Shown here: piece by piece, positions 1 to 64,000 of the stretch
Layout of the letters: the number at the start of each line of letters is the position of its first letter
Position numbering within the stretch: the stretch's first letter is position 1
The notes under the pieces: model-generated
Told to the model about the DNA's origin: nothing
Database searches by the model: none
Seen by the model: the letters and a program-made list of their open reading frames with translations, nothing else
Program-made: the position numbers and the translations under genes
Assembly: GCA_003210095.1 (NCBI GenBank)
Contig: QCNP01000001.1
Coordinates: 542,001 to 606,000 of the forward strand
Source: Pelagibacteraceae bacterium AG-426-E17
GTDB taxonomy: Bacteria > Pseudomonadota > Alphaproteobacteria > Pelagibacterales > Pelagibacteraceae
DNA length: 64,000 nt
Reading direction: 5' to 3'

Positions 1-409
1 GGATATACCAAAAATCGTAATAGATAAGCCCGTATCTGTACGATTGGATACCAATGTTCAAACTGATTTATCTTGGAACTTTAAAACTGAAAAAAATTTA
101 GTTGATGTCAAACCAGGCAAAGTTTACAGAGTAAACTTCTTAGTTGAGAACTTCAGTAAAGATCCTACTAGCGGTGTTGCAAGTTATAACGTTTCTCCAT
201 CCTCATTTGGTCCTTACTTTAATAAATTAGGATGCTTTTGTTTTGAAAAACAAACTTTAAATCCCGGAGAAAAAAAAAGTTATTTCATGACTTTTTATCT
301 TGATCCAGAAGTAGTAAATGATCCAAAAACAAAGAATGTAAGTGATGTTACTTTGTCATATACTTTCTTCTCATCAGATTATTATAAACAAACTAAGGTA
401 ATAAAATAA
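1..409 (+). CDS. ctaG: Cytochrome c oxidase assembly protein CtaG (Cox11), 5' truncated by window edge
   Basis: The reading frame is open from base 2, so the gene enters from outside the window; the TTG at 44 is only an internal codon. The visible C-terminal part has the CtaG/Cox11 copper-delivery signature Cys-Phe-Cys-Phe (in GCFCFEKQ) followed by LNPGE, and an Ig-like beta-rich domain. The family is anchored in the inner membrane, faces the periplasm, and inserts CuB into subunit I of cytochrome c oxidase. The stop codon abuts the start of coxC, so both are probably one transcript. The copper motif and the position before coxC make the call secure; the N-terminal membrane anchor cannot be seen. 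Confidence 0.95.
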   Translation, partial: DIPKIVIDKPVSVRLDTNVQTDLSWNFKTEKNLVDVKPGKVYRVNFLVENFSKDPTSGVASYNVSPSSFGPYFNKLGCFCFEKQTLNPGEKKSYFMTFYLDPEVVNDPKTKNVSDVTLSYTFFSSDYYKQTKVIK

Positions 410-1201
410 ATGTCTGCAAAAGATCAAAAACACGATTATCATTTAGTAGACCCAAGTCCTTGGCCAATTTATACTTCATTTGCCACATTAATAACTGCCA
501 TTGGTACCGTCTATTATTTTCACTCAAAAGTAATGTGGGCTATGCTTTTTGGTTTTGCTCTTTTAATTTATGGTGCTTTTATGTGGTTCAGAGATGTTGT
601 TAACGAAGCAGAACATCAAGGGCATCATACTCCAGTGGTTCAAATTCATCATAGGTATGGAATGACATTATTCATTGCGTCTGAAGTGATGTTTTTTGTT
701 GCATGGTTTTGGGCTTATTTCGATGCAAGTCTTTTTCCAGGAGAATTTGTAGGCAATGTTTGGCCTCCAAAAGATATTGAAACTTTTGATCCTTGGGACA
801 TTCCCTTAATTAACACTTTAGTTTTATTGTTGTCAGGCACAACAGTAACATGGTCCCACCATGCCTTACTTGAGGATGATAGAAAAAGTTTTATTCAAGG
901 TTTATGGCTCACAGTTATATTAGGCGCCTGTTTCACCGCATTGCAAATTTATGAGTATCAGCATGCAAGCTTCAATTTCTCTGGTCATATATATGGTGCA
1001 ACATTTTATATGGCAACCGGATTTCATGGTTTCCACGTTTTAGTTGGAACTATATTTTTAGCAGTATGTTTATGGAGAGGTAAACTTGGTCATTTTAACA
1101 AAGATCATCATTTCGGTTTTGAAGCAGCGGCGTGGTATTGGCATTTTGTTGATGTAGTTTGGCTATTTTTATTTGCAGCAATATATATTTGGGGCAGTTA
1201 A
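410..1201 (+). CDS. coxC: Cytochrome c oxidase subunit III
   Basis: A 263-residue integral membrane protein with about seven hydrophobic segments. It starts with the characteristic HDYHLVDPSPWP and contains the conserved EVMFFVAWFWAYF and GFHGFHV stretches and a WYWHFVDVVWLFLF C-terminus. Subunit III is part of the core of aa3-type terminal oxidase, stabilises subunit I and lies near the proton uptake path. The length is normal for the family. It begins directly after the ctaG stop and is followed 6 bases later by the SURF1 gene, giving the usual alphaproteobacterial ctaG-coxC-surf1 assembly order. Confidence 0.98.
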   Translation: MSAKDQKHDYHLVDPSPWPIYTSFATLITAIGTVYYFHSKVMWAMLFGFALLIYGAFMWFRDVVNEAEHQGHHTPVVQIHHRYGMTLFIASEVMFFVAWFWAYFDASLFPGEFVGNVWPPKDIETFDPWDIPLINTLVLLLSGTTVTWSHHALLEDDRKSFIQGLWLTVILGACFTALQIYEYQHASFNFSGHIYGATFYMATGFHGFHVLVGTIFLAVCLWRGKLGHFNKDHHFGFEAAAWYWHFVDVVWLFLFAAIYIWGS

Positions 1202-1207
1202 TTAATA

Positions 1208-1864
1208 TTGAAAAATAAATTAGCATTTTCATTATTTGTATATTTTTTTATATTAGTATTTTTATCATTGGGCGTTTGGCAAATGATAAGACTTGATTGG
1301 AAGTTAACATTAATTAAACAAATTAATCAGTCATTAGATAGTGAACCATCTGAATTTAAGGGCACAAATTTAACAAATTTTAGAAGTATAAAGTTTGTGG
1401 GTAAAATTGATTATAATAATCAGATTTATCTTTACAGTTTGAATGAAAAAGGAGCCCCAGGTTTTGATTTAATTAATCCGATTGTAATAAACAATAAGTT
1501 ATTTTTAGTTAATCGTGGATGGATACCTAGAAATCAAAAAGGTAAAAAATTTCAATTGGATGATAATAATTTTACAGCAATATTAAAAGAAAAATCTAAA
1601 TTCAATTATTTTAAGCCTGAAAACGATTTAGAGAATAATTATTGGTTCACACTAAATGATGAAGATTTAAATAAATTTACGGGAAAAATATTTCCTAATT
1701 ATATAATTTATTTGAACAACAGAGTTAACGATAAAAATTACCCTCTACAAAAAAATATAACAGCAAATATTTCTAATAATCACCTAAAATATGCATTAAC
1801 ATGGTTTTCATTAGCGATTTCAATTTTTTTAATATATTTGTATTTTAGGAAAAAAAATTATTGA
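1208..1864 (+). CDS. surf1: SURF1 family cytochrome oxidase biogenesis protein
   Basis: A 218-residue protein with an N-terminal membrane segment (about residues 8-25, ending LGVWQMIRLDWK) and a C-terminal membrane segment (about 193-212), the two-helix topology of SURF1. Internal landmarks are NRGWIPR and the final membrane-proximal HLKYALTWFSLAIS, both typical of the family. SURF1 assists heme a insertion or assembly of subunit I. The chosen start is a TTG 6 bases after coxC; no in-frame ATG lies closer to the first membrane helix. The stop TGA overlaps the ATG of thrC by one base (TGATG), implying translational coupling. Confidence 0.9.
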   Translation: MKNKLAFSLFVYFFILVFLSLGVWQMIRLDWKLTLIKQINQSLDSEPSEFKGTNLTNFRSIKFVGKIDYNNQIYLYSLNEKGAPGFDLINPIVINNKLFLVNRGWIPRNQKGKKFQLDDNNFTAILKEKSKFNYFKPENDLENNYWFTLNDEDLNKFTGKIFPNYIIYLNNRVNDKNYPLQKNITANISNNHLKYALTWFSLAISIFLIYLYFRKKNY

Positions 1865-3249
1865 TGAAATATATAAGCACAAGAAGTAGTTCAGAAAGTT
1901 TACCTTTTGAAAGCGTCTTTATTAAAGGCCTTGCTGATGATGGTGGACTTTTTTTACCAGAGAAAGATTATAAATTTGACGAAAAAGATTTGTCAAAATT
2001 ACAAAGCATGAGTTATTATGAGCTTGCTACTGAAATCGTTCACAAATTTACTGGAGATTTCATTGAAAAAGATAATTTATACGAATTGGTTAAAAAATCT
2101 TACTCATCTTTTAGATCAGAAGAAGTTGTTAAATTAAGAAAAGTTGGAAATTTCAACATATTAGAATTATTTCATGGCCCAACATTGGCTTTTAAAGATA
2201 TCGCTATGCAATTAATTGGTAATTTTTATGAATATTATCTGTCAAAAAATGAAAACTTTATAAATATAATAGTTGCAACATCTGGCGATACTGGAGCAGC
2301 TGCAATAGATGCAATAAAAAGAAAAAAAAATCTTAATATTTTTGTTCTTCATCCACATAATAGAATTTCTTCAGTTCAAAGAAGAATAATGTGCACTGTT
2401 AAAGAAAAAAATGTTTTTAATATAGCCATACAAGGTAATTTTGATGATTGTCAAAACCTTGTTAAAGCAATGTTTGTTGACCAAAATTTTTCAAAAAAGA
2501 TTAATATGTCTGGTGTTAATTCAATAAATTGGGCTAGGATAGTAGCACAGACAGTATATTATTTTTTTTGTTTCTTTTCATTAAAATCTAAAAAGTTAAA
2601 TTTTTCTGTTCCCACAGGAAATTTTGGAGACATTTATGCAGGATATCTTGCAAAAAAAATGGGTCTACCGATAGATAAATTAATTGTTGCAACTAATCAG
2701 AACGATATATTGCATAGAGCTATCTCTAAAGGTGATTACACGTCAAAAAAAGTCTCTGAAACTTTTTCACCTAGCATGGATATACAACTTGCTAGTAATT
2801 TTGAGAGACTTATATTTGAGATACAAGAATGCGACTCAGACAAAACAAAAAATATAATGACTAAAGTAAAAGAGAATAATTACAAATTAGACGAAATTTC
2901 CCTAAATAAAATTAATAAAGATTTTTTATCCGAAAAACTCAGCGAGGATGAAACTATAAATCAAATAAAGGAAGTATTTAAAAATTATAATATAGTTTTG
3001 GATCCACATACAGCTATAGGTTATGGAGTTGCAAAAAAACTTAAACAAGATAATAGCTGTGTAATCTTATCGACAGCACATCCTAGTAAATTTCCAGAAG
3101 CTATTGAAAATGCACTAGGAAAAAAAGAAGAACTTCCTCCAGAATTAAAAAATGTATTAAAAGAGAAAGAAAAATTTGAGATTCTAGAAAATAGCTTAGA
3201 TCAAGTAAAAAATTATATTTTAAAAAAGATAGATGAAAATAAAAATTAA
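1864..3249 (+). CDS. thrC: Threonine synthase
   Basis: A PLP-dependent enzyme converting O-phosphohomoserine to threonine, the last step of threonine synthesis. About 461 residues, normal for the alphaproteobacterial/yeast-type family. Visible: N-terminal YISTRSSSESLPFESVFIKGLADDGGLF, the PLP lysine in GPTLAFKDIAMQ, the phosphate-binding ATSGDTGAAA motif and VPTGNFGDIYAGY. A TTG precedes the ATG directly, but the ATG at 1864 is the likelier start because it overlaps the upstream stop. The homoserine kinase that makes its substrate is nearby on the opposite strand (4136-5107). The gene's last 17 bases overlap the start of the peroxiredoxin reading frame. Confidence 0.96.
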   Translation: MKYISTRSSSESLPFESVFIKGLADDGGLFLPEKDYKFDEKDLSKLQSMSYYELATEIVHKFTGDFIEKDNLYELVKKSYSSFRSEEVVKLRKVGNFNILELFHGPTLAFKDIAMQLIGNFYEYYLSKNENFINIIVATSGDTGAAAIDAIKRKKNLNIFVLHPHNRISSVQRRIMCTVKEKNVFNIAIQGNFDDCQNLVKAMFVDQNFSKKINMSGVNSINWARIVAQTVYYFFCFFSLKSKKLNFSVPTGNFGDIYAGYLAKKMGLPIDKLIVATNQNDILHRAISKGDYTSKKVSETFSPSMDIQLASNFERLIFEIQECDSDKTKNIMTKVKENNYKLDEISLNKINKDFLSEKLSEDETINQIKEVFKNYNIVLDPHTAIGYGVAKKLKQDNSCVILSTAHPSKFPEAIENALGKKEELPPELKNVLKEKEKFEILENSLDQVKNYILKKIDENKN

Positions 3250-3719
3250 CGAAAAACTTCCAGATAGTGAAGTTTTTCAGCTCATAAATCAAGAACCAGT
3301 AAAGATTAAAATTTACAGTTTATTTTCAAAAAAAAAAGATTATTTTATTAGGAATGCCAGGAGCGTTTACGTCAGTTTGTTCTGCAAAACATTTACCAAG
3401 TTTTATTAACTTTTCAAAAAAATTTTATGAGAAAGGAGTTGACCAAATCTTTTGTATTGCAGTAAATGATCCATTTGTAATGAATGCATGGGGCAAAACA
3501 AATAAAGTTGAAAACAATATTATGATGTTAGCTGATCCTTTTCTAAATTTTACAAAGTCAATAGGTGCAGAAGTTGATAAGTCGGGGAGGGGACTTGGCT
3601 TAAGGTCAAATAGATATACCATGCTAATTGACAATTTAAATGTTTTAACAATTCAAGAAGAAAAAGAGACTGGAGTTTGTGATATCTCAAGTGCTGAGAA
3701 TTTTTTAAAATTATTATAG
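3233..3719 (+). CDS. Peroxiredoxin (Prx5-type, AhpC/TSA), frameshifted at an A10 run
   Basis: Two frames together encode one Prx5-like peroxiredoxin of about 161 residues. The N-terminal part (MKIKINEKLPDSEVF...) starts with ATG at 3233 inside the end of thrC. The catalytic part carries the peroxidatic cysteine in PGAFTSVC (Cys codon 3378-3380), then NDPFVMNAWG and a second cysteine in ETGVCDISSAENFL. The frames meet at a run of ten A (3328-3337); removing one A gives the expected SKKKIILLGMPGAF. So it is either a sequence or assembly error, a real frameshift, or a gene rescued by slippage. The family reduces hydrogen peroxide and alkyl hydroperoxides with thiol donors. The stop overlaps the convergent rnhA by 6 bases. 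Confidence 0.85.
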
Positions 3720-4136
3720 GCCTGCTTCTTTTCTAGCTAATAAATCAACTTCGTTATTAAAATCATTATATGAGTGGGCTTTAACCCATACCCATTCTAT
3801 AGAATTCTTAGAAGTCAATTTATCTAATTCAAGCCACAAATCTTTATTTTTAACCTCTCCTTTTTTTGAAGTTTTCCATCCATTAATCTTCCATTTTGTT
3901 ATCCATTCAGTTATTCCCTGCTTTACATATTTAGAGTCTGTGTAAATTTGAATCTTATCTTTCGTACTAATATATTCTAATGCTTTTATAGTAGCTGTGA
4001 GTTCCATTTGATTGTTTGTTGTTACCTCTTTTGAACCTTTTAAAATTTTTTTTTCATTATTCTTAAAAATTATTGCAGCCCAGCCACCCTTCCCAGGATT
4101 TCCAATACATGAACCGTCTGTATAAATTTTAATCAT
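3714..4136 (-). CDS. rnhA: Ribonuclease HI
   Basis: A 140-residue protein that degrades RNA in RNA-DNA hybrids, for example replication primers and R-loops. The acidic active-site residues are visible in order: Asp7 (IYTDGSC), Glu in NQMELTA, Asp in IYTDSKYV and the late Asp of DLLARKEA. Also visible are the GNPGKGGWAA loop and the KAHS segment. The length is typical. It is the last gene of the long minus-strand string, its start overlapping the thrB stop by one base. The ispH-thrB-rnhA order is common in Alphaproteobacteria. Its 3' end overlaps the convergent peroxiredoxin gene. Confidence 0.97.
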   Translation of the reverse strand: MIKIYTDGSCIGNPGKGGWAAIIFKNNEKKILKGSKEVTTNNQMELTATIKALEYISTKDKIQIYTDSKYVKQGITEWITKWKINGWKTSKKGEVKNKDLWLELDKLTSKNSIEWVWVKAHSYNDFNNEVDLLARKEAGL

Positions 4137-5107
4137 TATTTAATATAAGATCTAAAAGATTTCATTTTTTTATGAAAAGCTAATTTTTGAATATACTCTC
4201 TTGGATCCTTTTTTTTTATAATTGCTGATTTTGGAGTATTTATATAGTCATACGATCTAGTAGCAAGATATCTGAGCGCAGATCCTTTACAAAGTATATT
4301 TAGACAATCCTTCTCTTTTTTTTGTAATTTTCTTATCGTTTCGTAACCCTTAATCAATTGTAAAGTTTTATCTTTGTCATAGAAAAAAGTTTTTTTTCTT
4401 TTATTGAAACATAAGGCATTTATACATGTAGCTAATTCGTATGCTTCAAAATCATTTGACGAAAAATAAAAATCAATAAATCCTAAAAATTTTCCTTTAT
4501 GAAAAAATATATTATCTATAAATAGATCACCATGTATTATGTTTTTGGGCAATGTTTTTGGCCACCCTTGCTTAATTTCCATAAATGTATTTTGCATTTC
4601 CGAAACTAAATTTTTTGAAAGTTTATTAATTTTATTTTTATTTATACTGTTTAATAAATTTTTTATTTTAAGGGGGGAAAAAGAATTTTTCCTATATAAT
4701 CTAATTTTTCTTGAGGCTTTGTGCATTTTACCTATATTTTTACCTATAATGAATAAATCCTTTTTTTTTAATTTTTTCTTATCTTTACCTTTTAAAAAAC
4801 TGACTAGGCAGGCTTTTTTAGACTTTAAGTTAAATAAATATTTTCCTTCTTTACTTTTAAGTGGACTAGGACATTTAATTTTTAAATTTGATAATTTATC
4901 CATTAGTTTCATAAAAAATGGAAGATCTTTTTTTTTAACTCTTTTTTCAAATATCGTTAAAATATACTTTTGACTTTTAGTGGAAATAAGATAATTTGTA
5001 TTTTCTATTCCTTCTTTTATTCCATGGTAACTAATAATTTTTCCGATGTTAAAAAAATTTTGAATGTTAAATATATCTCTTTTGTTTATTTTGGTAAAAA
5101 CAGCCAT
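4136..5107 (-). CDS. thrB: Homoserine kinase (APH-fold ThrB)
   Basis: A 323-residue kinase of the aminoglycoside phosphotransferase fold, the type used for homoserine phosphorylation in Alphaproteobacteria. Motifs: N-terminal MAVFTKINKRDI, the GIENTNYLI strand, the catalytic loop NIIHGDLFIDNIFF (HGDxxxxN) and the metal-binding FIDFYF. It makes O-phosphohomoserine, the substrate of the nearby threonine synthase (1864-3249). It lies between ispH and rnhA with one-base overlaps on both sides, so translation is probably coupled. Lysine codons are extremely frequent, matching the AT bias of the window. An unrelated APH kinase is possible from sequence alone, but the context favours ThrB. Confidence 0.92.
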   Translation of the reverse strand: MAVFTKINKRDIFNIQNFFNIGKIISYHGIKEGIENTNYLISTKSQKYILTIFEKRVKKKDLPFFMKLMDKLSNLKIKCPSPLKSKEGKYLFNLKSKKACLVSFLKGKDKKKLKKKDLFIIGKNIGKMHKASRKIRLYRKNSFSPLKIKNLLNSINKNKINKLSKNLVSEMQNTFMEIKQGWPKTLPKNIIHGDLFIDNIFFHKGKFLGFIDFYFSSNDFEAYELATCINALCFNKRKKTFFYDKDKTLQLIKGYETIRKLQKKEKDCLNILCKGSALRYLATRSYDYINTPKSAIIKKKDPREYIQKLAFHKKMKSFRSYIK

Positions 5108-6051
5108 TAATTTAGCATACCGGGGATCTTAAAAAATACATTTTCCTTTACAATCTCAACCTCTTCGATCTGAACCTCGTATTTTTCCTTTATTTTACTT
5201 ATAAAATCTCGCACAATTATTTCAGGTGCCGATGCTCCTGAGGAAATACCGATAGTTTTACATTTACCGATTTTATCTAATGGTATTTCACTTTCTGAAT
5301 GAATTAATTCAGACTCATTGCATCCCGCTTTACTAGCAACCTCAACTAACCTTTTTGAGTTAGATGAATTTCTACTGCCAATTACAAAAAACATGTCACA
5401 AAGTTTGGCAATTTTTTTTACTGCAGCCTGTCTGTTTGTGGTAGCATAACAAATATCTTCTTTTTTTGGTTCACTAATTTTTGGGAACCTTTTCTTTAAA
5501 CATTCTATTATTTCTTTTGTGTCATCCACAGACAAGGTAGTTTGTGTTATAAATGCTAACTTTTCATCTTTTTTAAAAAACATTTTTTTTACGTCTTCTA
5601 TTGTTTCAACAAGCGTAATACCGTTTTCTGGAATTTGACCCATCGTTCCAATTACCTCTGGGTGTCCCTTGTGGCCAATTAATATTATATGATATCCACT
5701 TTTATACATATTTTCTGCTTCTCTATGAACCTTTGACACCAATGGACAAGTTGCATCAACATATCTCATGTTTAATTCCTCTGCTTCTTTTGGAACTTTC
5801 TTAGGGACGCCGTGTGCAGAAAATATCACAGGTCTTGATTTATCTTTAATTTCACTAATTTCTTCAACAAAAATTGCACCGATTTTCTTTAAACTCTCAA
5901 CAACATGTTTATTATGAACAATTTCGTGCCTTACGTACACAGGAGAACCAAATTTATCAATACTTTTTTTTACTATTTCAATTGCTCTATCTACTCCTGC
6001 ACAGAAGCCCCTTGGAGATGCTAAATATATTTTTAATTCATTTTTTCTCAT
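5107..6051 (-). CDS. ispH: 4-hydroxy-3-methylbut-2-enyl diphosphate reductase (IspH/LytB)
   Basis: A 314-residue iron-sulfur enzyme for the last step of the MEP pathway, producing IPP and DMAPP. The three cysteines of the [4Fe-4S] cluster are in GFCAGVDRAIEI, DATCPLVSKVH and DICYATTNRQ; SRNSSNSKRLVEVA and SSGASAPE complete the active site. The length is normal. The start overlaps the end of blh by 14 bases. It sits immediately downstream of the crtI-crtB-crtY-blh genes, so isoprenoid precursor supply and carotenoid/retinal synthesis are probably co-transcribed. A second MEP gene, ispE, is at 22367-23201. Confidence 0.97.
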   Translation of the reverse strand: MRKNELKIYLASPRGFCAGVDRAIEIVKKSIDKFGSPVYVRHEIVHNKHVVESLKKIGAIFVEEISEIKDKSRPVIFSAHGVPKKVPKEAEELNMRYVDATCPLVSKVHREAENMYKSGYHIILIGHKGHPEVIGTMGQIPENGITLVETIEDVKKMFFKKDEKLAFITQTTLSVDDTKEIIECLKKRFPKISEPKKEDICYATTNRQAAVKKIAKLCDMFFVIGSRNSSNSKRLVEVASKAGCNESELIHSESEIPLDKIGKCKTIGISSGASAPEIIVRDFISKIKEKYEVQIEEVEIVKENVFFKIPGMLN

Positions 6052-6937
6052 TTTTTTCTAAAAGATACTCAAGTAATATATGCGGAAAGGTTAAAGACGC
6101 CAAACCAATAAATATAATTTTCGATATAGCATTATCCAGTGCATAATAATTTTTTATAATAATTAAAGATATTATAAATAAAAAAGCAGTTAAAATTGTT
6201 AAAGGTATTGCTTTTAAAGCGAATTTCTTTAAACCCTCTATTAGTGATATTTTATTAAGTTCGTTGGACAGTTTAAATGAATGTCTAGCTGAATGCAAAA
6301 AGCAAAAATAAATTGTAAAAGCTAACAAAGGATTTAAAAAGTAATTTAAAACTAAAATCGAGATATAGTCCATAAGTAATAGAGACTTTATTTCAAAGTT
6401 TTTATTCAATGAGATTAAAATATTTGCCACAAAGCTTAATATTAAAATTGACCAAAGAAAGGCATTATTTATCAAAAAGCTGTCAAAAATTTCAAAATTT
6501 AAATATTCAAAAATAGCTAGTGTCTCGGATTTATGGAAAATTAATGGAGCTACAATAATCACACACCCCTTTAAGAAATATATCGATTCAAAATTAGACG
6601 AACTGTTAATGAATTCTGAATCCTCTTTACCAAAATGATAGCTTGCAACTATCAAAAATATCATCAATATTAATTTTGGGAATATAAGCCAAAATATAAC
6701 TACAGATAATCCTACAAAAATATATGAAACGTAAAATAATGAGATGGACCTATATTTATAAATTTTTAAAAGTTTTGCACCTTTAAGATGATCAAGCGCA
6801 CCATGTGATATACCCAAACTTAATATTAAAAATAAGCAAAAAATTAAAGGGTCATTATTTCTCAAGAATTCAAATGCCGACAAAAAAATACATAAATTGA
6901 AGAAAATTAAAGAATGATAATAATTAATCTTGTTCAT
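6038..6937 (-). CDS. blh: Brp/Blh family beta-carotene 15,15'-dioxygenase
   Basis: A 299-residue, highly hydrophobic protein with about eight membrane segments. It carries the histidine motifs of the Brp/Blh family: GISHGALDHLKG near the N-terminus, YHFGKED, HSARHSFKL and FPHILLEYLLE at the C-terminus, thought to bind the catalytic iron. The family cleaves beta-carotene into two retinal molecules, the chromophore of proteorhodopsin. It follows crtY by 4 bases and overlaps ispH, fitting a retinal operon. No rhodopsin gene is in the window. Family assignment is firm; activity is inferred from family and neighbours. Confidence 0.93.
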   Translation of the reverse strand: MNKINYYHSLIFFNLCIFLSAFEFLRNNDPLIFCLFLILSLGISHGALDHLKGAKLLKIYKYRSISLFYVSYIFVGLSVVIFWLIFPKLILMIFLIVASYHFGKEDSEFINSSSNFESIYFLKGCVIIVAPLIFHKSETLAIFEYLNFEIFDSFLINNAFLWSILILSFVANILISLNKNFEIKSLLLMDYISILVLNYFLNPLLAFTIYFCFLHSARHSFKLSNELNKISLIEGLKKFALKAIPLTILTAFLFIISLIIIKNYYALDNAISKIIFIGLASLTFPHILLEYLLEKNEKK

Positions 6938-6941
6938 TATA

Positions 6942-8006
6942 TTAAAAAATATTTTTTATAAATAGCCACTTTGGCATTTTAAGAATTACCGTTAAGTCAT
7001 CTAAAATATTACTTTTATTCGACAAAAATTTAATTACTGATTTTGAAGGCGCTTGAAACATATTAAAGAATATATTTGGCATTTTTTCTGGGTATCTATT
7101 TAAAACTTTTAAAAAAATATTATCTAAAAATTGGTATTTCTTCCCTATATCATAAATTTTTGCATTTTTAATATTTTCTATCTTATTAACAATATATCTA
7201 GAATGATCTTGAATATTTAAAAAGGTATATCCTGTACTTAACCTTGTCATACCACCAGCAGATCCTATATTAATTGTATTATTTTTTTTTTCGAATTTTG
7301 GAAAAAACAAAGGTATTGCTCCTTGCTCTTTGTATCTAATTTCATAATTTTTAATCTTTAAAATATTTTTAATATAATCTTTAAGCTGAGTATCGTAATC
7401 ATTTAATGTATTATTGTTCAGTCTAGACAACCAAGTTGTTTCAATTAATGCCTTATTTTTTGCAAAAGGAAGAGTGTAAAAAAAATGAACATTTTTTCTT
7501 TGATCACAATTAAAATCCATTAAATTAAAAATTTTATCATCAAAAATTTTTTTTTCGGTTTTTATTTCCACACCTTTAAAATGTTGCCATAGGCTCAATT
7601 CACTATTACTTTTAGGTGGGATGCTGTTGAATATTATAGAGTTTTGAAGATTAAGATTCTCAGTATTTTTGTAAAATTTAATATTTTTATTTAAACTTAT
7701 TCGCTTAAGAATTTTTTCATAAAAAAGGCCGCTATCAATAGTTTGATAAGGGTAGTCTTTATTTTTAATTTCGTGATGGCCTGTTTCTGTATTTACTGAA
7801 AAATTATCCCAACTTTTGATAACACAATCCTCAAAATTGTGATCTATAACCTTCCAAAATGACCAAGTCTTATCTCTTTTATAGTCACTCCTTGTTTCTA
7901 TTATTGCAAGAGTTTTATTTTTCAACTTGTTTTTAGCATCTAATTCATACGCCAGAGACAAGCCAGCGCATCCGCCTCCAATAATAATGTAATTAAAATC
8001 TTTCAT
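6942..8006 (-). CDS. crtY: Lycopene beta-cyclase
   Basis: A 354-residue flavoprotein of the CrtY/CrtL lycopene cyclase family. The N-terminal dinucleotide-binding motif is YIIIGGGCAGLSLAYEL. Further landmarks are KTWSFW, the YPYQTIDSGLFY segment, and the late GSAGGMTRLSTGYTFLNIQ, which is diagnostic of the family. It cyclises both ends of lycopene to beta-carotene, the substrate of Blh. The start codon overlaps the end of crtB by 14 bases, so it is coupled with it. It is slightly shorter than many homologues but all main motifs are present. Confidence 0.94.
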   Translation of the reverse strand: MKDFNYIIIGGGCAGLSLAYELDAKNKLKNKTLAIIETRSDYKRDKTWSFWKVIDHNFEDCVIKSWDNFSVNTETGHHEIKNKDYPYQTIDSGLFYEKILKRISLNKNIKFYKNTENLNLQNSIIFNSIPPKSNSELSLWQHFKGVEIKTEKKIFDDKIFNLMDFNCDQRKNVHFFYTLPFAKNKALIETTWLSRLNNNTLNDYDTQLKDYIKNILKIKNYEIRYKEQGAIPLFFPKFEKKNNTINIGSAGGMTRLSTGYTFLNIQDHSRYIVNKIENIKNAKIYDIGKKYQFLDNIFLKVLNRYPEKMPNIFFNMFQAPSKSVIKFLSNKSNILDDLTVILKMPKWLFIKNIF

Positions 8007-8841
8007 TCAAATTAATTTCCTTACTAATTTCCATATGTTCTTCATTAGTTAAATGAATATCTGATTTAGAGAATATTAATAAAAATAGATCAAATATACT
8101 AAATATTGTCTGTTTTATTTTGCCAATTTTATTAACAAAAATTTTTCCAGATTTATTATAATTTTCTAAATTTTTTTTTCTTAATATATTGTTTCCAATT
8201 TCTCTATAAACTCTACGTGCTACCAAAATTGCAAATCTATTTACTAGTGGAATTTCTTTTATCGATTTAAAAGAGCTTTTATAGAATAGTTCAGCAACAC
8301 CCAATGTCTCTTTAATTTTTATAAAATCATGATCTATATATTTTCTATTTCTACTACTATCCTCTACAACATCTCTTGCTATATTGGTTAACTGCATTGC
8401 TATACCAAGATCTACCGCTGATCTAAGAGCAATTTTTGAGTTTACTTTTAATATTTTTGCCATCATTAGTCCTACTGTGCCAGCAACTCTGTAAGAATAC
8501 ACAAGTAACTCCCTCTTTGTTTTAAATTCAATACTTTCTCTAATATCAGACTCAATACCATCAAAAAGATCCAGAACTATTTGTTCTGAAATATTGAATT
8601 TATTAATAATATTATCAATGTTTTTAATCAAAATATTTTCAAAGTTTCTTTCAATGAAATCTTTTTTTATTTTATTAAATTTTTTTTTTTTTGAATCCAA
8701 AGAGGTGTTTTCATCTGCTATGTCATCTAAGGTTCTACAAAAATCATAAAGACTCGACCCGTTTTCGAACGTCTGCCTAGCTAAAAAAAAACCTGCCCAA
8801 CTAAATGATTTCGCGTGAGTTGAGATTAGGTTGTTTGACAT
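7993..8841 (-). CDS. crtB: Phytoene synthase
   Basis: A 282-residue trans-isoprenyl diphosphate synthase of the squalene/phytoene synthase family, joining two GGPP molecules head to head into phytoene. The first aspartate-rich motif is DFCRTLDDIADE (DxxxD, about residues 33-40), the second is QLTNIARDVVEDSSRNR. The CrtB signature YSYRVAGTVGLMM lies between them. Its start overlaps the stop of crtI by one base. The GGPP synthase (crtE) needed upstream is absent from this cluster and window, so GGPP must come from another locus. Confidence 0.95.
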   Translation of the reverse strand: MSNNLISTHAKSFSWAGFFLARQTFENGSSLYDFCRTLDDIADENTSLDSKKKKFNKIKKDFIERNFENILIKNIDNIINKFNISEQIVLDLFDGIESDIRESIEFKTKRELLVYSYRVAGTVGLMMAKILKVNSKIALRSAVDLGIAMQLTNIARDVVEDSSRNRKYIDHDFIKIKETLGVAELFYKSSFKSIKEIPLVNRFAILVARRVYREIGNNILRKKNLENYNKSGKIFVNKIGKIKQTIFSIFDLFLLIFSKSDIHLTNEEHMEISKEINLNERF

Positions 8842-10298
8842 TACAATATTTTATCTAATACTTTGGCAGAAGATAGCACACCAGGCACTCCCGCACCAGG
8901 ATGAGTACCTGCACCAACGAAATATAATCCTTTGTAAATTTCTGACTTGTTGTGAAAACGAAAGTATGCAGATTGAGTAAATTTTGGCTGGATTGAAAAA
9001 CCTGATCCAAACTTTGTATTTAAATCATTTTCAAAATAATCAGGAGATAAATAAAAATCCTCAACTATATTTCTTTCAAGATCTGGCAATAAATCATTCT
9101 GCATTTTTCTTATTACAAGTTTTTTAATTTTTTCTCCTTCTATAGACCAATCAATATTTGATTGATTATTTGGAACAGGCACTAAAACATAAAAACAATC
9201 ATTTCCCTCAGGAGCCATTGATTTATCCGTGGCAGTTGGTCTATGTAAATAATAACTTATATCATCGTTTAGTTTTTTCTTATTAAATATATCATCAAGA
9301 TGTTCTTTGTACTTATTTCCAAATTTAATAGTATGATGCTCTACATCTTTATAAACTTTTTTTGTTCCAAAATAATAAACAAACAAACCCATTGAATAAT
9401 CCATTCTATTTCTTTTCCAATTGAAAAATAAATTTCCTTTTTTTTTATTTAATAATTTTTCATACACTCCTGGTGGATCAGCGTTACAAATAACATTATC
9501 TGCTAATAATTTTTCACCGTTATTTAATTCAACACCCTTTATATTTTTGTTCTCCTCAATAATTTTTTTGACCTCCACTCCTTTAATCACTTTTATATTC
9601 TCTTCTATCATTAAAGTTTCTAACCCTTTAACAATATTACCTGTGCCACCCATGGAATAGTGTATCCCCCATTTTTTTTCCAAATATAATATTAACCCAT
9701 ATATTGACGTAGTTGTAAAAGGGTTTCCTCCCACTAAAAGTGGATGCATGCTAAATATTCTTCTCAGCTTTTCATTTTTGACGTATGAAGAGACAAGTGA
9801 GTAAACAGATTTATAACTTTTAAGTTTTAGCAAAGACGGAATCTGCTTAAGCATAAAAAAAGGTTTATTGAAAGGGACGTCAGAAAGTTCCATATAACCC
9901 TTATCGAAAATTTTTTTCGTAAAGTATACTAAATTGAAATAACCTTTTACATCTTCTTTAGAAACTTCGGAAATTTGCTTCTTCATATCTTCATCATTTC
10001 CAGAGTAATTAAATTTATAACCATCCTCGAAAACAAATTGATACCAAGTTTGTAATGGTTTTATATTTAAGTAATCTTCAGCTTTTTTTCCAAATAGTTG
10101 AAATAATTCATCAATCAAATAAGGTGCTGTAATTACAGTGGGTCCAGCATCAAATTTAAAACCATTTTTTTCAAAAACTCTTGCTCTACCACCTAAATCT
10201 TTGTGTTTTTCAACTAAAGTAACATCATGCCCTTTAGCTCTAAGTCTTAAAGCGGCCGATAGCCCACCAAATCCTGATCCAACAATTACAGATTTCAT
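8841..10298 (-). CDS. crtI: Phytoene desaturase
   Basis: A 485-residue FAD enzyme of the CrtI family that converts phytoene to lycopene by successive desaturations. The N-terminus holds the FAD-binding motif VIVGSGFGGLSAALRLRAKG and the ARVFEKNGFKFDAGPTVI stretch; the C-terminus ends with GLYFVGAGTHPGAGVPGVLSSAK, the bacterial-type CrtI signature. Length is normal. It is the first carotenoid gene after atpF, 43 bases downstream on the same strand, and no convincing separate promoter was recognised in that gap. The four genes crtI-crtB-crtY-blh turn GGPP into retinal. Confidence 0.96.
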   Translation of the reverse strand: MKSVIVGSGFGGLSAALRLRAKGHDVTLVEKHKDLGGRARVFEKNGFKFDAGPTVITAPYLIDELFQLFGKKAEDYLNIKPLQTWYQFVFEDGYKFNYSGNDEDMKKQISEVSKEDVKGYFNLVYFTKKIFDKGYMELSDVPFNKPFFMLKQIPSLLKLKSYKSVYSLVSSYVKNEKLRRIFSMHPLLVGGNPFTTTSIYGLILYLEKKWGIHYSMGGTGNIVKGLETLMIEENIKVIKGVEVKKIIEENKNIKGVELNNGEKLLADNVICNADPPGVYEKLLNKKKGNLFFNWKRNRMDYSMGLFVYYFGTKKVYKDVEHHTIKFGNKYKEHLDDIFNKKKLNDDISYYLHRPTATDKSMAPEGNDCFYVLVPVPNNQSNIDWSIEGEKIKKLVIRKMQNDLLPDLERNIVEDFYLSPDYFENDLNTKFGSGFSIQPKFTQSAYFRFHNKSEIYKGLYFVGAGTHPGAGVPGVLSSAKVLDKIL

Positions 10299-10341
10299 AT
10301 TTACAATTTATATTTTTTTAAATTCGAAAGTAAGAAAATAT

Positions 10342-10842
10342 TTAGTTTGACTTTAATTTTTTTAAAGCTTCTTTACTTTCTTCAATATTTTTCTGGAAAA
10401 TGTTGTCTAATTTTGACTTATCTATTGTATTTTTTATAATTTTTTCAACGGAGGTGACCGCAATATCTATAGAAGTTATTTTTATATGTTTTAATGCCTG
10501 TTCTTTCATTTGAGTAATTTTTTCCTCGGTCAACCTTTTTTTAATTTCAGCAGATTTATTAAATTTATCTTTAAATTGTTGAACCATAATATCTGCATCC
10601 TTCTTTGCGTTTTCCATAATAACATTAGTTTCATCTGAGGCAGTGTTAAGTTTTGCTTGAGATTGATCCAAAAATGATTTTGTCTCTTTTCTTAATTTCT
10701 CACTTTCTTGCAGCTCATTTTTTATATCAACTATTAATTTATTTAGACTATCATTAATTTTTATTGGAACTTTTAAATAAATTAAAACCGCAAAAAAAAT
10801 TATAAAAGATATAGCTACCCAAAAAGTTGCATCAAAAACCAT
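10342..10842 (-). CDS. atpF: ATP synthase F0 subunit b
   Basis: A 166-residue protein with one N-terminal membrane helix (about residues 5-25, FWVAISFIIFFAVLIYL) and a long charged, lysine/glutamate-rich coiled-coil stalk. This is the b subunit, part of the peripheral stator linking F0 to F1. It starts at the last base of the preceding b' gene. Two different b-type genes side by side are characteristic of photosynthetic bacteria and Alphaproteobacteria. It is the last F0 gene before the carotenoid cluster; the F1 genes are not in the window. Confidence 0.93.
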   Translation of the reverse strand: MVFDATFWVAISFIIFFAVLIYLKVPIKINDSLNKLIVDIKNELQESEKLRKETKSFLDQSQAKLNTASDETNVIMENAKKDADIMVQQFKDKFNKSAEIKKRLTEEKITQMKEQALKHIKITSIDIAVTSVEKIIKNTIDKSKLDNIFQKNIEESKEALKKLKSN

Positions 10843-11414
10843 TATTTATCTCTTGTAGTTTTAATTTGATCATTAACAATTGCTGAGACATTACTTTTAT
10901 TTACCTCTACTCCAATCAGTTTTTGGATAATTTCACCAGCTGTATCAACCGCGATTAAATTTATCTTTTCTGGAGCCGATTTTATTAAATCATTTATCTC
11001 ATTTTCAGCATCTTTAATTTTAGAATTAAGTTCGTTTTCTATTTTTTCTCTTTCCTTACTCAACTCTAATTGAATTTTCTCTTTTGCTAAATTAAAAGTT
11101 TTTTTGGCACTATCTTTAGCATCAAATATTATTTTATCATATTCTTTGAGATTTTTTTCACCTTTTATTTTTTGATCATCTGCAATTTCAATATTATCCA
11201 TTATTTGTGATTTTCTTGACTCTAAATTATTTCTTATCTTTGGTAATATAAATTTTGATAAAACAATAAATAAAATTCCAAAGCTAATGGTTAACCAGAA
11301 TATTTGAGAAAACCAAAACTCCGGATTTAATTGGGGCATACCCTCAGTTTCTGCACTTATAGCGATTTGATTAAAGCTAAAAAGTGCATACAAGTGAATT
11401 ATTATTTTTTTCAC
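10842..11414 (-). CDS. atpF': ATP synthase F0 subunit b'
   Basis: A 190-residue b-type stator subunit. It has a hydrophobic N-terminal stretch resembling a signal sequence, then a membrane helix (about residues 35-58, QIFWLTISFGILFIVLSKFILP) and a long coiled-coil tail. The PQLNPEFWFSQIFWL lead-in is typical of the b' (AtpG/AtpF2) branch. With AtpF it forms a heterodimeric peripheral stalk. It lies 7 bases downstream of atpE and overlaps atpF by one base, so order and spacing support one F0 operon. Confidence 0.9.
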   Translation of the reverse strand: MKKIIIHLYALFSFNQIAISAETEGMPQLNPEFWFSQIFWLTISFGILFIVLSKFILPKIRNNLESRKSQIMDNIEIADDQKIKGEKNLKEYDKIIFDAKDSAKKTFNLAKEKIQLELSKEREKIENELNSKIKDAENEINDLIKSAPEKINLIAVDTAGEIIQKLIGVEVNKSNVSAIVNDQIKTTRDK

Positions 11415-11421
11415 AAATTTT

Positions 11422-11649
11422 TTAAAATGCGAATAAAATAATTAATGCAACAACAAGTCCAAAAAGTCCTGTAGCTTCAGCTAAAGCAAAGCCTAATAAT
11501 AAATTAGGAAACTGCTTTTGTGCTGCAGACGGATTTCTCATTGCACCAGATAAATAGTTACCAAAAATAATTCCGATACCTACTCCTGCACCAGCCAATG
11601 CAATTGCTGCTAGACCTGCTCCTATCATTTTTGCTGCTTCTAGTTCCAT
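11422..11649 (-). CDS. atpE: ATP synthase F0 subunit c
   Basis: A 75-residue proteolipid with two membrane helices. The first contains the glycine-rich packing motif AGAGVGIGIIFG, the polar loop is AMRNPSAAQKQ, and the second helix carries the ion-binding carboxylate Glu58 in GFALAEATGLFG. It forms the rotor ring. The residues around Glu58 look like a proton-binding site rather than a typical sodium site, which is inference. It sits between atpB and atpF'. A possible ribosome-binding sequence (AAAGGAGGATAG on the coding strand, next to the start) is one of the few clear Shine-Dalgarno sequences in the window, fitting the high expression this subunit needs. Confidence 0.96.
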   Translation of the reverse strand: MELEAAKMIGAGLAAIALAGAGVGIGIIFGNYLSGAMRNPSAAQKQFPNLLLGFALAEATGLFGLVVALIILFAF

Positions 11650-11662
11650 ACTATCCTCCTTT

Positions 11663-12397
11663 TTAATGGTGTAAATTTAATGCATCATTTAAATAAATGC
11701 ATGTTAATATCGCAAAAACATAAGCTTGAAGAAAAGCAACTAATATTTCCAAACCTGTTAATGCAACTGAAAAGCCTAATGGGAGCCAACCTCCCACTAA
11801 ACCAAGACTTACTACGAAACCTCCAAATACCTTCATCATTGTGTGACCAGCCATCATGTTAGCAAATAATCTTACTGATAAACTGATTGGTCTGCTTAAA
11901 TAAGATATTATTTCTATAATAACTATTAATGGCAATAGTATTATTGGAACACCACTGGGTACAAAAAGTTTTAAATATCCTAATCCATGTTTTATAAAAC
12001 CAATAATAGTTACGCCTATAAAAATAAATGCTGCTAAAACAAAAGTAACTATAATATGGCTGGTTACTGTAAATGAATAAGGTATCATTCCGAACATATT
12101 GCAAAACAATACAAACATAAATAAAGAAAATATAAATGAAAAATAAGGTTTTGCTTTAGCCCCAGCTGTATCATTTATCATTTTTGAAACAAAAGAATAA
12201 CTAAGTTCAGACAGTAATTGAATTTTGTCAGGGATAAGAGATTTTTTTTTTGATCCAAAATTGAAAATTATAAGAATTGCTAATGTGCTGATTACCATAA
12301 ATAAACTTGCATTGGTAAATGATATATCAATTTCACCTATTTTAATTTCTGGTCCAATTCTATAGACATTGAATTGGTACATCGGATTTGCGGCCAT
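11663..12397 (-). CDS. atpB: ATP synthase F0 subunit a
   Basis: A 244-residue membrane protein with about six helices. The essential arginine of the proton half-channels is in SLSVRLFANMMAGHT, and the last helices have the conserved GLEILVAFLQAYVFAILTCIYLNDAL. The N-terminus NPMYQFNVYRI resembles the alphaproteobacterial subunit a start. It passes protons to and from the c-ring. It is 5 bases downstream of atpI and 13 bases upstream of atpE, in the usual order I-B-E-F'-F. Confidence 0.97.
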   Translation of the reverse strand: MAANPMYQFNVYRIGPEIKIGEIDISFTNASLFMVISTLAILIIFNFGSKKKSLIPDKIQLLSELSYSFVSKMINDTAGAKAKPYFSFIFSLFMFVLFCNMFGMIPYSFTVTSHIIVTFVLAAFIFIGVTIIGFIKHGLGYLKLFVPSGVPIILLPLIVIIEIISYLSRPISLSVRLFANMMAGHTMMKVFGGFVVSLGLVGGWLPLGFSVALTGLEILVAFLQAYVFAILTCIYLNDALNLHH

Positions 12398-12402
12398 AAA
12401 AT

Positions 12403-12672
12403 CTACTTCTGTATTTTTTTTGCAGATCTAAAAACATTTGTGATACCTGCTACAACACCTACAAAAAAAAATATTATAATTAACCAGGGTTTAGTATCAA
12501 ACCAGGTGTCTAAAATAAACCCAATAATTGTCCCAACTAAGACTGCAGAAACCAGCTCAGTGCTCATTTTAAAAGCTTGGCCTAGATTTGACCGTGATGT
12601 TGGGTCCTTTTCAGGATTAATTTTCTTTTTTGCAATTTTTAGGCGAACTTTAAGGTCTTCATCTTTACCCAT
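12403..12672 (-). CDS. atpI: ATP synthase F0 accessory subunit I
   Basis: An 89-residue protein with a charged N-terminus and two membrane helices (about residues 38-57 and 63-80), including GTIIGFILDTWFDTKPWLIIIFF. This matches the AtpI/AtpZ (F0F1-ATPase subunit, DUF3/AtpQ-like) family, which helps assemble the c-ring or transports Mg2+/Ca2+ in other bacteria. Its start immediately follows the smc stop with no spacer, so the F0 operon may be expressed as an extension of the dciA-dsbA-smc transcript. A promoter for it could also lie inside smc. Confidence 0.88.
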   Translation of the reverse strand: MGKDEDLKVRLKIAKKKINPEKDPTSRSNLGQAFKMSTELVSAVLVGTIIGFILDTWFDTKPWLIIIFFFVGVVAGITNVFRSAKKIQK

Positions 12673-15069
12673 TTATGCAACCATGCTCTCTGCTTTCTCT
12701 AGGTCAACAGCAACAAGTTGGCTTATACCTTTCTCTGGCATTGTAACCCCATAAAGTCTGTTCATTTTTGACATAGTAAGAGCGTGATGAGTTACAATAA
12801 TAAATTTTGTCTTTGTTATTCTTACAAGTTCATCTAATAAACTACAAAATCTTGTTACATTTGCGTCATCTAATGGCGCGTCTACTTCATCTAAAACACA
12901 AATAGGTGCTGGATTTGTTAAAAAAACTGCAAAGATTAAGGACAAGGCAGTTAGTGCCTGTTCACCTCCAGATAACAAAGTAATTGATTGCAATCTTTTT
13001 CCTGGTGGGCTTACTAGCATTTCTAAACCAGCGTTTAAAGGATCATCAGAGTCCAACAATTCTAACTTTGCACTTCCACCGTTAAAGAGTTTAGTGTAAA
13101 CCTCATTAAATTTTCTATTTACTTTCTCAAAAGCATCTAAAAGCCTTTCCCTACCTTTCTGATTAAGTTCATTAATACTTTCTTTAAGTTTTGAAATCGC
13201 AGAAACTAAATCAGATCTATCCTTTTCCATTTTTTTTATTTCAATCTCATATTTACTTGTCTCTTCATCAGCTTTTAAATTAACAGAACCTAACTTTTCT
13301 CTTTCCCTTTTCTTTTTATCAAGTAACTCCTCCTGTTCTAAAGAATCTGGCAATTCTTGATCTAACTGTAGATTAGAAAATTCAAACAGATTATTTTCAT
13401 TTAAGTTAAGCTCATCATCAATTCTTTCAAGTAAATCTGATTTTCTCTTGTTTAAACCCTCAATTGTAGCTGCAGAGCTTGCCTTCCTTTCTCTTATACC
13501 AATCGAATTTTCTTTTATATCATTTAGTTTATTTCTTTTAACTGAAATATTATGTTCACCTTCCTCGATAATTTTATAGTATTTATCTCTATCTAATTCA
13601 GAAATTCTTAAACTTTCCGTTAGCTGTCCCTTTTTTTCGGCTTGGCTTTTAGGCTTGCTTTCTAAAATTTCAAGCTGCTTTAAATTTTTATTTTTTCTTG
13701 TCAGTAACTGTTTAATCGTATCTTGTGATTTGAATAACAATTTTTTCCAGCTGTCAATCTCTTTATCAATATTTTCAATTCTTTCAGATCTTTTAATTGA
13801 CTCATTTTTTATATTTTGATTTTTGCTGTAGTCCTCGGCATATGATTGAACAACGACCTCTAATTTTTCTATCTCTTTTAATGCATCTTGTCTTTTGTCT
13901 AAATTAATTAACTCTTTAATTTTATTAATGCAAAACTTTAGTTTTTTATCTGTATCTTTTAAATCATGATTAGATTGTTTTTCAGTTTCATAATATTTAG
14001 AATCAATTTCTACTAATTCTCTTTTTTCCTCTCGAAGTCTTTTTTCATTTGAGTTTGCATCTATTACTATGCTTTTTTCTCTATCCTCATCCTCATCTAT
14101 AATCTTTAAATTATCTTTTAAACTTTCAATTTCATTTTGAATTCTATTATTTTCTTCGTCCAAATTTTGTATTTCTATATTTAGTCTCTGAATTTTTGAT
14201 AAGTTTTCAAAATTCATTTCTTTAATTGGATTAATTTTCTTTGACTCTATATCTATTTCCGATTCTAATAAGGACATCTGGTTATTAATTTTTTCGAACT
14301 CATCATCAGAGTCTGTATTTATTTCCTCTTCTAATTTGATTTCTTTTTCTAATTCTTGTAATTTTAGATAATATAATCCAGCTTCAATCTTTTTAATTTC
14401 ATTGGATATTAATTTGTATTTATTTGCTTCTTCAGCCTGTTTTTTTAAATTTGCGAGCTGTTTTTCTTGTTGTCTTCTTAATTCATCTGCTCTTTTTAAA
14501 TTATTTTCTGCTGCGTTTAATCTTATTTCAGCTTCATGTCTTCTAGCATGTAGTCCTGATATACCAGCTGCTTCTTCTAATATGGCTCTCCTATCATTTG
14601 GTTTTGCTGTTACAAGAGAACCAATTCTACCTTGGCTTATTAAAGAGGGAGAGTGAGCTCCTGTAGACAAATCAGCAAAAAACATTTGTGCATCTTTAGC
14701 TCTCACTTCTTTTCCATTAATTGAAAATTTAGAACCTTTATCTTTTTCAATTTTTCTTTTTATCTCAATGTTTTTTATGCCGCTATACTTACCAACATTC
14801 TCTAAACTATCATTGATTAGGTTTAGTGTAACTTCAGCAATATTTTTTGATGGTTTATTCGAAGTTCCAGAAAAAATTACATCTTCCATGCCAGATCCCC
14901 TCATACTCTTTGCTGATGTCTCTCCCATACACCATCTTAAAGACTCAACTATATTTGATTTTCCACAGCCATTTGGACCAACTATACCTGTTAGTCCATT
15001 TTCTATTGATAGATCTGTTTTTTCAGCAAATGATTTAAAACCATTTAACTGGATTTTTTTAAATTCCAT
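12673..15069 (-). CDS. smc: Chromosome segregation protein SMC, short and apparently hingeless
   Basis: A 798-residue SMC ATPase for chromosome compaction. The N-terminal head has Walker A GPNGCGKSN (residues 31-39) and the Q-loop region SLISQGRIGSLV. The C-terminal head has the signature LSGGEQ (699-704) and Walker B ICVLDEVDAPLDD (about 723-735). Between them lies about 480 residues of charged coiled coil. Usual bacterial SMCs are about 1150 residues with a globular, glycine-containing hinge in the middle; I see no hinge-like segment here. RecN or SbcC are less likely, because the head motifs and the dciA-dsbA-smc context point to SMC. No scpA or scpB gene is in the window. Confidence 0.9.
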   Translation of the reverse strand: MEFKKIQLNGFKSFAEKTDLSIENGLTGIVGPNGCGKSNIVESLRWCMGETSAKSMRGSGMEDVIFSGTSNKPSKNIAEVTLNLINDSLENVGKYSGIKNIEIKRKIEKDKGSKFSINGKEVRAKDAQMFFADLSTGAHSPSLISQGRIGSLVTAKPNDRRAILEEAAGISGLHARRHEAEIRLNAAENNLKRADELRRQQEKQLANLKKQAEEANKYKLISNEIKKIEAGLYYLKLQELEKEIKLEEEINTDSDDEFEKINNQMSLLESEIDIESKKINPIKEMNFENLSKIQRLNIEIQNLDEENNRIQNEIESLKDNLKIIDEDEDREKSIVIDANSNEKRLREEKRELVEIDSKYYETEKQSNHDLKDTDKKLKFCINKIKELINLDKRQDALKEIEKLEVVVQSYAEDYSKNQNIKNESIKRSERIENIDKEIDSWKKLLFKSQDTIKQLLTRKNKNLKQLEILESKPKSQAEKKGQLTESLRISELDRDKYYKIIEEGEHNISVKRNKLNDIKENSIGIRERKASSAATIEGLNKRKSDLLERIDDELNLNENNLFEFSNLQLDQELPDSLEQEELLDKKKREREKLGSVNLKADEETSKYEIEIKKMEKDRSDLVSAISKLKESINELNQKGRERLLDAFEKVNRKFNEVYTKLFNGGSAKLELLDSDDPLNAGLEMLVSPPGKRLQSITLLSGGEQALTALSLIFAVFLTNPAPICVLDEVDAPLDDANVTRFCSLLDELVRITKTKFIIVTHHALTMSKMNRLYGVTMPEKGISQLVAVDLEKAESMVA

Positions 15070-15077
15070 TTTTACTA

Positions 15078-15659
15078 TTATAACAGTTTTTCAATAGCTT
15101 TTTGTAAATTTTTGAAAGTTAAAGGTTTTTCAAACTTTTTCTCATTTATAATTATAGTTGGAGTTGAGTTCACATCATATTTTTTAACTGCTTCGACTCG
15201 ATCATTTAATATATGATCTTCCAAAACTTCATTTGCAAAACATTTTTTTGTATCAATTTTATAATTGCCCTCTTTAATAGTTGTATTTAAGTTTGAATTT
15301 ATCTCATTGATCGTTGAGCCTTTCGCCCATTTTTTTTGGTTCAAATAAAGGTGATGTAGTAATTCAGAATTTCCATCATTTTTACAATGCGAAAGCTTAG
15401 AAGCATTCAAAGCAGCCATATCTAAAGGGAAATTTTTGTATTCTATAGAAATTAATCCAGTGTCTATAAATTCTTTTTTTAACTCAGGAAAAATATCATT
15501 ATGAAAATCTGCGCAATACGAACAAGTTAGAGATTCATACACCAAAATTTTTATTTTTGAGTTTGAATTCCCGTCTATTATTGGCTTTATATTTTCAGCT
15601 CTAAGCTCACCAATGTTGAGAGCAATAAGAATTAAAAAGATATATCTTAGTTTTTTCAT
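15078..15659 (-). CDS. DsbA-like thiol:disulfide oxidoreductase, exported
   Basis: A 193-residue protein with an N-terminal signal peptide (about residues 1-21), then a thioredoxin-fold DSBA domain. The active site is Cys46-Ser-Tyr-Cys49 in ESLTCSYCADFH; the cis-proline loop is VNSTPTIIIN. It probably introduces or isomerises disulfides in exported proteins, perhaps including the cytochrome and oxidase assembly proteins encoded here, which is inference. It overlaps the end of the DciA-like gene by 4 bases and lies 8 bases upstream of smc, the usual alphaproteobacterial arrangement. Confidence 0.92.
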   Translation of the reverse strand: MKKLRYIFLILIALNIGELRAENIKPIIDGNSNSKIKILVYESLTCSYCADFHNDIFPELKKEFIDTGLISIEYKNFPLDMAALNASKLSHCKNDGNSELLHHLYLNQKKWAKGSTINEINSNLNTTIKEGNYKIDTKKCFANEVLEDHILNDRVEAVKKYDVNSTPTIIINEKKFEKPLTFKNLQKAIEKLL

Positions 15660-16129
15660 CTTGATTTAAATACTTTAATTAGATTTGATAAGGATCTCTT
15701 TAGACTTTCATCTTTAACATTTTTAATGTTTGAATGAAACTTTTTTTTTGACTCATAAGATATTTCTTCTTCATAGTACGTTTCATCTCTATCGAAAGTA
15801 ACAATTTTAATTTTTTCTAATACTTTATAACCAAAGTATGCGTTAATTTTATCTATTATTTTATTTTTTGAATATTCTATATCGATTTCTTTACCTCTTT
15901 TTATCATTATTTCGAGCGTTGAATTATTAATTTTATTTGAATTTTTATATTTGATTGGAAAACTAAATTTAAATAAATCATTACCAACAAAATGTTTCCA
16001 ATTATCCAAAATATCAGGATATATAGTTCCTTTTTTATTAATAATTTTTTTTATTTTTGTGGGTAAAGTGTCTTTAAAAGATCTTAATCCTTGAATGACT
16101 TTAGATCTCTGATTAGAATTAAAATTCAT
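15656..16129 (-). CDS. DciA-like DUF721 family protein
   Basis: A 157-residue protein whose middle (about residues 35-110: ILDNWKHFVGNDLFKFSFPIKYK...STLEIMIKRG) matches the DUF721 fold, an RNA-binding-like KH-type domain. In bacteria without DnaC, DUF721 proteins (DciA) load the replicative helicase DnaB. The C-terminus is lysine/serine rich. It is the first gene of the long minus-strand string and starts at a CATG shared with the divergent mutY, so its start codon and mutY's overlap by two bases. Family assignment is by pattern and neighbourhood; the helicase-loader role is known from the family, not shown here. Confidence 0.8.
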   Translation of the reverse strand: MNFNSNQRSKVIQGLRSFKDTLPTKIKKIINKKGTIYPDILDNWKHFVGNDLFKFSFPIKYKNSNKINNSTLEIMIKRGKEIDIEYSKNKIIDKINAYFGYKVLEKIKIVTFDRDETYYEEEISYESKKKFHSNIKNVKDESLKRSLSNLIKVFKSR

Positions 16130-17117
16130 GAGTAAATCAACTATATCAAAAAAAATTTTATTTTGGTACGATAATAATAAGAGAATTCTTCCATGGAGAA
16201 AAAATACTTCTAAGGAACAAAAACTTTATTTCACGTTGGTTAGTGAGTTTATGTTGCAACAAACTCAAGTTTCTACTGTAATTCCTTACTTTAAAAGATT
16301 TGTACAAAGAATTCCAAATTTTAAAAAGTTGTCCAAAACAAATGACCAAACACTAATGAAGTTGTGGGAAGGATTGGGTTACTATTCTAGAGCTAGAAAT
16401 TTAAAAAAATCTGCAATCATGATTATAAATAAATTTGGTGGAATTTTACCATCTAATTTTGAGGATTTAAAATCTTTGCCTGGAGTCGGTGACTATACGT
16501 CTACTGCAGTAATGGCTATTGCTTTCAATGAAAAATTTATTCCTTTAGATGGAAATATTGAAAGAATTCTTAAAAGAGTTTTATTTCTAAGAAGCGATAA
16601 AGATATATCAAAAAAAAATATGAAAATTTCAAAAAATTTTTTTGGCTCATCAGAAAGAGCAAGTGATTACGCTCAAGCTATTATGGAATTAGGTGCTTTA
16701 GTATGTAGGCCTGTTTCTCCATTATGTGGTAAGTGTCCTATAAGTACAAATTGTATTTCATATAATCGAAAAGATTTTTCTTTAATAAAAAAAACAAAAA
16801 AAAACAAGATAAAATATTTTGAGGTAAATATTTATATGAATGAAAATAAAATGTTATTAGTTAGAAATAATAAATTTAACTTTCTTAAAAATTTATTAAT
16901 TTTTCCGATGAACGAAATAGATAAGTCAAAATTTAACTCTTCGCTAAAAGTAAAAACAAAAATTAAGATATCTAATATAGATATGAATATTATAATTAAT
17001 AAAAATAAAATTAAATCAACAAATAAAGGTGTAATTTTGAATCGAAAGAATATAGCTAGTGAAGTAATACCATCTTTTACAAAAAAATTACTTAGAGTAG
17101 CTTCAAGCAATGTATGA
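16128..17117 (+). CDS. mutY: A/G-specific adenine glycosylase MutY
   Basis: A 329-residue base-excision repair enzyme that removes adenine mispaired with 8-oxoguanine. Catalytic Glu40 is in SEFMLQQTQVS, the helix-hairpin-helix is LPGVGDYTS (about 117-125), and the catalytic Asp141 is in PLDGNIERIL. Cluster cysteines are 193, 200, 203 and 209 (CX6CX2CX5C). The C-terminal Nudix-like recognition domain is present but short and divergent. Its ATG shares the CATG with the divergent DciA gene. It overlaps the following monooxygenase gene by 4 bases (ATGA). Confidence 0.96.
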   Translation: MSKSTISKKILFWYDNNKRILPWRKNTSKEQKLYFTLVSEFMLQQTQVSTVIPYFKRFVQRIPNFKKLSKTNDQTLMKLWEGLGYYSRARNLKKSAIMIINKFGGILPSNFEDLKSLPGVGDYTSTAVMAIAFNEKFIPLDGNIERILKRVLFLRSDKDISKKNMKISKNFFGSSERASDYAQAIMELGALVCRPVSPLCGKCPISTNCISYNRKDFSLIKKTKKNKIKYFEVNIYMNENKMLLVRNNKFNFLKNLLIFPMNEIDKSKFNSSLKVKTKIKISNIDMNIIINKNKIKSTNKGVILNRKNIASEVIPSFTKKLLRVASSNV

Positions 17118-18253
17118 AAAAAATTGGAATTATCGGAGCAGGAATTTCAGGATTATTCATCGCCAATCTTTTTAAAAAAAATCCGAAATATCAAGTATCG
17201 ATTTTTGATAAAAAAAACTCTCTCGATCTAAATAGAGGGTATGGTGTACAATTATCTGTAAATAGTGTTAAACTTCTAAATAAAATTGGATTTAACAAAT
17301 TAAAAAAAGATGAAAAATTTTATCCAGAAAAAATAAATTTTTACTCAAAAAAAGTTCAAGATAAAATATGCGAATTAGATATAACTGAATTTAATTCAAA
17401 TGATTGTAAGTATACTACTTTGAAAAGATCTACCTTGATCAATTTTCTAAAAAAAGATTTAGAGGATTTGATCAAAACAAATTACAGTATTTCGAAAATT
17501 GATCAAGAGCAAGAAAAAATAAAACTTACCTTTGAAAATGAAGAAACTCACGAATGTGATTTTTTAATTATTTCAGACGGGGTCTTTTCAAAAAGTAGAA
17601 ATCTTGTTTCAAATAACCAAATTCAACCAAAGTACAACGATACTTTGGCTATAAGGGGAATGATACCTGCAAAAAACATAATTGATAAAAAGAATATTTT
17701 ATTATTTTTGGGCTCTAATTTTCATCATGTAATTTATCCTGTTTCTTCGAGTGAAGATTTGAATTTAATAGCTATAATGAAGTATAAACTTTCAGCAGAT
17801 GAACAGAAAAATTACTCATTGTTTGACAATAAATCATTTATACAAAAAATCTTGAATAATATTCCAATGGAAAACAAAGAATTTTTTAGTAATATTAAAG
17901 AATTAAAAATATACCCTGTCTTTGTGAGTGATAATTTTTTTGAAGTAAAAAATAAGAACATTTATTTTATAGGAGATGCTTTTTTTGCTTTTCCACCATC
18001 ATTTGCCCAAGGTGCATCTCAGTCTATAGAAGGTGCATATGAATTATTTGTTTGTATAGAAAATAATTCCAATACTAACTTTTTTAAAAATAGAGTTAAT
18101 AAAACAAAAATGGTCAACAATAGATCAAAATTAAATCAGTTAACCTTTCATTTATCAAATCCTTTAACCGTTTATCTTAGAAATATTTTTTTAAAAAAAT
18201 TAGTAAAAAATAAAAGTTTTTTAGAAAGTTATTTAGGAAAAATTTATAGATAA
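17114..18253 (+). CDS. FAD-dependent monooxygenase (UbiH/salicylate hydroxylase-like)
   Basis: A 379-residue group A flavoprotein monooxygenase. The N-terminal FAD/NAD-binding motif is IGIIGAGISGLFIANL (residues 3-18), the DG motif region is LIISDGVFSKSRN, and the second FAD motif is FIGDAFFAFPPSFAQGASQSIEGA. Such enzymes hydroxylate aromatic rings, for example in ubiquinone synthesis or aromatic degradation. The substrate cannot be read from the sequence. It is coupled to mutY by an ATGA overlap and its 3' end overlaps the convergent ccrM by 10 bases. It lacks any visible membrane anchor. Confidence 0.85.
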   Translation: MKKIGIIGAGISGLFIANLFKKNPKYQVSIFDKKNSLDLNRGYGVQLSVNSVKLLNKIGFNKLKKDEKFYPEKINFYSKKVQDKICELDITEFNSNDCKYTTLKRSTLINFLKKDLEDLIKTNYSISKIDQEQEKIKLTFENEETHECDFLIISDGVFSKSRNLVSNNQIQPKYNDTLAIRGMIPAKNIIDKKNILLFLGSNFHHVIYPVSSSEDLNLIAIMKYKLSADEQKNYSLFDNKSFIQKILNNIPMENKEFFSNIKELKIYPVFVSDNFFEVKNKNIYFIGDAFFAFPPSFAQGASQSIEGAYELFVCIENNSNTNFFKNRVNKTKMVNNRSKLNQLTFHLSNPLTVYLRNIFLKKLVKNKSFLESYLGKIYR

Positions 18254-19323
18254 TTTTTTGATAAGAATTTTTGTCTTAAATTATCTATTGGCACGAAAGT
18301 GTTTCCTAATTCACAATGCCAATAAGTCCATCCATTACAGCTTTCAGCTCCTAAAATTGTAGCTGCAACCTTATGTATCGAACCTTCAGTTTGAGCATGT
18401 TTGATACTCCCATCAACCATAATTTTCGCACTATTTTTCTTTTTATTATCGAAAATAATGGTGCCAGGCTTTATTATTCCCAATTCAACCAATGAACCAA
18501 AAGGTATTCTTGGTTTGGATTTATTATTTTTGAGCGTATCTAAATAATGATCCTCTATTGGTTTTGTATTCTTCAATCTTTGTTCGGCAGCTTTGAAATA
18601 GGATTTTTCTTTTTCTATACCATAATAATTTCTACTCAATTTTTTTGCAACTGTTGCAGTTGTGCCTGATCCCAAAAATGGATCAAGAATTAAATCATTT
18701 TTATTTGAAGTTGCTAATAAAATCCTGTGAAGTAAAGCTTCTGGTTTTTGTGTAGAATGCACTTTCTTTCCATTTTTTTTTAAACGCTCTGTTCCGTTAC
18801 AAATAGGCAAATCCCAATTAGATCTCATTTGCAAATCATCATTTAAACATTTTAATGATTGGTAATTAAAAGTATATTTTGAATTTTCTGATTTTGAGGC
18901 CCAGATTAATGTTTCGTGAGCATTAGTAAATCTTGTTCCTCTAAAATTAGGCATTGGATTTTTTTTGTTCCAAATTACATCGTTTAAAATCCAAAAACCT
19001 AAATTTTGAATAGCTGTACCAACTCTAAATATATTATGATAACTTCCTATAACCCATATGGCTCCATTCTTTTTTAAAATTCTCTTGCACTCACTTAACC
19101 ACTTATATGTGAAATCATCGTATTTCTTAAAGCTTCCAAATTGATCCCATTTATCATTTACTGCATTAACTTCTGATCTATCTGGTCTAGTTAGCTTATT
19201 TTTTAGTTGAAGGTTATAAGGTGGGTCTGCAAAAACTAAATCGAAAGTCTCATCTGGAATTTTTTTTAATTCTTTAAGACTATCTCCGTTAATAATTTTG
19301 TTTTTTAAGTCTAACTCTATCAT
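18244..19323 (-). CDS. ccrM: CcrM-type adenine-N6 DNA methyltransferase (GANTC)
   Basis: About 359 residues from the ATG at 19323. Motif IV is FADPPYNLQ (Asp-Pro-Pro-Tyr, residues 33-36), and the SAM-binding motif is DPFLGSGTTATVAKK. The C-terminal extension (IPFGSLVELGIIKPG... and AATILGAESCNGWTYWHCE) is the domain typical of cell-cycle methylases of the CcrM family, which methylate GANTC. A TTG at 19365 would add 14 residues, but that stretch coincides with a well-formed promoter, so ATG 19323 is preferred. No restriction enzyme lies nearby, consistent with a solitary regulatory methylase. Upstream neighbours on the same strand are rnhB and udg. Confidence 0.93.
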   Translation of the reverse strand: MIELDLKNKIINGDSLKELKKIPDETFDLVFADPPYNLQLKNKLTRPDRSEVNAVNDKWDQFGSFKKYDDFTYKWLSECKRILKKNGAIWVIGSYHNIFRVGTAIQNLGFWILNDVIWNKKNPMPNFRGTRFTNAHETLIWASKSENSKYTFNYQSLKCLNDDLQMRSNWDLPICNGTERLKKNGKKVHSTQKPEALLHRILLATSNKNDLILDPFLGSGTTATVAKKLSRNYYGIEKEKSYFKAAEQRLKNTKPIEDHYLDTLKNNKSKPRIPFGSLVELGIIKPGTIIFDNKKKNSAKIMVDGSIKHAQTEGSIHKVAATILGAESCNGWTYWHCELGNTFVPIDNLRQKFLSKNYL

Positions 19324-19336
19324 TTTTAAAGAAACA

Positions 19337-19365
19337 ATTAGACTCCAGGTCGGAGTCCAGGTCAA
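19337..19365 (-). promoter_or_regulatory. Candidate ccrM promoter containing two GANTC sites
   Basis: On the minus strand TTGACC (19365-19360), a 17-base spacer and TCTAAT (19342-19337) form a good sigma70-type promoter 13 bases ahead of the ccrM ATG. Two GANTC sites lie in it: plus-strand GAGTC at 19353-19357 inside the spacer and GACTC at 19341-19345 overlapping the -10 box. GACTCC/GGAGTC (19341-19346, 19352-19357) are an inverted repeat, and TCCAGGTC occurs twice, 12 bases apart (19344, 19356). A third GACTC is at 19412-19416, in the end of rnhB. Methylation-sensitive self-control, as known for ccrM in Caulobacter, is inference. Confidence 0.65.
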
Positions 19366-19403
19366 CTTATGATTGAATTATTTTTGATTAATTGTGCCTA
19401 AAA

Positions 19404-20000
19404 TTATTTAGGACTCAATATATTGTGTATAGGCTTGAAAGTTTTTCTATGATGTTTTGTAATTCCAAATTTTTTAATTGCTGAAAGATGATCTCTGGTT
19501 CCATAGCCACAATTTCTAATCCAATGATATTTCATAAAGTTCTTTGAAATTTTTTTCATCAGATTGTCCCTAGATACTTTTGCAATTATTGAAGCAGCAG
19601 AAATTTGAGGTATTTTTTGATCACCTTTGATGACATATTTTAAATTATAATTTTTCATTTTTGGAATTCTATTCCCGTCAATTAAAACTATTTTAGGTTT
19701 TTTCTTTAATTTTTTAATAGCTCTTTGCATTGCCAGCAATGTAGCATTAAGAATATTTAGTTTTTCAATCTCTTTTTTTGATGCAGACGCTATAGACCAA
19801 TAAGAGTTTTTTTTTATATACTTATTTAAAATTTCACGCTTTTTTTTGGTTAATTGTTTTGAATCCTTTAATTTTTTTATATCACATTCTTTTTTCAAAA
19901 TTACTGCAGATGCATAAACAGGTCCAATTAGGCTCCCTCTACCAACCTCATCAACCCCCGCGACATTTAAGTTAATTTTAAATATCGATTTTAAGTTCAT
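19404..20000 (-). CDS. rnhB: Ribonuclease HII
   Basis: A 198-residue enzyme that cuts at ribonucleotides embedded in DNA and in RNA-DNA hybrids. The N-terminal signature is AGVDEVGRGSLIGPVYASAVIL, containing the catalytic Asp-Glu pair and the GRG motif (the more usual form is DEAGRGPLAGPV). Further residues are in VLIDGNRIP and ISAASIIAKVSRD. It overlaps the upstream uracil-DNA glycosylase gene by 23 bases and ends 38 bases before the ccrM promoter. Together with rnhA the cell has both RNase H types. Confidence 0.95.
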   Translation of the reverse strand: MNLKSIFKINLNVAGVDEVGRGSLIGPVYASAVILKKECDIKKLKDSKQLTKKKREILNKYIKKNSYWSIASASKKEIEKLNILNATLLAMQRAIKKLKKKPKIVLIDGNRIPKMKNYNLKYVIKGDQKIPQISAASIIAKVSRDNLMKKISKNFMKYHWIRNCGYGTRDHLSAIKKFGITKHHRKTFKPIHNILSPK

Positions 20001-20676
20001 CTATTTTATTTCTTATATTCTTTAAATCTATCCAGGAATATTTTTTTTGATCATTTTGTCTTAATAAATATGCAGGATGAAAGGTTACCATGGTTAAAAA
20101 AGTTTTATCTTTAATCAACATTTCTTTCCATATTCCTCGCTCTTTTGATATTTTTAAATTTGATCCAAAAAATGCCTCCATTGCTGTGCTACCTAGTAAA
20201 ATAATTATTTTTGGCTTAATAATATCAACATGTTCCAATAAAAATTCAGAATATCTTCTAATCTCATTTGAATCTGGTTTTCTGTTTAAAGGAGGTCTAT
20301 AATTTACAACGTTAGTAATGTATAAATCTTTTCTATTTAAATTTATAGCTGACAACATTTTGTTCAATAAAGAACCTGCCTCACCTACAAAGGGTTTACT
20401 TAATTCATCTTCTTTCTGCCCAGGCGCTTCTCCTATTAACATAATTGGACTATTAATATTACCGTCATTAAAAACTATATTATTTGAATTATTTTTTAGT
20501 TTACACTCACTAATTGATGAGATTTTATCTTTTAATTTTTTTAATAAAATTTTCTTATCATTTTCAGGTTGTACCCCAATTAATCTATTAATAGGATTAT
20601 TAGAGAAAGTAATATTAGATTTTAAGAAAAGTTTTCTGAAACTTTTATTTCTTTGACTGAAATTTTGATTCGTCAT
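19978..20676 (-). CDS. Uracil-DNA glycosylase, family 4-like, without the iron-sulfur cysteines
   Basis: About 232 residues from ATG 20676 (a TTG at 20691 would add 5). Active-site motifs are MLIGEAPGQKEDELSKPFVGEAGSLLNKML and the distal VTFHPAYLLRQ, with NRKPDSNEI between them. These place it in the family 4-type uracil-DNA glycosylases that excise uracil from DNA. Family 4 members usually have four cysteines for a [4Fe-4S] cluster; only one cysteine is present in this protein. It overlaps rnhB and is divergent from the TPR gene, with only 14 bases between the two starts. Confidence 0.88.
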   Translation of the reverse strand: MTNQNFSQRNKSFRKLFLKSNITFSNNPINRLIGVQPENDKKILLKKLKDKISSISECKLKNNSNNIVFNDGNINSPIMLIGEAPGQKEDELSKPFVGEAGSLLNKMLSAINLNRKDLYITNVVNYRPPLNRKPDSNEIRRYSEFLLEHVDIIKPKIIILLGSTAMEAFFGSNLKISKERGIWKEMLIKDKTFLTMVTFHPAYLLRQNDQKKYSWIDLKNIRNKIDELKIDI

Positions 20677-20690
20677 ATTATTATAGCTCA

Positions 20691-22361
20691 ATGATAAAAT
20701 TTTTTACATTTTTGTTATTCTTTTTATTATACCAAAGTGTTTCAATTTCAAAAATAAATGAAATAGAAAATTTCAACCAGAAGTATCTATCTAATTATTT
20801 TTCTGGAATAGTATCTCTTAAAAATGAGGAGACAGAGGCATCTTTTAAATTTTTGGAAAACTCTTATCCAATAAGTGAAACTCATAAAAACTATCTAAAG
20901 AATTACTTAGTTTCTCTAGTTATGAATAGACAGGTTGATAAGGCTATTAAAAAAATTAAGGATAATGAGGTAAACACTGAAATTTTTTTAGAAAAAGAAG
21001 TACTCTTATTTGTTGATAGCATAAAAAAAAAAAATTTTATTAAAAGTCAATCCCATATGACTAATCTAGAAAACTCTCCAGAAATTAATGACACAATAAG
21101 TTTAATTTTGTATGAAACACTAAAAAATTATATTAGGGTTTTTAAAACTAGAGATAGCTCCTCTTATCTGCAAAAAAATTTTGGAGAACTTGATGAAATA
21201 AATCTTATTTTTCTGAATTGTTATTTAAATAAAAATCTAACTATTCAATTGTTTGATAAATTTATTGCTTCAGATGGCACAAACTCAAGATATATTTATT
21301 TTTATATAGATCATCTTTTAGAAAAAAAAAAACTAAAAGAGGCGTCAATTATTGCAAACAAAATAAACGATTTAGATAGTTCCTTATTATTATCCCAGAT
21401 TAAGTATTGGTCAAAAAATTCAGAATATGATGAAATTAATAATTTATTTTCTTGTAATAGCGAAAAAGATTTAATTGCCGAATTTTTTTACTTAATTGCA
21501 AGTTTGTATTCATCTCAAGGACAATATTTCGAATCCAATTTTTACTTAATTTTATCTGACTACTTGAACCCTAAATTTTATCCAAATTCAGCGCTTTTAA
21601 TTGAAAATTACGTAGATAATAAAAGATATAAGTTAGCAAAAAAGGAGTTAGGTAAAATAAAAAAAAAAAATTTGTTATTTGATTGGTTCAAAATTAAAAA
21701 AAAAGCATCAATAATTGAAGCAGAAGAAGAAGAGCAAAATGCTTTAAGATTTGTTAAAAAAAATTATGAACTTTTAAATAGTGCAAATGCTAAAATAAAA
21801 TTTGATATGGCAAACATTTTAAGAAATTTTAAAGATTATAAATACTCTATAAAAATTTACTCAGATTTAATAGAAAAAAATAATTTCAACAATGAGGAAT
21901 TTGCAGATCTATATTACAAAAGAGGAACATGTTTTGAGAGAATGAAAAATTACATGAAAGCAGATGAGGATTTTTTAAATTCTTTAAAATTAGATCCTAA
22001 TGATGCTTATGTTTTGAATTATCTTGGATACAGTTGGCTAGAAAGATCTTATAAAATCAATGAAGCAATGAAAATGTTGCAGAAGGCTTATGATTTAATG
22101 TCTAATGATCCCTACATTACAGACTCAATTGGATGGGCATATTTTCTATTGAAAGATTTTAAAAATGCAAAAAAATATCTTCAACAAGCTGTAAAATTAA
22201 TGCCATATGATCCTATAGTTAATGACCATTATGGAGATGTCTTATGGAGGTTAGAAAAAAAAATACAAGCAAGATATTTTTGGAATGGAGCTTTAAAACT
22301 CGATGGTGTAGATGAGGAAATGAGAAAAAAAATAAAAAATAAATTAGTTTATGGATTATAA
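20691..22361 (+). CDS. Tetratricopeptide repeat protein, exported
   Basis: A 556-residue protein with an N-terminal hydrophobic stretch (about residues 1-20, FFTFLLFFLLYQSVSISK) that looks like a signal peptide. The N-terminal two thirds are helical and weakly conserved. The last 160 residues contain clear TPR units: DLYYKRGTCFERMKNYMKADEDF, YVLNYLGYSWLERSY, PYITDSIGWAYFLLKDFKNAKKYLQQA and DPIVNDHYGDVLWRL. A TPR protein directly before ispE is a recurrent alphaproteobacterial arrangement. TPRs bind other proteins; the partner is unknown. It is probably periplasmic or membrane associated. Confidence 0.85.
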   Translation: MIKFFTFLLFFLLYQSVSISKINEIENFNQKYLSNYFSGIVSLKNEETEASFKFLENSYPISETHKNYLKNYLVSLVMNRQVDKAIKKIKDNEVNTEIFLEKEVLLFVDSIKKKNFIKSQSHMTNLENSPEINDTISLILYETLKNYIRVFKTRDSSSYLQKNFGELDEINLIFLNCYLNKNLTIQLFDKFIASDGTNSRYIYFYIDHLLEKKKLKEASIIANKINDLDSSLLLSQIKYWSKNSEYDEINNLFSCNSEKDLIAEFFYLIASLYSSQGQYFESNFYLILSDYLNPKFYPNSALLIENYVDNKRYKLAKKELGKIKKKNLLFDWFKIKKKASIIEAEEEEQNALRFVKKNYELLNSANAKIKFDMANILRNFKDYKYSIKIYSDLIEKNNFNNEEFADLYYKRGTCFERMKNYMKADEDFLNSLKLDPNDAYVLNYLGYSWLERSYKINEAMKMLQKAYDLMSNDPYITDSIGWAYFLLKDFKNAKKYLQQAVKLMPYDPIVNDHYGDVLWRLEKKIQARYFWNGALKLDGVDEEMRKKIKNKLVYGL

Positions 22362-22366
22362 ATATT

Positions 22367-23201
22367 TTGAATAAGATACAATTTATAAAATCTTATGCTA
22401 AAATTAATTTATGCCTAAATATTATTAATAAAAAACAAAAATTACATAAAATACAAAGCCTTTTTTCACTTGTCTCGTTGCACGATAAAATATGTGCGTT
22501 TCCTATAAAAAAAAAAAATCATAAGATATTTTTTAAAGGTAAATTTTCAAAGAATATACCTAGAATAAATACAATACAAAAAACACTTAAACTGTTAGAA
22601 AAAGAGGGCTTACTTAAAAAAAAAATTTACGTAATAGTTTACAAAAATATTCCTCAAAAATCAGGACTTGGAGGAGGGTCAATGAATTCAGCATCTTTAA
22701 TCAAATTATTAATCAAAAAAAAAATTGTTAAAATTAATAATGATAAATTAACAAATATATCAGATAAAATTGGAGATGATGTAAAAAATAGGTTTTAAAA
22801 GAAATCTGATATATTTGGACAATAACAAAATTTTTACAAATTTCAAAAAAAGACTTAAATATTATCTATTGTTATTCATGCCAAAAAAAGGTTGCTCGAC
22901 ACGTCACGTTTATTCTAAAGTTCGTAGCTTTTCTAGACCGTATGAGAATAAAAAATTTATCATAAAAAATTTAAGTAAATTAAAAAATGACCTTGAAAAG
23001 ATTGTGATCAATAAATACCCTGAGTTAAAAAGTCCTATAAATTTTATTAAAAAAGCTCATGGTTTAGAATTTTTAAGAATGACAGGCTCAGGTTCATGTT
23101 TTGTAGCATATTTTAAATATAATAAAGATAGTATATCTACGTTGAAAAAATTTAAAAAAAAATACCCAAATTATTGGTCTGTTTTATCTAAAACTATATA
23201 A
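22367..23201 (+). CDS. ispE: 4-diphosphocytidyl-2-C-methyl-D-erythritol kinase (IspE), frameshifted
   Basis: Two consecutive frames encode one IspE of about 277 residues. The first (TTG start at 22367) has the N-terminal SYAKINLCLNI and the ATP-binding GHMP motif PQKSGLGGGSMNSASL, then runs into a stop at 22796-22798. The second frame continues IGFKRNLIYLDNNKIF, then MPKKGCSTRHVYS and the third GHMP motif MTGSGSCFVAYF. One extra A in the GTAAAAAATAGG segment (around 22782-22788) explains the break. IspE phosphorylates CDP-ME in the MEP pathway that also uses ispH here. The enzyme should be essential, so a sequence error is the simplest explanation; real decay or recoding cannot be excluded. 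Confidence 0.85.
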
Positions 23202-23236
23202 TTTATTGGAGTTTGTGTTATAAGAATTTTAAATTT

Positions 23237-23311
23237 TGGGGCGTAGCCAAGTGGTAAGGCAGCGGTTTTTGGTACCGCCATTCCTAGGTTCGAATCCTAG
23301 CGCCCCAGCCA
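23237..23311 (+). tRNA. tRNA-Gln (anticodon TTG)
   Basis: A complete cloverleaf of 75 bases. The acceptor stem is TGGGGCG with CGCCCCA, followed by discriminator G and an encoded CCA (23309-23311). The D arm lies in TAGCCAAGTGGTAAGGCA. The anticodon stem GCGGT/ACCGC holds loop TTTTGGT, which places TTG at the anticodon, decoding CAA/CAG as glutamine. The T arm is CCTAG-GTTCGAAT-CTAGG. A TATAAG box at 23219-23224 could be its -10 element, but no clear -35 was found. The cca gene starts only 3 bases after the CCA end. Confidence 0.97.
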
Positions 23312-23314
23312 AAT

Positions 23315-24583
23315 ATGTTAAATAATTTGTTAAACATTTTTTCAAGGAATAAGAAAAACACTAGCAATCAAATTTTGAATATACAAAACACTTATCCTTC
23401 TGAGCAATTATTTTTGGCAGTTAATGATTATTCAAAGAATAGTGAAATTAGATATGTTGGAGGATGCGTTAGAAAATCAATATTAAATGAAAAAATTGAT
23501 GATGTAGATTTATCAACAAATCTTGATCCAATTCAACTAGAGGACTGTTTAAAAAAAAACAATATAAAATATTTAACCACTGGTAAAAAATTTGGCACCT
23601 TAACTGCCTTAGTTAATGATTTTAAATTCGAAATTACTTCGCTTAGGAAAGATATCATAACTGATGGAAGACATGCCAAAGTGGAATATACAAACAATTG
23701 GAAAGAAGATGCAGAACGTAGAGATTTCACATTCAATTCGATTTACGCAAATATAAATGGAGAAATATTTGATCCTTTTAATGGAAAAAACCATCTAAAG
23801 AGTGGTAAAATATTTTTTATAGGTGATCCAGATAAAAGAATTAAAGAGGATTATCTAAGAATACTCAGATATATAAGATTTTTTTTGAATTACTCCAATC
23901 ACCCACATGATAAAAATGTCACAAAAGCAATTAAACAAAATATTGAGGGAATAAAAAAGATCTCAAAAGAACGTTTGTTAGATGAATTAAGGAAAATTGT
24001 ACTTTCCAGCGGTTTCCTTAAAATAAAGAGCGACAAATTTTGTCTAGAAATAATTCAACTAATTTTTCCACAAATTTCGAATTTAGAATTTATAAAAAAA
24101 AACTCGAATGAAGATTTTGTTAAATTACAAAAAAGTAAAGATTTTATATTAATTTTGAGTCTCTTAATAATTGATTTGACAGATAATACAGAATATTTCT
24201 TACATAAATTTAATTTATCTAATGAGGATAAAAATAGAATAATTTTTTTGAATAATGTTTTTAAAAATAAGTTGAAAAGCAAATATTTCAGTACACAGAA
24301 TTTAATGAAAATTCTCTATACTTACGGAAGAGAAAGATTGTTAGATATAATTAGATATCAATCAATAAAGTACGGAAAAAAAGAGAATTTTAAACAAAAA
24401 ATTGATTTTTTTGAAAAGGTAGAAATTCCAAAATTTCCACTAAATGCAAATCTCTTGATAGATAATTATAATTTTAAAAAAGATAAGATTTTAGGAAACA
24501 AAATTAAAGAATTAGAAAATTTTTGGTTAAATAATAATTTTAAAATTTCAAAAGAAGAAGTTTTAAAAATTGTTAAAAATTAA
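23315..24583 (+). CDS. cca: CCA tRNA nucleotidyltransferase / poly(A) polymerase family
   Basis: A 422-residue class II nucleotidyltransferase. The catalytic head has [26 protein letters not shown] (GG and DxD motifs, about residues 48-70), then FEITSLRKD and [10 protein letters not shown] with the NxxY region, and the RNA-binding [13 protein letters not shown] segment. Enzymes of this family add or repair the CCA end of tRNAs; related ones polyadenylate RNA. The chosen ATG lies 3 bases after the encoded CCA of tRNA-Gln, so the gene is almost certainly co-transcribed with that tRNA. The 3' end overlaps convergent greA by 4 bases. Confidence 0.92.
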
Positions 24584-25056
24584 ATATACTTTACATCAAC
24601 AATTTCAAAGTTTTTAATCCCACTTGGAGTTTTGATTTCTACTAAGTCACCTTTAATTTTTCCTATCAAACCCTTTCCAATTGGAGATTGAAAATAAATA
24701 AGTTTTTCTTTTATATTTGCCTCATCTTTTCCTACAATTTTATAAATTAATTTTTCATCACTGTCTAAGTCATTTAAATGTACTGTAGATCCAAAGATTA
24801 CTTTTCCCAAGTTTTCAATTTTTGTGACATCTATTACATTTGCTCTTGCTATAACATCTTCAATCTCTTGAATCCTTCCCTCGTTTAAAGATTGTTGTTC
24901 TTTAGCGGCGTGATACTCTGCATTCTCTTTTAAATCTCCATGAGATCTAGCCTCAGATATTGAATTAACTATTTCTGGTCTTTTTTTTTCTTTTAAGAAG
25001 ATTAGCTCTTCACTTAATTTTTTTAGACCATTAACTGTAACTGGTTCTTTGCTCAT
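24580..25056 (-). CDS. greA: Transcription elongation factor GreA
   Basis: A 158-residue factor that binds the secondary channel of RNA polymerase and stimulates transcript cleavage in backtracked complexes. The N-terminal coiled coil runs from about residue 5 to 75, with the conserved tip [18 protein letters not shown] carrying the acidic residues. The C-terminal FKBP-like domain includes [23 protein letters not shown]. The length is typical. It lies 3 bases downstream of hemF and overlaps the convergent cca stop. Confidence 0.97.
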
Positions 25057-25059
25057 TAT

Positions 25060-25887
25060 TTACTTCCATTTTGCTGTTGGCGGTAATGACATTAAAATTG
25101 CTTCTACATTTCCACCAGTTTGTAAACCAAATTTTGTACCTCGATCATATAAAAGGTTAAACTCAACATATCTACCCCTTTTTAAAAATTGTATATTTTT
25201 TTGAGATTTATTCCATTTTTTATTTTTTCTGGCAGATATTATTTTGTTAAAAATTTTAATAAAACTAACACCTAATTCTCTCACAAAAGAAAAATCTTTT
25301 TTCCAATTATCTTTTTTATAATCAAAAAATATTCCTCCTATACCTCTAGCTTCTTTTCTATGAGGTAAATAAAAGTACTCATCACACCACTTTTTATACT
25401 TTTTAAAAGTATTTTTATTTTGTCTATCACATACTTTTTTTAGTTCTTTAAATAAAATTTTTTTAACATTCTTATCATTAAAACATGGTGTTACATCAAT
25501 TCCACCACCAAACCATCCATGATCAGTATAAATATACCTTGTATTAAAATGTATAGCAGGCACATGTGGATTTTTCATGTGCATCACAATTGAAATACCA
25601 GATGCCCAAAATTTATTTACTTTTTCAGTACCTGGTATTTTATTTTTAAATTCTTTGGAGAATTTCCCGTATACTTCTGAAAAATTTACACCTACTTTAT
25701 CAAAAATATCTCCATTTTCTAAGACTCTGGATTTTCCTCCACCTTCATCCTTTGAATCATTTCTTTTCCATTCTTTAGTTTTGAATTTTGCATTTTTTTT
25801 TTCAATTTTAATTATTTCACTACAGATTATTTCTTGAAGAGAAATAAACCAATTTTTTACTAATTTTTTCTTTATTTTAATATTCAT
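25060..25887 (-). CDS. hemF: Aerobic coproporphyrinogen III oxidase
   Basis: A 275-residue oxygen-dependent enzyme of heme synthesis that decarboxylates coproporphyrinogen III to protoporphyrinogen IX. Diagnostic stretches are WKRNDSKDEGGGKSRVLENGDIFDKVGVN, the histidine-rich VMHMKNPHVPAIHFNTRYI, GWFGGGIDVTPC, HRKEARGIGGIFFDY and the C-terminal GRYVEFNLLYDRGTKFGLQTGGN. Heme is needed for the oxidase and bc1 complexes encoded in the same window. It overlaps the trmL gene by 11 bases upstream and is 3 bases from greA. Confidence 0.97.
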   Translation of the reverse strand: MNIKIKKKLVKNWFISLQEIICSEIIKIEKKNAKFKTKEWKRNDSKDEGGGKSRVLENGDIFDKVGVNFSEVYGKFSKEFKNKIPGTEKVNKFWASGISIVMHMKNPHVPAIHFNTRYIYTDHGWFGGGIDVTPCFNDKNVKKILFKELKKVCDRQNKNTFKKYKKWCDEYFYLPHRKEARGIGGIFFDYKKDNWKKDFSFVRELGVSFIKIFNKIISARKNKKWNKSQKNIQFLKRGRYVEFNLLYDRGTKFGLQTGGNVEAILMSLPPTAKWK

Positions 25888-26356
25888 TTAGATATTTTTG
25901 ATTTATTGCCTTAGATAATACTATTGCAACCGATGAAGACAAATTTAGAGACCTTTTTTTTTCAATCATTGGAATTATAAGTCTTTCTGTGACTCTATCA
26001 TGTACATCATTTGGAACACCAGAACTTTCATTACCAAATAAAATTGTATCATTTTCATTAAACATGAATTCACTATAAGAATTTTTGGCTTTAGTTGTCA
26101 TTAAAATAATTCTTGAACCCTTTTTTTTGTTAAAAAATTCATTCTCACTTTTATAAAAAATAATATTTTTTTTATCATAATAATCCATCACTACTCTTTT
26201 AAATCTTTTGTCACTAAATATAAATCCACATGGTTCAATAATTTCTAAAATAGTCCCCAAACATGAGCATGTTCTTATTATTGCGGCCGTATTTTGTGGA
26301 ATGTCAGGTTGATAAAGAGCAATTTTAGGTGCTAATTTGAGTTCTTTATGTGTCAT
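25877..26356 (-). CDS. trmL: tRNA (cytidine(34)-2'-O)-methyltransferase TrmL
   Basis: A 159-residue SPOUT-class RNA methyltransferase. The N-terminus ALYQPDIPQNTAAIIRTCSCLG contains the conserved PxNxGxxxR-type motif, with Asn and Arg for catalysis. The C-terminal knot includes DTILFGNESSGVP and RLIIPMIEKKRSLNLSSSVAIVLS. TrmL methylates the wobble base of certain leucine tRNAs. It is transcribed away from petA; the 70-base gap between them holds a perfect 16-base palindrome. Confidence 0.9.
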   Translation of the reverse strand: MTHKELKLAPKIALYQPDIPQNTAAIIRTCSCLGTILEIIEPCGFIFSDKRFKRVVMDYYDKKNIIFYKSENEFFNKKKGSRIILMTTKAKNSYSEFMFNENDTILFGNESSGVPNDVHDRVTERLIIPMIEKKRSLNLSSSVAIVLSKAINQKYLNEY

Positions 26357-26386
26357 TCTTTCTCTAGAAATATTTAGCTTTTATAT

Positions 26387-26402
26387 TATATGAATTCATA
26401 TA
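26387..26402. promoter_or_regulatory. 16-base perfect palindrome between trmL and petA
   Basis: TATATGAATTCATATA reads identically on both strands. It is centred 32 bases before the petA ATG and about 38 bases before the trmL start, in a 70-base region that must hold both divergent promoters. Position and symmetry suggest an operator for a dimeric regulator of the bc1 operon. No protein can be assigned from sequence; AT-rich palindromes also arise by chance. Confidence 0.4.
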
Positions 26403-26426
26403 TTAGATATATTTAGCAATTTTAAA

Positions 26427-26939
26427 ATGTCAGATCAAAAAAAATTAAAACGTAGAGACTTTATTTTCACTGCAACAACAGCCGTAGGTGTAGTTGGTGC
26501 AGGGGCTGTAGCATGGCCACTGATAGACCAGATGAATCCAGATGCTTCAGTCAAGGCTTTAGCTACCACAGAAGTTGATATAAGCTCTGTTCAACCTGGA
26601 CAAACAATTACTGTATTGTGGAGAGGAAAACCTGTTTTTATTAAAAGAAGAACTCAAAATGAAATTTCAGAGGCAAAATCTGTAAGACTTGAAGAACTAA
26701 AAGACCCACAAAAAGATGAAGAGAGGGCTTTAAATCCCGAGTGGCTCGTGATGCTAGGAGTATGCACTCATCTTGGCTGCGTTCCTCTTTCAGATAAGGG
26801 TGATTATAATGGATGGTTTTGTCCATGTCATGGATCACATTACGATACTTCAGGTAGAATTAGAAAAGGACCAGCTCCAACTAATTTAGAAATACCTAAA
26901 TATGAATTTGTAAATAGTAACACTATAAGAATCGGATAA
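26427..26939 (+). CDS. petA: Ubiquinol-cytochrome c reductase, Rieske iron-sulfur subunit
   Basis: A 170-residue protein with a twin-arginine start ([16 protein letters not shown]), a single N-terminal membrane anchor (about residues 13-34) and the Rieske domain. The [2Fe-2S] ligands are Cys113, His115, Cys132 and His135, within CTHLGC and CPCHGSHYD; Cys118 and Cys134 form the usual disulfide. It transfers electrons from ubiquinol to cytochrome c1. First gene of petABC, 4 bases before petB. Tat export of the folded domain is a family property consistent with the RR motif. Confidence 0.97.
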
Positions 26940-26943
26940 AAAA

Positions 26944-28212
26944 ATGAGTGAACACAATTATCAACCTAAGTCTAAATTTGGAAAGTGGTTTAATGATAGA
27001 TTGCCTTTGTTAACTTTGGCTAATCATTTAACTGACTATCCTACTCCAAAAAATTTAAATTATTGGTGGACCTTTGGAGGTATTTTAACATTTTGTTTAA
27101 TAACTCAAATTATAACCGGTTTAGTTTTAGCTATGCACTACATTGCTCACGCTGATCTGGCTTTTAGTAGCGTTGAACATATTATGCGAGATGTTAATTA
27201 CGGTTGGCTTATAAGATACATTCATGCAAATGGAGCATCTATGTTTTTTCTAGCAGTTTATATTCATATATTTAGATCTTTATTTTATGGATCGTACAAG
27301 TCTCCTAGAGAGATTATATGGATTTTAGGAATAATGATTTATTTACTAATGATGGCAGCAGCATTTATGGGATACGTTTTGCCTTGGGGTCAAATGAGTT
27401 TTTGGGGTGCAACAGTTATTACAAATTTATTTAGTGCAATTCCGTTAATTGGCGATAGCATCACTACCTGGTTATGGGGAGGTTACTCAGTTGATAATCC
27501 AACTTTAACAAGATTTTTTACATTACATTACCTAATACCTTTTTTAATCTTAGGTCTTGTTGTGCTGCATATTTGGGCGTTGCATGTTCCTGGAAACAAC
27601 AATCCAGTTGGTATTGATATAAAAAAACCATCAAAAGACACGGTTTCGTTTCATCCTTATATAGTAATTAAGGATTTGTTCGCACTTTTGTTATTTATGA
27701 TTTTGTTTGCTTTTTTTGTTTTTTATTCACCAAATGTTTTAGGTCACGCTGATAATTATATTGAAGCTAATCCTTTAGTTACACCAGCACACATAGTTCC
27801 AGAATGGTATCTTTTACCTTTTTACGCAATTTTAAGGTCTATACCTGACAAACTTATGGGTGTGATAGCAATGTTATCCGCGATATTGATATTAGCTGCA
27901 CTACCATGGCTTGATACTTCAAAAGTTAGATCAGCAGTATTCAGACCTTTATACAAACAATTTTATTGGATACTAGTAGCTGACGTATTAATTCTTGGCT
28001 ATGTTGGGGCAATGCCTGCTGAGGGACTTTATTTACTTCTTGCAAGAATAGGCACAGCTTACTATTTTCTGCATTTTTTAGTAATTCTTCCTGTGTTAGG
28101 TAAAATTGAAAAAACTTCACCAATTCCATTAAGTATTTCAGAGCCAATTTTAGGTGGATCATTAAATGTAGAGCCAGTAAAGAAATTAGATAAAAATTTT
28201 GAAAAATTGTAA
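26944..28212 (+). CDS. petB: Cytochrome b of the bc1 complex
   Basis: A 422-residue membrane protein with about eight helices, full length as in Alphaproteobacteria. Heme-binding histidines are in [11 protein letters not shown]-like [12 protein letters not shown] and in HYLIPF and VVLHIWALH. Quinone-site markers are the [16 protein letters not shown] stretch and [17 protein letters not shown]. It carries both b hemes and the Qo and Qi sites. It follows petA by 4 bases, and its stop overlaps the petC start by one base (TAATG). Confidence 0.98.
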
Positions 28213-28991
28213 TGTTAAAAAAATATAAATTTCTTATTATATTACTATTTTTTATTAATCCAATTTACTTAAATTCTGCTGAGAAATCGGAAAAACTATT
28301 GAGTACTAATTGGTCATTTAAAGGACCATTTGGAAAATTTGATCGATCTTCTTTGCAGAGAGGTTATCAGGTTTATCAAGAGGTTTGCGCATCTTGTCAT
28401 TCTTTAAAATATGTATCTTATAGAAATTTGTCAGAGCCTGGCGGACCAGAGTTCACAAATGATGAGGCTAAAGCGATTGCAGCGAGTTTTGAGATAACCG
28501 ATGGTCCTAATTCAGATGGAGAAATGTTTACTAGACCTGGCAGACTATCAGATAAACTCATTATGCCATACAAAAATGAGGAAGAGGCCAAGGCAGCAAA
28601 TGGTGGAGCATACCCGCCAGATATGTCAGTTTTAGTTAAAGCAAGAAAAGGGGGTGCAGATTATGTTTATTCCGTTTTACTTGGTTACGATCAACCACCA
28701 AGCAATATACAACTAGACGACGGAGTATATTATAATAAATATATGTATGGAAATAAAATTAAAATGCCAGCGCCATTATCAGATGACTTGATTGAATACT
28801 CTGATGGTACTAAAGCTACCGAGGAACAAATGGCAAAAGATGTTGTAAGCTTTTTGATGTGGACTGCAGAGCCTCACTTAGAGCAAAGGCATAAAATTGG
28901 ATTTAGAGCTATTGTATATCTAATTATTCTATCGGTATTAGTTTATTTTAGTATGAAAAAAATATGGTCACGTATTGAAACGGAAGTTTAA
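28212..28991 (+). CDS. petC: Cytochrome c1
   Basis: A 259-residue protein with a signal peptide (about residues 1-22), the heme c motif Cys59-Ala-Ser-Cys62-His63, and a C-terminal membrane anchor (about 232-250) followed by a short cytoplasmic tail. The methionine ligand is probably in KIKMPAPL. Conserved AAANGGAYPPDMS-like and KARKGGADYVYSVLLGY segments identify cytochrome c1 rather than other c-type proteins. It hands electrons to soluble cytochrome c. Its last 24 bases overlap the convergent ychF gene. Confidence 0.97.
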   Translation: MLKKYKFLIILLFFINPIYLNSAEKSEKLLSTNWSFKGPFGKFDRSSLQRGYQVYQEVCASCHSLKYVSYRNLSEPGGPEFTNDEAKAIAASFEITDGPNSDGEMFTRPGRLSDKLIMPYKNEEEAKAANGGAYPPDMSVLVKARKGGADYVYSVLLGYDQPPSNIQLDDGVYYNKYMYGNKIKMPAPLSDDLIEYSDGTKATEEQMAKDVVSFLMWTAEPHLEQRHKIGFRAIVYLIILSVLVYFSMKKIWSRIETEV

Positions 28992-30041
28992 TATATCTCC
29001 GTCTCTAACTAAATAATCCTTACCTTCTAATCTCATTTTTCCCTTATTCTTACAATTTAACCAACCTTCATTTTCAACAAAATCATTATAAGAAATTGTT
29101 TCAGCTCTAATAAAACCCTTTTCGAAATCAGAATGAATTTTACCAGCCGCAATTGGTGCCAGACTATTTTGTTTAATTGTCCATGCTCTTGACTCCTCAG
29201 GTCCAGATGTAAAAAAGGTCTCTAATTTTAAAAGTTTATACCCTTTTGTTATTAAACTATTTAAACCTGTTTCTTTTATCCCAATAAGTTTCATAAAATT
29301 TCTTTTATCATCTTCCTCTAGTAGGTTGATTTGATTTTCTATTTCTACTGATATTATTATAGTATTCTCACTGTGATCCATTTCTAAAATTTTGTCAGAA
29401 TATTTATTCCCTTTTACAATACTTTTCTCATCAACATTACAAACATACATTTTCGGCTTAAGTGTTAATAATCCAGATTTTTCAATTGTTTTTTGGTCAA
29501 ATAGTTTTCTAATTTCATTCAAATTTTTATCATTATTTATTAGATCTTGAGCTGTTTTCAAAATCTCTATCTCTTTTAGATTTAAATTTTTATTATTTTT
29601 TTTATCCAATCTTTTTTGTATAGAGTCTAAATCTGCAAGTTTTAGTTCTGTCTCTACAATCTCTAAATCTCTAATAGGATCAACATTTGGATTTACATTT
29701 TGTATGTCAGAAGAATCAAAACATCTTACAAGATGAATAATTGCATCAACCTCTCTTATGTGAGAAAGAAATTTGTTACCTAAACCTTCACCATTTGAAG
29801 CACCTTTTACCAAACCTGCAATATCTACAAATGTTATTGATGCATATATTTTTTTTTTGGAGTTAGATATTTTAAACAATTTATCTAATCTTGCATCAAT
29901 CACAGGGACCACTCCGACATTAGGCTCTATCGTGCAAAATGGAAAATTACCTGATTGCGCTTTTGAAGAATTCGTTAATGCATTGAATAAAGTCGATTTA
30001 CCCACGTTAGGCAAACCAACAATCCCGCATTTAAAACCCAT
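28968..30041 (-). CDS. ychF: Redox-regulated ATPase/GTPase YchF (Obg family)
   Basis: A 357-residue P-loop protein. G1 is GLPNVGKSTLFNALT, G3 is DIAGLVKGAS, and the modified G4 NxxE (in MYVCNVDE) marks the YchF branch that prefers ATP. The C-terminal TGS domain ends VRDGDILNFRFNT. YchF associates with ribosomes and affects stress responses in other bacteria. It starts at the last base of pth, the common pth-ychF pairing, and its 3' end overlaps petC by 24 bases. Confidence 0.96.
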   Translation of the reverse strand: MGFKCGIVGLPNVGKSTLFNALTNSSKAQSGNFPFCTIEPNVGVVPVIDARLDKLFKISNSKKKIYASITFVDIAGLVKGASNGEGLGNKFLSHIREVDAIIHLVRCFDSSDIQNVNPNVDPIRDLEIVETELKLADLDSIQKRLDKKNNKNLNLKEIEILKTAQDLINNDKNLNEIRKLFDQKTIEKSGLLTLKPKMYVCNVDEKSIVKGNKYSDKILEMDHSENTIIISVEIENQINLLEEDDKRNFMKLIGIKETGLNSLITKGYKLLKLETFFTSGPEESRAWTIKQNSLAPIAAGKIHSDFEKGFIRAETISYNDFVENEGWLNCKNKGKMRLEGKDYLVRDGDILNFRFNT

Positions 30042-30601
30042 TACTTATTGTTAATTGTGCTAGAAAATAAATCTAGTTTTTTATCTATTAGGATTGCAAG
30101 ATTATCTGTTATATTATTTAAAATTATTTCTAATTGCTCTTTTTCTTCATCGTCAAAATCTTTAAGCACAAAATCTGAAACAGAAATCTTACTTTTAGGT
30201 TTACCAATACCTACTCTTACTCTAGAGTAATCTTTTCCAATAAACTTATCAATCGATTCTATACCATTATGTCCAGCACTTGACCCGCCAAATTTAGCTT
30301 TAATTTTTCCAAAATCGATATCCAGGTCATCATGAAATACTATTATGTCCTCAGCCCCTATTTTAAAGTACTCAATTAACTCTCTAATACAAATTCCAGA
30401 GTTGTTCATGAATGTTAAAGGTTTTATAGCATAAACTTTTTTGTTATTAATACTTCCAGTTGTCAATAATCCTTTAAATTTTGGTTTTTGTTTTGAAAGT
30501 TTAAATTTAATATTTATCGCATCAATAATTTTAAATCCCACGTTATGTCTATTATTTTCTGAATTCGGTGTAGGGTTTCCCAAGCCAACAAATAACATCA
30601 T
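30041..30601 (-). CDS. pth: Peptidyl-tRNA hydrolase
   Basis: A 186-residue enzyme that releases peptides from prematurely dissociated peptidyl-tRNA. The N-terminus VGLGNPTPNSENNRHNVGF holds the conserved Asn and the catalytic His. Further active-site motifs are KPLTFMNNSG, VFHDDLDIDFGKIK, and GGSSAGHNGIESI. The length is typical. It lies 35 bases downstream of rplY in the conserved prs-rplY-pth-ychF order and overlaps ychF by one base. Confidence 0.97.
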   Translation of the reverse strand: MMLFVGLGNPTPNSENNRHNVGFKIIDAINIKFKLSKQKPKFKGLLTTGSINNKKVYAIKPLTFMNNSGICIRELIEYFKIGAEDIIVFHDDLDIDFGKIKAKFGGSSAGHNGIESIDKFIGKDYSRVRVGIGKPKSKISVSDFVLKDFDDEEKEQLEIILNNITDNLAILIDKKLDLFSSTINNK

Positions 30602-30636
30602 ATTAATTCAATCTTCCTTAATTATTTTTTTTTAGG

Positions 30637-31377
30637 CTAGGTTTTTTTTGGTTCATCTTTTTTATCAGAATCTTTCTTATCACCTTCTTTTTTCTCACCG
30701 TCATTTGCTCCACTCTTAGCGTCTGTTTTAGCTGCCTCATCTATTGTATCACTTCCAGATGCAGTTTCCGCACCTTCTTCTCCTTCGGTAGTTTCAGCTG
30801 GTTTTTCAGGTTCCTTTATTACTGTTGGAGCAGCTACTGTAGCTATAACAAAGTCTCTTCCTTGTATTGTAGGAACAACGTTTTGGGGTAGTTCTATAGA
30901 AGAAATTTTGAAAGAGTGACCTATATCAACACCATCTAAATCAACTATTAACTCACTAGGTATATTTTCTGATGGGCATTTTAACTCAACTTTTCTTCTT
31001 ACAATATTTAATACTCCACCTCTTTTTAGACCGGGTGATTTTTCATTATTTATAAATTTTACTGGCACTTCAATAACTACGCTTGATCCTTTAATGACTC
31101 TTAAAAAATCAATGTGTATTGGTTCATCAGTCAGTACATCAAAAGATATATCTTTAGGCAAAACATTTTCGTCTTTACCATTAATCTTTAAGTTTATTAT
31201 TCTCGACAAAAAGTTTTCTTTTTCCATCAAATTTTTCAAATTTTTTTTTGATACACTTATTTTTTGATTTTCTGATTTACCCCCATATAATATACCTGGA
31301 ACAAATCCTGAATTCCGTATTTTTTTTATATCCCCGACGCTTTGAGAACTTCTAATGTTTGCTTCTAAACTATTCAT
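30637..31377 (-). CDS. rplY: 50S ribosomal protein L25/general stress protein Ctc
   Basis: A 246-residue long-form (CTC-type) L25 protein binding 5S rRNA. The N-terminal L25 domain (about residues 3-90) begins EANIRSSQSVGDIKKIRNSGFVPGILYGG; the TL5-type beta domain follows (about 95-185). The last 55 residues are a low-complexity acidic then lysine-rich tail (Glu/Gly/Asp/Lys) with no visible fold. It lies between prs and pth in the usual order. The gaps on either side are 44 and 35 bases, long for this window, so a promoter may lie upstream. Confidence 0.94.
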   Translation of the reverse strand: MNSLEANIRSSQSVGDIKKIRNSGFVPGILYGGKSENQKISVSKKNLKNLMEKENFLSRIINLKINGKDENVLPKDISFDVLTDEPIHIDFLRVIKGSSVVIEVPVKFINNEKSPGLKRGGVLNIVRRKVELKCPSENIPSELIVDLDGVDIGHSFKISSIELPQNVVPTIQGRDFVIATVAAPTVIKEPEKPAETTEGEEGAETASGSDTIDEAAKTDAKSGANDGEKKEGDKKDSDKKDEPKKT

Positions 31378-31421
31378 AAAAAAAAGCGTTTTAACTCATG
31401 TTTGTTAATAAAACAAGTAAA

Positions 31422-32354
31422 TTATTTAAAAAGATATGAAACTGATGTTGAATTTGAAATACGTCTGATCGCTTCTCCCATAAGATTAGATACTGACAAA
31501 ATCTCTATATTTTTTGCAGATTTAATTTTATTAAAATTATCTATTGTATCAGTTATGACTAATTTTTTGATTGCTGATTTTTTTATTTTCTGAACAGCAT
31601 CTCCACTTAAAACACCATGTGTAATATAAACATGAATTTCTTTTGCACCTTTTTGTTTTAAAACTTTTGCGGCGTTAACAATTGTTCCACCTGAATCAAT
31701 AATATCATCGACCATTATACAACATTTATCTTTTACATTTCCTATAACATTCATAACTTCAGATTTACCTGGCGCTGGTCTTCTCTTATCAATAATCGCA
31801 AGGCCAGAGTTTAAAAATTTACTAAGGCCCCTTGTTCTTGCAACTCCTCCAACATCTGGTGAAACACAAATTAAATTTTTTGATTTAATATTTTTTTTTA
31901 TATGCCTTGAAAAAATTGGTGTTGCAAATAAGTTATCAACGGGTATATCAAAAAAACCTTGAATTTGTCCCGCGTGCAGATCAACCGTGACTACTCTATC
32001 TGCTCCTGCTTTTGTAATTAAGTTAGATACTAATTTAGCGGATATAGAGGTTCTTGGAACAACTTTTCTATCTTGTCTAGCGTAGCCGAAATAAGGTATT
32101 ACTGCAGTTATATTTTTCGCAGAGGATCTTTTTAACGCATCAATACATAAAAGCATTTCCATGAGGTTGTCATTAGCTGGAGAAGAAATTGATTGAATTA
32201 TAAAAATATTATTACCCCTAATATTTTCATTAATCTCAATATAAATTTCACCATCTTTGAATTTCCTAATACTTGAGTTAACTAATTTCTCCTTAAGGTA
32301 TTTAGAGATTTTTTCACTTAATTTTTTGTTACTATTTCCAGTGAGAAGCTTCAT
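31422..32354 (-). CDS. prs: Ribose-phosphate pyrophosphokinase
   Basis: A 310-residue PRPP synthetase, making the precursor of nucleotides, histidine and tryptophan. Conserved segments: [28 protein letters not shown] for ATP binding, [19 protein letters not shown], the catalytic flexible-loop region DKRRPAPG, and the PRPP-binding [16 protein letters not shown]. Length matches class I enzymes. It is 13 bases downstream of pgeF, with rplY-pth-ychF following on the same strand. Confidence 0.97.
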
Positions 32355-32367
32355 TTTTAGAAAGAAT

Positions 32368-33123
32368 CTATTTAATCATAATTAATGAAATATTTCTACC
32401 ATAATCATTTTCCCCATTAAATTTAGATCTACGTGCACTAAAAAACTGGTTTCTAGGATTATAAGTATCTTTATCGATTATATCGATTTTTTTTATGCCC
32501 AATTGTTTCAATTGAAAATAAATATATTTATTAAGGCTAAAATATGTTTTATTTTTTTTTCTTTCAAAAAATATTCTATTTTTGTTGGTTTGTTTTAAAA
32601 ATTTTTTTTTGAAATCATTTCCAACTTCATAATTTTTTTGAGAAATGCATGGCCCTATTGCTGCAATTAAATTTTCTAATTTTGATCCTTTTTTTACAAA
32701 AAATTTTACTACTCGTTTTACTATACCTTTATACGCACCTTTCCAACCAGCATGAATTGCAGAAATTAATTTCAACTCTTTATCATAAATAAATATAGGC
32801 GCACAGTCAGCAGTTAATATACCTAAAATTAATTTTTTTTTTTTTGTAATTAAAGCATCACCTTTATAGTTTTTTTTTAAATTATAATTATCAATAAAAT
32901 GGTATTTGTTACTATGAATCTGGTTCAATAAAACTAACTTAATATAAGATGAACTTATTTTTTTACATGCAGTTATTAAATTTTTTTTGACATTTTTTTT
33001 ATGATCTAATGACCCTTTTCCACAATTCATGCCTTTGTAAATTCCTGTTGAAACTCCACCGGATCTATTTAAAAACGAGTGTTTAATACTTTTATGTTTT
33101 AATAATTTTTTGGAAAGTATCAT
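32368..33123 (-). CDS. pgeF: Purine nucleoside phosphorylase/polyphenol oxidase family (PgeF/YfiH, laccase domain)
   Basis: A 251-residue protein of the Cu-oxidase_4 (DUF152) fold. Signature residues are [13 protein letters not shown] near the start, the LTADCAPIF cysteine and [12 protein letters not shown] histidine of the metal site, and [14 protein letters not shown]. Members have been called laccases, purine nucleoside phosphorylases and peptidoglycan editing factors, so the exact reaction is uncertain. It starts directly at the midA-like stop (one-base overlap). The sequence is exceptionally lysine-rich with long A/T runs but remains open throughout. Confidence 0.88.
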
Positions 33124-34205
33124 TAATTAAATCCTAGAAAATTATTTTGTTTGCTTTTGTATGCAAATATAACTTTGAATAATTCACCCATAATTTTTTT
33201 ATGAAGAAGTCTAACCAAGGTATTTGACATATCCATTTTTTCTTTTGTTGTCATTTTTTTTTCAAGTATTTTAGCTCTTTCAATTATACCCATTCTTTCT
33301 AAAAAAAACTTTTGTGATACTATGTTCTTTACCTTTAGTTTGTTTTTTTCAAAGTATTCTTTCATCAACTTAAAATTTACTAAACTCGTAATGTCTGCTT
33401 TACCAAAATTCTTATCAATTGTTTTAATGTTAATTTTTTTATTATTTTTAACCATTTGAAGAGTACTTTTATTTATAGCATTTAAGTAACCATAATCGAT
33501 TAACAAAATTCCCCCTGTTAAAGAGGAAATTTTTTTTGTTATCTTATTTAATTCTTTAAAACCCAATTTTGGATATTCAATAAAATTTAAATTTTTAAGA
33601 ATTTTAAAAGATTTAATTTTAGAAATATCCTTTGCAGAGGCTTTTTTGAAAGTTTCGTGTAGTCCATTTCCGTTAATAAGATAACATTTTTCTTTAAACT
33701 GATTTTTATTTCTTAAAATTTGTTTTACAGGTATTGCATCAAAAAATTCATTCCCAAAAAAAATAATAGGACCGCTTTGAATTTTGTTAAAACTCGATAT
33801 CCATTTAATGTTTTCATTTTTTAATTTAACTTTTTGTTTCTTTTTGAGTAGTTTGCTTTTTTCATATAAATAAATTTTGCTCGAATTATAAAATTTAGGA
33901 AATTTTTTAAAAACTTTTATTAAAATACTTACTAAACTTCCATCACCTGGCCCAAGTTCTACAATATTAAATTTTTTAGGCTCACCTATATTTTCCCAAG
34001 CTGAAATAATCCATATACCTATAATCTCTGAAAATAAGTTTGAAATTGTTGGGGATGTTATAAAATCACCTTTTTTGCCAAATTCTATTTGATTTGTATA
34101 ATAACCTGATGCTTCATTATATAAAAAATTTTCACAAAATTCATCAACTGGAACTTTTGTATTTAATTTAAATTTAGAATTTTTTAAATTTATTTTCTTT
34201 TTCAT
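33123..34205 (-). CDS. MidA/NDUFAF7-like class I SAM-dependent methyltransferase
   Basis: A 360-residue protein of the DUF185/NDUFAF7 family. Recognisable parts are VPVDEFCENFLYNEASGYYTN, GKKGDFITSPTISNLFSEIIG, the SAM-binding NIVELGPGDGSL, and IIFFGNEFFDAIPVKQ. In mitochondria NDUFAF7 dimethylates an arginine of NADH dehydrogenase (complex I) during assembly; a comparable role is plausible but inferred. It overlaps lgt by 32 bases upstream, in the conserved lgt-midA-pgeF order of Alphaproteobacteria. Confidence 0.88.
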   Translation of the reverse strand: MKKKINLKNSKFKLNTKVPVDEFCENFLYNEASGYYTNQIEFGKKGDFITSPTISNLFSEIIGIWIISAWENIGEPKKFNIVELGPGDGSLVSILIKVFKKFPKFYNSSKIYLYEKSKLLKKKQKVKLKNENIKWISSFNKIQSGPIIFFGNEFFDAIPVKQILRNKNQFKEKCYLINGNGLHETFKKASAKDISKIKSFKILKNLNFIEYPKLGFKELNKITKKISSLTGGILLIDYGYLNAINKSTLQMVKNNKKINIKTIDKNFGKADITSLVNFKLMKEYFEKNKLKVKNIVSQKFFLERMGIIERAKILEKKMTTKEKMDMSNTLVRLLHKKIMGELFKVIFAYKSKQNNFLGFN

Positions 34206-34959
34206 TATAATAAATAAAAATTCCTATTAAAATTAGCATCAAACTTAAAATCATTCCCATCGACAATGGTCCGATAATTCTTCCAATATGCATATCAGGT
34301 TCTCTAAAAAACTCAGATATAATTCTAAAAATTCCATAAAAAATGCAAAAAGCACTTGAACATATTCCAGCTTTATATTTTTTTTTAATAAAAATATAAT
34401 TCAATATTATAAATAGAATTACACCTTCAAGAAATGCTTCATATAATTGAGAAGGGTGTCTGGAGAAATTGTCAACTTTGGTAAAAATTACAGCCCATGG
34501 AACGTTAGTAATTTTACCCACAAGCTCAGAATTAATAAAATTTGCTATTCTTCCAAGAAAAATACCTATTGGAGCTGCTACAGCTATTAAATCTAGAAAT
34601 AAGTATTTATTAATATTATATTTATTACTAAATACTAGCGTCGATATAAATATCCCAATTAATCCTCCGTGAAAAGACATTCCACCATTCCATATCATAA
34701 ATATTTCCAAAAAATTTTCATAATAGTATCCAGGATTATAAATTAGAACATATCCCAACCTACCTCCTATTATTATTCCAATTATTAGGTAAGTTATTAA
34801 ATCATCAAATAAAGCGCCTAAGGATGAATCATTTTTTAATAAAATTTTTTTTACATATATCCATCCAAAAATTATTCCAAAAATATAGGCTAAAGAGTAC
34901 CAGCGTATTTCAAAGAAAAATATTTTAAAGGCTATTGGGTCAAAATTATTAATAAACAT
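34174..34959 (-). CDS. lgt: Prolipoprotein diacylglyceryl transferase
   Basis: A 261-residue inner-membrane enzyme with about seven helices, catalysing the first step of lipoprotein maturation. Motifs: IRWYSLAYIFGI, GGRLGYVLIYN, GGMSFHGGLIG with the essential histidine, the Lgt signature RIANFINSELVG, and HPSQLYEA. Start ATG at 34959. The 40-base gap to the divergent ubiK-like gene contains a plausible plus-strand promoter. Confidence 0.97.
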   Translation of the reverse strand: MFINNFDPIAFKIFFFEIRWYSLAYIFGIIFGWIYVKKILLKNDSSLGALFDDLITYLIIGIIIGGRLGYVLIYNPGYYYENFLEIFMIWNGGMSFHGGLIGIFISTLVFSNKYNINKYLFLDLIAVAAPIGIFLGRIANFINSELVGKITNVPWAVIFTKVDNFSRHPSQLYEAFLEGVILFIILNYIFIKKKYKAGICSSAFCIFYGIFRIISEFFREPDMHIGRIIGPLSMGMILSLMLILIGIFIYYNEKENKFKKF

Positions 34960-34981
34960 TTTATTTTATATAGAGTATAAT
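34953..34981 (+). promoter_or_regulatory. Candidate sigma70 promoter for the ubiK-like gene
   Basis: TAAACA (34953-34958), a 17-base spacer and a consensus TATAAT (34976-34981) precede the ATG at 35000. The -35 part overlaps the first codons of the divergent lgt. The perfect -10 and correct spacing support the call, though AT-rich DNA yields such matches by chance. Confidence 0.5.
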
Positions 34982-34999
34982 ATTTTTATTTATAAAAAA

Positions 35000-35236
35000 A
35001 TGTCAAAATCCAAGATTATTTTAGAAAAATTATCGAAACTTTTTGAGCAGGGAATTATATCTTATAAGGATTTAAGTAACGAAATACTCAATATAATAAA
35101 GTCACAAAGAGATGAGATTGTTTTAAGGATGAAAATCACTACAAAAGAGGAAACAGAAATTTTGAAAAAAAGGATTGAAAAATTAGAGAATGATATGAAT
35201 AAAATTAAAAAATCTAAAAAGGTAAAGAGATCTTAA
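35000..35236 (+). CDS. ubiK: UbiK/BMFP-type accessory protein
   Basis: A 78-residue, highly charged helical protein with a C-terminal coiled coil (about residues 45-75, EETEILKKRIEKLENDMNKIKKSKK). Its size and KEETEILKKRIEKLE pattern match the DUF526/BMFP family, including UbiK, which trimerises and supports aerobic ubiquinone synthesis, and Brucella BMFP, a membrane-fusogenic protein. Divergent from lgt, a common location in Alphaproteobacteria. The 3' end overlaps the convergent histidine kinase gene by 23 bases. Confidence 0.8.
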   Translation: MSKSKIILEKLSKLFEQGIISYKDLSNEILNIIKSQRDEIVLRMKITTKEETEILKKRIEKLENDMNKIKKSKKVKRS

Positions 35237-36527
35237 CTTTTAGTCCACCTAAATTTGATCTATCTAAACTTATTTTGCCACCATGCGATCTTACAACATC
35301 AGATGCAATTGATAACCCAAGCCCAACGCTAGACTTCGAATCTCCTCTTCCTTTATTAATTTTATAGAAAGGTTTAAACACGTTATCGTACTCTTTTTTT
35401 AAAATACCAGGTCCGTCATCCTCAATTGTCAAAATCAAATTTTTATTTATTTTTTTTGCAATTATTTGAATTTTGTCACCATATTTTAATGCATTATCAA
35501 TAATATTACTTAAGCATCTTATTAATAAATTTTTTCTACCATTAAACTCTTTTATATTTTCTAATTCAACATTTATTGAGTTATTATTATATTTTTTAAT
35601 AAGCTTGTTGACCATATCTGTAAAGTTAAATTTTTCACTTACTTCTGAAGAGGTTGAACGCGCAAACTGTAAATATTCATTTAACATTTTCTCCATTTCT
35701 TGAACATCCTCAGATAGTTTTTTTGCTATCTCTTTATCTTTTATAAATGCAAGTTGTAGCTTTATTCTTGTTAAAGGAGTTCGAAGATCGTGACTAATAC
35801 CAGATAACATTTCTGATCTTTGATTTAAATGTCTAATAATCCTTTTTCTCATTCTATCAAATTCATAACCAGCTTGTCTTATTTCTAAAGCGCCGGATGG
35901 TCTAAATTCTCCAACATCATCTCCTCTACCAAATCTTTCAGATGCTTTAGCTAAATTCACTATCGGTCTTGTTTGATTTTTTAAAAAAATTAAAGCTATT
36001 GTAATTAATAATATTGCTGGCAAAGTAATCCACAAGGCAAATAATCTTGCAGAAGAACTTGTAACTCTATCCTTTGGAATATAAAATTCAAAATACCCAT
36101 TTATGTATTTTATTTTTAAATCAATTAAATCTTGAAATTTAGTAGTATCAAACCAGTAATTTAAAGATCTAGATTTAAGCTCCCTTCTAAGAGTTCGATC
36201 CATCGGGCTAAACCATCTTTCCATTTCTTGTTTTGGTAAATTACCAAATGTTTGAAACTTCACAGTAAAATTGTGATGTTCTTCAAATAACTTTATTAGA
36301 TTATCTTTATTATATTCCTCATTCTCATAAGCCTCCATAAAAAAATTAATTTCACCAATAAGTGCTCTAGTCATTCCTTTATTAGTTTTTATCCATAAGC
36401 TATCAAAAAAAACTATTGATATAGTAACTTGTAAAACAATTATTGGTACTGCTACTATTAATAGAGCTCTATAGAAAAGTCTTTTAGGTAACAATTCTTT
36501 AATTAATTTACTCAATCCAAAGAACAT
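35214..36527 (-). CDS. EnvZ-like sensor histidine kinase
   Basis: A 437-residue membrane kinase. Two membrane helices (about residues 20-42 and 162-183) flank a periplasmic sensor of about 120 residues. A HAMP domain follows (RPIVNLAKASERFGRGDD), then the phosphoacceptor His246 in GISHDLRTPLTR. The ATPase domain has the N box IIDNALKYGD, the G1 box EDDGPGI and the G2 box GLGLSIASDVVRSHGG. It overlaps the response regulator gene by 20 bases, so the two are cognate partners. The signal is unknown; the arrangement resembles the alphaproteobacterial MarR-regulator-kinase locus near ilvE. Confidence 0.94.
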   Translation of the reverse strand: MFFGLSKLIKELLPKRLFYRALLIVAVPIIVLQVTISIVFFDSLWIKTNKGMTRALIGEINFFMEAYENEEYNKDNLIKLFEEHHNFTVKFQTFGNLPKQEMERWFSPMDRTLRRELKSRSLNYWFDTTKFQDLIDLKIKYINGYFEFYIPKDRVTSSSARLFALWITLPAILLITIALIFLKNQTRPIVNLAKASERFGRGDDVGEFRPSGALEIRQAGYEFDRMRKRIIRHLNQRSEMLSGISHDLRTPLTRIKLQLAFIKDKEIAKKLSEDVQEMEKMLNEYLQFARSTSSEVSEKFNFTDMVNKLIKKYNNNSINVELENIKEFNGRKNLLIRCLSNIIDNALKYGDKIQIIAKKINKNLILTIEDDGPGILKKEYDNVFKPFYKINKGRGDSKSSVGLGLSIASDVVRSHGGKISLDRSNLGGLKVKISLPF

Positions 36528-37185
36528 ATCCTGATCCTCTTATAGTTTGTAAATACTTTGGACTTTTGGGGCTTAATTCTATTTTTTTTCTCAATCTTGT
36601 TATAATCACATCAATAGATCTCTCTTTATTTAAATTAATAATGTTACCTATCTCAGTTCTTGAAAATACCTTTCCTGGATTATTAATCATTTTTTCTAAT
36701 AGTCTTTTTTCAGTTTGATTAATTTTAAATTCTTTATCTTTATTAAAAATTAAAAGTTTATTTAAATCAATTTTGATATTTCCAAAATTTATTGTTCTTA
36801 TAATATTTTTTTTCTGAGTTTTAACTAAAATATTTTTAATTCTTAATAATAATTCTTGTGGTTCAAATGGTTTGGAAAGATAATCATCTGCACCTATTTC
36901 TAGTCCTGTCACTCTTTCTTTCGCCTCTCCTTTTGCAGTTAAAAGAATTATAGGTGTGTCAAATTTTTTTTTATTTTCAGATAAAAATTCTAATCCGCTT
37001 TTACCAGGCATCATTATGTCAAGTACTATTAGGTCAAATTTTAAAAGTTCAATTTTTTTTTGTGCCTCCTCAGCACAATCAGCTGTATTAATTAAGAAAT
37101 TTTTTTCATTCAAATATTTTTTTACAAGATTTCTTATGCCATCATCATCATCAACTACTAAAATATGACCTTCAAAATTTTTCAT
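36508..37185 (-). CDS. OmpR-family response regulator (PetR-like)
   Basis: A 225-residue two-domain regulator. The receiver has the acidic pocket Asp12-14, phosphoacceptor Asp56 (LIVLDIMMPG), Thr83 and Lys105 (LSKPF). The C-terminal winged helix contains the recognition helix RSIDVIITRLRKKIE and ends RGSGYVLWIE. It overlaps both neighbours: MarR by 14 bases and the kinase by 20. In Rhodobacter the MarR-like PetP and OmpR-like PetR act together and are needed for petABC expression; this pair has the same order, and petABC is in the window. Orthology is inferred from order and family only. Confidence 0.93.
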   Translation of the reverse strand: MKNFEGHILVVDDDDGIRNLVKKYLNEKNFLINTADCAEEAQKKIELLKFDLIVLDIMMPGKSGLEFLSENKKKFDTPIILLTAKGEAKERVTGLEIGADDYLSKPFEPQELLLRIKNILVKTQKKNIIRTINFGNIKIDLNKLLIFNKDKEFKINQTEKRLLEKMINNPGKVFSRTEIGNIINLNKERSIDVIITRLRKKIELSPKSPKYLQTIRGSGYVLWIE

Positions 37186-37615
37186 CTAAAATCCTTTTTA
37201 GAACAAGATCAAAATTTAATACCTCTTTAGCTGATGAATTTAAAAAGGCTTTATATATTCTTTTTTTTTGATTAACAAAAATTTCACCATATATTTTGTT
37301 TCCTTTATCACTTAAATAAATGTGTCTTACTCGGCTATCTTTTGCATCTTTTTTAAATTCTAGTAAATTTAATTTCTTCAAATCGTTCAGAACTCTATTC
37401 AAGCTTTGTTTTGTTACATTTAATTTGTTAAGCAATTGTGAAATTGTTATTCCTTTGTAAAAAGATATTAAATGCAGCGACTTATGATGAGCAGTTCCTA
37501 ATTCATACTTTTTAAGTATTTTTTTGGGGTCATTAAAAGACTCTCTGTAAGTAACAAAAATTTTTTCAATAAACCCTTTTAATTGTTCATCTTTTAGATA
37601 AAGAAGTTCTTTCAT
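37172..37615 (-). CDS. MarR-family transcriptional regulator (PetP-like)
   Basis: A 147-residue winged-helix protein with the MarR layout: N-terminal dimerisation helix, DNA-binding ITISQLLNKLNVTKQSLNRVLNDLKKLNLLEF (about residues 54-85) and a wing KDAKDSRVRHIYLSDKG. It is the first gene of the MarR-regulator-kinase operon and is divergent from ilvE across 62 bases. A PetP-like role alongside the response regulator is the preferred reading; control of ilvE or of itself through the shared region is also possible. Ligand unknown. Confidence 0.88.
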   Translation of the reverse strand: MKELLYLKDEQLKGFIEKIFVTYRESFNDPKKILKKYELGTAHHKSLHLISFYKGITISQLLNKLNVTKQSLNRVLNDLKKLNLLEFKKDAKDSRVRHIYLSDKGNKIYGEIFVNQKKRIYKAFLNSSAKEVLNFDLVLKRILDEKF

Positions 37616-37630
37616 AATTAGTAAGTTATA

Positions 37631-37659
37631 TTGACATATTAAATTTAGGAAGTTATTTT
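37631..37659 (+). promoter_or_regulatory. Candidate ilvE promoter
   Basis: A perfect -35 TTGACA (37631-37636), 17-base spacer and TATTTT (37654-37659) lie 18 bases before the ilvE start. The region is only 62 bases long and also has to serve the divergent MarR gene, whose protein could bind here. The -10 box is weak, which would suit an activated promoter. Confidence 0.5.
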
Positions 37660-37677
37660 TTCATAAATTTTCTTTTT

Positions 37678-38562
37678 ATGATGATTCCTTACGATAAAAG
37701 AGATGGTAAGATATGGTATAACGCCAGCCTCGTGGACTGGTCAGATGTTAAAGTTCATGTACTAAGTCACGGCTTACACTATGCAAGTTGCGTTTTTGAA
37801 GGTGAGAGAGTTTATGATGGTGAAATTTTTAAACTTGAGGAGCATACTTCAAGATTTTTTCACTCAGCAAGAAGAATGGGTTTTGAAATACCTTATACTG
37901 AAGAACAAATTAACAAAGCGTGCAAACAAATTATTTCCGTACAAAATGTGGAAAATGGTTACGTGAGACCGGTCGCTTGGCGTGGAAGTGAAATGATGGC
38001 TATTTCAGCTCAACAAACAAAAATTCATGTTGCTGTTGCAACTTGGGAGTGGGGATCTTATTTTGATCCCAAACTTAAACTTGAGGGAATTAAATTAAAC
38101 ATATCCAAATGGAAAAGACCTGCTCCAGATACTATTCCTTGGGATACTAAAGCATCTGGATTATATATGATATGCACATTATCAAAACATGAAGCTGAAA
38201 GAGATGGATACACCGACTCTCTTATGCTAGACCATGAGGGTAATGTTGCAGAGGCAACTGGAGCGAACGTTTTTTTTAAAGATAAAGATGGTATTTTACA
38301 TACACCAATACCTGACTCATTTCTAGACGGCATAACTAGACGAACAGTAATTGAAATAGCTAAATCAAAAAATATTAAAGTGTTAGAGAGAAAAATTAAT
38401 CCTGAAGAATTAAAAAACTTTTCAGGTTGTTTTTTAACAGGAACAGCGGCAGAGGTTACTCCTGTTTCTAAAATTGCAAATTACGATTTTAAAGTTTGTA
38501 ATACAATTATTGAACTATCAGATTCCTACCAGTTAGTAGTAAGAAAAAAGAAAGCAGCTTAA
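37678..38562 (+). CDS. ilvE: Branched-chain amino acid aminotransferase
   Basis: A 294-residue class IV PLP aminotransferase for the final step of leucine, isoleucine and valine synthesis. Features: VHVLSHGLHYASCVFEGERVYDG, the PLP lysine in WDTKASGLYMICTLSKHEA, and EATGANVFFKDKDG followed by FLDGITRRTVIEIAK. Two ATGs open the frame; either may be used. Related D-amino acid aminotransferases and aminodeoxychorismate lyases are less likely given length and motifs. Divergent from the MarR gene and abutting the convergent pgsA with no spacer. Confidence 0.94.
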   Translation: MMIPYDKRDGKIWYNASLVDWSDVKVHVLSHGLHYASCVFEGERVYDGEIFKLEEHTSRFFHSARRMGFEIPYTEEQINKACKQIISVQNVENGYVRPVAWRGSEMMAISAQQTKIHVAVATWEWGSYFDPKLKLEGIKLNISKWKRPAPDTIPWDTKASGLYMICTLSKHEAERDGYTDSLMLDHEGNVAEATGANVFFKDKDGILHTPIPDSFLDGITRRTVIEIAKSKNIKVLERKINPEELKNFSGCFLTGTAAEVTPVSKIANYDFKVCNTIIELSDSYQLVVRKKKAA

Positions 38563-39144
38563 TTATTTATTATCTTCTGAAATTGCGTGATCAATACCTT
38601 TTCTCAAATAATCGTATGCGGTAAATAATGTTAAGAAAGCCGATAACCACAAAATTATAATTCCGATTGTTTGAGCATTGTAATCTTGAAAATTAAGAAT
38701 TTTGTTACCTGTTTCACCTGTTAAAAGAATAGAAATAGAAAACATTTGTAAAAAAGTTTTTAATTTTGCAAGATTTGATACTGGCAAGTTAACTTGCCCT
38801 TTAGCTAAAAATTCTCTTAAACCAGAAATCAAAATCTCCCTTATTAAAATAATAATCGCAGCAATAACCTCAAAATTTTTTATTGTCCCGTCCATTACTA
38901 AAAGTATAAGTGCAGTAGCGACAATAATTTTATCAGCAATCGGATCTAATAATTCACCAAGTTTAGATTCTTCTTTATATAACCTAGCTAATAATCCATC
39001 CAAAAAGTCAGTGAAAGAAGCAACTACGAATAAAAAAAAAGGTATAACATCACCATAAAAACCTGGTAAATAAAAAGTTAGAACAAATATTGGAACTATT
39101 ATTATCCTGCCAATTGTTAAATAATTTGGAAATTTAAATCTCAT
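38563..39144 (-). CDS. pgsA: CDP-diacylglycerol-glycerol-3-phosphate 3-phosphatidyltransferase
   Basis: A 193-residue membrane enzyme with about five helices that makes phosphatidylglycerol phosphate. The CDP-alcohol phosphatidyltransferase motif is [26 protein letters not shown] (DGxxAR, then G and two Asp). The N-terminus [16 protein letters not shown] is typical of PgsA. It overlaps the uvrC end by 4 bases; pairing with uvrC is frequent in bacteria. Confidence 0.95.
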
Positions 39145-40976
39145 TCGTGGAAAAAGTTATATATTTTTTTTGCTACCTTATCTTCGACCCCGTCTACAGA
39201 TTTAATTTCATCTAAGCTAGCTGACTCAACAGCTCTTGCTGATCCAAAATGATTTAATAGAGCCCTCTTTCTAATAGATCCGATCCCATCTATTTGATCA
39301 AGAAGTGATTTCTTTAAACCCTTCTTTCTTTTAGCTCTATGAGCACTAATTGCAAACCTGTGGGCTTCATCCCTCATTCTTTGTAAAAAGAAAAGTGTAG
39401 GGTCATTTTTTTCAAATTTGAAACTTTTACCGTTGTGAAAGAAGGTTTCATCACCACTATTTCTAAATTTACCCTTTGCTATCGCTATCACTGGAATTTC
39501 ATGTAGACCTAGTTCATTCATCGTTTCTCTTACTACGGAGTATTGACCCTTACCACCATCAATTAAAATTAAGTCAGGTAAAGTCAAATAATGTTCTTTT
39601 TCTTGTAAGGCTCTTTTAAACCTTCGATTTATAACCTCTCTCATCATACCATAATCATCCTGTAAATTATTTTTAATTTTTATATTAAATTTTCTGTAAC
39701 GTTTTTTTGCGAAACCTTCCTCTCCAAATGCAATCAGCGCCCCAATGCTATCTGTACCTTGAATATGACTGTTGTCGTAAACCTCTACTAAATTGATATT
39801 GCTATTAAGACTAAATTTTTGTGAAATGTTTTCAAAAAGCTCTTTATTATTTTGACTCTCATAAAGCTTCCTATTTAAACTATCTTTTGCATTTTTAATT
39901 GCTTGATTAATAACTTTTAGTTTTGAACCTTTCTTCGCAACCGTGATGTTGACTTGTTTATTTTCTTTTTTACTTAAGGTTTTCTCTATTAATAATTTTT
40001 CTTTTATTTCTTCACTTAATATAATATTTCCAGGGACGCTTTTATTTTCATAAAATTGAGAGATAAATGAATTAATTATATTACTTAAATTTTCATCAGG
40101 ATCATGTTTTGGAAAAAAAGCCTGATTACCCCAATTTTGCTTTGACCTATAAAAAAAAACTTGGATACAAGTTTTACCAGACTCTTTATAACCCGCAATT
40201 ACATCAGCCTCTACTAGGTTTGCTTCATTAACTCTTTGAGATGACTGAATTATGTTTAGTGATTTAATTCTATCTCTAAGTAACGCAGCTTTTTCAAAAT
40301 CAAGTTCGTCACTGGCTATTTCCATTTGTTGAGATAAGCTTTTTTGTATCTTTCTTGATTTTCCAGAAACAAAGTCAATTGCATCATCAACTGATTTTTT
40401 GTAATCCTCTTTATCAATAAAATTTACACATGGACCAGAGCACCTTTTAATTTGGTATAATATGCACGGCCTTTCCCTATTTTTAAATACTGTATCGTCA
40501 CAAATTCTTAACTGAAATATTTTCTGTATCATTTTTATAGTCCAGTTTGCAGAGCCTGCAGATGCAAAAGGTCCAAAGAAAAAACCTTCTTTATTTTTTT
40601 TTCCTCTATGTTTTTTAATTTGTGGCCAATTATCTTTGTTACTAATGAAAATGAAGGGAAAAGATTTATCATCTCTTAATAATATGTTGAACCTGGGTTT
40701 ATGTTTTTTAATTAAATTAGCCTCTAAAAGTAAAGCTTCACTCTCATTTGAAGTTGTTGTTATTTCCAGTTTTTTTGTCTTAGCCAACATTCTCTCGGTT
40801 CTGATTATATGATTTTTTTCAGATACATAACTTTTCAATCTATTAGGTAAATTTTTTGCTTTTCCGACATACAAAACCTCGTTCTTTTCACCTAACATTT
40901 TGTAAACACCTGGCAATTTAGCGATTAACGGTATTTCTTTTTTTATGATGTTTTTTCCTGTTTCAGAACTTGTCAT
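39141..40976 (-). CDS. uvrC: Excinuclease ABC subunit C
   Basis: A 611-residue nucleotide excision repair nuclease. The N-terminal GIY-YIG domain is [28 protein letters not shown], the UVR (UvrB-binding) motif is [21 protein letters not shown], the RNase H-like 5' nuclease has [11 protein letters not shown] and [10 protein letters not shown], and the helix-hairpin-helix pair is at the C-terminus ([17 protein letters not shown]). Full length. It overlaps folB by 14 bases and pgsA by 4, and uvrB is two genes upstream in the same string. Confidence 0.97.
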
Positions 40977-41388
40977 AGCTTCTTTTTTTTGAAATCTGTA
41001 TTCCTACAGACGAGCAATCCTTCATTATCTCAAGTTTTTCAATTTTAAGATTAATTTTCTCAATTCTTTTATCTTTAAAAAGCTCGTCAAACACATCTTC
41101 AGCTAGAGTTTCTAAGAAATTATAATGTTTGTTATTGACTAATTTTTTTATCACTTTTACGACTTTTGAATAGTTTACGATAGATTTTAGATCTTTATCA
41201 TTTGAAGGTTTTTTGTCTCTATAATCGATTTCTAGAGAAAATTTAACTCGCTGAGGTTTTTCTTTTTCAAATTCATAATATCCAAGTTTTAGGTTTAAAA
41301 TAAGTTCTTTGATTAAAACTTTTTTTTCGTAATTAAATAAGTTTCTTGATTTATCTATTCTAAAAATTTTAATATTGTTTTTTTTCAT
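40963..41388 (-). CDS. folB: Dihydroneopterin aldolase-like protein (FolB)
   Basis: A 141-residue protein whose central part matches the FolB tunnelling fold: [28 protein letters not shown], then [33 protein letters not shown] and [17 protein letters not shown]. FolB converts dihydroneopterin to hydroxymethyl-dihydropterin in folate synthesis. The N-terminal 25 residues are an extra charged segment. It overlaps the SDR reductase gene by 4 bases; such pairs suggest pterin metabolism for both. Confidence 0.88.
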
Positions 41389-42140
41389 TCTTTAATTCCT
41401 AATATATCCGGTGTTTGCCAATTTAAACTTTGTCCACTATCTAGTGCTAAAACTTGGCCTGTAATAGACCTATTTTTAATAAAAAAGTCAACCGCATTAC
41501 AAATATCATTAATATTTACTTGTCTTCTTAATGGTGTAGCAAGATACTGTTTTTTAAAATGAGAGTTTGATTGCCTTTTATTTTTAATAGTAGGTCCTGG
41601 TGCAATTCCATTAACTCTTATATTTGGCGCAAAACTCATCGCGCTTGTTTTAGTCATAGTGTACAGACCGGCTTTGCTTAAAGTATATGAAAAAAAATGT
41701 GGAGTAAGTTTAAAAACTCTTTGGTCAATAATATTGATGATATTATTATTACCTTTCATAACATGCTTAGAGAATTCTTTAGATAAAATAGCAGGCGCTT
41801 TTAAGTTTGCATCTAAATGATTATTCCAACTTTTAGAATTAAAATTTTCAATTTTGTCATTATCAAATACTGAGGCATTATTAATTAGACAATCAAGATA
41901 ACCCATTTTTGTTTTTGCAAACTTTACAATTTTTTTAACATCTTTTTCTTTTCTCAAGTCTGCTTTAATTAAGTAAATTTTTGATCCCTTTTTTTCTAGT
42001 TTTTTTTTTAAAAGTTCACCCTTAGCTCTAGACATATTGTACTGGATTACGATTTGAATTTTAAATCCAGATAATTGTTCTGCAATTGCTGCTCCAATTC
42101 TGGTAGCACCACCTGTGATAATTATTTTCTGTGCTTCCAT
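41385..42140 (-). CDS. Short-chain dehydrogenase, pteridine reductase-like (FolM)
   Basis: A 251-residue Rossmann-fold oxidoreductase. The cofactor loop is [17 protein letters not shown] (TGGxxRIG, with Arg favouring NADPH as in pteridine reductases). The NAG-like motif is CLINNASVF and the catalytic Tyr/Lys are in [13 protein letters not shown]. The C-terminus has VNGIAPGP and [14 protein letters not shown]. The neighbouring folB makes a dihydrofolate/pteridine reductase role likely, perhaps helping reduce dihydropterins. It overlaps uvrB by 19 bases. Confidence 0.86.
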
Positions 42141-44296
42141 TTTTTCTCTCTTTTTTTTGTTACCTTTGTACCTGGCATTCCCATTGTTGATCGACCTTTA
42201 GGATATAGTTTATTTTTCACATCATATTGTCTAATTTTAGGATTTAAAGTTATTTCAAGCTCCGTACTTTCTAACTTTCTAATTTCATCTCTAATTTTTG
42301 CGGCTTCTTCAAACTCAAGATTAGAAGCTGCTTCCTTCATTTTTCTATCAAGAGCCTTAAGGTGTTTTTTAAGATTTCCACCTATGTTTGAACCTTCGCT
42401 AATTTTTACGTAATCTTTTTCATAAACACTTTCTAAAATATCACTAATTTCTTTTTTAACCGACTTTGCATCGATTTTATTTTTTTTATTATATTCTATT
42501 TGAATTGATCTTCTTCTATCTGTTTCTTTTATTGCCTTCTTAATACTTTTCGTTTCCTTATCTGCGTAAAGAATTACTTTCCCATCAACGTTTCTAGCTG
42601 CCCTACCAATAGTTTGAATTAAAGATGTTTCTGACCTTAAGAACCCTTCTTTATCTGCATCTAAAATTCCGACTAGGGCACACTCTGGTATATCAAGACC
42701 TTCTCTTAATAAATTTATTCCTACAAGAACATCAAATACACCCATCCTTAAATCACGCATAATTTCTATTCTTTCAAGCGTATCAATATCAGAATGAAGG
42801 TATCTTACTTTTATTCCATTTTCATGAAGATACTCAGTTAAATCCTCTGCCATTTTTTTTGTTAGAGTGGTGACTAAAACCCTGTAATTTTTATCAATAA
42901 CTTTTTTACATTCATGCATTAAATCGTCTACTTGATTTTTAGCAGGTTTAATCTCTACTGCTGGATCAATTAAACCCGTAGGTCTAATTACTTGATCTAT
43001 AAATTTACCTTTAGTCTGTTCTAATTCCCAAGGACCAGGGGTTGCCGAAACAAATATAGTTTGTGTTCTCATTAAATCCCATTCCTCAAATTTTAATGGT
43101 CTATTATCCATACAAGAAGGAAGACGGAAACCATACTCTGCAAGAGTACTTTTTCTTGATCTGTCTCCCTTAAACATTCCGTTGAGCTGAGGAACTGTTA
43201 CATGAGACTCATCTACAAAAACTAAAGTGTTATCTGGAAAGTATTCAAATAAAGTTGGTGGTGGCTCTCCTGGCTTTCTACCTGACAAAAATCTAGAGTA
43301 ATTTTCTATACCTGCACAAGATCCTGTAGCCTCTATCATTTCTAAGTCGAACTTAGTTCTTTCTTCTAATCTTTGAGCTTCAAGTAATTTATTTTCAGAT
43401 TTATGTTTTTTTAATGTTATTTCTAATTCTTTTCTAATATTTATAATTGCTTGCTCCACGGTTGGTTTAGGAGTTATGTAATGGCTATTAGCGTAAACTT
43501 TTATTAAATTTAATTCTCTTACTTGATCTCCTGTCAATGGATCAAATTCCTCAATTTTTTCTAATTTGTCACCAAATAAATTCAATCTCCAAGCTCTATC
43601 TTCAAGATGTGAAGGAAATATTTCAAGATACTCACCTCGCGCTCTAAATGTTCCTCTGTAAAAATTTTGATCATTTCTTTTATACTGAAGAGCGACCAAT
43701 GATTTAATTATTTGATTTCTATTATAGTCATAATTTCTTTGAAGCGTCAAAGTCATTTTGCTGTATGCCTCAACTGATCCCAAACCATAAATGCATGATA
43801 CACTTGCTACAATTAGTACATCATCCCTTTCCAATAAAGACCTTGTTGCTGAGTGTCTCATTCTGTCTATTTGTTCATTTATTGACGCTTCTTTTTCTAT
43901 ATATGTATCTGATCTTGGCACATAAGCTTCAGGGGTGTAGTAATCATAATAAGAAACAAAATACTCAACGGCATTTTCAGGAAAAAAAGTTTTCATTTCA
44001 CCGTAAAGCTGTGCCGCTAAAGTTTTATTTGGTGCTAAAATTAATGCAGGTCTATTTGTTTCTTCAATAACTTTAGCCATCGTAAAAGTTTTACCGGATC
44101 CGGTTACTCCTAATAATACTTGATTAAACTCTCCCTTTTTCGCGCTCTTAACTAATTTTTTAATAGCCTCAGGTTGATCTCCGGCAGGTTTAAAATCAGA
44201 CTTTATTTTAAATTTTTTGCCACCTTCTAATTTTCCAGCAAACTTTGGATTTTTGCTCTGTATATCCGAAATTAAATCTTGATAAGTATTTTGCAT
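42122..44296 (-). CDS. uvrB: Excinuclease ABC subunit B
   Basis: A 724-residue helicase-like damage verification protein. Walker A is [15 protein letters not shown], the beta-hairpin region is [20 protein letters not shown], Walker B is LVFVDESH, helicase motif VI is [16 protein letters not shown], and the C-terminal UVR motif is [19 protein letters not shown]. It has about 50 more residues than many homologues, partly at the basic C-terminus. First gene of the uvrB-SDR-folB-uvrC-pgsA string, divergent from the aminotransferase across 36 bases. Confidence 0.98.
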
Positions 44297-44320
44297 ATAT
44301 TAAACAAAGTAATAAAATAA

Positions 44321-46476
<2,156 letters not shown>

Positions 46477-46497
46477 ATGAAAGCTATATAGTAATTA

Positions 46498-47433
46498 ATG
46501 GGTAAATTAAAAGGGTTATTATTGACAGAGGGATTACATGGTATGATTAGTCAGGTTGAGGGTTTAGCAAAAGCTCTTGATCTAGATTATTTTCACGAAA
46601 AAGTTGAATTAAATAGTTTTTGGAAATTAATCCCACCGAAATTGACGCCTGTTAAAAAGTTTGTCTTTAAAAATAATATTAAAAAAGACTTTGATTTAAT
46701 TATTTCATGTGGGAGGAAAAGCGTTATACCATCAATATATCTAAAAAAAATCAATAGCAAAAAAATTAAAAATATTCATGTTCAAGATCCAAAAGTCAAT
46801 TTTAAGAATTTCGATTATATTATTTCTCCTGAACACGATGACTTAAAAGCTGATAATGTTATAAGTTCAAAAGGAGCAATTCATTATTTAACCTCCAAAG
46901 AAATTGACGAGAAAAAAAATTATTTGCTAGAAAGAATTTCAAAAGAAAAAAAAATTATTACTTTTATTTTGGGCGGCCCAACTAAATATTATTCATACTC
47001 TAATCAAAACTTGCTGAATATTTTCTCAAAAATTAGCAAACAGGTTTTAAATAATAATTTTCAAGTAATAGTAATACCTTCAAACAGAACACCGTCTAGA
47101 ACAATAGATCTTGCAAAAAAATTTTTTAGTAAAGAACATTTAATCATTGATAAAGTTGATAAAGACGCATATTTATCTTCTCTAGGAATTGCAGATTATA
47201 TAATTGTCACATGTGATTCTAGCTCGATGATTTCAGAAGCAGCTTTAACAGGTAAGCCATTATATGTGGCTATGATACCACCAATAAAAAAAGATACTAG
47301 ATTTCAAAAATTTAGGAAACTATTTGAAAGTATGAACATCTTAAGGGAATTTGATGATAAATTGGAAGTTTGGAATTACGAAAAACTTGATGAAACTAAA
47401 AGAATAGCATATGAACTAAAAAAAAATTTGTAA
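46498..47433 (+). CDS. ELM1-like (DUF1022) family protein
   Basis: A 311-residue protein resembling the mitochondrial fission ELM1 family found widely in Alphaproteobacteria. Landmarks: LTEGLHGMISQVEGLAKAL, SCGRKSVIPSIYLKK, HVQDPKVNFKNFDYIISPEHD, FILGGPTKYY and DYIIVTCDSSSMISEAALTGKPLYVAMIPP. The fold is reminiscent of GT-B glycosyltransferases. In plants ELM1 recruits a dynamin to mitochondria; the bacterial role is unknown. It is one base upstream of the oxygenase-like gene and probably coupled with it. Confidence 0.85.
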   Translation: MGKLKGLLLTEGLHGMISQVEGLAKALDLDYFHEKVELNSFWKLIPPKLTPVKKFVFKNNIKKDFDLIISCGRKSVIPSIYLKKINSKKIKNIHVQDPKVNFKNFDYIISPEHDDLKADNVISSKGAIHYLTSKEIDEKKNYLLERISKEKKIITFILGGPTKYYSYSNQNLLNIFSKISKQVLNNNFQVIVIPSNRTPSRTIDLAKKFFSKEHLIIDKVDKDAYLSSLGIADYIIVTCDSSSMISEAALTGKPLYVAMIPPIKKDTRFQKFRKLFESMNILREFDDKLEVWNYEKLDETKRIAYELKKNL

Positions 47434-47434
47434 A

Positions 47435-48097
47435 ATGTCATTTTTAAACTCTTTAAATAATAATTCCTCAAAATTCAGTGAACCCTTTGATCATTGGGAA
47501 TTAAATAAACCTCTAACAGAAGGACAAATAAACGAAATTATAAAAGCAGAGATAGATAATCCAATAGAACATAATATTAATTATGATGGAACAAGAGCAA
47601 TCGATGGTGGTCAAGGTGAATTTAGAGAAGGTATATCAGATGGGGGCAAAGCTTTGAAATTTAGATGTTTTATAACTAAAGAGAATGAACAAAATTTTCC
47701 AGCACTAAAAAGCCTGATTGAGGAACTTCAGAAGAAGGAAACACATAATAAGATATCAAAATTAATTAACAAGGATCTTTCCAATTCTTACGTAAGAGTT
47801 GAGGTGATATGCGACAGAAAAGGTTTCTGGTTGAAACCGCATTGTGATATTAAAGAAAAACTAATGTCTTGCTTATTGTTTGTTAACAAAGAAAATGAAA
47901 GTGAAGAACTTGGCACTGACTTTTATAATAGAGATCTTAAACTAACAAAAACTGTTCCATATAGAGATAATTATGGATATTTTTTTTCTAGTGGCCCAAA
48001 TACATGGCATGGAATGGAAAAAAAAAATATCGTAAAAGAAAGAAGATGTCTTCAGGTTAATTACGTTACATTTAAGACAGATTGGAAAGTTAATTAA
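47435..48097 (+). CDS. 2OG-Fe(II) oxygenase-like protein
   Basis: A 220-residue protein with the pattern of a double-stranded beta-helix dioxygenase: metal ligands His136 and Asp138 (KPHCDIKE), the distal His192 (NTWHGME) and basic residue Arg203 or Arg204 positioned for 2-oxoglutarate. The intervening SCLLFVNKE and GTDFYNRD strands fit the fold. The substrate is unknown. It lies one base after the ELM1-like gene and ends 4 bases before the convergent carB. Overall similarity to named members is weak, so the family call rests on these residues. Confidence 0.7.
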   Translation: MSFLNSLNNNSSKFSEPFDHWELNKPLTEGQINEIIKAEIDNPIEHNINYDGTRAIDGGQGEFREGISDGGKALKFRCFITKENEQNFPALKSLIEELQKKETHNKISKLINKDLSNSYVRVEVICDRKGFWLKPHCDIKEKLMSCLLFVNKENESEELGTDFYNRDLKLTKTVPYRDNYGYFFSSGPNTWHGMEKKNIVKERRCLQVNYVTFKTDWKVN

Positions 48098-48101
48098 AGA
48101 T

Positions 48102-51100
48102 CTAATTATCCTGTAAAGATTTAACCTTTAGCTTAGTTGTTTTCAAAGATTTTATCGCCTCAAGAAACGAATAAGCAGTAGACATATTTGTGCAATACGG
48201 AATTTTATTGGCTAGTGCACCTCTTCTTAGGGCTCTAGCATCATTAATTCTGTGTTCTGTGTTTCCACCTCCAGTATTTATTACAAGAGATATTTTTTTT
48301 GAATTTAAAACATCTACTATATGAGGTCTTCCACTGCTCACCTTATTGATTTTTTTACATCTCATTCCATTCTCTTTAAGTATTTCAGATGTTCCTTTTG
48401 TAGCTGAAAGTGTAAAACCAAGTCCAACCAACCTTTGAGCTATACCAACAATTTCTTGTTTATGAGAGTCTTTGACTGACAAAAAAGCCATTCCTTTTAT
48501 TGGCAAAGAATTTGATGCAGCAATTTGACTTTTTGCTACTGCCATTCCAAAATCTTCATCAAAACCCATAACCTCTCCAGTTGATTTCATCTCTGGTCCC
48601 AATAATACATCGCTATCAGGGAATTTATTAAAAGGAAAAACTGCTTCTTTTACAGCAAATTTTTTATTAGTTTTATATTTTAATTTATATTTACTTAATT
48701 TTTCACCTGACATTATTCTCGATGCAATTTTTGCAAGTGGTATACCTTTAGCTTTAGAGACAAAAGGTACAGTTCTACTAGCTCTTGGATTAACTTCAAT
48801 TACATAAATTTCATCTTTTTTTATTGCAAATTGTATGTTTAAAAATCCCTTAACATTTAATGCTAATGCAAGCTTTCTAGTTTGAACTTTTAATTCTTTT
48901 AAAAGATTTGCTTTTATAGATACGGGTGGCAGGCAACAAGCAGAGTCACCCGAGTGAATCCCCGCCTCTTCAATATGTTGCATTATCCCAGCAACATAAA
49001 CATCTTTTCCATCAGAGATCGCATCAACGTCTACTTCCATTGCATTATCAATAAATTTATCAATTAAAATTGGATTTTTTTCTGATGCTTTAAAAGCTTC
49101 ATTTATAAATTGTTTCAATTGGCTTTTATCATGAACTATCTCCATAGCTCTTCCTCCCAACACATAGGACGGTCTAACAACAACAGGTAAGCCAATTTTT
49201 TCAGAAATTTTAATCGCTTGTTCAAATTTATATGCAATTCCACTCTCTGCTTGTTTGAGTTTTAATTTAATAAGTAGTTCTCTGAATCTGTCTCTATCCT
49301 CTGCTAAATCAATTGAAGTATATTGAGTTCCTAGAATTGGCAACTTATTATCATGTAAAAATTTAGTTAGCTTGATAGGAGTTTGGCCACCAAATTGCGC
49401 AATTATACCCAAGAGATTACCTCTTGATTTTTCCTTTAATATTATATTTTCAACATATTCTTCGATCAAAGGTTCAAAATATAATCTATCACTTGTGTCG
49501 TAATCTGTAGAAACTGTTTCAGGATTACAATTAATCATAATTGTTTCATATCCAGCCTCTTTCAAAGAAAAGCTAGCTTGACAACAGCAATAATCAAATT
49601 CTATTCCTTGACCAATTCTATTAGGCCCCCCTCCAAGAATTATAATTTTCTTTTTATTTGTCGGTTCGGATTCGCACTCAATTTTAAAAGAAAAATTTCT
49701 TTGATAAGTCGAATACATATAAGGAGTAAAAGACTTAAATTCTGCTGCACAAGTATCAACTTTTTTAAACACTGGCAAAACTTTTAGAGCCTTTCTTTTT
49801 AATTTTACTATTTTTTCATTAATTCCAGTAATTTTGGAGATTTTTTTATCAGAAAATCCTATAGACTTTATTCTATTAAATTCCCCAAATTTCTTTGGTA
49901 AACCTTTTAAAGCTAATTTATTTTCTTCCTCAACTAATTCTTTAATTTGATTTAAAAACCATGGATCAACTTTAGATAACTTGTAAATTGTATTAGTTGA
50001 AATTTTTTTTCTAAAAGCTTCAGCAACAAGAAGTAGTTTGTTAGGAATATTAATTTTTAATTTTTTTAAAATTTCTTTTTTATTATAATTAAATATATTA
50101 TCTAACCCAGTTAGTCCAATTTCAAGAGATACAAGAGCTTTTTGAAACGACTCTTTAAAATTTCTTCCAATTGCCATTGCTTCACCCACAGACCTCATAG
50201 ATGTGCCTAAAATTGCGTCTGTATCTGAAAATTTTTCAAAGGTGAATCTAGGAATTTTTGTAACCACATAGTCTATAGTTGGCTCAAAAGAGGCGGGTGT
50301 TACTTTTGTAATTTCATTTTGAAGTTCATCTAATGTATAACCAATGGCTAATTTTGCAGCCACTTTAGCAATCGGAAAACCTGTAGCTTTAGATGCTAAA
50401 GCCGAGGATCTTGAAACTCTTGGATTCATCTCAATTATTACCATCCTTCCATTTTTAGGATTAATTGCAAATTGAACATTAGAACCACCAGTTTCAACAC
50501 CGATTTTTCTTAAACATGCAATAGATGCATTTCTCATTACTTGATACTCTTTATCGGTTAGTGTTAAGGCTGGGGCTATTGTTACTGAGTCACCTGTGTG
50601 AGTCCCCATTGGATCTACATTTTCAATTGAACAAATTATTATACAATTATCATTTTTATCCCTAACCACCTCCATCTCAAACTCTTTCCACCCATCAAGA
50701 CATTCCTCCACCAAAACTTGATTTTGTGGTGACTCTCTCATACCTTCTTTTACTATTTTAAAAAATTCTTTTCTTGTTCTTGCAATTCCACCACCTAAAC
50801 CGCCCAAGGTAAATGAAGGTCTAATAATTGCTGGTAAACCAATTTTTTTTAGACATTTTTTTGAATTTGAGAAGATATTTAAAATTTCAGACTTAGGTAA
50901 ATCTAAACCAATATCAGTCATATTTTTTCTAAATTTCTTTCTATCTTCTGCATTAGCGATTGCTTTTGAATTTGCACCTATAAGTTCAATTTTATATTTT
51001 TTTAACAAACCATTTTTTTCAGCACTTATTGCAAGATTTAATGCAGTCTGCCCACCCATTGTTGGCAAAATTGCATCAGGTTTTTCTTTTTTAATAACTT

Positions 51101-51326
51101 CCTCTAGTACTTCTAGCGATATAGGCTCAATATATGTTTTGTCTGCAACGCCAGGATCAGTCATTATTGTTGCAGGGTTAGAATTAATTAATATTACTTT
51201 ATATCCTTCATCTTTGAGAGCTTTGCAAGCTTGTGTACCAGAATAATCAAACTCACAGGCTTGGCCAATAATTATTGGACCAGCTCCAATAACTAATATT
51301 TTTTTAATATCTTTTCTTTTTGGCAT
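48102..51326 (-). CDS. carB: Carbamoyl-phosphate synthase large subunit
   Basis: A 1074-residue enzyme with the two homologous ATP-grasp synthetase halves (about residues 1-400 and 555-935), each with a GGG-type ADP-binding strand ([13 protein letters not shown] and [13 protein letters not shown]), an oligomerisation domain between, and a C-terminal MGS-like allosteric domain (about 940-1070) with [11 protein letters not shown]. It makes carbamoyl phosphate for arginine and pyrimidine synthesis. Full length. Its start overlaps the carA stop by 23 bases, so the subunits are co-expressed. Confidence 0.98.
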
Positions 51327-52497
51327 ATTTTTTTACATTTTCCATGAAATGAGTAAATAAGTATTTGCTGTCTTGTGGGCCCGGGTTTGCCTCTGGATGA
51401 TATTGAACAGAAAAAACTGGATTATTTTTTAATCTTATTCCCTCAATAGACTTATCAAATAATGATAAGTGAGTTATCTCAGTATCTTTCCTCAAACTTT
51501 CCTTAATTACCTCAAATCCGTGATTTTGACTCGTTATCTCAACTTTATTAGTTAATAAATTTTTTACAGGATGGTTAGCTCCTCTATGACCTAATTTCAT
51601 TTTTCTTGTTTTTGCATTTAAAGCAAGAGCTAATATTTGATGCCCTAAACAAATACCGAATAAAGGAACTCCACTTTGGATCAATTTTTTTACAACATTT
51701 ATTGCATACTTTCCTGTTGCAGCTGGGTCCCCTGGACCATTTGATAAAAAAACACCATGAGGTTTTAATTTTAAAATTTCATTTGATTTTGTTTTGCATG
51801 ATACTACTTTGACCTCACAATCATAATTGGAAAAATATCTAAGTATGTTTTTCTTTATTCCAAAATCTATCGCAACAATTTTAAATTTTCTTTTCTTATT
51901 TTTTTCAAATCCTTTAATCCTTTCCCAAGTTTTTAATCCTTTCCAGGTATAAGTCTTTGGTGTTGTGACTTCTTTTGCAAGATCCATACCTTCTAACCCA
52001 GGCCAATTTATTGATTTTTTTATCAACTTACGTATATTAAATTTTCCATTTTTATTATTTGCTATCGTACCTTTAGGAGCTCCCTTATCTCTAATAAAAT
52101 TTGTTAATCCTCTGGTATCTAGACCAGTTATTCCAATGATTTTATTTCTTTTCAACCAGTGATCTAAATTTTGAAGAGATCTATAATTTGAAGGATTTGT
52201 TATTTCAGAGTTGAATATTACTCCTCTAGTCCAAATTTTGTCACTCTCAATATCCTCGTTATTTGTTCCAACATTTCCTATATGAGGAAATGTAAAATTG
52301 ATTATTTGCCCTGCATAAGATGGATCTGAAATAATTTCTTGATACCCAGTTAAAGAGGTATTAAAACATATCTCTCCTGTTGCTTCTCCTTGATAACCTA
52401 AACCTGTGCCTTTAAATATTGATTTGTTTTCAAGAACTAAAATAGCTGAGTTAAATTTAGAAAAATTTGAATTTTTGTTTCTCTGTTTTGAAGTCAA
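51304..52497 (-). CDS. carA: Carbamoyl-phosphate synthase small subunit
   Basis: A 397-residue glutamine amidotransferase subunit. The N-terminal CPSase domain has [38 protein letters not shown]; the class I amidotransferase domain has the nucleophile in [16 protein letters not shown] and the His-Glu pair in [14 protein letters not shown]. The start is taken as TTG at 52497 because a stop codon lies directly before it in frame and no ATG occurs before the conserved domain. A good promoter (52519-52547) and a 12-base palindrome lie just upstream. Confidence 0.96.
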
Positions 52498-52501
52498 TTA
52501 C

Positions 52502-52513
52502 AACTCATGAGTT
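52502..52513. promoter_or_regulatory. 12-base palindrome at the carA transcription start
   Basis: AACTCATGAGTT is a perfect palindrome 4 bases before the carA start codon, and about where transcription from the predicted promoter would begin. It could be an operator or part of a short leader. carAB is commonly regulated by pyrimidines or arginine, but no known binding motif was recognised. Confidence 0.3.
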
Positions 52514-52518
52514 AAAGG

Positions 52519-52547
52519 TTAATACAATAAAAGCCTTTTTTACGCAA
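52519..52547 (-). promoter_or_regulatory. Candidate carAB promoter
   Basis: On the minus strand TTGCGT (52547-52542), a 17-base spacer and TATTAA (52524-52519) form a sigma70-like promoter about 21 bases from the carA start. Upstream lies an A8/T9 tract (52568-52584), which could act as an UP element for this promoter and for the divergent yqeY promoter. Confidence 0.5.
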
Positions 52548-52587
52548 CATATCTGATGGAAAATATCAAAAAAAATTTTTTTTTCTT

Positions 52588-52616
52588 TTGAAGAAATTTC
52601 TCTTTAAAAGTAAATT
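52588..52616 (+). promoter_or_regulatory. Candidate yqeY-dnaG-rpoD promoter
   Basis: TTGAAG (52588-52593), a 17-base spacer and TAAATT (52611-52616) precede the ATG at 52623. Transcription would begin at or next to the start codon, giving a nearly leaderless message. The boxes are imperfect and the region is AT-rich, so support is modest. It directly follows the A8/T9 tract. Confidence 0.35.
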
Positions 52617-52622
52617 TGATTT

Positions 52623-53084
52623 ATGACAATTAGATACAAAATTGATTTAGACTATAAAAACTCATTAAAATCTAAAGATAAAATTAAAATATCAACCTAT
52701 AGGTTAATTTTGTCAGGTATCAAAGATCTAGATATTTCAAACAGATCAGGGCCAAAAAAAAAAGACACTGATGATGAAGATATCAAAAGGTTATTAAAAA
52801 AAATGATCAAGCAAAGAAGCGAATCAATTGAAATCTACAAAAAAAATAATAGAGACGATTTACTTCAAATTGAAACACAAGAGCAAAAAATTTTATCTAC
52901 TTATTTACCAAAACAATTAAGCGAAGAAGAGACCAAAAAAATTTGTGCAGAAATAATAGCGGCCACTAAGGCATCATCTATAAAAGATATGGGAAGAGTA
53001 ATGGGAGAATTAAAAAAAAAATATTCAGACACAGTAGATTTTTCTTTAGCTGGTAAAGTTTTGAAAGTTCTTTTAAATAAATGA
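52623..53084 (+). CDS. yqeY: GatB/YqeY domain protein
   Basis: A 153-residue helical protein of the YqeY family, related to the tRNA-binding tail of the GatB amidotransferase subunit. Landmarks: DLLQIETQEQKILSTYLPKQLSEEETKKI and SIKDMGRVMGELKKKYSDTVDFSLAGKVLKVLL. Its function is unclear but it very often precedes dnaG in Alphaproteobacteria, as here (10-base gap). It is probably the first gene of a yqeY-dnaG-rpoD operon. Confidence 0.92.
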   Translation: MTIRYKIDLDYKNSLKSKDKIKISTYRLILSGIKDLDISNRSGPKKKDTDDEDIKRLLKKMIKQRSESIEIYKKNNRDDLLQIETQEQKILSTYLPKQLSEEETKKICAEIIAATKASSIKDMGRVMGELKKKYSDTVDFSLAGKVLKVLLNK

Positions 53085-53094
53085 TGGCTATGTA

Positions 53095-54873
53095 ATGAAA
53101 TATCCAAAAGAATATTTAGATGAAATCAAATCAAGATTGAAAGTTTCATCTATAGTATCAAAATACATTACAATAAAAAAAAGGGGCAAAGAGTTTGTAG
53201 GATTATCTCCTTTTAAAAATGAAAAGACACCATCATTCACAGTTAATGACGAAAAGGGTTTTTATCATTGTTTTAGCACTGGAGAACATGGAAATATTTT
53301 TGATTTTTTGATGAAAACTCAAAATTTAAAATTTGGAGAAGCAGTTAGAAATTTAGCCAATCTAGCTGGATTGCAACCATATAGATTTTCTAAAGATGAC
53401 GAAATAAGAGAGAGAGAAATGAATGAATATATTAGTGTTCATAAATTATATATAGAGAAAAAAAAATTAGATCTAACTAAATTAATTAATTCTCAAAATG
53501 AAATAAGTAATTACCTAAAAAAAAGGAAACTCAATATTGATATTATAAATGAATTTAACATAGGTTATTCCTCGTTAAATTCAAATGTATACGACGAATT
53601 TGCAAATAAATTTGACGAAAAAGTTTTACAAGAAACAGGATTATTTCTTTTCGATGAAAGAAAAAAAATATTTGTAGAGAGATTTAGAGGCAGATTATTA
53701 TTCCCTATAAATTCTTTAACAGCAAAACCATTGGGGATTGGTGGAAGGAAAATAGATGATTATAATAATTTTGCAAAATACATTAATTCACCAGAGACAA
53801 AATTCTTTAAAAAAGGCAACAATTTATATAACCTTGACAAAGCAAGAAAAGAATCAAACAAAATAGATCAAGTATATTTAGTAGAGGGTTATATGGATGT
53901 AATAACACTTTTCAATCACGATGTAAAAAATTGTGTCGCAAATCTTGGAACAGCCTTAACTAGTAAACAAATTATGATATTGAGTCAATTTTTCAAAGAA
54001 ACAATAATTTGTTTCGATAGTGATGATAGTGGTTTTAAAGCTGCTATCAGAGCTGCTGAAAATGCATTAAAATATCTTAAACCAGAGAGTCAAATATCTT
54101 TCTTATTTTTGCCAAAAGGAGAAGACCCAGACAGTTTTGTTAAAAAGAACAAAAAAAATATTTTTTTAGATTATTCAAAAAATAAAAAAATACAAATACA
54201 TAAATTTATATTTGAGAATTATTTAAGCGAGAGCACAAAGTCTCCATCTTCACTTGCTATGGTTGAGAAAAAATTAAAGTCTATTTCAAACTCAATACAA
54301 GATGAAACAGTTAGAAAATATGTATTAGCTTTTTTTATGGAGGAAATGTCAAGATATTCGCACTATAATAACAAGTATAATTTCATTAACTACAAGTCTG
54401 ATAAAATTAAATATAAGTCTCTTGAATCTACACAAAAAATTTTTGAGGAAACTAAACAATTTTCAGCTATAGATATTAAAGAGTTTTCAATTCTTTACAT
54501 CGTACTTAATAACCTAAATTTTTTTTATAACAGAATTGATTTAATTGATGGAATAGAATTTGTATCCAAAGAAAATAAAATTATTTTTGAGTCGATTTAT
54601 GTTTCTTTAAAAAATGGAAATTTTGATCAATTAAATTTAGATAATAAAATCTTAAGTGAGATAGAAAAGTATGCCACTATCAAACATATTATAAAAAAAA
54701 ATGACAAAGATGAGTTTAAATTAGTTGAAATTTTTGACGACATAAAAAAAGATTTAAAAACTTATGGACTAGAACAAAGAATAAAAGAGTTAGAATCAAA
54801 ATTTGCTAAAGATTTTAGCCAAAATACATTTGATGAAATTAAAAAGCTGAAAAAAGAGCAAAATATTAATTAA
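53095..54873 (+). CDS. dnaG: DNA primase, zinc ligands mostly replaced
   Basis: A 592-residue primase that makes RNA primers for replication. The N-terminal CHC2-type domain (GLSPFKNEKTPSFTVNDEKGFYHCF) is recognisable, but of the four zinc ligands only Cys59 remains; the others are Ser38, Lys41 and Thr62. The catalytic Toprim core has RFRGRLLFPI, VYLVEGYMDVI and CFDSDDSGFKAA. The C-terminal helicase-binding region is divergent. Its place between yqeY and rpoD corresponds to the macromolecular synthesis operon. Confidence 0.95.
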   Translation: MKYPKEYLDEIKSRLKVSSIVSKYITIKKRGKEFVGLSPFKNEKTPSFTVNDEKGFYHCFSTGEHGNIFDFLMKTQNLKFGEAVRNLANLAGLQPYRFSKDDEIREREMNEYISVHKLYIEKKKLDLTKLINSQNEISNYLKKRKLNIDIINEFNIGYSSLNSNVYDEFANKFDEKVLQETGLFLFDERKKIFVERFRGRLLFPINSLTAKPLGIGGRKIDDYNNFAKYINSPETKFFKKGNNLYNLDKARKESNKIDQVYLVEGYMDVITLFNHDVKNCVANLGTALTSKQIMILSQFFKETIICFDSDDSGFKAAIRAAENALKYLKPESQISFLFLPKGEDPDSFVKKNKKNIFLDYSKNKKIQIHKFIFENYLSESTKSPSSLAMVEKKLKSISNSIQDETVRKYVLAFFMEEMSRYSHYNNKYNFINYKSDKIKYKSLESTQKIFEETKQFSAIDIKEFSILYIVLNNLNFFYNRIDLIDGIEFVSKENKIIFESIYVSLKNGNFDQLNLDNKILSEIEKYATIKHIIKKNDKDEFKLVEIFDDIKKDLKTYGLEQRIKELESKFAKDFSQNTFDEIKKLKKEQNIN

Positions 54874-54875
54874 AT

Positions 54876-54915
54876 TAATCAGAATTAGGTATAGATTTTC
54901 TCAGAATACTGATTA
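54876..54915 (+). repeat. Inverted repeat upstream of rpoD
   Basis: TAATCAG (54876-54882) and CTGATTA (54909-54915) form a 7-base inverted repeat with a 26-base spacer in the 67-base gap between dnaG and rpoD. It may be a weak hairpin or an operator for separate rpoD control. There is no T-run directly after it, so it is not a standard terminator. Confidence 0.25.
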
Positions 54916-54940
54916 TATATTTCATTCCAATTAAAATACT

Positions 54941-56794
54941 GTGGAAAGAATTATTACAAAATCGTTTGCTAGATTGATGGGTAGAGGAATTCATAGAGGA
55001 TTCATAACCCATGAAGAATTAAATAAATCTTTGGGTAAAAGAAATCTTTCAAGCGAAAATTTATCTCAGGCTTTTTTGCATATTTTAGATGAAAAAATCT
55101 CACTGGTTGAAAAAAAATCAGATTTTAAATCATTAAAAAAAAGAGACTCTCAAAATAAAGATGAACCTAAATCACTAGAAAAAAGTGACGATCCAATCAG
55201 AATGTACCTCAGGGAAATGGGTGGAGTCGAACTTTTATCAAGAGAGGGAGAGATAGCAATAGCTAAAAGAATTGAGGCAGGCAAGGATGTTATGTTAAAC
55301 GCATTATCTCAAAGCCCAATTACAGCGCAACAGTTTTATGAATGGAATGAAAAATTAATAAAAGATGAAATCATGGTAAGAGAAATTATTGATATAGATA
55401 CAAATTATATGGAGGAAGATAATACTAGCCAAAAATTAAAAAATAATTCCAAAGATGAAAATAATGCTGGCAATAAAAACGATGAGCAAACAAAAGATCA
55501 AAATAATACAAATGATGATGAGGATGAATTTAATCCTACTCTAGCCGCAATGGAAAGTGAAATTAAACCTAAAGTATTAGAGACAATAAACAATCTGACT
55601 AAAGATTATTCAAAATTAATTAAATATCAAAAAGATAAATTAAATTGTGTATTAAATTCCTTAAGCTTTTCACCGTCTAAGGAAAAAGGCTACCAAAAAA
55701 TAGTTCAAGAAATACTTGAAAAAATTAAAACTCTTCAACTTTCACCTTCAGTTTTAGAAAATTTAGTTCAAAAACATTACTCAGATAATAAGAAAATAGT
55801 TTCACTAGAGGGAAATTTACTACGTTTAGCAATGGACGAAAAGATTACAAGAGATGAATTTATTAAGTTTTATATTGGAAATGAAATTAATCCAAATTTA
55901 AAAAATTTCTTAAATACAAATGTAACATGGAAAAACTTTTTTCAGAAAAACAAAAACGAATTTAAAAATATTAGAGACAGACTGGTTGAGATAAGCAACA
56001 AACTTGGAATAAGTGTTACAGATTTTAAAAAGTTAGTAAGCAGAATTCAGAAAGGTGAAAAAGAATCAAGAATTGCAAAAAAAGAAATGGTTGAGGCTAA
56101 TTTAAGATTAGTTATTTCAATTGCAAAAAAATATACCAATAGAGGTTTACAGTTTTTAGATTTAATACAGGAAGGAAACATTGGATTAATGAAAGCAGTG
56201 GATAAATTTGAGTACAGAAGAGGCTACAAGTTTTCAACTTATGCTACTTGGTGGATCAGACAAGCAATAACAAGATCAATAGCCGATCAAGCTAGAACAA
56301 TTCGTATACCAGTACATATGATAGAAACTATTAACAAAATTGTTAGAACTCAAAGATTAATTTTAAGTGAATTTGGTAGAGAGGCTACACCTGAAGAGTT
56401 AGCTAAAAAATTGAGGATGCCGCTTGAGAAAGTTAGAAAAGTTTTAAAAATTTCTAAAGAGCCCGTTTCCCTTGAAAAACCTGTAGGAGACGAAGAAGAT
56501 AGCAGTTTAGGAGATTTTATTGAGGACACAAAGGCTCTTGCTCCATTAGAACAAGCAATTAAATCAAATTTAAGCGAGGCCACTACTAAAATACTATCAA
56601 CTCTTACCCCACGTGAAGAAAGAGTTTTAAGAATGAGATTTGGAGTTGGCATGAATACAGATCACACCTTAGAGGAAGTGGGTTTACAATTTTCTGTAAC
56701 AAGAGAAAGAATAAGACAAATAGAAGCTAAAGCCCTAAGAAAACTCAAACACCCAAGTAGATCTAAACAATTGAAAAGTTTCTTAGAAAGTTGA
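54941..56794 (+). CDS. rpoD: RNA polymerase primary sigma factor (sigma70)
   Basis: A 617-residue RpoD with a GTG start. Region 1.1 is near the N-terminus, region 1.2 is [21 protein letters not shown], then an asparagine/aspartate-rich linker (about residues 165-195) in the nonconserved region. Regions 2.1-2.4 span [20 protein letters not shown] to [22 protein letters not shown], region 3 has [11 protein letters not shown], and region 4.2 ends [17 protein letters not shown]. It directs most transcription in the cell. A GTG start and a 67-base upstream gap suggest its own tuning of expression. Confidence 0.97.
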
Positions 56795-56813
56795 TAATTC
56801 GAAATATTACTTA

Positions 56814-57557
56814 ATGGATTTAGTTAGTGTAATTATTCCATATTATAATAAAAAAAAATTCATTAATAAAACTATAAATTCAGCTATAAATCAAAGTTAT
56901 AAACATATTGAAATTGTCATAGTATATGATGATGAGAACACAGACGATTTAAAATTTATTAATGAAATTAAAAAAAAAGACAAAAGAATTGTAATAATTC
57001 AAAACCAAAAAAAAGAAGGAGCAGGCAATTCTCGTAACATAGGCATAAGTAACTCAAATGGCAAATATATTGCCTTTTTAGATGCTGACGATACTTGGGA
57101 AAAAAATAAATTAGAAAAACAAATAAAATTTATGAATACAAACAACCTAGATATTTCTCACACCTCATATTATATAGTTGATGAAAAAAATATAATTTTA
57201 GGTAAGAGGTTTGCAAAAAATTTCTTTCTTTTACAAGAATTGCTAAAATCTTGTGATATAGGACTTTCTACTGTAGTCATAAAAAAAGAAATAATAAATG
57301 ATGAAATTAAATTTCCAGTACTAAAGACAAAAGAAGATTTTGTTTTATGGCTTAAATTATTAGAGAACGGAAAAAAAATTTACGCTTTGAATGAATATTT
57401 AACCTTTTGGACTAAATCCAAACACTCGTTATCTTCGTCTACATATCAAAAAATGTTAGATGGTTTTAGAGTTTATCATAAATACATGAATTTTAATTTT
57501 TTTAAATCTTTATATTTTTTATTTTGTTTATGTATAAATTTTATTTTAAAAAAATAA
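56814..57557 (+). CDS. Family 2 glycosyltransferase
   Basis: A 247-residue GT-A enzyme. N-terminal SVIIPYYNKKKFINKTINSAINQSY is the GT2 opening; AGNSRNIGISNSNGKYIAFLDADDTW carries the DxD metal motif (about residues 84-86). The C-terminus ends in a short hydrophobic segment (LYFLFCLCINFIL), possibly membrane-associated. It transfers a sugar, probably onto a lipid-linked surface polysaccharide intermediate, but donor and acceptor are unknown. First gene of the polysaccharide region, 19 bases after rpoD. Confidence 0.9.
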   Translation: MDLVSVIIPYYNKKKFINKTINSAINQSYKHIEIVIVYDDENTDDLKFINEIKKKDKRIVIIQNQKKEGAGNSRNIGISNSNGKYIAFLDADDTWEKNKLEKQIKFMNTNNLDISHTSYYIVDEKNIILGKRFAKNFFLLQELLKSCDIGLSTVVIKKEIINDEIKFPVLKTKEDFVLWLKLLENGKKIYALNEYLTFWTKSKHSLSSSTYQKMLDGFRVYHKYMNFNFFKSLYFLFCLCINFILKK

Positions 57558-57558
57558 T

Positions 57559-58569
57559 ATGTTATTTTTATTTCTATTTTATTCTCTTCTTATCTTTGTA
57601 ATTTCTATTTATTTAAAAAAAAACAACTATTATTCAAATTTTACAGGTGATAATCATCAAATATTTACAAATGATAAAAATATTCCATTGATTGGCGGCA
57701 TTGCTCTGATTATTCCAGCACTATTAGTAAATCCAAATAATTATTTCTTAAATCTATTTTTAATTTTAATATTTTCTATTGGTTTTTTTTCTGATATAAA
57801 AGTTTTAATTTCCCCAAAGCTAAGGTTTTTATTTCAATTAATTATAATTATCTTCAGCATATACATTCTCAAATTAGAAATATCTTCCTCAAGACTTATA
57901 TTTTTTGATAATCTTTTAGAAAGTTCTAGTTTTAACTTATTATTTACAGCATTTTGTTTATTAATTTTAATTAATGGCTCGAATTTTATGGATGGTTTAA
58001 ATTCATTGTTAGTAACTTATATGAGTATAGTAATTTATACACTGATAAAATTAAATTTTATTCCCGAAATAATAAACTATCAAAATAATCTCAATTATTT
58101 CCTGTTATTTCTAATAATACTAATGCTTTTAAATTTTAAAAATTTATTAATGTTAGGAGATGCAGGTGCTTATATATTAAGTTTTTTTACAGGATATTTG
58201 ATTATAAAAAGTCATAATTTTAACATGTATGTATCACCTTATTTTTTTATCACTTTAATATGGTATCCATGTTTTGAAAATCTTTTTTCTATAATAAGAA
58301 AATTATCCTTAAGTTACTCACCATTAACTCCCGATAATAATCATTTGCATCAATTATTTTTTAATTTGGTCAATACAAAAATATTTAAAAATAAAATTGT
58401 TTCAAATAATTTAAGCAGTGCAATTATTAATTCATTTAATTTTATTATTTTATATATTGCGGCAATTAATCCTTACAATACGATTTATCAGATAAAATTA
58501 ATTTCCTTTTCCATTGCATGTTATATTTTAGCTTTCTTTTTGTTGAAAAATAAAATTAACAAATTTTAG
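57559..58569 (+). CDS. WecA/MraY-like undecaprenyl-phosphate sugar-1-phosphate transferase
   Basis: A 336-residue integral membrane protein with about ten helices of the MraY/WecA family. Diagnostic: NGSNFMDGLNSL (the NxxNxxDGLDGL motif), MLGDAGAYIL and PDNNHLHQLFFN (HxH-type motif). Such enzymes move a sugar phosphate onto undecaprenyl phosphate, starting O-antigen or capsule units. The sugar (GlcNAc, fucosamine or other) cannot be told. It begins one base after the GT2 gene, so the two are one operon. Confidence 0.9.
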   Translation: MLFLFLFYSLLIFVISIYLKKNNYYSNFTGDNHQIFTNDKNIPLIGGIALIIPALLVNPNNYFLNLFLILIFSIGFFSDIKVLISPKLRFLFQLIIIIFSIYILKLEISSSRLIFFDNLLESSSFNLLFTAFCLLILINGSNFMDGLNSLLVTYMSIVIYTLIKLNFIPEIINYQNNLNYFLLFLIILMLLNFKNLLMLGDAGAYILSFFTGYLIIKSHNFNMYVSPYFFITLIWYPCFENLFSIIRKLSLSYSPLTPDNNHLHQLFFNLVNTKIFKNKIVSNNLSSAIINSFNFIILYIAAINPYNTIYQIKLISFSIACYILAFFLLKNKINKF

Positions 58570-58624
58570 ATCATTTTTTAACTTTTTAGAGTATTAATTA
58601 AGAAATGTTACTAAATAATATAAA

Positions 58625-58687
58625 ATGACAGACAATATATTTATAAAAAAGTTGTGTCATTTTGATAATTTTAAAAATAAAGAATGA
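58625..58687 (+). CDS. Possible 20-codon leader ORF overlapping the next start
   Basis: ATG at 58625 opens a 20-residue frame (MTDNIFIKKLCHFDNFKNKE) whose TGA overlaps the ATG of the large membrane protein gene (ATGA at 58684). It sits in a 114-base gap with no other feature. It could be a leader that couples translation to the next gene, a remnant of a gene, or chance. No ribosome-binding sequence is visible. Confidence 0.25.
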   Translation: MTDNIFIKKLCHFDNFKNKE

Positions 58688-60369
58688 ACTTTGACCTATT
58701 AATTTTTCTATTTTTTTACATATCTTCAATAATCTCAATTCTTGGCTATGGACTTATATTTCAAAAAATTATTAATATCCCAAAGAACAATTTTTGCTTA
58801 GGTTATTCTGGTCTAATAGGTATATTTTTTTTGACCATAATTTCTTATACCTCAAATATTATTTTGCCACATAGTTTAATACATAATTCGATTATTTTTA
58901 TTATAGGTTTTTTGATATTTATTTATTTTTATTTTAAAAATTATATTTCAAAAAAAGATATTAAAGTATTTGCTTTAATATTTTTATTTTTATTTTTATC
59001 ATTTCTAGTATTTAAAGCTCATGATGATTTTCCTTACTATCATTTTCCTTATACTTACTATCTTACTGAAAACTCATCGTATTTAGGAATTGGTAATTTT
59101 AATCATGGCTTTAGGACACCATCCTCTTTATTTTATTTTAACTCTTTATTTTATTTGCCAGTAATTAATTATAATTTATTTCATATTGGTTCATTAGTAT
59201 ATTTCGGTTTTAGTATTTATTTATTAGTTAATAAAATCTTAAATGGTTTAAAAAATAATCAAATTGATTATTTGTATTACTATAATTTATTAGCTTTAAT
59301 ATTTATAGTAGTTTTTTTCTATAGACTTGCTGAGCATGGCACTGATAGGTCAGCTTTAATTTTGGTGTTTATTATCATTAGTGAGACTTTGCGAATTTTT
59401 AACAAAGTAAAGATATCTAATTATGATGTTTCGATTATATCTGTCCTTTATGCTTTGATAATTTCACTTAAGGCTTTCTATTTTTTATATATAATAATGT
59501 TAATACCTTTAATATTTTTTATTTATTCTAAATTAAATATTGCAAAAGTTTTTAAAATGTTTTCGAAAAATAAAAGTGTTTATTTTTCAATTTTTCTTTT
59601 ATTTTTAGTTTTATTTAATAATTTTTTAAATACTGGATGTTTAATATATCCTCTTGAATTAAGCTGTTACACAAGTTTTGAGTGGTCCATTCAAAAAAAT
59701 GAAATTAATAGAATGATCCTTCACTATGAAAATTGGTCAAAAGCGGGCATGACACCAAACTTCACAGTTCCAAATCCAGAAATTTATGTAAAAAATTTAA
59801 ATTGGGTTTCTAATTGGTTTGAGACATATTTTTTATTTAAAGTATCTGATTTTATTCTTGGAATTACATTTTTAATTTTTGTTGCTGCAATTATTTTTCA
59901 TTCAAAACAAAAAAAAAAATATAAATGGCCAAAAGAAATTTATTTATTATATTTTATAATTATAATTTTGATATTGGAGTGGTTTTTAAATCATCCAGCT
60001 CTTAGGTACGGAGGATATTCCATTATTGCAATTTCAGTAATTTTACCTTTCTCGTTTTACCTAAATAAAAATAAACTTAATTTAAAAAATTTAAGAAAAA
60101 AAACTATAATAATTTTGTTAATTACTATCAGCATTTTTAGTTATAGAAATATTGATAGGCTTTATAAAGAAAACAAAAAATATGAATATAATGTTTTTAA
60201 AAGACCCTATTACGAACTCAACAATGTACATTTTAGAGTAGATAAGGAATTAGATAACTTAATAACAAATTACATAAATTGTTTAGAAAATAATAAAAAT
60301 TGTAATTTCTCTGAAAATTACAAAGTCAAGAAAACATTTGGTAAATATATTTTTGTGAGAAAGAAATGA
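58684..60369 (+). CDS. Large multi-pass membrane protein of the polysaccharide region
   Basis: A 561-residue protein with about 12 hydrophobic segments and a C-terminal soluble tail (about residues 500-561). A conserved-looking block HDDFPYYHFPYTYYL...GIGNFNHGFRTPSSLFYFNSLFYLP follows the fourth helix; its paired acidic residues after a helix recall GT-C glycosyltransferases or O-antigen polymerases. I do not recognise a named family with certainty. It overlaps the FkbM methyltransferase gene by 4 bases (ATGA), so it belongs to the same operon. Cell surface glycan assembly is inferred from context. Confidence 0.75.
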   Translation: MNFDLLIFLFFYISSIISILGYGLIFQKIINIPKNNFCLGYSGLIGIFFLTIISYTSNIILPHSLIHNSIIFIIGFLIFIYFYFKNYISKKDIKVFALIFLFLFLSFLVFKAHDDFPYYHFPYTYYLTENSSYLGIGNFNHGFRTPSSLFYFNSLFYLPVINYNLFHIGSLVYFGFSIYLLVNKILNGLKNNQIDYLYYYNLLALIFIVVFFYRLAEHGTDRSALILVFIIISETLRIFNKVKISNYDVSIISVLYALIISLKAFYFLYIIMLIPLIFFIYSKLNIAKVFKMFSKNKSVYFSIFLLFLVLFNNFLNTGCLIYPLELSCYTSFEWSIQKNEINRMILHYENWSKAGMTPNFTVPNPEIYVKNLNWVSNWFETYFLFKVSDFILGITFLIFVAAIIFHSKQKKKYKWPKEIYLLYFIIIILILEWFLNHPALRYGGYSIIAISVILPFSFYLNKNKLNLKNLRKKTIIILLITISIFSYRNIDRLYKENKKYEYNVFKRPYYELNNVHFRVDKELDNLITNYINCLENNKNCNFSENYKVKKTFGKYIFVRKK

Positions 60370-61091
60370 TAAAATATATTATATTACTAATTCTTAGTTT
60401 ATTTGATTACTTTCATAAAAGAAAAATATTCATCTTTTTGATAAAAAGAAATTTCACAAAATTTAAAACCATGTTTGATATTGGAGCGCATAAGGGAGAG
60501 TCCATAAAATCATTTACCAAGTTTTTTAAAATTGAAAAAATTTACTCTTTTGAGGCTAGTCCGCTTTCTTATAATATATTAAAAAAAACTTTGCCAAATA
60601 TAACATCTAACCAAAAAGGAACAGATATTCGTATTGAAAATCTTGCAATTGGCTCTGAAATTAAAAAAATTCAGATGAAACATCTAAAAGAAAGTTCTTC
60701 CTCGACTATTAAGGATATTAATTCTAATTCTAAATATTTTAAAAAAAAAAAATTTTTATTTGGTTTTAATGCAAAAAATTTTTATCAAAATATTACTGTT
60801 GATCAAACTACTATAGACAAATATGTAAAAAGTAGAAAAATAGAACAAATAGATTTTCTTAAAATAGATACAGAAGGTTATGAATATGAGATTTTAAAGG
60901 GTGCCTCAGAGAACCTAAAAAATATAAAAATAATATTGTTTGAACACCATTACGATGACATGATTGAAAAAGGGTATAAATTTTCTGATATTAATAACAT
61001 ACTTTTAAAAAATAACTTTAAACAAATATTTAAAATAAAGATGCCATTTAGAAAAACGTTTGAGTACATATATTTGAATAAGAGTTATTGA
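60366..61091 (+). CDS. FkbM family methyltransferase
   Basis: A 241-residue SAM-dependent methyltransferase with a hydrophobic N-terminal stretch. The SAM-binding motif is FDIGAHKGESIKSFTKFF, followed by IYSFEASPLSYNIL and the characteristic FLKIDTEGYEYEILKGA. FkbM-type enzymes O-methylate sugars or polyketides; next to gmd and fcl a methylated deoxysugar is plausible. Coupled to the upstream membrane protein by an ATGA overlap. Confidence 0.88.
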   Translation: MIKYIILLILSLFDYFHKRKIFIFLIKRNFTKFKTMFDIGAHKGESIKSFTKFFKIEKIYSFEASPLSYNILKKTLPNITSNQKGTDIRIENLAIGSEIKKIQMKHLKESSSSTIKDINSNSKYFKKKKFLFGFNAKNFYQNITVDQTTIDKYVKSRKIEQIDFLKIDTEGYEYEILKGASENLKNIKIILFEHHYDDMIEKGYKFSDINNILLKNNFKQIFKIKMPFRKTFEYIYLNKSY

Positions 61092-61100
61092 ACTTTTTAA

Positions 61101-61130
61101 ATGATTAAATATATTAGAAATTACTTGTGA
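61101..61130 (+). CDS. Possible 9-codon leader ORF overlapping gmd
   Basis: ATG at 61101 opens MIKYIRNYL, whose TGA (61128-61130) overlaps the GTG start of gmd (61127-61129) as GTGA. It fills most of the 35-base gap after the FkbM gene. Translational coupling to the GTG start is possible; chance occurrence in such AT-rich DNA is also plausible. Confidence 0.2.
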   Translation: MIKYIRNYL

Positions 61131-62170
61131 AAAAAAAAGCTCTAATTTTTGGAATTACAGGTCAAGATGGATCATATCTTGCCGAATTTTTATTAAAAAA
61201 AGGGTATGAGGTTCACGGTGTAAAAAGACGATCATCGTCAATTAATACAAGCAGACTAGATCATATTTATCAACATCCACATGAAAAGAGAAGAAATTTT
61301 TTTTTACATTATGGTGATATTACTGACTCTACATCTGTCTCTAAAATTATAGAAATTATTAAACCTCGTGAAATTTACAACCTAGCCGCGCAATCACATG
61401 TTGCCGTATCTTTTGAAGTTCCAGAGTACACTGCAAATGCGGATGCACTGGGTGCGTTAAGAATATTAGAAGCTATAAAATTTCATAAACTTGAAAAAAA
61501 AACAAAATTTTATCAAGCTGGAACATCTGAAATGTATGGAAAAGTAAAAGAAATTCCTCAAAACGAGAATACCAATTTTTATCCACAGAGCCCTTATGGT
61601 GTTGCAAAACTTTATGCACATTGGATTACAAAAAATTACAGAGAGGCTTATAAAATTTTTGGATCTAATGGTATTCTTTTCAATCATGAAAGTCCAAGAA
61701 GAGGAGAAACATTTGTTACAAAAAAAATAATTAGAGCTTTGATAAGAATTAAAATGGGAAAACAAAAAATACTTTATTTAGGTAATCTTGATGCAAAAAG
61801 AGACTGGGGTCATGCAAGAGATTATGTAATTGCTATGTGGAAAATATTACAACTAAAACAGCCTGATGATTTCGTAATTGCCACTGGTAGGCAATATAGC
61901 ATACGTCAATTTATAGGTTTTGTTTCGAAGAAACTTAATATGAAGATTATATGGAAAGGTAAAGGTCTAAAAGAAAAAGGTTATGATTCTGTAAGTAAAA
62001 GAAATATCATATCTATTGATAAAAATTATATTAGACCTCTAGATGTAAATACTTTACTAGGAAACGCTTCAAAAGCACGAAAAAAATTATCTTGGAAACC
62101 TAAAATCAATATACATCAATTAATTGATGAAATGATTTCAGACGAAGTAAAAATTTTAGACAATGAGTAA
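61127..62170 (+). CDS. gmd: GDP-mannose 4,6-dehydratase
   Basis: A 347-residue extended SDR enzyme with a GTG start. NAD(P)-binding GITGQDGSYLAEFLLKKGYEVHGVKRRSSSINTSRLDHIY is diagnostic. The catalytic Ser/Thr-Glu and Tyr-Lys are in AGTSEMYGKV and YGVAKLYAHW, and HESPRRGETFVTKKI and RDWGHARDYV follow. It makes GDP-4-keto-6-deoxymannose, precursor of GDP-L-fucose and related deoxysugars. Overlaps fcl by 8 bases. The gene pair commits the cluster to a fucose-type sugar. Confidence 0.97.
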   Translation: MKKKALIFGITGQDGSYLAEFLLKKGYEVHGVKRRSSSINTSRLDHIYQHPHEKRRNFFLHYGDITDSTSVSKIIEIIKPREIYNLAAQSHVAVSFEVPEYTANADALGALRILEAIKFHKLEKKTKFYQAGTSEMYGKVKEIPQNENTNFYPQSPYGVAKLYAHWITKNYREAYKIFGSNGILFNHESPRRGETFVTKKIIRALIRIKMGKQKILYLGNLDAKRDWGHARDYVIAMWKILQLKQPDDFVIATGRQYSIRQFIGFVSKKLNMKIIWKGKGLKEKGYDSVSKRNIISIDKNYIRPLDVNTLLGNASKARKKLSWKPKINIHQLIDEMISDEVKILDNE

Positions 62171-63089
62171 TAAAAAAAAAATTTTTTTAGCTGGACATAG
62201 AGGAATGGTTGGATCAGCAATATATAAAAAATTAAAAATAAATGGTTATAATAATATATTGGTTAGATCTAAAAGTGAGCTTAATTTGTTAGATCAAAAT
62301 AAGACATTCAGATTTTTGAAAAAAAATAAACCTCATTTTGTAATTTTGGCTGCTGCAAGAGTAGGCGGTATAAAAGCAAATTTAAAAAACAAAGATAAAT
62401 TTATTTACGAAAATTTGCAGATACAAAATAATATAATTCATGGAAGTTATTTAGCGGGTGTTAAAAATTTATTTTTACTTGGATCAAGCTGTATTTATCC
62501 GAAATATTGCAACCAACCGATGAAAGAAAAGTATCTTCTTACTGGACCTTTAGAAGAAACAAATGATGCATACTCAATTGCAAAAATAGCTGGGTTGAAA
62601 ATGTGCGAGTATTATAGCAAGATTTATAATTTAAACTTTAAAAGTATCATGCCACCGAACTTATATGGACCAAATGATAATTTTGACTTGGAAACGTCAC
62701 ATTTTTATCCTGCTTTAATAAAAAGAATTTATTTATGTAAATTAAATAATAGGAAAAAGCTTATTATTTGGGGAACTGGAAAAGCCAAGAGAGAATTAAT
62801 GTTTGTAGAGGATTTCGCAGATGCAATTATATTTTTTATGAAAAAAAAAATTAAACAACCTTTTTTAAATATCGGCACAGGGAAAGAAAATTCAATTTTA
62901 TGGTACGCAAAATATTTAATGAAGAAAATGAAAGTAAAATTAAAAATTAAATTTGATAAAACTAAACCTGATGGAATGCCTCGTAAATGTTTAGATATAT
63001 CAATTGCTAAAACTTATGGCTGGAAACCAATTAACAATTTAGATAAAGGATTTCAAATTACCTTTAATTATTTTACAAAAAAGATCTGA
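62163..63089 (+). CDS. fcl: GDP-L-fucose synthase
   Basis: A 308-residue epimerase/reductase (Fcl/WcaG) converting GDP-4-keto-6-deoxymannose to GDP-L-fucose. NADP-binding FLAGHRGMVGSAI; catalytic Ser and Tyr-Lys in LGSSCIYPKYCNQPM and AYSIAKIAGLKMCEYY; the conserved substrate region is MPPNLYGPNDNFD. Full length. It follows gmd with an 8-base overlap, the usual gmd-fcl pairing. Its 3' end overlaps the convergent membrane protein gene by 17 bases. Confidence 0.96.
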   Translation: MSNKKKIFLAGHRGMVGSAIYKKLKINGYNNILVRSKSELNLLDQNKTFRFLKKNKPHFVILAAARVGGIKANLKNKDKFIYENLQIQNNIIHGSYLAGVKNLFLLGSSCIYPKYCNQPMKEKYLLTGPLEETNDAYSIAKIAGLKMCEYYSKIYNLNFKSIMPPNLYGPNDNFDLETSHFYPALIKRIYLCKLNNRKKLIIWGTGKAKRELMFVEDFADAIIFFMKKKIKQPFLNIGTGKENSILWYAKYLMKKMKVKLKIKFDKTKPDGMPRKCLDISIAKTYGWKPINNLDKGFQITFNYFTKKI

Positions 63090-64000
63090 GTAAATTTATA
63101 AATAAAAATAATAAATAAAACGCATATAAATTAAACACTATTTTTTTATTTAAAATTTTTTTGAAATTAAAGTTGTATTCAAAAACTGTAAAGAATAAAA
63201 TTATCAATAGAGGATCATAATACTTATGGTAAATTGTTAGCTGAGGATTAGACAATATCAAAATCATCAATAATAATAAATTATTCAAATTTAATTTAAA
63301 AAAGAAGCCAATATATAAAAAAGATAAAAATGAGATAATTAAAAAAAAATAGTTGTTATTAAAAAAAAAATACGAAAATTTAAAAAATATACCTCCTCCT
63401 GAATAATTAATAGAATAATTAAAAAAAAAGGAGAGTATAAAAAAAATTGCAGAAAGAATAACAAATTTATTTACGACTATTAAATTTTTGCAAACTGCTA
63501 TAACTGATTTGTTTAACAGAATTGGAATCGAGTAAAATAAGATTAAACTAGATATTATTAAAATTTTATTAGCGGGATTAATCCTGTTAATAATATTAAT
63601 ATCAGGTACAGCAGTTATTTTGAGAAAATTTACATCTAATATAAATAAGTAATATATCATCGGTATAGACAAACTTAAATTTATAAAAAGTATTTTGTAA
63701 GTTTCTTTTGAAAAAGAATAATGTCTAAAAAAAGTGTAAAAAAAATATAGAAAAAATATTGAAAAATTTGGACTTATGTATGAAGCTAATATTAAAAATA
63801 AAGTATTATAAATTGCATATTTAAATTTATGTTTTTTATTGAATTCTAAAAAAAAAAATAAACTTAAAAGAAAAAATAAAAAACCTAAGAGTCTGCTATC
63901 TGGCCAAATTGATATTGATCTTATTGTAGGAGAGAGAAAAAAAGTAGCTGAAATAAAAAAAAAAATATAATTATATTTTTTTCCATATTTAGATATCAAA
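63073..64000 (-). CDS. Multi-pass membrane protein, 5' end outside the window
   Basis: The frame is open to the window edge, so about 308 C-terminal residues are visible and the TTG at 63999 is probably internal. There are about eight hydrophobic segments, very rich in Phe, Ile, Leu and Asn, and charged residues are sparse. The visible start includes FFLSPTIRSISIWPDSRLLGFLFFLLSLFFF, a pattern of Pro-Asp and Arg after a helix seen in some GT-C-type glycosyltransferases. No family can be assigned with confidence. The first minus-strand gene in the polysaccharide region, it is probably part of another transcript of the same island. Confidence 0.65.
   Translation of the reverse strand, partial: LISKYGKKYNYIFFFISATFFLSPTIRSISIWPDSRLLGFLFFLLSLFFFLEFNKKHKFKYAIYNTLFLILASYISPNFSIFFLYFFYTFFRHYSFSKETYKILFINLSLSIPMIYYLFILDVNFLKITAVPDINIINRINPANKILIISSLILFYSIPILLNKSVIAVCKNLIVVNKFVILSAIFFILSFFFNYSINYSGGGIFFKFSYFFFNNNYFFLIISFLSFLYIGFFFKLNLNNLLLLMILILSNPQLTIYHKYYDPLLIILFFTVFEYNFNFKKILNKKIVFNLYAFYLLFLFINLLRSFL

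Follow-up and report, generated by a model that had tools for sequence, protein, structure and literature searches.

The chromosome-organising SMC ATPase encoded by the smc gene of the window (the whole 64,000-nucleotide stretch of DNA that was analysed) is a protein of 798 residues from which the hinge is missing. The SMC hinge normally ties two copies together and is regarded as a defining SMC part, central to ring-entrapment models. The closest named relatives of the window's genome (G000; 1.15 Mb, 99% complete) are Pelagibacteraceae according to a contig scan, and the order is called Pelagibacterales here on the strength of these relatives' names. Pelagibacterales-type bacteria are generally reckoned among the most abundant marine bacteria. 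That a hinge-less form implies another way of pairing or a different mode of action, as an earlier note on this DNA proposed, is a reasonable expectation, and the balance of probability tips towards an ordinary chromosomal SMC, acting with ScpAB, whose copies would be held together at the heads and by the kleisin rather than by a hinge.

The smc frame begins with ATG on the minus strand and runs through its 798 residues with zero internal stops. Walker A (GPNGCGKSN), signature (LSGGEQ) and Walker B (LDEVDAPLDD) were all found intact, in agreement with the earlier description of both ATPase head motifs. Against the NCBIfam model SMC_prok_B (TIGR02168), the protein reaches 650 bits with a cut-off of 567, an equivalog-level match that identifies it as an SMC orthologue. 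The alignment to the model is split in two, and its better part pairs residues 292–790 with profile positions 694–1181 of 1181. In the whole-genome search, the two halves of the gene were scored separately, each below the cut-off, and no second SMC-scale match to TIGR02168 was found in the window's genome, the two matches listed being these halves. Among Pfam families, SMC_N is present in the protein and SMC_hinge was not reported for it. The parts of the gene and its neighbours are collected in Table 1.

Table 1. Positions in the window of the smc gene, of the parts of its product and of neighbouring genes.
Feature	Position	Strand	Basis
smc, 798-residue SMC ATPase without hinge domain	12673..15069	-	Open reading frame; TIGR02168, 650 bits; hinge HMM; AlphaFold
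ATPase head, N-terminal half (residues 1–172, Walker A GPNGCGKSN)	14554..15069	-	Sequence; predicted secondary structure
N-terminal coiled-coil arm (residues 173–389)	13903..14553	-	AlphaFold helix; 211–260 of lower confidence
R330, mid-arm anchor	14080..14082	-	R in 79 of 81 full-length SMCs; head-side length conserved
Variable tip (residues 371–415)	13825..13959	-	Alignment; conservation 0.60, the lowest part
Predicted hairpin turn (residues 390–392)	13894..13902	-	AlphaFold; conservation symmetry centre 389–391
C-terminal coiled-coil arm (residues 393 to ~640)	13150..13893	-	AlphaFold
W441, mid-arm anchor on the returning strand	13747..13749	-	W in 77 of 81 full-length SMCs
ATPase head, C-terminal half (residues ~641–798; LSGGEQ, LDEVDAPLDD)	12676..13149	-	Sequence; AlphaFold; structure search
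AtpI-like gene, beginning directly after the smc stop codon	12403..12672	-	Open reading frame list; Pfam; conserved block
DsbA-like thioredoxin-fold protein, upstream neighbour of smc	15078..15659	-	Pfam; conserved block
DciA homologue, conserved neighbour	15656..16129	-	Pfam; conserved block
MutY-like glycosylase (HhH-GPD), divergent conserved neighbour	16128..17117	+	Pfam; conserved block
DNA methylase (N6_N4_Mtase) with RAMA domain, near smc	18244-19365	-	Pfam; conserved in many relatives

A whole-genome search with Pfam PF06470 gave no match in the window's genome, and since the Caulobacter control was likewise missed, this model was replaced by a purpose-made alphaproteobacterial hinge HMM and a hinge alignment (A3). 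The hinge was located by aligning 32 full-length alphaproteobacterial SMCs with 7 short ones; it ends in an RWDG motif, which is present in all 81 full-length SMCs of the working set. Trained on 41 of these 81, the HMM scored the 40 held out as a test at 53–167 bits, found no match in the window protein, and gave nothing above 0.1 bits in 60 rows of Pelagibacterales or MarineAlpha6 type, which correspond to 53 distinct ones once five duplicates, the window's own locus (L003) and the truncated L012 are subtracted. The best 30 loci of an order-wide sweep, with frames of up to 891 residues, were negative as well. Glycine and proline together make up at most 7% of any 60 residues in the middle of the window SMC, the full-length median being 23%, on a measure whose groups overlap in that the lowest full-length value (8.3%) is also the highest hingeless value. 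The earlier note's picture of 798 residues without a globular hinge is thus borne out by the HMM and by the AlphaFold prediction, which has no globular tip; a hinge fold in the middle region is predicted in neither of the two proteins modelled.

The hinge might in principle be supplied in trans by another gene, and a split gene is conceivable. The A3 alignment comprises 19 rows, including one taken from G085, and because Pfam SMC_hinge matches 17 of the 19 segments when these are scanned singly, the missing element is a genuine SMC hinge; a search of the PDB with the A3 profile returned one weak SMC match (E 0.0062). As a positive control, A3 found matches in 102 of 144 genomes of the alphaproteobacterial class, 106 of which have an SMC-scale TIGR02168 match by our count. 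The four of these 106 without a hinge match are the window's genome, G143 of the same family, and G074 and G096, in which smc is present only as fragments on separate contigs. Searched in six frames at E ≤ 0.01, none of the 247 genomes of the order (Pelagibacterales), and none of the 149 good ones, gave an A3 match, yet the same profile detects even the hinges of G085 and G195, divergent as they are, the former being the source of that one row. A hinge encoded elsewhere in the genome was rejected at this sensitivity, and its supply in trans is very improbable. By the same count, 38 of the 144 class genomes, mostly small ones, have no SMC-scale TIGR02168 match, and SMC frames longer than 1400 residues occur in five other genomes of the class.

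The short protein could also be an artefact, either of an assembly deletion or of a decaying smc gene, and interrupted smc frames are indeed found in a few relatives (L012, L013). The frame in the window is intact, however, the heads and arm belts are strongly conserved, and the same architecture is present in 53 distinct loci, represented together with five duplicates by 58 hingeless rows. All four motif strings tried are carried by 54 of these 58 rows, two of the others lacking an exact SQGR and two lacking both SQGR and LSGGEQ, and the complete hingeless proteins of the aligned set are 798–864 residues long. Among the order genomes that are at least 90% complete, 149 of 154 have TIGR02168 matches, which are weak only in G033, G233, G286, G292 and G325, leaving 144 with matches of SMC scale. 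Complete order frames among the matches listed extend from about 798 to 891 residues by an open-frame count, with two shorter frames (G042, G273) among them, and of the 61 genomes in a smaller survey, many of them incomplete, 54 have the protein. In the contig scan, 10 of 80 loci were dropped for want of a complete SMC by the extraction rule: L034 and L036, both hinge-bearing, were missed by the signature pattern, and L012, L013, L028 and L032 are broken or partial. Five of the dropped loci are from Pelagibacteraceae and have no hinge in the parts present, while four of the other five bear a hinge and L111 is too partial to judge. With the hingeless architecture recurring across relatives and in order-wide frames, an assembly deletion was rejected; the relatives in which the earlier note had envisaged a full-length SMC are themselves hingeless, and an artefact of either kind is hardly conceivable.

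The loss extends beyond the hinge itself. Across the 81 full-length alphaproteobacterial SMCs, the mid-arm anchors R330 and W441 are nearly invariant (Table 1), as is D327, found in 80. Among the shorter proteins aligned with these 81, L064 has V in place of R330 and two f2 proteins have L in the W441 column, where alignments A1 and A2 pair W. In seven Pelagibacterales representatives, R330 lies 328–330 residues from the N-terminus, with a full-length median of 330 (n = 81), and W441 lies 356–361 residues from the C-terminus, with a full-length median of 359. The stretch between R330 and W441 has a full-length median of 464 residues, divided into about 179 of arm, 113 of hinge (a figure resting on our own bounds) and 173 of arm. 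Where the hinge is absent, this span is reduced to 111–173 residues in the seven representatives and to 128 in L100, another hingeless SMC, and in the hinge-bearing L064 and L065 it is 179 and 186 (38–45 of arm, the hinge and 29 of arm). Because the distances on the head side of the anchors are unchanged, the change in length is distal. The head-proximal half is the same length as in a full-length SMC, the distal arms have shrunk and the hinge is gone, with tip residues 371–415 occupying the place that distal arms and hinge take in other alphaproteobacteria. The earlier note had looked for a hinge at positions 300–500 and seen none; its absence there stands, but the region is not simply hinge-less, the distal coiled coil having disappeared too. 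In window coordinates, D327 and R330 lie at 14080–14091 and W441 at 13747–13749, all measured length variation falling beyond these residues. For comparison, the arm lengths of prokaryotic Smc proteins cluster at 238, 341, 515 and possibly 163 and 423 residues according to the sections of PMC5344682 drawn on here.

Modelled by AlphaFold2 from 22 sequences (the protein and 21 relatives), the window SMC consists of a helix at residues 173–389, a turn at 390–392 and a returning helix at 393–553, without any tip domain. The C-terminal arm has predicted breaks at 554–575 and 592–599 and its last helix continues to 662, the arm's end at about 640 being a boundary of our choosing. Confidence in this model is moderate, with a mean pLDDT of 77.1, a pTM of 0.47 and head blocks down to 51; pLDDT is 82–91 over residues 271–510, 58–69 over 211–260 and 59–65 over 521–580. 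For an 857-residue relative, the turn is predicted at 419–421 with a second break at 445–447 and lower confidence near the tip, which in this class is longer and broken into several helices. Both predictions are of single chains, and both proteins are hingeless. The conservation of the two strands follows the same fold, correlating best when folded about residues 389–391 (r 0.76; the scanned centres have a median of −0.05 and a 95th percentile of 0.55), about 420–422 in the 857-residue class (r 0.87; 95th percentile 0.79) and about 391 in seven other members of the family (r 0.66; 95th percentile 0.50). In family f2 (seven rows) the best centre is 489, which is the edge of the scan and not credible. 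Prediction and, independently, conservation symmetry thus both give the window SMC the topology of an antiparallel coiled-coil hairpin. Between 798- and 857-residue proteins, the extra residues are split 29 and 30 between the strands in six of seven aligned pairs, the seventh being ambiguous at the turn, and in an 812/859 pair they are split 29 and 18; the paired 29/30 inserts argue for a hairpin under structural constraint. The tip-length classes of 798 and 857 residues belong to one genus and are interspersed on the head tree (for instance L087/L014 and L011/L030), which demands at least three switches, branch support aside, and suggests recombination or repeated paired change.

How two such hairpins might be joined is the point on which the readings differ. 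The hairpin tip may have replaced the hinge, two tips forming a helical bundle so that the ring is closed and the mechanism conserved, and this is a real possibility, though one we hold to be less probable than pairing at the heads. The inserts shared between the strands, the longer multi-helix tip of the 857-residue class, with its lower confidence, and a tip hydrophobicity slightly above that of the arms (0.387 vs an arm mean of 0.31, with 9.5% of arm windows equally high) would all accord with it. Mean conservation among 13 SMCs of 798 residues, in contrast, is lowest at the tip, at 0.60, compared with 0.78–0.81 in the arms and 0.90–0.96 in the heads (0.90 over residues 1–172), and the tip sequence differs from genus to genus. 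A poorly conserved and variable tip speaks against a specialised pairing site there. A CXXC zinc hook in the arms is found in none of the 58 hingeless rows, which counts against tip pairing and on which grounds a replacement zinc hook was rejected. A conserved belt below the tip (residues ~336–365 and ~416–445) was considered as a new pairing site and not counted, since the same section of arm is aligned and anchored in full-length SMCs and the belt is at least partly ancestral.

Work in Bacillus subtilis bears on the choice. According to the sections of PMC5344682 drawn on here, cells whose Smc hinge had been exchanged for a Rad50 zinc hook grew normally on rich medium, and the authors describe what kind of dimerisation domain is used as 'surprisingly uncritical'; a strain without the Smc hinge region was called an smc null. 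The tolerated exchange, taken by itself, was also weighed in favour of the head-end reading. That an unrelated dimeriser is tolerated and a deletion is not favours pairing at the tips, and the null phenotype lowers confidence in dimerisation at the head end. The engineered Mini-Smc and Smc(Zh), which were tested in vivo, share with the window SMC their shortened arms and an altered dimerisation end, but the functional forms described in those sections keep either a hinge or a zinc hook, unlike the window SMC. With this evidence taken together, pairing through the heads and ScpA is favoured over pairing through the tips, narrowly.

The search for scpA and scpB that the earlier note had suggested was positive, both genes being intact and adjacent in the window's genome (ScpA E 1.3e-13, ScpB E 3.7e-50), where ParB is also present. 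Across 61 genomes, many of them incomplete, ScpB was found in 47 and ScpA in 45 (17 and 16, respectively, of the 19 good ones), the good genomes without a match in this search being G042 and G044 for both proteins and G033 for ScpA; all 11 further genomes searched gave an ScpB match, among them G085, G195 and the genomes of L100 and L101. The presence of ScpA and ScpB genes does not amount to proof of binding to the window SMC. Reasoning from general SMC knowledge on complex formation, head-end dimerisation and DNA path, the head-end reading would run as follows. The protein would be the vertically inherited SMC of a Pelagibacterales-type alphaproteobacterium that has lost both outer arms and hinge, and most likely still acts as SMC–ScpAB on the chromosome. 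Each SMC would comprise a head with a short antiparallel coiled-coil rod ending in a plain helical hairpin. Two heads would pair through ATP, ScpA would connect one SMC at its neck with the other at its cap, ScpB joining via ScpA, and it is the head end, not a constitutive hinge, that would hold the pair. DNA would sit mainly in the kleisin compartment and in a clamp above the engaged heads, and tip–tip or arm–arm contacts, if any, would probably be weak or transient. The wider proposal, that the whole order runs its chromosome with an SMC–ScpAB whose distal end is never joined into a ring, that clamp and kleisin suffice, that condensin function in nature can do without hinge and distal arm, and that the hinge was lost after arm shortening, possibly twice (in Pelagibacterales and in L100/L101), is tentative and, as a whole, rather doubtful.

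Rad50/SbcC and RecN likewise combine an ABC-type head with an antiparallel coiled coil and have no SMC hinge, and this resemblance, with weak family matches to Rad50 and RecN, raises the alternative that the window SMC has left condensation for a Rad50/RecN-like role in repair or for some other role. Such a change is improbable: the 650 bits for SMC_prok_B stand against about 33 or less for Rad50 models and 18 for RecN, the zinc-hook CXXC at the apex is wanting in 58 of 58 rows, the smc locus is conserved, ScpA and ScpB are kept, and the window's genome has no other SMC-scale TIGR02168 match. In a Foldseek search with the window model, the PDB entry matched best is 5xei, a prokaryotic Smc head with coiled coil, and the top matches include Smc heads solved with ScpA as well as Smc5/6 and condensin, with Rad50 chains at ranks 6 and 8.

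Compared with the bacterial SMC–ScpAB represented by TIGR02168, the window SMC has the same head motifs, head-proximal arm length and neighbourhood, the same ScpA, ScpB and ParB genes, and a long antiparallel coiled-coil arm, though a shorter one than usual. It differs in being without the central hinge and in its arms beyond R330 and W441, which are about 179 and 173 residues in the former and about 55–85 per strand in hingeless proteins. The idea of a hinge-less SMC is already in print: Sussfeld et al. (2025; PMC12153180) described a 'hinge-less' SMC in an oceanic cluster placed within Actinobacteria (Actinomycetes), weighing a paralogue (thought unlikely) or an unknown lineage as its origin. 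Their protein, abundant in their data, resembles that of the window in having an SMC head and coiled coil without hinge or CXXC and in being marine, but it is assigned to Actinobacteria whereas the window SMC lies in an alphaproteobacterial neighbourhood, the comparison being one of descriptions; the main text of PMC12153180 contains neither Pelagibacter nor SAR11 nor ScpA. A search of open-licence PMC found no paper on a Pelagibacterales hinge-less SMC, and the portion of PMC7203096 drawn on does not treat it; the search likewise turned up neither the case in alphaproteobacteria nor its retained partners nor the series of distal-only reductions. A natural orthologue that is accompanied by ScpA, ScpB and ParB and has neither hinge nor outer arm makes the need for a closed ring directly testable, and full-length, short-armed hinge-bearing and hingeless SMCs at one conserved locus amount to matched natural constructs. 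From these bacteria it could be learned whether an SMC machine works without a closed ring.

The hinge may have been lost once or twice, and the trees fit either history. On the tree of heads, 51 Pelagibacterales rows form one branch (100/99), and the hingeless L100 and L101 join the short-armed, hinge-bearing L064 and L065 (96/84), with long-branch warnings. This grouping would mean two losses, that of L100/L101 being one that may be independent of the main group. A single clade of all hingeless rows was not rejected (p-AU 0.41). In a quick tree built from six neighbouring proteins, L080, L100/L101, L064/L065 and Pelagibacterales meet at one fork with no clear branching order. The hingeless SMCs of L100 and L101 are both of 817 residues, one labelled MarineAlpha6 and the other (L100) Pelagibacteraceae. 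L064 and L065, from G085 and G195, are natural mini-SMCs in which the hinge is kept and the distal arms fall short of those of other alphaproteobacteria by about 134–144 residues per strand. Alphaproteobacterial like the window SMC, of 865 and 881 residues, and similar to it in neighbourhood and short distal arms, they differ in keeping a divergent hinge (76 and 96 bits).

The order CcrM–MutY–DciA–DsbA–SMC–AtpI–AtpB is common to hingeless and to many hinge-bearing loci, which argues for vertical descent, and is only partly kept in other loci such as those of some Rhodobacter and Rhizobium relatives. In the window, the DNA methylase of Table 1, which we take to be CcrM-like, stands at one side of this block, and ATP synthase-type genes come after the AtpI-like gene at the other. 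Downstream of the smc–ATP synthase block, the minus strand carries a set of carotenoid/retinal-type genes together with LytB (5107–10298), the set comprising a desaturase-like protein of amine-oxidase fold, phytoene synthase, lycopene cyclase and beta-carotene dioxygenase.
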